IMG/VR virus record: IMGVR_UViG_3300020055_000117
Coordinates: 1 to 28,230 of that record
Source of the DNA: a virus
Strand: one strand, 5' to 3'
Length of the DNA: 28,230 nucleotides
Numbering within the stretch: the stretch's first letter is position 1; each line of letters starts with the position of its first letter. The position numbers and the translations under genes were made by a program. The notes beneath the pieces were generated by a model. It had not been told where the DNA came from. It made no database searches and was given only the letters and a program-made list of their open reading frames with translations. Positions 1 to 28,230 of the stretch are shown here, piece by piece.

Positions 1-40
1 CTAAACGATCAAAGGTTAATCCTATATAAAAATGTTCCAT
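1..40 (-). CDS. Partial gene, first 13 codons of next fibre-cluster gene
   Basis: An ATG on the minus strand at 38-40 overlaps the TAA stop of the upstream fibre gene (TAATG), the same junction used at several other gene borders in this cluster. The frame stays open to the window edge and reads MEHFYIGLTFDRL. Too little is visible to name a product. Position suggests another tail-fibre or fibre-associated protein. The support is the start-stop overlap and the absence of a stop in 13 codons. Confidence 0.5.
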   Translation of the reverse strand, partial: MEHFYIGLTFDRL

Positions 41-1272
41 TATTGTTCGTACTCCGTAATAATATATTGATTAGCATCACTAGTTGTATGATAAAAGTTA
101 AATCCACTTGGTACACTGCCGCTTGTACTTCCCTGTAGTTGTATAGTTATAGCAGTAGTTCCTGTTGTTGTATATAAAAACTGACTTCTTAAGTAATGAT
201 GGCTTCTTTGTTCATCAGCATCAAAGTTACCACGAGCACGGTTATTTTCCCAAACTACTGCACCATTTACTAAAAATCTTATGAGTGTGTCACCACTGCC
301 GTTACTTGTTGATCCATTCCAAGTCTGTACACCGTGTTCAATAACTAATAAATTTCCAGCTTTTTTAGGTGTATAAGAAATACTATTTCCTACATTTGTA
401 TATGCTTGGTTGCTACTGATAGTAGTGCTGTTTCCTGAACCCATATGATAACGCTGTACATTTACTACTGGTAAAGTTTGTCTACCATTTACGTGATATC
501 CTTGTGCATTGTGCGTACCAAACGTTTGTGACTTATAAGTTGCTGTATTATCTATACGGAAGATTTCATCAGCACCGCCGTTACCCCAGAACTTAAATTC
601 ATCACCGCTTTGAATTGTCAATACTTTAGTAAAAGTACCATTTCCTGCATCACTAGTCTGTAATTCAATATCAAAAGGACTAGATGGATCAGCAATAAAT
701 CTTGTCTTATCTCCAATATCCAGATTTGTATGTACTTTAACACCACCAGCTGCATATGCAGACAGTCTTAAGTTACTTGTGTCTCCGCTAGACGAACCAG
801 TGGCTAAATGTACTTCTTCACCTTCCACTACCATATCACGAAGATTACCACTAACAGGATCTATACTTGCTAAACCTGTTCCTGCAACACTGCCTTCGTT
901 ACTGACTCTTACATTAAATGATCTGTTTGTGTTTAGGTTTACATCTAATTTGTTTCTTGGACTATCTGTACCAATACCAATGTTACCATTGTTTTTAATA
1001 TATAATCTATCCCCACTGCCCACATTGATAAAAAAGTTATCATTAGTACCAGTAGTAAGTCCTACTTTATCCACAGTTGGAGTGTTAATACGTAATTCAA
1101 CAGCGGCGGCGCTGCTTTCAAATTTAGCAATGTTATTAAGTCCTTTAACTGTTAAAGGATCATTTCTGGCAGTACCAACTGTTCCAATACCCAAAGTTCC
1201 ATTAGAGCTTAATACAATAGCAATATCTGAAGAATCTTCGTGTCTAATGTTTTCTACTAATAATGTACTCAT
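40..1272 (-). CDS. Tail fibre / virion structural protein (410 aa)
   Basis: This is a probable distal fibre or receptor-binding protein of the virion. The ATG at 1272 (MSTLLVEN) is chosen because it has a GGAG 8 nt upstream and overlaps the preceding gene's stop by 4 nt (ATGA); the longer frame would need a TTG at 1290. The N-terminal two-thirds carry fibre-type repeats such as GIGTVGT, IGIGTDSPRNKLDVN and LRINTP, which are common in trimeric beta-structured phage fibres. The last ~140 residues (from about VVNVQRYHMG) look like a beta-sandwich head, with SYTPKKAGNLLVIEHG and an aromatic end (YIITEYEQ). The whole is rich in Gly, Ser, Thr and Asn. Fibre role is inferred from repeats and neighbours; the receptor is unknown. 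Confidence 0.72.
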   Translation of the reverse strand: MSTLLVENIRHEDSSDIAIVLSSNGTLGIGTVGTARNDPLTVKGLNNIAKFESSAAAVELRINTPTVDKVGLTTGTNDNFFINVGSGDRLYIKNNGNIGIGTDSPRNKLDVNLNTNRSFNVRVSNEGSVAGTGLASIDPVSGNLRDMVVEGEEVHLATGSSSGDTSNLRLSAYAAGGVKVHTNLDIGDKTRFIADPSSPFDIELQTSDAGNGTFTKVLTIQSGDEFKFWGNGGADEIFRIDNTATYKSQTFGTHNAQGYHVNGRQTLPVVNVQRYHMGSGNSTTISSNQAYTNVGNSISYTPKKAGNLLVIEHGVQTWNGSTSNGSGDTLIRFLVNGAVVWENNRARGNFDADEQRSHHYLRSQFLYTTTGTTAITIQLQGSTSGSVPSGFNFYHTTSDANQYIITEYEQ

Positions 1273-1682
1273 ACTGGTTTCTCCGGCCAAACAACATTTT
1301 CTGGACTGCTATATGTTTCTGTAATATCTCTCAGTGCTTGGCGATAAGGCTTCCAGGCATCACGTGTTGCTTGTGGGATATCTTCCATCTGTGTCCAGTC
1401 TGTTTCAGCTATTTTTCTGTTGCGTTCTATTCGCAAATAAGTTAATGGCAAGGCAGATTGTAATTCTGTTGCTTTTGCTTCCACTTCAGACCAAGTCATA
1501 CTAAAGTCTGCTGGATCATTACTCCATATAATACTATCGTTATCGTCTACACCATTACTTTCCCAATAAACTTCCAACCATTCAGCCTCAGTTGTTGGAA
1601 TAATGTCACTTTCTATTTTAAAGGCTTTTCCGAGAGGGCGAACAATTGCACTACATGCTTCTGCTATATAATTAATATTCAT
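1269..1682 (-). CDS. Tail fibre assembly chaperone-like protein (137 aa)
   Basis: This small, non-repetitive protein sits between two fibre genes. Its C-terminal half reads YLRIERNRKIAETDWTQMED, followed by IPQATRDAWKPYRQALRDIT and a WPEKP ending. That matches the tail-fibre assembly/assembly-chaperone family (Phage_tail_APC type), in which a conserved RN..L..TDWT..PD......W..YRQ.LRDI..Q.G....WP.KP segment is diagnostic. Such proteins help fibres trimerise or attach and are usually encoded beside their fibre. It starts at an ATG overlapping the upstream stop by 1 nt (TAATG) and ends overlapping the next start by 4 nt, so its translation is probably coupled to both fibres. The N-terminal ~75 residues are unassigned. 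Confidence 0.75.
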   Translation of the reverse strand: MNINYIAEACSAIVRPLGKAFKIESDIIPTTEAEWLEVYWESNGVDDNDSIIWSNDPADFSMTWSEVEAKATELQSALPLTYLRIERNRKIAETDWTQMEDIPQATRDAWKPYRQALRDITETYSSPENVVWPEKPV

Positions 1683-3016
1683 TATTGTCTAATCTCCCTG
1701 GCTGTAATAATAACTCTAGATGCATATCCCCAGGTACCGTTATCACTACTACTATATCCAATATAAATTGTACCACTATCGCTGCTTTCTTGTTTCATTT
1801 CAAATCCGTATGTACACTGACTTGTTGATCCGGGTCTATCATATGCAATCCAGCTCTCTAAGTTCTGGTCATTATGGTCATAACCATTTTGTGATCTAGC
1901 ACCACCACCAGCTACTCGCATTCTGCTACTTCCAGACTGTTGCCCAGCACTGGTAATTAAATGGCTACTGTTAGGTGAATATCTTACGCTACGGAATACA
2001 AAAATATTGTTAGCACCAGTTGTTGTCTGGTTGAGAGGTACAAAATAATGTAACACAATTAAACTGTCACTGAATTTTGGAGTTATATTAAGTCGATAAC
2101 TTGAATTAGGTTCTCCCCAAGCGTTAACACTACTAAAGGTAGACAATACATTGGTTTCCATTACAACTTCTTGTACAACACTTCCAGCACCGCCTGTTAA
2201 ATATCCTTGGACTTCAAGATCTCCGCGACCACTTAATCGCATTTTTTCGTCATAAGTACTACTATCACTGTTTTTAATATTCCAGGTTAACCACGGATAG
2301 GTCTGACCATAGGCTGACATATCATTGTTATTACCCCAATAAAACCAATTGGGGCGCATTTCAATACCAATTTCTTCAGGACCTGTTTGATAATTATGTC
2401 CCCAGCCTTTCCATTTAAAACTTCCTGGACCATTTGCACTATTACTTCCTGTAGTGGACGAGGTCGAAGATAGTTGCAGTGTAGTTCCTGTTGGGTTGTT
2501 ACCAGCACTGTCTTTGTAATCTGCAATATCCAAATATGTGGAAGGCGCAGTAGTATTAATACCCACACGTGCTTTGTTGGTACTGTCATTTTTTCCTTTA
2601 AGGATAATATCTGCTTGTCCATATTGACAATTTGGCTCAATATGTATATCATAACCACTAGTGCCATATACGCTTCCTCTATCTCCAGCACCGTAAAATG
2701 CAACACCAGTATTACTACTATTGTTTCCACTTGAAACTAAGATAAATGCATTATCGTCTCTCTGAAAACTTGCAATATAGTTTGTGTTATTGTGTCTATT
2801 AGCTGTATTGGTTTGTGTAGGAGAAACTGTAAAGTTATTTCCAACAGTGTTGCCAACTTGTAACGAGTCACTTATTACTGCATTTGTTATGGTTATGTTT
2901 CCACTGCTGTCTGCTTGTACAATTTTATCCAACTCAATAGTAGTACTACCAGCAATGTCTGGTGCTACTAGATCTACATATCCGCTTGTATCGCCTTTTA
3001 TTCTTAAATTTGCCAT
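1682..3016 (-). CDS. Tail fibre / virion structural protein (444 aa)
   Basis: The start is the ATG at 3016 (MANLRIKG), which overlaps the TAA of the 871-aa fibre gene by 1 nt; an in-frame extension upstream to 3031 lies inside that gene and is unlikely. The N-terminal segment (MANLRIKGDTSGYVDLVAPD) and the central RVGINTTAPSTYLDIADY motif are typical of marine phage fibres with trimeric beta repeats. The C-terminal ~165 residues (after VVQEVVMETNV) form a non-repetitive Ser/Gly/Asn-rich domain ending in RVIITAREIRQ, probably a receptor-binding or trimerisation head. It is followed directly by the fibre chaperone gene. The function is inferred. Confidence 0.7.
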   Translation of the reverse strand: MANLRIKGDTSGYVDLVAPDIAGSTTIELDKIVQADSSGNITITNAVISDSLQVGNTVGNNFTVSPTQTNTANRHNNTNYIASFQRDDNAFILVSSGNNSSNTGVAFYGAGDRGSVYGTSGYDIHIEPNCQYGQADIILKGKNDSTNKARVGINTTAPSTYLDIADYKDSAGNNPTGTTLQLSSTSSTTGSNSANGPGSFKWKGWGHNYQTGPEEIGIEMRPNWFYWGNNNDMSAYGQTYPWLTWNIKNSDSSTYDEKMRLSGRGDLEVQGYLTGGAGSVVQEVVMETNVLSTFSSVNAWGEPNSSYRLNITPKFSDSLIVLHYFVPLNQTTTGANNIFVFRSVRYSPNSSHLITSAGQQSGSSRMRVAGGGARSQNGYDHNDQNLESWIAYDRPGSTSQCTYGFEMKQESSDSGTIYIGYSSSDNGTWGYASRVIITAREIRQ

Positions 3017-5631
3017 TATACTATAACCCACCTACTGCCACTACTTATCGTTACTGTTACACCACTATCAATAGTAACAGGACCTGCTGCCATTGCACTG
3101 TCTCCCACTGCAATAACATGATCTACTGTCACTGTTTGACTGTTTGTAAAGAACGGTTGGTTGGCTCTAACACCACCAGTGACATTAATGTCCTTGTTTA
3201 AATCCCATTCATCATTTGTGCCATCATATGTAATAGTGGCATTTGCACCTGCAACTGTGATACCTGCACCATTGGCCGTAGTATTATCAGTTGCATTTTT
3301 AGCAATTGTAATATTGATATCTTCAACATCAAGTGTTGCTGTGTTGAGCGTAGTTGTTGTTCCATTAACAGTTAAGTTACCGCCAACTGTAACATCTCCA
3401 CTTAATGCTGAACTAATTCTTGCATCTGCACGAGCATCAGTGTAATATAAATTGCTGACACCTTCTGCTAAATCATCAGTGTCTTTACTACCGAATGCAG
3501 TGTCAAAGTCACTCTGACTAAATGGTGCGCTTGGTGTCCAATTGGCACCGTCCCATACAAGTGCATCTCCACTTGTTGGTGCTGATGATGTTGTATCTAC
3601 ATCCGATAAATCATCTACACTTGCCGCAGCGATGCGAGCATCTACACGTACATCTGTGTAAAATAAGTTAGTTGCACCTTCAGTAAGATCGTCAGCATTT
3701 GTACTACCTGCTTGTTGCCATGCACTGCCATCCCAGATATAAAGGATATTGTTATCTGTTGCGAATGCCTGGTCACCAGCATTGTTGCCTGTTAGCGGCA
3801 AATATGTGCTGTCATCGTAAATGTTAACCTTAGCAACAACGGCTGAACCATCTTCAACAACCAGTTCAGCAGTACCAGCCACCTCACGGATCTTATTCTC
3901 GAATGACGGTGTGTTCTCTACATATGTAGCCAAATCCTGCGGTACGAACTTATTGACGCTGGCATCATATACCAGACACATCTGGTTAACAAGACTTGGA
4001 ATAGGACGTAGCTCAACTGGTGTCTTGTGACCTTCTTGTGTGTGCTGGAAGTAGACAATATAGTTTCCATTGATGTTTGTCTCAATAGCCAAGTCTTTGA
4101 CTGTAATAGCACCTCTCATAGGTGCATGGTTACCACACTGATAGTAAAGTGTATCAGGTGCGTCATTTGGTACTGTAAATGTAATTGTACCGTTGTCAGT
4201 TCTTGATCCAGTTACGCCGTCAGTATACTCTCCAAAATATGTTCCACTAGAAAAATTAGTACCGTTGTCAGTTGTAAAATACAGTGGATGGCCAACAGCG
4301 TTAATATTGATTGTATATGTACCTCCTCTATAGAACGGACCCAAGTTGGGGTTATCGCCTTTAGCTGCACCGCTGAACGTGTATGCACCTGTTCCGTTGT
4401 TAGTAACAGTATAACTTACGCTAGGCGCATTCAGTGTTGGTAATGTAATACTACTAGGTACACTGATGTTAATACGTTGTACGTCTGTGGCATTGCCCCC
4501 GTTAATATCTGGATGAGTGTCACTTACTGGTCCACTGCTGACTGCCCAACTAATTAAGTTGTCTGTTCCTGCGCCATCAATCCACTTCAAATAAAGTGAG
4601 TGTGTTTGAGTCATCTGATCAAATAGATCATATGCTGCAAAATTGTTGACAGTGTATGTACCTTGCAAGTATAATGGTACTTGAATTTCTGGTGAATTTG
4701 TTATTTCACGTCTGGCATAAGGTAAACTACTGGTTTCCCAAGTCCAAAGCCACTGTGTGTCTTGTCCTGCTTGTGGCGCAGAGACTTGAATTTCTAGTAC
4801 TTCTGGTGCAATTGCTAAGTCAACTTCAGGAATATTATCTTCGCTAAGAGTTCTATTACCAAGTTCAATACTATTGCCGCTCAAATATAAGTCACGGAAA
4901 CGATTAGTTGTACTCCCCAAGTCATATGCAATATTGGTGTCAGGAATAATGTCACCACTTACATTACCTAGTTTAGTCTGTACACGAGCATCTGTATAAT
5001 AAAGGTTAGTGCTACCTTCTGATAAATTATCAGTATCGTCTAATCCAAGTGCAGATAAATTAACAAAGTTTGCATTACCATGTAGTACTATTTGTATTAC
5101 ATCATTAGTAAATGGAGGGTTAACAAATGTTACATCGCCATTTGCAAAACTATAATCAGTAGTTTCCTGTAATAATACACCATTTAAGTAAACAAATGCA
5201 CTTACATTAGATCCTACACCTGTACTAAAAACTGTAGTAGTGTTATCGCCAGTAAATTCTTTAAGGGTAAATGCAGCTTGATCACCACCTGTTGTACTGA
5301 TCCACTCAGTACCAGTCCAGATAAACAGTTCAGCACTAGTACCGCTGTCAAACCATAAATCTCCGCTTTGTGGTGATGTTGGAGCAGTATCGCTAAATGT
5401 TACAGCAGCCAAATCTGCCCAGCTAATATTGCCTGCACCGTCTGTTTGAAGAACGTTGCCAGTACTGCCGTCTGCTGTTGGTAATGTAAATGCACTGTTA
5501 ATCTGTACTGCGCCAGACAGATTACTGATGTGTGCATTTGCGAATTTATTATTGGCGCCGCCAAGATCCTGGTCATTATCCGTCTGCGGAATCAGACCAC
5601 TTTTGACTACAAATGGTTTATTATTTGCCAC
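3016..5631 (-). CDS. Large tail fibre protein with embedded cupredoxin-like domain (871 aa)
   Basis: The start is a GTG at 5631 with GGGGA about 9 nt upstream. N-terminal residues (about 1-60) show the VVKSGLIPQTDNDQDLGGAN and FANAHISNLSG fibre motifs. Repeats of the type NLSEGSTNLYYTDARVQTKL recur three times (centred near residues 200-220, 655-680 and 720-745). Residues ~405-515 resemble a cupredoxin: GHPLYF gives H448, and LYYQCGNHAPMRG gives C499, H502 and M505, matching the C-x2-H-x2-M spacing of the type-1 copper protein amicyanin. The C-terminal module has NLTVNGTTTTLNTATLDVED, a typical marine phage fibre repeat. It lies behind a late promoter box. It is probably a virion fibre; copper binding is only predicted from residues. 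Confidence 0.75.
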   Translation of the reverse strand: MANNKPFVVKSGLIPQTDNDQDLGGANNKFANAHISNLSGAVQINSAFTLPTADGSTGNVLQTDGAGNISWADLAAVTFSDTAPTSPQSGDLWFDSGTSAELFIWTGTEWISTTGGDQAAFTLKEFTGDNTTTVFSTGVGSNVSAFVYLNGVLLQETTDYSFANGDVTFVNPPFTNDVIQIVLHGNANFVNLSALGLDDTDNLSEGSTNLYYTDARVQTKLGNVSGDIIPDTNIAYDLGSTTNRFRDLYLSGNSIELGNRTLSEDNIPEVDLAIAPEVLEIQVSAPQAGQDTQWLWTWETSSLPYARREITNSPEIQVPLYLQGTYTVNNFAAYDLFDQMTQTHSLYLKWIDGAGTDNLISWAVSSGPVSDTHPDINGGNATDVQRINISVPSSITLPTLNAPSVSYTVTNNGTGAYTFSGAAKGDNPNLGPFYRGGTYTININAVGHPLYFTTDNGTNFSSGTYFGEYTDGVTGSRTDNGTITFTVPNDAPDTLYYQCGNHAPMRGAITVKDLAIETNINGNYIVYFQHTQEGHKTPVELRPIPSLVNQMCLVYDASVNKFVPQDLATYVENTPSFENKIREVAGTAELVVEDGSAVVAKVNIYDDSTYLPLTGNNAGDQAFATDNNILYIWDGSAWQQAGSTNADDLTEGATNLFYTDVRVDARIAAASVDDLSDVDTTSSAPTSGDALVWDGANWTPSAPFSQSDFDTAFGSKDTDDLAEGVSNLYYTDARADARISSALSGDVTVGGNLTVNGTTTTLNTATLDVEDINITIAKNATDNTTANGAGITVAGANATITYDGTNDEWDLNKDINVTGGVRANQPFFTNSQTVTVDHVIAVGDSAMAAGPVTIDSGVTVTISSGSRWVIV

Positions 5632-5664
5632 GGTTCACTTTCCCCTATAGCTGTATGTTATATG

Positions 5665-5672
5665 TATTTATT
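5665..5672 (-). promoter_or_regulatory. T4-type late promoter box AATAAATA
   Basis: Seven of eight bases match TATAAATA on the minus strand, 33 nt upstream of the GTG start of the 871-aa fibre gene in a 62-nt gap. Confidence 0.65.
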
Positions 5673-5693
5673 AAATTTACTATGTCTAATGAT

Positions 5694-6935
5694 TTATGTA
5701 TCGCCTACATATCCAGGATCCGCATATCCAGTGGACATATATCCTAAATCTGTAGGAGTATCTTCAACATAGCCTGGATCTACATAATCAACAGGACCAT
5801 ATAATGTGTCAATATCTGTAGGAGCATCTTCTACATAATCATCTATTACATAATCGTCAAGTACATAACTAGTATCTGGTACATGAACATTAATTGTACT
5901 TCTTGTAACTTTAAAATCTGTAAGATTTGCAGTAGCGGGTGTTGCTAATAATCTAAAATTCGTACCGTCAATATCTACATCATATGTTGCTACTGGAGAT
6001 GTGCCCGTAAACACTGTGCCATATTCACTTGCATAAGCAGTAGTATTGTCATGAATAACTAATAACTCAGTTACATGGTATTGTGCAGTTATTGTATCAA
6101 CCGCTTGTACTACATATTTTGCACTACGATAAGATGTTATTGGGAATGTATCAATTGCTACTTGTGTTGCAGCAGTTGTTACATCTGATGCAGTTGCTAA
6201 CGTCTGCACTCCATCAATTAGAATTTCAGTCTCTGCTTTTACTTGTCCTGAGCTAGTAACAGTTAGTGCAAGGTTGCCAGCAGTATAAAATTTTAATTCA
6301 TCATTATCAGTTCCACTACTTGTTTCTGCACTGATGTAAGTGTCTTGGTCAACGTCAATGACGCCGCCAAGACCACTCCAGTTAGTTCCATTATACCCTT
6401 CAAACTGACTACTATCAGTATTGTAGCGTATGTGACCTTGTAATGCTGTAGGACGTTCTAGTGTTGTACCTACAGGTAGTTTAACTGCGGTGTTACCACT
6501 AAAGGTAGCATCGTAAAATGTTGCACTTCCAGGTGTACCTGAAAATACTTCATTAGTATTTGTAGCATCAGGAATATATGTAAAGTTTCCTGTGCTATTA
6601 TCAAATCCAAAAAATCCTGTTTTTGCAGCGGCACCGTCATGCCAGCGGAACTCAATCCCACGGTCCAGTGCGTCATCTGCTGTGGGTGCCGTATCGCCAC
6701 CCAGTGTAAAAATTGGGTCATCAACAGTAATAGTTGTACTATTGACAGTTGTAGTCGTACCGTTTACAATAAGGTTACCAGGAATTGTTAAATTGGCAAC
6801 TGTAAGCCATTGGCCATTAGCAAGATCATACTGTAGTAAATCACCGTCATTGACTATATCACCAGGATCTAAAACTAAATCGCTAAAATTAAAATCAACA
6901 TCATAAGTGTTGAAGGCTGGCCCCATATATGCCAT
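5694..6935 (-). CDS. Virion structural / fibre protein with Tyr-Asp-rich tail (413 aa)
   Basis: The ATG at 6935 overlaps the stop of the 107-aa gene by 1 nt and has GGAG 8 nt ahead. Residues ~50-75 hold NLIVNGTTTTVNSTTITVDD followed by PIFTLGGDTAP, a module widespread in marine T4-like fibres. Around residue 155 PVGTTLERPTALQGHIRYNT precedes SQFEGYNGTNW, and the same block occurs in the 235-aa protein of this cluster. The last ~55 residues are an acidic, tyrosine-rich series built on DYV(I/E)D, YVDPGYVED and YADPGYVGD. The next gene downstream begins after a 62-nt gap with its own late box. It is a structural role by composition and context. Confidence 0.7.
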   Translation of the reverse strand: MAYMGPAFNTYDVDFNFSDLVLDPGDIVNDGDLLQYDLANGQWLTVANLTIPGNLIVNGTTTTVNSTTITVDDPIFTLGGDTAPTADDALDRGIEFRWHDGAAAKTGFFGFDNSTGNFTYIPDATNTNEVFSGTPGSATFYDATFSGNTAVKLPVGTTLERPTALQGHIRYNTDSSQFEGYNGTNWSGLGGVIDVDQDTYISAETSSGTDNDELKFYTAGNLALTVTSSGQVKAETEILIDGVQTLATASDVTTAATQVAIDTFPITSYRSAKYVVQAVDTITAQYHVTELLVIHDNTTAYASEYGTVFTGTSPVATYDVDIDGTNFRLLATPATANLTDFKVTRSTINVHVPDTSYVLDDYVIDDYVEDAPTDIDTLYGPVDYVDPGYVEDTPTDLGYMSTGYADPGYVGDT

Positions 6936-7258
6936 TATGATAACTCCAATACACTGGCAACTGCATCACAGTTTGCGCTGCTGGCTGTTGCTTGTAAACT
7001 ATCATTGGGTTCAAGGTTGATAGGCTTATCTACGCTCAGTGTTGTGTTGGGAGGCACAGGCACTGCATCTAAGATTTTTCTACTTGTTCCACTGCTATCG
7101 TCTACCAATTCAAGTGTAACATTTACATTTGCACTACCGTGTGTATTACTGAAAAACATACCGTGAATCACAGCACTGTTAAGTCCAGCACCACATGTGT
7201 AAATTGTTGTTGCACTTGTACCAACTGCGGTGTGTGCGTTCTTAAAACTACTTGCCAT
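6935..7258 (-). CDS. Small virion structural protein (107 aa)
   Basis: This is a compact beta-rich protein (MASSFKNAHTAVGTSATTIY at the start; LELVDDSS and PNTTLSVDKPINLEPNDSLQ later) with no fibre repeats. Small proteins of this style, with an ATTIYT start, a central MFFSN segment and an L.P.D.L...A motif, occur among the structural genes of marine phages, so a small head- or tail-decoration or fibre-connector role is possible. GGGAG lies about 9 nt ahead of the start. The start comes 4 nt after the stop of the 235-aa gene and the stop overlaps the next ATG (TAATG), so it is in a coupled operon. I do not recognise a specific named homologue. Confidence 0.65.
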   Translation of the reverse strand: MASSFKNAHTAVGTSATTIYTCGAGLNSAVIHGMFFSNTHGSANVNVTLELVDDSSGTSRKILDAVPVPPNTTLSVDKPINLEPNDSLQATASSANCDAVASVLELS

Positions 7259-7262
7259 TCAT

Positions 7263-7970
7263 TTAACTCCCAAGTGCAATCGCAAATGCTATTGCATCGC
7301 CTTCGCTTATTCCGCCGCCGCCTCCACCGCCGCTTACGGTACCAGGTAACCATTTGCTTTGTGCAGCATTCCATACTAATGATTGACCATCGCTAGGTGC
7401 TGCGGTTGTTGTATCAACATCATTAAGTGCATCAATACTTGTAGCACCGATTCTAGTATCTACTCTGCCGTCTGTGTAGTAAAGATTAGTTACACCTTCA
7501 GCTAAATCATCAGTTGTATTGTCTGATAAATCTTCTTGATCATCACTAGCTACAAAACTAGATCCATTCCATTTTAATACTTGTCCTGACTGTATGCCAG
7601 TTAAGTCAACATCACCTAGATCGCCAACGCTCTGGTTTGCTAAAACTAACGTAGTATCAATATCATCTGCTGCAACAAATGTTGTGCCATTCCACTTAAG
7701 AACTTGTCCACTTGTAATACCAGTAGTATCAACATCTTGCAAACTTCCAATAGTATTGTCGCCAAGATCACCAAGTGTAATCCAACCTGTACCATTGTAA
7801 CCTTCAAACTGGCTACTGCTACTGTTAAAACGAATATGACCACTAGTTAATGATGTACTTCGTTGTGCAGTGGTACCTACAGGAAGTTTTATACTACCTG
7901 TAATATCAAAGTCAACATCACTAGTACTAGTGTTAATTTTGTTAAGCTGATGATCAAAATTAATTGCCAT
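7263..7970 (-). CDS. Virion structural / fibre-like protein (235 aa)
   Basis: Starting MAINFDHQLNKINTSTSDVD, this protein carries the PVGTTAQRSTSLTSGHIRFN and SQFEGYNGTGW block shared with the 413-aa protein. It then has two copies of a GQVLKWNGTTFVA-type unit (near residues 88-100 and 128-140) and a DDLAEGVTNLYYTDGRVDTR repeat shared with the 871-aa fibre. It ends in a short poly-glycine run (SGGGGGGGISEGDAIAFAIA). It is first in an operon behind a CATAAATA late box and has AAGG 8 nt ahead of its start. It is probably a short fibre or fibre adaptor assembled from the same modules as its neighbours. Confidence 0.68.
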   Translation of the reverse strand: MAINFDHQLNKINTSTSDVDFDITGSIKLPVGTTAQRSTSLTSGHIRFNSSSSQFEGYNGTGWITLGDLGDNTIGSLQDVDTTGITSGQVLKWNGTTFVAADDIDTTLVLANQSVGDLGDVDLTGIQSGQVLKWNGSSFVASDDQEDLSDNTTDDLAEGVTNLYYTDGRVDTRIGATSIDALNDVDTTTAAPSDGQSLVWNAAQSKWLPGTVSGGGGGGGISEGDAIAFAIALGS

Positions 7971-7990
7971 TTATTTTACCTTGTTTTATG

Positions 7991-7998
7991 TATTTATG
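7991..7998 (-). promoter_or_regulatory. T4-type late promoter box CATAAATA
   Basis: Seven of eight bases match TATAAATA on the minus strand, 20 nt upstream of the ATG at 7970, in the 63-nt gap after the zinc-ribbon gene. Confidence 0.68.
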
Positions 7999-8033
7999 CT
8001 CTTACTTTGTTATTTTGGCACTTGACAATTTAA

Positions 8034-8309
8034 TTACCATTTACCTAAAGGACATACTGAGTTGTTTATTCTTGTTTTTGCTGGCATAATGCATCCACAT
8101 TCACTACACATAAACATTAAAGATTTATAAGAAGGACACTCTTTACAGATGTCCATTCTTTGCGCTGCTTTTTCATTAGATGCCAATACACCATCTGGAC
8201 AAGGTACTTCTATAGAAGTACCATCTTCTAAATTTTCATGACACTTCACATCGCTTACTGTTACTACATCTCCTGGGAATTCATTTTCTTGTATTTCATC
8301 ATTATTCAT
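8034..8309 (-). CDS. Small Cys-rich zinc-ribbon-like protein (91 aa)
   Basis: The ATG at 8309 (MNNDEIQENE) is preferred: it lies 11 nt after the stop of the glycine-rich adhesin, and a longer frame would run inside that gene. It has eight cysteines (C23, C37, C55, C58, C68, C71, C73, C86). The C-terminal half, C-x2-C-P..., MCSECGCIMPAKTR and a final CPLGKW, looks like a zinc ribbon of four Cys (C55/C58 with C68/C71 or C73, plus C86). I believe short proteins ending in CP.GKW occur in other marine T4-like phages, without known function, but I cannot search for them. Here it is embedded among fibre genes. Metal binding is inferred from spacing. Confidence 0.72.
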   Translation of the reverse strand: MNNDEIQENEFPGDVVTVSDVKCHENLEDGTSIEVPCPDGVLASNEKAAQRMDICKECPSYKSLMFMCSECGCIMPAKTRINNSVCPLGKW

Positions 8310-8319
8310 TTTCTTAACC

Positions 8320-9366
8320 TTAAATTGATCCGTAAATAGTACCATTGTCTGTGATTGAAGTATATGGACCAGATACAGCAGGGCCACCTGCGCCAGCGCC
8401 AGTACCTGAACCTGGTAATCCCCAACCACCACCGCTGATAGTTACGTTTTCTGTTGCGCTTAATATAGAACCACCTTGACCACCTGCGTTTGGTGTTCCG
8501 CCTCCGCCACATATAGTTGCAGATGCACTTACTCCATAACAACCTGCACCTGTAGGACCAGTACAGCCACCAGTACCAGATGCACTACAACAGCCACCAC
8601 TGGTAGTACCTGAACCTGCATATGCACCTTGATTTCCGCCTGCTCCTCTGGTACCAGTAACTGTGACTGTACATCCGCCAGTAACTGTAATAGTACAACC
8701 TTCAGAACAACCAAAGGTAGCAAGAGTAGTAGATATACCTGTTGAGGTGGTATAAGAACCACCTGGTGAACCAGGTTGACCAGGTGCTGCTTGTCCGGCA
8801 CCACCGCCACCGCTGGAACCACCACCGCCACCACCACCACCTGCGATAAATGCGCCAGAATTGTTTATAATTTCTACATCATCAGTAGTTGTGATTTGGA
8901 TAGCAGGGCCGCCAGCACCGCCAGCACTTCCTCCATATCCAGTAATATTGCCACTATTATTAATTATTACACCATATGGAAAACTACCTGACAATATAGC
9001 GCCGCCGCTGGAAGTACTAGTTGAATATAAAGTAGTACCTGGACTAATCTCTACAATTAATAACAAGTTGCCATCCCAGCCATCTGCAAGTGCTAAGGAG
9101 TTTAAATCTGCATTTGCAATATCACCACTAAGTTCCATAATATGTGCTTTGATTGTTCCATAAAAATCACTAAAACGTATAGTATCATCATGCGGGACAT
9201 TTACATTTTCTGGCAGATCTAGTACACGATAAATTCTATTAGACGATGTATCAGGTGGTGTTGTTTCTCTATAATATTCACTAAACAAAAATGCAATATT
9301 TGAATCTCGAGCATGCTCGGTTCTAATTTGTGAAGCTGAAATTGGTCCAGAAGTTTGTAACGGCAT
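8320..9366 (-). CDS. Glycine-rich, cysteine-rich tail adhesin-like protein (348 aa)
   Basis: Residues 1-70 (MPLQTSGPISASQIRTEHAR ... TIRFSDFYGT) form an N-terminal attachment module that I recognise from many marine phage structural proteins. From about residue 95 to the end the protein is dominated by glycine runs (for example FIAGGGGGGGGSSGGGGAG). There are eight cysteines between about residues 220 and 290 (CSEGC, GGCTVTVTG, GGCCSAS, GGCTGPTGAGC, TICGGGG). Glycine-rich blocks like these resemble the polyglycine-II sandwiches of T-even gp38-type adhesins, suggesting a receptor-binding tip. The start overlaps the upstream stop by 1 nt (TAATG). The adhesin role is inference. Confidence 0.68.
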   Translation of the reverse strand: MPLQTSGPISASQIRTEHARDSNIAFLFSEYYRETTPPDTSSNRIYRVLDLPENVNVPHDDTIRFSDFYGTIKAHIMELSGDIANADLNSLALADGWDGNLLLIVEISPGTTLYSTSTSSGGAILSGSFPYGVIINNSGNITGYGGSAGGAGGPAIQITTTDDVEIINNSGAFIAGGGGGGGGSSGGGGAGQAAPGQPGSPGGSYTTSTGISTTLATFGCSEGCTITVTGGCTVTVTGTRGAGGNQGAYAGSGTTSGGCCSASGTGGCTGPTGAGCYGVSASATICGGGGTPNAGGQGGSILSATENVTISGGGWGLPGSGTGAGAGGPAVSGPYTSITDNGTIYGSI

Positions 9367-10166
9367 TATAGTGTCCCAAAGGCTGTAATATCACCCACAA
9401 CTGTAAGGTTTCCGCTTGAATCTAATGACATTTTATTAACACCATTGTGTTTAAAGTATAGTGTGCCGCTGTTTTCACTTATTGTCCAATCACCTAATGA
9501 TGCACCACTTGCCCCACCAACAAACTCTTGTACATATTCTTGTAATGCTACGGTACCGCCTGCGTCTGGTAAAATTATGTCTCTGTCTGCTGTAACGGCA
9601 GTTGCTTGTAATTTAATTTCAAAATCATCAGGCGCAGTACCTTCAAAGATAAGTTTTGTTCCTTGACTGATCCAAATATTATCAGTTGGCTCTAGTACAA
9701 GGTTTGTAGGGCTACTAAGTTTAAGTTCAAATCCAGGATTAGTACTAATTTGATCTGTGTTAATGACAACTTCGCCTAGTAGGTGTTCATCTGTACTTGG
9801 ACTTCTAATTGATCCGCTAACTTCAAGGTTACCAGTTATAGTAGTATCACCTGTAATATCTGTTATACCAGTTATAGTAGTATCACCTGTAATATTTGTT
9901 ATACCAGTTATAGTAACATCACCACCTACTGTCATTTCATTTGCAGCATAAATGTTATTAACGTGAAGTTCATTCCACTGTTTTGAGTTAATACCTAAAT
10001 TGTATGTTAAACTTGCGTCTGGCAAAATGTTACTTGTAATATCAGCAGTAAATGTTACGCTGTCAGTATCACTGTCACCACCGTATGCATTGCCACCAAT
10101 ACTAATATCACCAGATAACGATATGTTACCTGTTACATCTAATCCTTGTTTGAAATAAGTTGTCAT
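9366..10166 (-). CDS. Virion structural protein with 12-residue tandem repeats (266 aa)
   Basis: This is the first gene of the fibre cluster, read after the gp23 terminator from its own late box. N-terminal VTGNISLSGDISIGG is followed by ILPDASLTYNLGINSKQWNE, a fibre motif also seen in the 871-aa protein (IPDTNIAYDLGSTTNRFRDL). Residues ~85-115 contain a 12-residue repeat (ITGDTTITGITD) encoded by a near-perfect 36-bp DNA repeat. The C-terminus has ILPDAGGTVALQEYVQEF and a LYFKHNGVNKMSLDSSGNLT ending of fibre type. It is probably a short beta-helical fibre or fibre-shaft protein. Confidence 0.7.
   Translation of the reverse strand: MTTYFKQGLDVTGNISLSGDISIGGNAYGGDSDTDSVTFTADITSNILPDASLTYNLGINSKQWNELHVNNIYAANEMTVGGDVTITGITNITGDTTITGITDITGDTTITGNLEVSGSIRSPSTDEHLLGEVVINTDQISTNPGFELKLSSPTNLVLEPTDNIWISQGTKLIFEGTAPDDFEIKLQATAVTADRDIILPDAGGTVALQEYVQEFVGGASGASLGDWTISENSGTLYFKHNGVNKMSLDSSGNLTVVGDITAFGTL
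9831..9926 (-). repeat. 36-bp tandem repeat, about 2.7 copies, inside the 266-aa gene
   Basis: Copies start at 9831, 9867 and 9903 on the plus strand (each begins ACCAGTTATAGTA). Copy 2 differs from copy 1 by one base (ATATTTGTT against ATATCTGTT); copy 3 is shorter and diverges after about 13 bases. Each unit codes for 12 residues (ITGDTTITGITD), so copy number changes would keep the frame and change fibre length. Confidence 0.9.
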
Positions 10167-10188
10167 TTTTTATTCCCCTGTATGCAAA

Positions 10189-10196
10189 TATTTATC
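10189..10196 (-). promoter_or_regulatory. T4-type late promoter box GATAAATA
   Basis: Seven of eight bases match the T4 late consensus TATAAATA on the minus strand. It sits 23 nt upstream of the ATG at 10166 and just after the gp23 terminator, so it should restart transcription for the fibre cluster. The gene's ribosome site (GGGG) lies between box and start. Confidence 0.7.
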
Positions 10197-10206
10197 AGTT
10201 TAACAC

Positions 10207-10237
10207 AAAAAGAAAAACCCAGGCTCGAAAGCCTGGG
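10207..10237 (-). terminator. Intrinsic terminator downstream of gp23
   Basis: On the minus strand an 8-bp stem CCCAGGCT / AGCCTGGG with a TTCG loop is followed directly by TTTTTCTTTTT. The stem is GC-rich and the U tract immediate, so this is a textbook rho-independent terminator. It ends the capsid operon 30 nt after the gp23 stop. Confidence 0.93.
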
Positions 10238-10267
10238 CAGTTAGCGTCTCCGCTATCAAAACAACTA

Positions 10268-11425
10268 TTAGCTGAATGATAGTGCTGAAGTTGTAACAGC
10301 AATTTTGTTTAGGTAATCGCCTGCGTTACCTAGTGAGCTTGCTGTGTTGTTTAGTTCGACATAACCGTAACGTGTCATGAAGCTAACAACTGGTTCGAAT
10401 GTATCAGGATCAAGAACTGTTCCTGAGCTCATTAGTGGTACGTATGGGCAGTAGAATGCAGCCGCATCCGCTTCACTTGAACCTTTATAACCAACTAGTA
10501 CGTCATCATTTGCTGCATACTGGTTGACATATACTTTCATTGTGTTGTTTAGAGTACCAACTAGTTTTGTGTTTGTTGGTGCTTCAAATGGACCTTCAGT
10601 TGTACGTGCAAATGCGCTTGTTGTCGCACTTTGTAGAACTGTTAGTACACTTGGGCTAACAACTGCCCAGTTACCTGCGCCACGGCGTGTACGTGCCGCG
10701 ATGTCGTTAGCTGCTTTGTTGATTAGAACTGCTAGAGCTGCATGCTCGTCACCAACGAATGTAGCTGTACCGCTTACACCAGACTGGTCAAATGTTGAAC
10801 CAGCTGTACCTGCAAGTGTGCTTAGGCTACCGATGATCTCTTGATCGATTTCAGCAGTAATCTCTTGAGCAAGTGCTGCCATGATTTCTGCTTCAACGTC
10901 TAGACCATGCATCGCTTGTGCGTCTTGAGCTGCTTCGAAAGTCCAGCGAGCTGATAGCTTGCGTGATTTCGCTTCAACAGTCTGTTTCAAGATCTGGATG
11001 CTTAGTTTACGTCCAGCTGCACCTTCTAGTGTAGCTGTTGCGTCTGCTTTACCTGTGCTTGCGTTACCTGAGTAACCGTTTGCAATTGCAAATGGGCTTA
11101 GGGCTTCATCACCAGCTGAAACACCTGATGCTGCTTCTGCATAACGCACACGTAGTGTGTGGATCTGACCAACTGGGCCAGTCATTGGTTGTACACCAAC
11201 TAGTTCGTTTGCAATAACTGTTGGCATAACACGGCGGATAACTGGTAGGATAACTTTGTTAAGAGTTGCAACGTTACCTGCTTGAGTAGCACCAGCAGTT
11301 GCACTTTCAGTAAGTGCTGCTTTTGTGTTTTCAAGAACAGTGTCCATTACAGTCTTTTTGTTACCTGCCAAACCGTCTGTAAGAGCTTCTTTGGTAGCTG
11401 ACCAATTTTCAAATAGGTTTGCCAT
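10268..11425 (-). CDS. 23: Major capsid protein gp23 (385 aa)
   Basis: This is the HK97-fold shell protein of T4-like heads. The N-terminal MANLFENW start, LNKVILPVIRRVMPTVIANE and LVGVQPMTGPVGQIHTLRVR are the classic gp23 signatures, followed later by SARWTFEAAQDAQAMHGLDV. At 385 residues it is much shorter than T4 gp23 (521), as is common in marine relatives. A likely gp21 maturation site (L-x-E) is LTE40|S41, giving a short propeptide. The start has a strong TAAGGAG 7 nt upstream. It is the last gene before a strong terminator, downstream of gp22 by 11 nt. No separate late box was found directly ahead of it. Confidence 0.95.
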   Translation of the reverse strand: MANLFENWSATKEALTDGLAGNKKTVMDTVLENTKAALTESATAGATQAGNVATLNKVILPVIRRVMPTVIANELVGVQPMTGPVGQIHTLRVRYAEAASGVSAGDEALSPFAIANGYSGNASTGKADATATLEGAAGRKLSIQILKQTVEAKSRKLSARWTFEAAQDAQAMHGLDVEAEIMAALAQEITAEIDQEIIGSLSTLAGTAGSTFDQSGVSGTATFVGDEHAALAVLINKAANDIAARTRRGAGNWAVVSPSVLTVLQSATTSAFARTTEGPFEAPTNTKLVGTLNNTMKVYVNQYAANDDVLVGYKGSSEADAAAFYCPYVPLMSSGTVLDPDTFEPVVSFMTRYGYVELNNTASSLGNAGDYLNKIAVTTSALSFS

Positions 11426-11436
11426 TATCTTTCTCC

Positions 11437-12534
11437 TTAGCTAATTCCGGCTAATTTTTTTAAATTAATAATTTCGGCAGATTTACCAACCTCTGGTTGG
11501 CTTGCTTTATCACCAGTTACCACTTTTGTGTTTTCGGTGAGCTTTGCCTTTTCTTTTTTAGAAACCTGTACATCTTCTTTTAATACATTTGGAAGATACT
11601 TGTTGAATGCATCACGTAGTTTTTCTGTTTTCACGCTTTCTAGTAGTGCACCCATGATTTCTTTTTGATCCTTGCTTAATGGAGCCATCATTTCACTCAT
11701 TACAGCTTTACGGTCTGTAAGATCTTTTGCAATCTTAGCATCACGTTTAGCTTCCATAATAGCTACATCTTTTTCTGCAAGGGCCTTTTCGCTTTCGTCC
11801 AATTTAGATTTTAGTTCATCCATTGTACGATTTAGTTTCGCAACTTGTGTGCCTTCAGCTAGTGTACTTGTCATAAATTCAGCTGCAAATGTTTCGAAAA
11901 TCTTACGACCAAAGTTATTTTCTTTAGCTGCTTGAATGTCTTCTTTAAGGGCTGTTAGTTCGCCTTTAAGAGTACTTTCAACGATTTTTTCAACTTTTTC
12001 TGCTGCATTTTTAACAAAAGTAGCACGGGCTTCAGCAATTACTTTCTTGCCTTCGGTTACCATTTTAACTTTTTGTTCAACTAGTGAACGTTTGTCTTCA
12101 TGGAATTCGTTTAGCTCATTGGTTAGCTGTGAAAGAACAAATTCTTCTAGCTTTCCAAAGTTTGCTTTCTGTGCTTCACGATCCTCTCTGAGTTCTGCGA
12201 TTTCTTCTTTTAAAGTAGACATAATAAATGTGTCTAGAAGTTTAGCATGTTCCTTGATTGCTTTTTTATAAGCAACACGGTCTTCTGCTAGTTTGCTCTT
12301 ATCTTGAGCAAACTCTTCTAGTTCTACTTTAATCGTATCATTTAGCATTGCATCCATTGCTTCTACGATTTGCGCTTTATCGTTTTCGTAGCGGCCTGCA
12401 AATTCCTCACGCAATTCTGCGGTGATTTCTTCACGTGCCTCAGCAATACGTGCTTCAAATGCTTCGTTGATACCGTTCTTCACATCTTCAGAAAGTACCT
12501 CAGAGCCGAGAATTTTATCAATTTCTTGAGCCAT
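11437..12534 (-). CDS. 22: Prohead core scaffolding protein gp22 (365 aa)
   Basis: This highly charged, almost wholly helical protein (runs such as ARIAEAREEITAELREEFAG and LRDAFNKYLPNVL) has coiled-coil character. Its place between the gp21 protease and gp23 is the T4 gene 22 position. gp22 forms the internal core on which gp23 assembles and is later degraded by gp21 at L/I-x-E sites, of which several are visible. T4 gp22 is 269 residues, so this one is longer. The C-terminus ends in IINLKKLAGIS. Its ATG directly follows the gp21 stop (TAA-ATG), indicating coupling. Confidence 0.88.
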   Translation of the reverse strand: MAQEIDKILGSEVLSEDVKNGINEAFEARIAEAREEITAELREEFAGRYENDKAQIVEAMDAMLNDTIKVELEEFAQDKSKLAEDRVAYKKAIKEHAKLLDTFIMSTLKEEIAELREDREAQKANFGKLEEFVLSQLTNELNEFHEDKRSLVEQKVKMVTEGKKVIAEARATFVKNAAEKVEKIVESTLKGELTALKEDIQAAKENNFGRKIFETFAAEFMTSTLAEGTQVAKLNRTMDELKSKLDESEKALAEKDVAIMEAKRDAKIAKDLTDRKAVMSEMMAPLSKDQKEIMGALLESVKTEKLRDAFNKYLPNVLKEDVQVSKKEKAKLTENTKVVTGDKASQPEVGKSAEIINLKKLAGIS

Positions 12535-13170
12535 TTAATCTCTCCCTAGGTCCTTGATGAAGTTGACTACCTCTGATTGGAGGTATTTTTGAGCTCGATT
12601 ATCATGCTTTACCGCAGTTGCAACGTCCCAAATTGTACCACCTCTACGGTGGTTCATAATCTGTTCATAAATTGGATCTGGATATGCATCAGGAGCACTT
12701 GGATTTGCTACAATATCTACTGTAACGATCTCAAAATCTGATACGTTTCCACTTCCATCAACGTTGCCGCTGCCTCTTGAGCTGACACCTAACTTAACGC
12801 CACTTTCTAGTAACGTTTTACATATATTACCCATGGGAGTGGGTAACATTTTTAATTTACCGATACCGTCTCTTTCATTCATATGAATACTTGTAATCAT
12901 ATGACTGACACGGTCTAGGTTAATATTTAAATCGTCAGGGTGATCTGCCTCACCTAAAACAGTAAATCCCTTAGTAATTTTCTCTTGCAACGACTTCACT
13001 GCATTTGCAATTTCATTTACTGGATATACTCTTTGGTTTTGGTTTTTCACACCACCCTGAATGAAGATACCTTCCATGTACAAGTCCTTACCACCTTTAC
13101 CGTCATCAACTGACTCAGTGGTAATACTTGCAACGTTAGGTAAAATTACTTCTCTAAGTGGTGTAAACAT
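12535..13170 (-). CDS. 21: Prohead core protease gp21 (211 aa)
   Basis: This is a serine protease of the T4 gp21 / herpes assemblin-like group that matures the prohead. The catalytic histidine segment TVLGEADHPDD (H77) and the serine segment KLGVSSRGSGNV (S130/S131) correspond to the LGELDHP and GISSRG motifs of T4-like gp21. SDFEIVTVDIVANPSAP follows, as in the family. Length fits T4 gp21 (212). It lies between the acidic core-like gene and gp22, in the T4 order. Confidence 0.94.
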   Translation of the reverse strand: MFTPLREVILPNVASITTESVDDGKGGKDLYMEGIFIQGGVKNQNQRVYPVNEIANAVKSLQEKITKGFTVLGEADHPDDLNINLDRVSHMITSIHMNERDGIGKLKMLPTPMGNICKTLLESGVKLGVSSRGSGNVDGSGNVSDFEIVTVDIVANPSAPDAYPDPIYEQIMNHRRGGTIWDVATAVKHDNRAQKYLQSEVVNFIKDLGRD

Positions 13171-13176
13171 ACGCTA

Positions 13177-13938
13177 TTAACCCTTGACTGCTCTTGGTTC
13201 GCCAGCCTCTTGTGGACCGTCGACACCCATAGCTTTTGGTGCTTCTGCTTTACCGCCAGCTTCTTCTGATGTATCAGTTGGATGTGGATTACCCATATCG
13301 TTACCTGCATCTTTTACTGGTGATTTAGCACCGCTGTCTTCGCCATTTGGCATTGACACGTTTACGGCTTTCATTTCTGCGCCTTCTTCTAGCTCTTCAG
13401 CTTCGTCTACTTCTTCAACTTCTTCAGCAAACTCTTCAACTGATTCCATTTCAGGCATTTCCATTTCCATTTCATCGCCTTCTTCTTCACCAGCATCGTC
13501 GCCTACTAAATCAGCAAACGCTGCTTTTAGTTCTGCTAGAGCATCTTCTACATTCATCATAGCTTCTTCAGCTTCTGATTCTGCATCGCCTTCTTCTTCC
13601 TCTGCTTCTTCATCACCAGCTAATTCGTCTGCTAGTTCTGCTTCAGCTTCGTCTTCTTCATCAGCTTCGCCAAATGTTTCTTCTGCTTCGATTTCTTCTT
13701 CTGAATCTTCAATATCTTCAATGAAGTCATCTTCCATGTCGCTATCGTCGATAGCTTCTTCAAGTTCGTCCTCGTCTTCTTCGATGACATCTTCCACACT
13801 TGCATCTTCTTCGATTAGGTCAGCGTAAATTTCACGTGACTTCTCGACAAAGATGTCGTGTAGTAGATCAGAGGCACGGTCAGTGTCCTCGTTAATCACC
13901 AATTCGAGTACTTTTTCTAGTTTACTTTTACTATTCAT
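13177..13938 (-). CDS. Acidic prohead-core-like protein, gp68/gp67 position (253 aa)
   Basis: The ATG at 13938 (MNSKSKLEKVLEL) is chosen because GAGGAG lies 10 nt upstream; a longer frame to 13965 would swallow that ribosome site. Residues 1-50 form a compact helical head (ELVINEDTDRASDLLHDIFV ... EIYADLIEED). The rest to about residue 190 is extremely rich in Glu, Asp and Ala with low complexity, and the C-terminus is Gly/Pro/Ala-rich and probably disordered. In T4 the acidic core proteins gp67 and gp68 lie between gp20 and gp21, and this gene occupies the same slot. Assignment rests on position and composition, so the exact homologue is uncertain. Confidence 0.72.
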   Translation of the reverse strand: MNSKSKLEKVLELVINEDTDRASDLLHDIFVEKSREIYADLIEEDASVEDVIEEDEDELEEAIDDSDMEDDFIEDIEDSEEEIEAEETFGEADEEDEAEAELADELAGDEEAEEEEGDAESEAEEAMMNVEDALAELKAAFADLVGDDAGEEEGDEMEMEMPEMESVEEFAEEVEEVDEAEELEEGAEMKAVNVSMPNGEDSGAKSPVKDAGNDMGNPHPTDTSEEAGGKAEAPKAMGVDGPQEAGEPRAVKG

Positions 13939-13999
13939 TTTGCATATACTCCTCAATGATGACACAGCAATATAGTGTTACAAAGTCAATGTTATTTAG

Positions 14000-14019
14000 T
14001 AAGTAAAACATTTTACTTA
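14000..14019. repeat. Perfect inverted repeat TAAGTAAAA-CA-TTTTACTTA
   Basis: A 9-bp perfect palindromic arm pair with a 2-nt centre lies in the 146-nt gap between the 65-aa and acidic-protein genes (13939-14084). A third copy of the arm, TAAGTAAAA, occurs at 14075-14083. As RNA the pair would form an AU-rich hairpin. Role unknown; a protein-binding site or RNA-processing hairpin are both possible. Confidence 0.75.
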
Positions 14020-14040
14020 GAAAAAAGCATAGAAATCAGC

Positions 14041-14069
14041 AAAAAGTGGTGTTTTTATTAACTGACCAC
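14041..14069 (-). terminator. Weak terminator-like hairpin in the gap after the 65-aa gene
   Basis: On the minus strand GTGGT and ACCAC can pair over a 14-nt loop and are followed at once by TTTTT. The stem is only 5 bp, so at best this would be a leaky attenuator lowering expression of the acidic protein relative to gp20. Confidence 0.3.
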
Positions 14070-14084
14070 CTTGCTAAGTAAAAT

Positions 14085-14282
14085 TTATTCCTGTGGTTTG
14101 CTATAAATTGCGCTTAAATCCTCATCTCGTATAGCTTTTTCTTTACTATCCATTGCACGTTTTTTACGCAATTTATTTAGATGGCGCAATGTTAGTTTTG
14201 CTTTACGAGTGTCATCTATTTGCCTCTGATTGTATTCGTCATCAGACGCTTCATAATATTCTCTCAGTTCCTGAAATCTCAT
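14085..14282 (-). CDS. Small basic conserved-type protein between gp20 and gp21 (65 aa)
   Basis: This short, charged, helical protein (MRFQELREYYEASDDEYNQR, then KAKLTLRHLNKLRKKRAMDS) overlaps the gp20 stop by 4 nt (ATGA). A KLTL.H.NKLRK segment is one I associate with small head-cluster proteins of marine T4-like phages. In T4 the small core protein gp67 (80 aa) lies directly after gp20, so this may be its positional counterpart, but it is basic in the middle, unlike the acidic gp67. Function unknown. Confidence 0.68.
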   Translation of the reverse strand: MRFQELREYYEASDDEYNQRQIDDTRKAKLTLRHLNKLRKKRAMDSKEKAIRDEDLSAIYSKPQE

Positions 14283-15982
14283 GTTTCTTCTCCTGTGTCG
14301 GCGCCTTCGTCTCCAGCAATTGGACTTTCACCTGTGTCTACTTCAGTGTCACCAACGTCTTCGCCAGTGTCAAAGTCACCTGTATCCTGATCAAAGTCAG
14401 GACGTATTCCTACATCACTTAATCCGCCACCTTCAGCACCACCATCAGTACCTACGGTGTTTGGATTTTCTTCTTTCCACATACGCTCATTTTCCAATAT
14501 CTCGTCTTCACTAAGTCCAAGATACTTGCTAAGAACAAAACGTCTGCTCAAGTATTCTACACCTTCAATTTGTCCAAATACTCCAGCACGGGCATTATCA
14601 ATTTCAATTTCACGATACTGACTAAAGCTCTGTGGCTCAATAAAGCGGATATCAAACAAATTACTTTCAATCTGGAAGCCACGCTCTTTTAGGAATAGTT
14701 TAAATTCTTTATCAAAAACTGGCTGAATCATATTCTGTAGTCGTTGACAATATTTTGTAAAACGGAATTCTTGAATAAATGCCGTGCCTACACGCCCGTC
14801 ATTATATGTTGCACTACCATCTTCTGGACCAGTTGGCAGGTAACTGCTAGGCACACGCAATGCTCTTAGCATTTTGTTTGTAAAGAATTTAAGATCGTCA
14901 ATCTCACCCAAGTTTTGACCACCTGGTAAAACATCAACTTTACTACCACGTCCTTCAGCAGTTTGTGCAAAGAAATAATCTTCCATAATACTTAATGGAT
15001 TATACTGTGCATCCATCACGTTTTGTCCACCGCCTGTTTTGTTTGGAATACGGCGTTGGTGTATTTCGTTTTTAACACGTTCAACAAAGCCCATTGCTTT
15101 GTGTGTTGGCATGTTACCAACGTCAATATAGAACACACGGCGTTCTGGCGCACGTTGTACACGGTAGATAATAATACTATCTTCCAACAGTTCTTTTTGT
15201 TTATATGTTTTAAAGATCGGATCAAGGATACTACTACCAAATGGCCAGTTTTGATCCATGCCTTCTGTCATAGCAACATGCATAATATGACTGGCATCTA
15301 CTGCATATTCTTCAGTATTTGCTGCAATGCCGTTACTGTTGGAAGTTCCACTGTTACTAGTAGCACCGTAATCTTTACTGCCCATGCTAGCAAATGCACC
15401 AGCAGGTGTACCTCCACTAAAACTGTTATTGTGTTCTAGCGGTTCAGTTGCAGTTTTATTTTGTAGATTAAGGTCAATGTTTTTAACAATATACTGCTCA
15501 GGCTTTTTACCTTCGCTTTCGTTAACAACTACTTTGATAACATCCTGAGGATTTACATAATTTAATTCCCAAGTTTCAGGATCACGAATGAACGGTTGGT
15601 CACCATACTTTACTACGTTACGGAATGTCTTAAAAATACGTCTATCCCAGTCATTGATATTACACCACTGGCGTAGTGCCTGATCTAGGATTTTGCTTTC
15701 ACTTTCTGTGGGCTCATTTTTGTATACAACTTTAAAAGGCGTACCAGTTTCATCATCAAACTGTGTACTGAATTCAGCAATAGTATCCAGTGCAGCATTG
15801 ATTTCACTGTCCATGTCCATTTGGTCATATTGCATATAACGCTCGACACGGTTTGGCATACCACTGTATACCTCAGGTAGCCAGCTTTGAAAACGGCTTG
15901 CGCTACCGCCGCCATTTCCGCCACGGCCAGAAGTTTTTTCTGCTTTGCCCTGGTATACTGTGAAGTGTTTTTTCCAACTCAT
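14279..15982 (-). CDS. 20: Portal vertex protein gp20 (567 aa)
   Basis: This is the dodecameric head portal through which DNA is packaged and to which the neck attaches. The start is the ATG at 15982 (MSWKKHFTVYQ) with AAGAGA ahead; a longer frame would need a TTG at 16009. Recognisable gp20 signatures include SRFQSWLPEVYSGMPNRVER, YMQYDQMDMDSEINAALDTI, RVQRAPERRVFYIDVGNMPT and LPGGQNLGEIDDLKFFTNKM. Length is close to T4 gp20 (524). The C-terminal ~60 residues are acidic and low in complexity (TEVDTGESPIAGDEGADTGE). It heads the capsid operon behind a GATAAATA late box. Confidence 0.96.
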   Translation of the reverse strand: MSWKKHFTVYQGKAEKTSGRGGNGGGSASRFQSWLPEVYSGMPNRVERYMQYDQMDMDSEINAALDTIAEFSTQFDDETGTPFKVVYKNEPTESESKILDQALRQWCNINDWDRRIFKTFRNVVKYGDQPFIRDPETWELNYVNPQDVIKVVVNESEGKKPEQYIVKNIDLNLQNKTATEPLEHNNSFSGGTPAGAFASMGSKDYGATSNSGTSNSNGIAANTEEYAVDASHIMHVAMTEGMDQNWPFGSSILDPIFKTYKQKELLEDSIIIYRVQRAPERRVFYIDVGNMPTHKAMGFVERVKNEIHQRRIPNKTGGGQNVMDAQYNPLSIMEDYFFAQTAEGRGSKVDVLPGGQNLGEIDDLKFFTNKMLRALRVPSSYLPTGPEDGSATYNDGRVGTAFIQEFRFTKYCQRLQNMIQPVFDKEFKLFLKERGFQIESNLFDIRFIEPQSFSQYREIEIDNARAGVFGQIEGVEYLSRRFVLSKYLGLSEDEILENERMWKEENPNTVGTDGGAEGGGLSDVGIRPDFDQDTGDFDTGEDVGDTEVDTGESPIAGDEGADTGEET

Positions 15983-16009
15983 TTTTGATCTCTTTTGTTT
16001 ATTATACAA

Positions 16010-16017
16010 TATTTATC
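16010..16017 (-). promoter_or_regulatory. T4-type late promoter box GATAAATA upstream of gp20
   Basis: Seven of eight bases match TATAAATA on the minus strand, 28 nt ahead of the gp20 ATG, in the short gap after the tape measure gene stop. It would drive gp20 through gp23 as one late operon ending at the terminator near 10207. Confidence 0.68.
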
Positions 16018-16035
16018 TTATATTGTCGAGTGATG

Positions 16036-18513
16036 TTATTCCTCAGCGTTTTGTCTAATTCTACGCTGTTCTGTTAAACTATCTGATAGTAAACGTATAA
16101 TATTAGCTGCCTGTTCTTCAGTAATACCGCCCACTCTTGAAATGTCTGATTGTAGTGTATCACTCATTTGGTTACCGTCAGCATCAACAATGCTTATAGG
16201 TGCAGTGCTATCCATACCTGACAAAACTGTGTTACCTTGCAAGAAAGCACCGCTAACCGCAGCTTCATCTAGTACAAATCCTGTTCCCTCAGTTAAACTT
16301 GCAACATTTCTATAAAGTTCTACCAAATCTCTCTGATAATCTTCTATTCTTGAAGCACTTCTGTTTCGTCCACTTGATTCAAAATCCCAATATTCGTTTT
16401 CACCTGCTTCACTTCTAGCAATACGCTGACGTTCTGTATCTATATTGCTTTGTAAATTTTGTATGCTATACTGAAAGTCATCTAGTTTATCCAATATACC
16501 ACCTGAAATATATTCATTAATATTTTGGAAACGTGCATCTTCACCTGTTTGGCCATTGTTTAATACTCTTAATAGAGTTGTATCGTCTAAACCTATACTA
16601 GATTGTAAATCGCGAATACGTCTTTCTCTTTCATCGCTTACTATCCTGGCCGCTAATCCGTCATCACCAGCAGCAAATGCATCTACGTATTCTTGGTTTT
16701 CCCTCATAAAGCTCGGACTACTTGCTATTTTATCCATACTTATATTATTAAACATTGTGCGTATTGCATCAGCATTTAATAATGCATCTCCAGCTGATGT
16801 AATATCTTCGTTAGCTAATTGTGAATTTAATGCTGCTTGTTCACTTTCAGTTAAATTAACATCTGCTGTGCCACCACTTAATACCGAAACTCTATTGGCT
16901 CTTATTTCAGCATTTGCTATTTCAATATCTTCAATTTCATCAACATTAAGTATGCGAGTAGATAACGAATTTAGTGCTGTTACAAGTGCTGCACCACCAG
17001 CTTCAATCCCTGATTCAGCACCAGTGAGCTGCTGCAACAGCGTGTCTGCCATTTGAACGCCTTTTGTTTTTATTGAATTTACAACTGTTTCCATGGCACC
17101 TGGCAACGCTAAAATTTTAAGTCTTCCTTCTTCAGCTGCGGTGGCAAAATTATCAATACTAGCCTGGGCATCTTCAGATGTAATATCAGTAAACCCACGC
17201 ATTGCAGCTATTGCTTCAATTACATCACCAGCAATACCTTGTAGTGGAGTATTAAGATCTGCTAAACGTGTCAGTGCCTGGGGGTCTATTCTCATTTCAT
17301 CAAGCATACCAGCCACTCTTTCATTTACCTGTGTTTGGAATTCAGCAGGATCCATACTTGCATAGCTACTACGATAAAAATCAAATAGTTCACGTATACC
17401 AGGTATACTTGCACTCATTGCAGCTAATTCGTTATCAAATGTACCAAAATCAGTATTATTCCTAATAGCTGCTGTAAAACTATCTTCAATACGCTTACCT
17501 AAATTACCAGTACCGTCTAGTGCAGCGGCAAAATTTCCTAGGTTATCAGCAGCATTTCCAGTTTGTGTACTTAAAAATAGTGCATTTCTTGCATTAGATA
17601 ATGCTTCTTGACGTGCTCTTAATCTTTCACGTCTGTCAGTACCAGTTAATTCTGCAAGTGCTGTTTGTTCTCTGAGTAATGTTGTCAAACTTTCAGACTG
17701 CTCATCTAAATTGTTTTTATCTAGCTGTCCACGTAGGCGTACTAGTTCAATTTCATCAGCAAGTGCATCATTTAGTGCACTGTTAGTTAAACCAAATTGA
17801 CCAAATTCTGAAATATTCATTCTAAGAACATGACTTAAATCACCAAATTCAGCAGCACCACTACTTATATTATCACCTAACGATCTTATAGCACGTTGGT
17901 TATTAGTAATAACTTTTCCAAAATTTTCAAAATCCAAACCAGCAAGACCAGCCGCAGTTCTTAAATCTACCAATGATCCGTGTAATCCAATACCAACATT
18001 ATTAAGCTCAGCAGTTGTTTTTGCAAACCCTTCAATAACACCAATAACTACACCAATACCTGTAGCGAACGCAGCTAAATATCCACCTATTTTAGGTATA
18101 TCACTTAAAACATTAGAAACTTCATCCATTGCAGCTGATAAACTTGAAACATCTGCTTTTGTAACACTTTTAACTTTATTCGCAAAGGCATTAAACGCTC
18201 TAGAGGTTTCTTTTGTACCTTCTTTTATTGCAGATGTTGTACCGTCACCACTAGTTTTAGTTGCATTAGCGTTTTCTTTAAGTCCTTTTTCAAATTCATC
18301 AGCTAAATTATCTAATGATCTGTCTAATTTATTAAGTTCAAGTTGACTAGCACCAGTGGCTTTAACTAGAGATTTTAATACATTTAATCCTTGTGCGTTG
18401 AGTAAGTTTCCTCTGTCAACAGACCTTAATATACGACTTTGAACTTCAGCAGTCGCCCAGGCAGGTACTGGTATTTTTTCACCACCGATTGGTATATTGT
18501 ACATATCAGCCAT
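16036..18513 (-). CDS. Probable tail tape measure protein (825 aa)
   Basis: This long, mostly helical protein starts MADMYNIPIGGEKIPVPAWA. Residues ~140-165 hold a hydrophobic stretch (IGGYLAAFATGIGVVIGVIE) of the kind tape measure proteins carry for membrane passage. Long helical tracts with few aromatics flank it (ELVRLRGQLDKNNLDEQSES and onwards), and the C-terminus is charged. At about 1.5 A per residue, 825 residues would span roughly 120 nm, close to a T4-like tail. It is transcribed divergently from gp26 with its frameshift extension, matching the usual chaperone-tape measure neighbourhood. T4 gp29 is the functional counterpart, but I cannot show homology by eye. The ribosome site ahead of the start is weak. 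Confidence 0.62.
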   Translation of the reverse strand: MADMYNIPIGGEKIPVPAWATAEVQSRILRSVDRGNLLNAQGLNVLKSLVKATGASQLELNKLDRSLDNLADEFEKGLKENANATKTSGDGTTSAIKEGTKETSRAFNAFANKVKSVTKADVSSLSAAMDEVSNVLSDIPKIGGYLAAFATGIGVVIGVIEGFAKTTAELNNVGIGLHGSLVDLRTAAGLAGLDFENFGKVITNNQRAIRSLGDNISSGAAEFGDLSHVLRMNISEFGQFGLTNSALNDALADEIELVRLRGQLDKNNLDEQSESLTTLLREQTALAELTGTDRRERLRARQEALSNARNALFLSTQTGNAADNLGNFAAALDGTGNLGKRIEDSFTAAIRNNTDFGTFDNELAAMSASIPGIRELFDFYRSSYASMDPAEFQTQVNERVAGMLDEMRIDPQALTRLADLNTPLQGIAGDVIEAIAAMRGFTDITSEDAQASIDNFATAAEEGRLKILALPGAMETVVNSIKTKGVQMADTLLQQLTGAESGIEAGGAALVTALNSLSTRILNVDEIEDIEIANAEIRANRVSVLSGGTADVNLTESEQAALNSQLANEDITSAGDALLNADAIRTMFNNISMDKIASSPSFMRENQEYVDAFAAGDDGLAARIVSDERERRIRDLQSSIGLDDTTLLRVLNNGQTGEDARFQNINEYISGGILDKLDDFQYSIQNLQSNIDTERQRIARSEAGENEYWDFESSGRNRSASRIEDYQRDLVELYRNVASLTEGTGFVLDEAAVSGAFLQGNTVLSGMDSTAPISIVDADGNQMSDTLQSDISRVGGITEEQAANIIRLLSDSLTEQRRIRQNAEE

Positions 18514-18535
18514 TTAGAACCCAATTAACTACGTA

Positions 18536-18543
18536 GATAAATA
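18536..18543 (+). promoter_or_regulatory. T4-type late promoter box GATAAATA for gp26
   Basis: Seven of eight bases match TATAAATA. It lies 47 nt ahead of the gp26 ATG and is one half of a divergent pair with the minus-strand box at 18570-18577. Confidence 0.68.
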
Positions 18544-18569
18544 CTTTTATCAGTTTACATTGATACAAC

Positions 18570-18577
18570 TATTTATA
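18570..18577 (-). promoter_or_regulatory. T4-type late promoter box TATAAATA for the tape measure gene
   Basis: Perfect match to the T4 late consensus on the minus strand (TATTTATA on plus), 56 nt ahead of the ATG at 18513. It lies upstream of the gp26 box, so the two divergent transcripts would start inside each other's leader. Confidence 0.78.
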
Positions 18578-18590
18578 AGGTAAAATTAAC

Positions 18591-19421
18591 ATGTCAGATA
18601 ATCCGCTAGTAAATCATTTTAGAAAAGTGGAAGTTTATATTCCATTGCCCAGTAAAGGAAAATATTATCCAGAAAAACTGGAAACCAGTGTGGATGATGA
18701 AATTGGTATCTATCCCATGACTGTAAAAGATGAGATTGAAATCAAGAGTGCTGATAGCTTATACAACGGTGAAGCACTTTATCACATGATTTCCAGTTGT
18801 GTTCCCAGTATTAAAGACCCTAAAAATATGCCAGTTTGTGATGTTGATCCTATCTTATTAGGTATCCGTTATGCAAGTTATGGTAAAGAAGTTGACCTTA
18901 ATATGACTTGTCAAAAATGTGAAGCACTTAATCAGTTCAGTGTTAGCGTACAAGACATGTTAGGTAGATTACAACCAATGGAAGGCAATGATACAGTGAC
19001 GCTGGAAGATAAAACAATTATTCACATTGTGCCTTATATGCTTAAACATCGTGTACAAACCAGTGTACAGAACAGCAAAAACAGACAGCTTATGCTTGTA
19101 CTTAATAATGCAAATAAAAGTGATGAAGAAAAGAAAGAAATTTACAACCGTACAATTGTAGAACAAAGTCTACTATTAACTGACTTGGTTAGTCAGTGCA
19201 TTAAAAAAGTTGTACTGGAAGATGGTACTGAAGTAGATAACCCATTATTCATTAAAGAATGGGTTGAGAATATCAATCGTAAAACATACGATATACTAAA
19301 TGATGCAATTGGGAAATTAAGTCAAACAAGAGTGAATAAACAAGTGCAAGGTAAATGTAACAGTTGTGGAAGTGATATCCATTCAAGCCTTGAAATAGAT
19401 CCATTCAGTTTTTTCACATAG
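18591..19421 (+). CDS. 26: Baseplate hub assembly protein gp26 (276 aa)
   Basis: This matches the T4 gp26-like baseplate protein family of marine phages: VEVYIPLPSKGKYYPEKLET, IGIYPMTVKDEIEIKSADSL, and a body with CVPSIKDPKNM and ILLGIRYASYGKEVDLNMTC. Two CxxC pairs (C107/C110 and C256/C259) could bind zinc together. The gene ends SLEIDPFSFFT with a run of six T followed by C (19409-19415) just before the stop. That run lets a -1 shift enter a downstream frame, giving a longer product. This mirrors the tail assembly chaperone pairs (lambda G/GT, P2 E/E') that sit next to tape measure genes. It is preceded by a late box. Confidence 0.88.
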   Translation: MSDNPLVNHFRKVEVYIPLPSKGKYYPEKLETSVDDEIGIYPMTVKDEIEIKSADSLYNGEALYHMISSCVPSIKDPKNMPVCDVDPILLGIRYASYGKEVDLNMTCQKCEALNQFSVSVQDMLGRLQPMEGNDTVTLEDKTIIHIVPYMLKHRVQTSVQNSKNRQLMLVLNNANKSDEEKKEIYNRTIVEQSLLLTDLVSQCIKKVVLEDGTEVDNPLFIKEWVENINRKTYDILNDAIGKLSQTRVNKQVQGKCNSCGSDIHSSLEIDPFSFFT

Positions 19422-19457
19422 AGCTCTTGCGTAACCCTGACGATGTTGAAGGGCTCT
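19409..19457 (+). promoter_or_regulatory. Predicted -1 programmed ribosomal frameshift signal
   Basis: The heptamer T TTT TTC (19409-19415) is in the X XXY YYZ register of gp26, with TTT in the P site and TTC in the A site. After a 4-nt spacer, AGAGCTC (19420-19426) pairs with GGGCTCT (19451-19457) as a 7-bp stem with one G-U and a 24-nt loop. The gp26 stop TAG follows 3 nt after the heptamer. Shifted ribosomes read 73 further codons. Confidence 0.8.
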
Positions 19458-19636
19458 TAGAAAAATACAGTCAGGAACAGGAAACCTTGGAGGCAACTAT
19501 TTTTGATATTCATATTCAAGGAGGGGTTTCTTTAAGAGATCTTTATCTATTAAGTAAAAAGCAAGTCAACTTAATGGTCACAAGAATTAATAAAGTCAAC
19601 GAGAAAAAATCAGGTAAGTCGAAACAATATCTATAG
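19415..19636 (+). CDS. -1 frame extension of gp26 (tail chaperone GT-like), fusion of 348 aa
   Basis: The frame begins in the slippery run and reads HIELLRNPDDVEGLLEKYSQ, then EQETLEATIFDIHIQGGVSL and RDLYLLSKKQVNLMVTRINK to a TAG at 19634-19636. It has no ATG at its head and no ribosome site before the possible TTG at 19427, so independent initiation is poorly supported, while entry by a -1 shift from gp26 needs no start. The product would be gp26 residues 1-275 plus 73 residues. The charged helical extension fits the T domain of tail assembly chaperones, which contacts the tape measure protein. If the shift does not occur, this is a 69-aa TTG-started protein of unknown role. Confidence 0.75.
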   Translation, partial: HIELLRNPDDVEGLLEKYSQEQETLEATIFDIHIQGGVSLRDLYLLSKKQVNLMVTRINKVNEKKSGKSKQYL

Positions 19637-19641
19637 TATAA

Positions 19642-19659
19642 CGTTGACTTACGTCAACG
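19642..19659. other. Hairpin just after the gp26 extension
   Basis: CGTTGAC and GTCAACG form a perfect 7-bp stem around TTAC, 5 nt after the stop at 19636. No U tract follows directly (the nearest T run is at 19685-19690), so this is not a normal intrinsic terminator. It could stabilise the mRNA end. Confidence 0.6.
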
Positions 19660-19731
19660 GAAATTTCGTTATCACTCAATTTCATTTTTTATTATATACG
19701 GAAGATTTTATTTTAACTTTACCATGATGTT

Positions 19732-20036
19732 AGTCACACTTAGCCTGAATAAGGCCAAGTGTACTCAGGAAAACTTTACCAGTCAGCCATGTCACACCGT
19801 ATCTCGAATAACCTTTATAACGCAAGGCAAGGGCGGTTGTGCGATACCCTTTTATATTCTACTTACAACGCAGGAACACAGAAAGCCAGATACGGCGACA
19901 ATTCTGCTACCCGTGAGTTCCAATGGTTCAGGAGAGCTCACTCATTTTGGTTTGTCAAACCAGCGCATAGACTGCAACACATCACTCCACCGGCGACGAG
20001 CATTACCTCGGCTGGATCTTGATGGGTCCTAAGACC
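19732..20036. ncRNA. Candidate structured non-coding RNA, about 50% GC
   Basis: The 411-nt gap 19637-20047 has no convincing gene. Three 60-nt blocks from 19861 count 50%, 47% and 53% GC against about 37% in gp26. Visible helices are: 19732-19765 (AGT-c-ACACTT-a-GCCT with AGGC-c-AAGTGT-ACT); a perfect 8-bp long-range pair CCGTATCT 19797-19804 with AGATACGG 19888-19895; inside it GCG-g-TTGT 19833-19840 with ACAACGC 19865-19871; GTGAGTTC 19913-19920 with GAGCTCAC 19934-19941; TGGTTT/AAACCA 19948-19962; CCGGC-ga-CGAG/CTCG-GCTGG 19990-20015; GGTC/GACC 20025-20036. Two stems contain G-U pairs only on the plus strand and one only on the minus strand, so the strand is unsettled. It matches no RNA family I know. 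Confidence 0.45.
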
Positions 20037-20047
20037 AAATACGGTTG

Positions 20048-20518
20048 CTATGTTTTATTTTTTGGAGATTTGTTAGCCAGTGTTTTACGATGTTCTAGTA
20101 ATCTTTGACGTAGTATGTTACTACTGCCAACTCTTACATTTATAATGCCATTGTAATATTCGTCTGTTTCTAAAACGCCACGATCAAATTGTTCTTTTGC
20201 TTCAAGATAAGACAGTTCGCCTCTACTTTCACAATAATATAATATTTCTCTTGTAAAATTATCTTCGCCAAGTTGTGCGACATCTGCATTTAGATGTTCG
20301 CTTGAGCCCCAGTATGTTCGCCAATCGCTTTCTACTGTTGTACGTCTTTTACGTTTTTTGCCTTTAAGGGGAGGTCTGGTTTTTTTAAATTGAGCTAGTT
20401 TTTTGCCAATGTATTTTTTATTGTTAGTTAAATTTGTTATGAGATAGACGAAGCCTACGCATGATTCTGGAAGTTCTGATACTACTTGCCCATTATACTG
20501 CCATTCACTCTTTGCCAC
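20048..20518 (-). CDS. GIY-YIG family endonuclease-like protein (156 aa)
   Basis: Near the N-terminus, GFVYLITNLTNNKKYIGKK has the Y...10...YIG arrangement of the GIY-YIG nuclease fold, followed by a basic stretch (PPLKGKKRKRRTT). Then come WRTYWGSSEHLNADVAQLGE, a CES segment and YLEAKEQFDRGVLE; the Glu of the latter is a candidate metal ligand. Proteins like this occur as Seg-type or stand-alone nucleases in T4-like phages. The start overlaps the 111-aa gene by 14 nt and it is the last gene of the early gp55 operon, next to the structured non-coding stretch. It could be a homing endonuclease or a phage DNA-metabolism nuclease. Confidence 0.72.
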   Translation of the reverse strand: MAKSEWQYNGQVVSELPESCVGFVYLITNLTNNKKYIGKKLAQFKKTRPPLKGKKRKRRTTVESDWRTYWGSSEHLNADVAQLGEDNFTREILYYCESRGELSYLEAKEQFDRGVLETDEYYNGIINVRVGSSNILRQRLLEHRKTLANKSPKNKT

Positions 20519-20840
20519 GTTTACTCATTTTTTCTAATACATGTAATCCAACATCTTGGATGTTGTCTATCTTTTTATGTGCCGTATATCTTTTTCTAAT
20601 TGTTTCGTTATTAGGTCGTTCAAAAATACTTGTTAAATCTATATCGTCCAAAATACCAACATCCACTAAATCACTGTAACTACCAGTGTCAACTGTGATT
20701 GTATAGTCGTTGGGATTAGTGCCATAATACTTATGTGAATCATCCCATTCAGTAACATTTACTGTTGGTATTTCCAATGTAGCACCTGTATCAGGGTCTG
20801 TCAATGTAATTTTTTCAGATTCTTCATTATTCTTCGACAT
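20505..20840 (-). CDS. Hypothetical acidic protein (111 aa)
   Basis: The start is the ATG at 20840 (MSKNNEESEKITLTDPDTGA), lying inside the gp46 end with a 14-nt overlap; a longer frame inside gp46 is unlikely. The sequence has LEIPTVNVTEWDDSHKYYGT, YTITVDTGSYSDLVDVGILD and a basic C-terminus (RKRYTAHKKIDNIQ ... LEKMSKRGKE). I recognise no family. T4 places several small genes beside gp46 (46.1, rpbA, 45.2), but no match can be claimed. Tight overlaps on both sides suggest co-translation with gp46 and the GIY-YIG protein. Confidence 0.65.
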   Translation of the reverse strand: MSKNNEESEKITLTDPDTGATLEIPTVNVTEWDDSHKYYGTNPNDYTITVDTGSYSDLVDVGILDDIDLTSIFERPNNETIRKRYTAHKKIDNIQDVGLHVLEKMSKRGKE

Positions 20841-22602
20841 AGTCAGTATCCGTACTAAATGTAGTAAATCCATTTTCTTTTAATACTTGTAGTGTGTTAC
20901 TAACACGCCCAACAAGTTCATCACGGTGTGAGATCAAGAAAATGTTTTTATTTCTTTCACGTACAATCTTTTTAAGTACGCCCAATGATGCTTCAACACC
21001 ATTGCTATCCATGCCTGAGTCTACTAGTTCGTCAATTGCCATAAAGTTAATTGGTGTATTCATTGTTTCAAATACATCACGGAATGCCCAAGATAAGCCA
21101 AGGATAAGTCTGTTACGTTCGCCACGGGATAAGTTGTCAAAGTCTAGTTCACGGCCAAGTTCTGTAATTTCTACTGTTAAGTCTGGTTGGAATACTACTT
21201 CATGTGGGAGCCCAAGTTTAGTCAAATAATAGCCAAGTCGTGTGTTTAAGTATGATAAGTTTTGTTCAATAATACGTTTGCGGATAAAACTGTCTTTATT
21301 AGTTAGCAGTTTCATCAAGAAGTCCTGATGTTCACGAAGTAAGTTGAGTTGGTTCATTGTGTCCCAACTGATTTCCTGAATGCCTTCTTTTTGCAATGCT
21401 TCAATTTGATCTGTATACGGATCAGTTTCAGCAATTTTATTATCTAGTTGTGTTTGAAGTCCAATAACTTTGTTGCGGTGATCATGCGCTTCGTTAACGT
21501 CTTCATAAAATGTTTCTGGTGCTGTGCCAAGTGTGCCTAATTCTTCTAATGCCTGAGTATGTTCTGTATATTGTGTATTGTTAGCGACTAGTTGTAATGC
21601 CGCTTCTTGTTTCATGTCTTGTTTAGACTTGAGAATTTCTTCTTGCTTCTCATCATGCAAGTCTTGACCACAAGCGTGACACTTGTGTTCTACTAGCAAG
21701 GCGATTTCTTTTTCTAGCTTCTCAACTAGCTTGTTCTGTTTAATATCATCAGCTTGTATAGATTGAATCCAATCTTTTAGCTGTTGGTGTCTGGCTACAT
21801 TTACTTTGTAAACTGCTAAATCAGCGTGTGCTTTAAGTTCAGCATCAATGTCCATGTGTTCTAGTTCAGTGATTGCTTCTTTAAACGCTGTAATATCGTT
21901 TTCTTTCTTATCGAGCCATACTCTTTTCCTACGCTCAAGGTCCTTGATGCTCTTTTGGATGGCATTATTAGCCTCTTCGACACCCTTGATACGATATTCT
22001 TCTTCTTTGATCGCATCCTTTGTATCCTTTATTTGTTCTTTGAGTACGTTTGCTTTTTCACTTAGTAATGTAATACCCAGCAATTGTTCAATAATGTCTC
22101 GTTGATCATTTGCTCGCATACTCAGAAAAGGTTCTGTATACGTGTTTAGGGCCATTATGTGCTTAAACATTGTGTGGCTCATGCCCAAGAGTTTTTCAAT
22201 CTCTTGCTGTGTTAGTCGACCTTCTCCCTGAATTTCATCAGTGCCGTCTTCTAAATGGTCATGATTGTTTACCAAAAATTTGAAAATGTTTGGCTTTCGT
22301 CCACGTTCAATTCTATACTCTGCGCCGTCTTTTTCAAAGTCCACTGTTACCAGCATGCCTTTGTTATTCGTTTTATTTATTAAATTGTCTTTTCGAATAT
22401 TAGTTAGCGCATTTCCGTACAAAGCATAGGATAATGCATTGATAATTGTAGTTTTTCCAGTGCCGTTACGTGATCCATCACCTCCCAAGTCAACATTGTT
22501 GCCCAGTACTAGTGTTAAACCAGCTTCGTCAAAACGTACCCCTTGGGTAACGTTACCAACACTCATAAAGTTCTTGATTGTTACGTTCTTAATATTAATC
22601 AT
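20827..22602 (-). CDS. 46: Recombination nuclease subunit gp46, Rad50-like ATPase (591 aa)
   Basis: This is an SMC/Rad50-type ATPase that works with gp47 to resect DNA ends for phage recombination-dependent replication. Walker A is at residues 43-52 (GSRNGTGKTT, K50). Two long coiled-coil arms flank a zinc hook HKCHACGQ (C308 and C311). The signature motif NLSRGERNRLILGLSW is near residue 485, followed by Walker B NFMAIDELVDSGMDSNG, and HRDEL near the end is the switch histidine region. Length is near T4 gp46 (560). Its start overlaps the gp47 stop by 4 nt (ATGA). Confidence 0.96.
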   Translation of the reverse strand: MINIKNVTIKNFMSVGNVTQGVRFDEAGLTLVLGNNVDLGGDGSRNGTGKTTIINALSYALYGNALTNIRKDNLINKTNNKGMLVTVDFEKDGAEYRIERGRKPNIFKFLVNNHDHLEDGTDEIQGEGRLTQQEIEKLLGMSHTMFKHIMALNTYTEPFLSMRANDQRDIIEQLLGITLLSEKANVLKEQIKDTKDAIKEEEYRIKGVEEANNAIQKSIKDLERRKRVWLDKKENDITAFKEAITELEHMDIDAELKAHADLAVYKVNVARHQQLKDWIQSIQADDIKQNKLVEKLEKEIALLVEHKCHACGQDLHDEKQEEILKSKQDMKQEAALQLVANNTQYTEHTQALEELGTLGTAPETFYEDVNEAHDHRNKVIGLQTQLDNKIAETDPYTDQIEALQKEGIQEISWDTMNQLNLLREHQDFLMKLLTNKDSFIRKRIIEQNLSYLNTRLGYYLTKLGLPHEVVFQPDLTVEITELGRELDFDNLSRGERNRLILGLSWAFRDVFETMNTPINFMAIDELVDSGMDSNGVEASLGVLKKIVRERNKNIFLISHRDELVGRVSNTLQVLKENGFTTFSTDTDYVEE

Positions 22603-23621
22603 AGGTTTGCGTAGATATCCATTAACATTTTACTGTTGATCATTTCACTATCAACAGCTTTAAGTTGAGTATACACTATCTGGTCAACATTTTCAACCTC
22701 TATTTCTCCGTCAGTTTGCCAGTCAGTAGCATGCTCTTCTTTCTTAGCAGGCATTAAACTGATTTCACGAAGTTTAAATTGTTGTGCAAATGTTTCTTTG
22801 ATAAAGTTTGCTTCTTCATAACTGATAGGAACATCAAGTGTAACTCTACAGTATGTGTTGCTGTTTAGATAGTAGTCTGGATTATCAATAAGTTTACTCA
22901 GTGGCAGTGTGCGATAACGTGGAGCATCTGGCCAGTCAATATATTCTGGTTCCTTGCCCCATTCTAGTATCATCATACCACGCTCATCATCCCACGCATC
23001 TGCATAGTTATGTGGGAAAGGACTGCCCAAGTAATGAATCTTTCCGTTGTTTTGACGTTTATGAAAGTGTCCGCTGAATACATATTCAGGACCACTAAAG
23101 TCATCTGCTTTAAGTCCGCCATGATCTGGCATTGTAACCATAGCATTCATTTTAAAATGCGGTAATTCAAAGTGGCCAAAGACGTACTTGCTTTTCAACT
23201 TGTTCATCTTTTTCCATTCATCTTCAATTAACCACGGCACAAGTGCAACGTCATCACGTTCCAATATTCCATCGTTAATTAAATGAACGTTGTCATGTAG
23301 CATAGCATGTGGTATACTGTGAATTTCACGCTTTTCACGATAGTATAGATCATGGTTGCCCATGATCATATATACGTTTTCAAATGCTTCACTAAGTCGC
23401 TTAATGTTAGGAACAGTATAATTTAATGTACTAACGTTGACACTACTACGATGATGATGCCAATCGCCCAAAAATATACAAGTTTCACAGCCAGCTTCTT
23501 TAGCTTGCTCAATAAACCAGTATATGAATCTTTCGCAATCGTCATTGTGTTGTCTGCTGTTGTTCTTGTTTCCAAAGTGAATATCTGTAAAGCATGCTAC
23601 TTTATTAAAGAATTGACTCAT
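22599..23621 (-). CDS. 47: Recombination nuclease subunit gp47, Mre11-like (340 aa)
   Basis: This is the Mre11/SbcD-type metal-dependent phosphoesterase partner of gp46. The calcineurin-like motifs are in order: FTDIHFG (D13, H15), IFLGDWHHH (near 50), MIMGNHDLYY (near 95) and YVFSGHFHKRQ (near 190). Length matches T4 gp47 (339). The start overlaps the gp55 stop by 4 nt and its own stop overlaps gp46 by 4 nt, so the pair should be made in step. The early promoter upstream of gp55 would serve it. Confidence 0.96.
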   Translation of the reverse strand: MSQFFNKVACFTDIHFGNKNNSRQHNDDCERFIYWFIEQAKEAGCETCIFLGDWHHHRSSVNVSTLNYTVPNIKRLSEAFENVYMIMGNHDLYYREKREIHSIPHAMLHDNVHLINDGILERDDVALVPWLIEDEWKKMNKLKSKYVFGHFELPHFKMNAMVTMPDHGGLKADDFSGPEYVFSGHFHKRQNNGKIHYLGSPFPHNYADAWDDERGMMILEWGKEPEYIDWPDAPRYRTLPLSKLIDNPDYYLNSNTYCRVTLDVPISYEEANFIKETFAQQFKLREISLMPAKKEEHATDWQTDGEIEVENVDQIVYTQLKAVDSEMINSKMLMDIYANL

Positions 23622-24529
23622 ATGATATTATATCCTGCGTCTTTCAAATCTTGTTCATTTTTTTCGTTCATTTCAATTTCACGCTCAGCTAGTTCAGCTC
23701 TAGCAGTCTGTTGTGCTTTTTCATCGTCGATTTGTCTACTGAAACTTGGCATTTGGCCAGCTTGTTGTAGCAAATCATCACGTAAGTTTTGGTTACGTTT
23801 TTCCATGTTAAGCACTCTAGTAAAGCTATTAGTAATAGCTGCCGTGTAATACGCAAACGGGTTTGCTGATTTACTTTCATCAAAGTACAAACCAATCTGC
23901 GATAGTTGCACTAGTGCATGGCTACGCATTTCATCAATATATGTATAACCACGCCAGTTGCTTCGCATACTATAACGCTGACACAGCATCATCATCATGC
24001 TAGCCAGGCGCTCAGTAATCTTTCCTTTTGTAACACTAAATTTACCGTCTGTCAAGTCCCCACGCCAGTGACTGCGTACAACTTCTTCCCATTGGTTGTT
24101 ACGCCATGCCAAATGCTTAAAGGGAGGAAAATTACACTTGGCATGGCGGTCGGCTACAGATTTAGGTTTATTTTTACGTCCTGGTTCTTCTGGAATGTGC
24201 TCAAACGTCATAAGACGGATCACAATGTCTTCCAGTGGAATTTCACTGCCATCAAACTTGTAGTCAATTGGACGTGGTTTGTCTTTAGCTTTTTTGCCTG
24301 GTGTACTTTCCCATTCTGCAAATGCCACTGCATGATTTTCTACAGCGATACGGTCAGCACGAGTTTGCTTTGCTTCTGCAATCACTGCATCGTCAATCTG
24401 ATCCATATCATGTACGATTACATCATTCTGGTAGTATTTTTGATCTTCAATGTAGCAAAAACTCAGTTTGCTTTTGTGGATCTCTTTCAACAATTCTTTG
24501 TTATTTAAATAATTTTGTCTTTTAGCCAT
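23618..24529 (-). CDS. 55: Late transcription sigma factor gp55 (303 aa)
   Basis: gp55 is the phage sigma subunit that directs host RNA polymerase to TATAAATA late promoters. Residues about 200-260 carry the family core: YIDEMRSHALVQLSQIGLYF, then ESKSANPFAYYTAAITNSFT and RVLNMEKRNQNLRDDLL, resembling sigma region 2. At 303 residues it is longer than T4 gp55 (185) because of an N-terminal part with KYYQNDVIVHDMDQIDDAVI and an RPIDYKFDGSEIPLEDIVIR segment; extended forms occur in marine relatives. It heads an early operon with a sigma70-type promoter 23 nt upstream. Late boxes across this window match its expected specificity. Confidence 0.9.
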   Translation of the reverse strand: MAKRQNYLNNKELLKEIHKSKLSFCYIEDQKYYQNDVIVHDMDQIDDAVIAEAKQTRADRIAVENHAVAFAEWESTPGKKAKDKPRPIDYKFDGSEIPLEDIVIRLMTFEHIPEEPGRKNKPKSVADRHAKCNFPPFKHLAWRNNQWEEVVRSHWRGDLTDGKFSVTKGKITERLASMMMMLCQRYSMRSNWRGYTYIDEMRSHALVQLSQIGLYFDESKSANPFAYYTAAITNSFTRVLNMEKRNQNLRDDLLQQAGQMPSFSRQIDDEKAQQTARAELAEREIEMNEKNEQDLKDAGYNII

Positions 24530-24552
24530 GATTATTTCCCTTTAATATTCTG

Positions 24553-24581
24553 ATTATACTATACTTTCGAGTACAAGTCAA
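24553..24581 (-). promoter_or_regulatory. Sigma70-type early promoter for the gp55 operon
   Basis: On the minus strand TTGACT (24576-24581) and TATAAT (24553-24558) are separated by exactly 17 nt: five of six and six of six consensus bases. The -10 lies 23 nt before the gp55 ATG. This implies gp55-gp47-gp46 are read early by host polymerase. Confidence 0.88.
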
Positions 24582-24609
24582 CACCTGAAAATCACCCTAG
24601 ATCTAATCA

Positions 24610-24617
24610 TATAAATA
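24610..24617 (+). promoter_or_regulatory. T4-type late promoter box TATAAATA for the baseplate operon
   Basis: Perfect match to the T4 late consensus, 17 nt upstream of the ATG at 24635, with AGGAG between box and start. It points away from the early promoter at 24553-24581. Confidence 0.85.
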
Positions 24618-24634
24618 GTAATAGGAGAGCAGTT

Positions 24635-25255
24635 ATGCGTTTATTTGAATTAACTAATACAAAAAACATCACAGTATTCTACGGTGGTAGATTTCAGCCT
24701 ATGCACAAAGGTCACAGAGATGTATACAAACATCTAGTAGACAAGTTTGGTGCTAACAATGTATTTATTGCTACAATGTTTAGCCAGAAAGCAGCAAAAG
24801 CACACGCTGCTGGCGACTACAGTAGTGACCCATTTACATTTAAAGAAAAAGCAGAGCTGATGACAAAAATGCACGGCATTCCTGCTAACAAAATTATTGA
24901 TACCAATCCGTTTCGTCCAGACGTAACAAAAACTGGTAGAGATCCAAGTACAAGTGCAGTTGTACTGGTATACGGTGCAAAGGATGCAGGTAGATTGAAT
25001 ACCACAACTGGTGCACTTCGTAAAATACCAGATGATTTAAACGATATGCAGCCTGCAGACGAGATTGCTGGATATGTATATGTTGCACCGCTTATGCAAG
25101 GCGGTATGAGTGCTAGTGATTTCCGCAGTGTAATGGCTACAGGCAAAGACCAGAGTGGTAAAGCTAAAGACCCACAAAAAACATTTGTAGAGTTCTTTGG
25201 CAGCTTTAACCAAGATGTATTTGATTTTATCAAAGGAAGATTAACCAATGGCTGA
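24635..25255 (+). CDS. Nucleotidylyltransferase-fold protein (206 aa)
   Basis: FYGGRFQPMHKGHRDVYKHL holds the HxGH motif (H24-H27) of the cytidylyl/adenylyltransferase superfamily (NadD, NMNAT, CoaD, TagD types). VVLVYGAKDAGR follows mid-protein, and GMSASDFRSVMATG near residue 158 resembles the ISSTxxR substrate motif. Such enzymes transfer AMP or CMP from a nucleotide to a phosphorylated substrate, but the substrate here cannot be read. It is the first gene of a late baseplate operon, AGGAG 8 nt upstream, and its stop overlaps the next start by 8 nt. A role in NAD metabolism or virion modification is open. Confidence 0.8.
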   Translation: MRLFELTNTKNITVFYGGRFQPMHKGHRDVYKHLVDKFGANNVFIATMFSQKAAKAHAAGDYSSDPFTFKEKAELMTKMHGIPANKIIDTNPFRPDVTKTGRDPSTSAVVLVYGAKDAGRLNTTTGALRKIPDDLNDMQPADEIAGYVYVAPLMQGGMSASDFRSVMATGKDQSGKAKDPQKTFVEFFGSFNQDVFDFIKGRLTNG

Positions 25256-25826
25256 TCACAGAGCAAGATTGCGTGTAAAAAGTGGAAACAGAAATCTTCT
25301 AAGCGGGCCTGCTGCTCCGTTAGAAAAAACAAGTGGTATACTTTTTCCATATAGTCCAAATATTACAGTGCAATCACAAGTAGAATATAGCCAGTATGAT
25401 ACACAGCATACAAACTATCAGCAAAACGCTTATAGTAGAACACGTACACCTAATATTCAGATTACGGCAGATTTTGTAAACCAAACTACACAAGAAGGAC
25501 TGTATACTATTGGTGTATTACATTTTTTACGTACAGCGACAAAGATGCATTTTGGTAAAAACGATAGTAAAAAAGGTACTCCGCCACCAGTACTAAGTTT
25601 TAGTGCTTATGGTAACTTTAATTTTCAAAACGTACCTGTTTTAATTGGCAGCTTCACACAAAGTTATCCTAATGACGTTGACTATATACAAGCGGGACCA
25701 AGTAGTGTTCCTGCTATTATGACAATCGCAATTGATCTTATTCCACAATACAGTGCTAGAAAACAACTGGAATTTAGTTTAGATAGCTTTGCAAGCGGTG
25801 ACTTATATAATAGAGGATTTATTTAA
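25248..25826 (+). CDS. 48: Baseplate tail tube cap-like protein, gp48-like (192 aa)
   Basis: The sequence starts MADHRARLRVKSGNRNLLSG; ILFPYSPNITVQSQVEYSQY, TPNIQITADFVNQTTQEGLY and IGSFTQSYPNDVDYIQ resemble the gp48/gp54 tube-cap proteins of marine T4-like phages, which start tail tube growth on the baseplate and share the tube fold. T4 gp48 (364) and gp54 (320) are longer, so the assignment is by motif flavour and by gp53 next to it. It overlaps the upstream gene by 8 nt and the gp53 start by 1 nt (TAATG). Confidence 0.62.
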   Translation: MADHRARLRVKSGNRNLLSGPAAPLEKTSGILFPYSPNITVQSQVEYSQYDTQHTNYQQNAYSRTRTPNIQITADFVNQTTQEGLYTIGVLHFLRTATKMHFGKNDSKKGTPPPVLSFSAYGNFNFQNVPVLIGSFTQSYPNDVDYIQAGPSSVPAIMTIAIDLIPQYSARKQLEFSLDSFASGDLYNRGFI

Positions 25827-26119
25827 TGGCAAGTAAATATAAATCTAATAGTGTATATAAAAAGACACCTGCAAATAAAAAGTATCTGGAAAATTACGTA
25901 CCACCGGTGCAAGTAAGTGCAAATAATACAGAAATTATTACACTGGAATCAAAGTATAAACATAGGCCAGATTTGTTAGCGTATGATAGATATGGCGATG
26001 CCAACTTGTGGTGGATTTTTATTCTATACAATAGAAATACAATAGTTGACAGCATTTATGATTTTGAACCAGGCATTAAATTGCGTGTACCTATCAATAG
26101 TAGCTCTATAGGAGTTTAA
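25826..26119 (+). CDS. 53: Baseplate wedge protein gp53 (97 aa)
   Basis: YKHRPDLLAYDRYGDANLWW followed by IFILYNRNTIVDSIYDFEPG and KLRVPINS is the typical gp53 segment, similar to LysM-like wedge proteins with W...YN.N.I.DP. At 97 residues it is half of T4 gp53 (196), as in many marine relatives. It couples wedges in baseplate assembly. The start overlaps the previous stop by 1 nt, and the next gene starts immediately after its stop. Confidence 0.84.
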   Translation: MASKYKSNSVYKKTPANKKYLENYVPPVQVSANNTEIITLESKYKHRPDLLAYDRYGDANLWWIFILYNRNTIVDSIYDFEPGIKLRVPINSSSIGV

Positions 26120-28230
26120 ATGACCTACCCTTTAGAAAATGCACTCAATGAGTTTGAAACTTACACATATAATGTAAGTCTTTATATGGTTAAACCCAGT
26201 CAAGCTCAAGACTTGGATCAGAACATTAATACTGGATTTGCAAAATTAATTGCAGATAATTCTAGTGAAGCAATTTATAATATTAGTGAAGTTGAGCAGA
26301 GTCATATAGTGGGATTTAAAAACGGCAACAGGGCTGGGTTTAGTAGTTTCTTTGATATTACAATCAGAGAGACCAATAGTATTACACTATTAGATACAAT
26401 AGTAAAAACGTCTAGTGAATTGGGTATTGAAAATCATACACTTGCAGCATACTTAATTAATATTGAATTTAACGGTAGATTACACAGTGGTGCACCCAAG
26501 AAGTCAACACTTAATTTCTGGTATCCAGTAATTATTAATGATTTCCGTATGCAAGTTGACAGTGGCGGTGCGCAATATCGTATACAAGCAACAGAAACAG
26601 GTGCCGCAGCATTTAACTATTTGGAAAATGTAAGTAAAGAAACAATTACATTTGAGGCAAGTACTGTAGGCGAGGCGTTAACTGCATTTACAGAAGCTCT
26701 TAATATTACACAAGAAGCCAGACTTAGAAATAATGGAAGTGCATTAGAAGTAGAATATGAATATGAAATTGAATTTGATGAAGAAACAGGTGCAACTGAT
26801 TGGTTAAACTGGAATATTCAACAGACTGTAGATTTAGACGAGGCAATTGGTATCAGTACTGCTACTGCTGATGGTAAAATACAATTCGTCCTTCAATCAG
26901 GAACAAACATTACTGACTTTATTGGTGCAGTATTAATGACGACTGATGAATATAAACGTCTTCCATTGGACGATGGTAGTGAAGCAAGGACAAACGGCGC
27001 TGGCAGACTTAGTACTGCTACTCTTGACAAATTTAAAACTTTCTTTAAGGTAGTTGCTAATATTGAGTTTGGTAATTATGATGAATTGCGTAATGACTAT
27101 GTTAAAATAGTTAAGTTTAAAGTAGTCAAACACAGAACTCCTAGTAGTATAAGTGATGTAGATGAATACACTAACAGTATTTTTGATACTAGTGTTCAAA
27201 CAACTCGTGTAGACAAACTTATTAGTCAAGGAATCTTAAAAAAGCGTTATGACTATTTTTACACAGGACTTAATACAGAAGTATTAAATTTAGATTTAAC
27301 ATTTAATTTTGCATACTTTGAAATTGTTCCAGTGCAATCTTTAGACCCTAATAGTGTGGCAGCATCACCGCACAATGGTCAACCAACACTAGGCGAACGC
27401 ATAGGTGAAGTTAAAAATACACGCATTGATTTAGAAAGACAAGCAAGTAATTTAAACAGACGATTGGATACTTTAAGAACAAGACAAGCACAAAACCAAT
27501 CAGCAATAGACAATGCAAGGTCCGTAAATGTAGATGCTATTGCACGACAGGCTCAAATTCAAGCAGAGTTAGATCAGGCAACTACTGAACTTAATACTGT
27601 TAATAGAACTCTTAGTTTCACAGAACAAGCCCAAGCAGAGTTATTAGAATTAAGAAGGTCACAGACAGGTGCACCTAGTCAAGTTAGTACAGCGTCTGGT
27701 CCAGTGAGTAATCCACTTGGTATTGATGCACCAGTGCGGTTTGGAAGTGATACAATTGATAGTAGTGACACATATGTTCCTGAAAACGACAGAAGTGGTG
27801 GCACTATTATGTTTGGTGGTGTTAAAGCAAACATGGAAAACAGTGCTGACCATTCAAATATAGAACTAGAAATAAGAGGTGATCCTTATTGGCTAGGAAA
27901 ACCAAATACATTTTATACAACTACTACAACTGGAGAACTTGCAGATTATCAAACAGGGCAAAACATGTTCTATTTGAAAATAAATTTACCTGCACTTGAC
28001 CCTAATGATTTTGATAGTGTGTCTCCAAATGATAGTTATACTATAAGTGGATTGTATGTTGTAACACATGTTATTAATAGTTTCCGTAATGGGTTGTTTA
28101 CTCAATACTTAAAAGCGTTCAGAGACTTAGCAACTAATTCTAGCACAGTGTCTGATACATTAAATACAGATACTCCAATAGTACCATTATCAGGTCCTGA
28201 CGACGGCACTAGGGGACCAGCAGCTGACCC
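26120..28230 (+). CDS. Large baseplate/virion structural protein, 3' end beyond window (703+ aa)
   Basis: The ATG at 26120 follows the gp53 TAA directly, with AGGAG 6 nt upstream, and the frame is open to the window edge. Residues 1-420 are mixed alpha/beta (TYPLENALNEFETYTYNVSL; LNFWYPVIINDFRMQVDSGG; YEYEIEFDEETGATDWLNWN). About 430-515 is a coiled-coil (TRIDLERQASNLNRRLDTLR ... QAELDQATTELNTVNRTLSF). After that comes a domain with IELEIRGDPYWLGKPNTFYT, MFYLKINLPALDPND and ISGLYVVTHVINSFRNGLFT, of the kind found in baseplate hub proteins. I propose a hub-type structural protein, without a T4 name. The C-terminus is missing. Confidence 0.72.
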   Translation, partial: MTYPLENALNEFETYTYNVSLYMVKPSQAQDLDQNINTGFAKLIADNSSEAIYNISEVEQSHIVGFKNGNRAGFSSFFDITIRETNSITLLDTIVKTSSELGIENHTLAAYLINIEFNGRLHSGAPKKSTLNFWYPVIINDFRMQVDSGGAQYRIQATETGAAAFNYLENVSKETITFEASTVGEALTAFTEALNITQEARLRNNGSALEVEYEYEIEFDEETGATDWLNWNIQQTVDLDEAIGISTATADGKIQFVLQSGTNITDFIGAVLMTTDEYKRLPLDDGSEARTNGAGRLSTATLDKFKTFFKVVANIEFGNYDELRNDYVKIVKFKVVKHRTPSSISDVDEYTNSIFDTSVQTTRVDKLISQGILKKRYDYFYTGLNTEVLNLDLTFNFAYFEIVPVQSLDPNSVAASPHNGQPTLGERIGEVKNTRIDLERQASNLNRRLDTLRTRQAQNQSAIDNARSVNVDAIARQAQIQAELDQATTELNTVNRTLSFTEQAQAELLELRRSQTGAPSQVSTASGPVSNPLGIDAPVRFGSDTIDSSDTYVPENDRSGGTIMFGGVKANMENSADHSNIELEIRGDPYWLGKPNTFYTTTTTGELADYQTGQNMFYLKINLPALDPNDFDSVSPNDSYTISGLYVVTHVINSFRNGLFTQYLKAFRDLATNSSTVSDTLNTDTPIVPLSGPDDGTRGPAAD

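Follow-up and report, generated by a model that had tools for sequence, protein, structure and literature searches.

The window analysed here is a 28,230-nucleotide viral sequence, positions 1 to 28,230 of record IMGVR_UViG_3300020055_000117 from IMG/VR. On its forward strand, positions 18591–19421 encode a 276-aa protein that matches the Pfam profile PF12322 (T4_baseplate) over residues 24–266 with 62.8 bits, against a curated cut-off of 24.5, as well as phrog_150, labelled 'baseplate hub', with an E-value of 5e-19. By these profile matches, the protein is a member of the gp26/T4_baseplate family. No DNA-level relative of the window was found among deposited phages, and the protein relatives of gp26 share 23–31% identity with it. 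They come mostly from jumbo phages and include Phosso, Cassandra/PA5oct, Atu_ph07, CBB, GAP32, 121Q, RaK2, XacN1 and SCTP-2. An AlphaFold2 model of gp26 has a confident fold (mean pLDDT 90.7) and matches T4-like baseplate hub (assembly) proteins among the BFVD viral models. Searching the PDB with this model gave no significant match to solved chaperones; the HK97 chaperone 2ob9 had a Foldseek E-value of 7.2, and its superposition on the model (Z 6.0 over 102 residues at 5.2 Å) falls below the tool's trust level. Two CxxC pairs, C107/C110 and C256/C259, do not vary among 17 diverse gp26 proteins and are almost invariant in 28, which suggests a metal-binding site.

The gp26 protein ends in DPFSFFT, and its last codons are AGT TTT TTC ACA TAG. 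They contain the slippery heptamer T TTT TTC (19409–19415), set in the gp26 frame with AGT at 19407, TTT at 19410 and TTC at 19413, and the stop codon TAG (19419–19421) lies one codon past it. The −1 frame opens with CAC at 19415 (CAC ATA GAG...) and runs through 73 residues (HIELLRNPDD...SKQYL) to a TAG at 19634–19636. After a slip, this extension (19415–19636, forward strand) would be joined to residues 1–275 of gp26 as a putative C-terminal domain of a tail-assembly chaperone (TAC-C), giving a fusion of 275 + 73 = 348 aa. A sequence-only reading of this DNA had described the in-frame heptamer, a 4-nt spacer, a 7-bp stem, the open frame of 73 codons with its 348-aa product, and the lack of a credible start codon for that frame; all of these were found at the locus. 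Both strands of the window hold 212 heptamers of the form XXXYYYZ, and none but that at 19409–19415 combines a position close to a real gene's end with a −1 frame that outlasts the 0 frame by at least 40 codons. Two other formal hits sit in spurious frames overlapping real genes.

An initial comparison with seven contigs and fifteen deposited phages already showed the heptamer and the open −1 frame. The full comparison set comprised 176 distinct gp26 genes, assembled after scanning IMG/VR with the window protein, with gp26 of a cyanophage and with two jumbo-phage alignments. The set covers RaK2-like, PA5oct-like and Atu_ph07-like jumbo phages, cyanophages and environmental contigs. T TTT TTY was found at the matching place in 173 of the 176 genes (170 with T TTT TTC and three with T TTT TTT). 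The remaining three (L129, L145 and L147) carry A AAT TTT, which yields an identical fusion join and is a natural replacement of the slippery T-run. The 0-frame stop lies 1 to 11 codons past the heptamer in the relatives. The residue preceding the Phe-Phe pair varies (S, N, D, H, T, G, A, Y or R), its codon ends in T in 173 out of 173 cases, and, among the other Phe-Phe pairs of these gp26 genes, no more than 3 out of 108 are spelled T TTT TTY. T4 gene 26, which ends GAG TTC TTT GAG..., keeps the Phe-Phe pair without the heptamer. A T-ending codon before a variable residue, together with the different spelling of the pair in T4, therefore indicates selection on the nucleotide sequence beyond that on the protein. 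The heptamer at 19409–19415 exceeds chance, and its conservation across relatives confirms, at the level of sequence comparison, that the signal is real.

Reading frames split close to a homopolymer typically signal error, and a single gene broken by an assembly or sequencing indel would resemble this locus. The identical split in 176 out of 176 distinct sequences, many of them from independently sequenced cultured phages, refutes an indel and leaves this explanation with practically no probability. The homopolymeric T-run would also suit transcriptional slippage, in which RNA polymerase slips on the run and a fraction of the mRNAs is frame-shifted. Known runs of this kind usually comprise nine or more bases, whereas the run here, exactly six T in 170 genomes, seven in three and five in three, is short for polymerase slippage. 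Its phase is kept as X XXY YYZ, including in the three genomes with five T, where A AAT TTT is found, and this fits slippage of two tRNAs. Slippage during transcription is, on this evidence, very unlikely.

Selection is also evident past the heptamer. Over the 117 nt past the gp26 stop in the relatives' genes, none of the 6,708 −1-frame codons is a stop, while the other two frames contain 613 and 614 stops (about 9%). Single-change codon differences are synonymous in 56–83% of cases in the −1 frame, compared with 7–19% in the other frames. Both counts use related sequences, which are not independent events, and each of three separate groups shows a large contrast. The length of the extension varies within narrow limits, being 73–81 aa in the window's group, 69–71 aa in RaK2-like phages and 59–66 aa in cyanophages. 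The substitution pattern indicates that the −1 frame evolves as protein. AlphaFold2 predicts a three-helix domain for the extension (pLDDT 79), and a fold search with it gave no significant match.

A protein-coding −1 frame could also be a separate small gene with its own start, which would be TTG at 19427 in the window and ATG or GTG in other genomes. It is annotated in this way in records such as 121Q_595, CBB gp249 and XacN1 ORF316, and in 73 out of 172 relatives the −1 frame contains an ATG at most five codons past the heptamer. Against an independent start, 55 of the 172 have no ATG within the first 15 codons, and a Shine-Dalgarno-like sequence precedes any ATG, GTG or TTG in that stretch in only 19. 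In the window itself, TTG 19427 has no upstream Shine-Dalgarno-like sequence, and the −1 frame contains no ATG before 19574. Moreover, the synonymous excess is visible as early as codons 5–16 past the heptamer, so that coding selection already acts there, and an own start would leave the nearly invariant T TTT TTY unexplained. We regard a separate gene as most improbable. Comparative sequence analysis thus establishes the slippery site and its conservation, the coding nature of the −1 frame and the homology of gp26.

Public records treat the extension in various ways. It is given as a separate hypothetical gene with a guessed start in several of them (L018:3837-4046, L013:3867-4043, L011:3864-4046, L020:3732-3905 and L009:3834-4064), one cyanophage record labels it 'putative baseplate hub assembly catalyst', and it is unannotated in the RaK2 and Cassandra records.

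Downstream of the heptamer, a spacer of four nucleotides (ACAT, 19416–19419) is followed on the forward strand by the two arms of a predicted RNA stem, the 5' arm at 19420–19428 and the 3' arm at 19449–19457. The minimum-energy fold extends the 7-bp stem AGAGCTC/GGGCTCT to 9 bp with four inner pairs (−12.1 kcal/mol). The window by itself gives modest evidence: compared with protein-preserving codon shuffles, the stem has a z-score of −1.9 over 45 nt, with 3.6% of shuffles as good, and the fold over 60–75 nt has a z-score of about −0.9. Across relatives, the 75 nt past the heptamer are more strongly folded than codon shuffles in the window's group (mean z −1.48, n=69) and in cyanophages (mean z −1.92, n=77), whereas windows farther downstream give z-scores of −0.2 to −0.7. 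No such excess of structure past the heptamer was found in the RaK2-like group (mean z −0.33, n=18). The sequence of the stem and the length of its loop vary among relatives; therefore, the structure seems to be kept in kind and not in detail. The stem is likely a stimulator of slippage.

On the other side of gp26, an 825-aa protein is encoded on the reverse strand (16036–18513), divergently from gp26. It belongs to a virion-protein family and is homologous to the proteins encoded between the portal gene and gp26 in CBB, 121Q, RaK2, Cassandra and Phosso (hhalign E-value 3e-9). The protein has one hydrophobic segment, from residue 142. Its homologue in CBB, CBB_251, was detected in virions with 29 peptides, and the CBB virion list contains neither CBB_250 (gp26) nor CBB_249 (the −1 ORF). 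The portal protein CBB_252 is also missing from that list, so the absence of gp26 from it is weak evidence. A profile comparison of T4 gp29 with the family of the 825-aa protein gave no significant match. Based on synteny, length and the annotation in RaK2, the 825-aa neighbour is probably the tape measure. In Atu_ph07, gp26 (gp686) and the annotated tape measure (gp701) are not immediate neighbours.

Past the extension, about 410 bases (19637–20047) contain no recognisable gene. A 102-aa ORF within them (19724–20032) had no PHROG match, and the segment matched no Rfam family and its folding is not unusual (z −0.94). The next gene (20048–20518, reverse strand), which sits between the gp26 region and an SbcC-like gene, encodes a 156-aa protein that matches several homing-endonuclease families as well as phrog_447, which bears the label NAD synthetase; this label may be misleading and the protein a homing endonuclease.

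The arrangement at gp26 resembles that of known tail-assembly chaperones. A −1 frameshift near the end of the lambda tape-measure chaperone gene gives a short and a long form, G and GT (PMC5009743). Lambda G/GT and P2 E/E' share with the proposed reading of gp26 a −1 frameshift near the end of the chaperone gene and the resulting short and long forms. The comparison with lambda is one of layout, since the orientation of the tape measure and the domain sizes differ: the 825-aa candidate lies on the strand opposite gp26, unlike the lambda tape measure. Another parallel is the TAC locus of phage Adele and of the Vandenendeviridae/Andersonviridae, for which PMC12846349 describes a conserved −1 frameshift at the poly-T sequence GTTTTT and a downstream ORF wrongly listed as a gene of its own. 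The window shares with it the predicted poly-T −1 frameshift, and relatives of the window the separately listed downstream ORF. The Adele locus belongs to other phage families, and, as far as described, its TAC genes are upstream of the tape measure and codirectional with it.

T4 itself is arranged differently. Its gp26 (208 aa) and gp51 (249 aa) are encoded by separate genes and are homologous (BLASTP E-value 2e-6 in a two-sequence comparison), with gp51 being longer at the C-terminus. This C-terminus matches the cyanophage −1 product weakly and not conclusively (hhalign, p 0.001), and a profile of the window's extension gave only a weak C-terminal match to gp51 (hhalign, p 0.09). T4 resembles the window in having a gp26 homologue together with a gp26-like protein that carries an extra C-terminus; it differs in that the two are separate, divergently oriented genes without a slippery heptamer. 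A study by Vladimirov, Gautam & Davidson (Virology 2022, 566:9-15) is said to describe frameshifting as conserved in several T4-like groups, and T4 as using genes 26 and 51, that is, the gp26 family. This reported arrangement agrees with the homology of T4 gp26 and gp51 and with the match of the gp51 C-terminus to the cyanophage −1 product. A review of T4 counts both gp26 and gp51 among the hub assembly chaperones and reports that gp51 is not part of the particle (PMC3004832). The T4 literature also has gp26 as a hub component (PMC3004832), which counts against a chaperone reading.

Citing the 2022 study, PMC12846349 states that T4-like phages carry poly-T slippery sequences in their TAC-N genes, and PMC10885494 that some T4-like phages have, in place of a frameshift, one short gene and one long fused gene. 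The window has in common with these TAC-N/TAC-NC systems the poly-T slippery site and the predicted short and long forms, and its tape-measure candidate is divergently oriented. The sequence-only reading had taken the frameshift to be undescribed for T4-type gp26 and to tie gp26 newly to the chaperone class. Its frameshift mechanism, with a GT-like long form of gp26 next to the candidate tape-measure gene, is strongly supported by the comparison with the 176 relatives, in which the alignment of gp26 genes gave T TTT TTY in 173, A AAT TTT in three and no −1 stop in 6,708 codons. Its novelty does not stand: the frameshift was already reported for T4-like phages in 2022, and both the link to the chaperone class and the poly-T site were published then, as relayed in PMC10885494 and PMC12846349.

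We propose, with a probability of about 0.92, that a programmed −1 frameshift yields a short form of gp26 and a 348-aa long form acting as a pair of tail-assembly chaperones. The two products would very likely be gp26 (276 aa) and gp26 with a 73-aa helical domain (348 aa), in the layout of lambda G/GT. In this mechanism, gp26 would be the short chaperone (TAC-N). At T TTT TTC, where Phe-tRNAs would occupy TTT and TTC, a minority of ribosomes would shift back by one base, probably aided by the stem four nucleotides downstream. The slipped ribosomes would bypass the TAG one codon further on and produce the 348-aa TAC-NC with its 73-aa helical C-terminal domain. As with G and GT in lambda, a coat of many short and few long copies may then form on the tape measure, for which the 825-aa neighbour is the probable candidate, and bring in tail-tube subunits. 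That ribosomes slip in cells, the proportions of the two forms, the role of the stem and the chaperone action are inferred.

The window carries, by comparative analysis, a well-supported further case of an already known chaperone frameshift of T4-like phages. Our search of the open literature found no paper on a gp26 frameshift in RaK2-like jumbo phages, which proves little. We tentatively suggest, at somewhat less than even odds, that the 2022 work did not extend to the jumbo-phage branch (RaK2-like, PA5oct-like, Atu_ph07/Phosso-like and marine relatives), that our data would be the first evidence of a near-universal gp26 frameshift there, that T4 genes 26 and 51 may represent a lineage in which a second gene replaced slippage, and that A AAT TTT may be a natural replacement of the T-run.

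For a large group of giant phages, the analysis identifies the likely long form of the tail chaperone, whose C-terminal domain is listed in records as an unrelated small hypothetical gene or omitted. It also provides a rule for correcting annotations, namely the presence of T TTT TTY before the gp26 stop. It further supports the view put forward in 2022 that T4 genes 26 and 51 encode tail-assembly chaperones.
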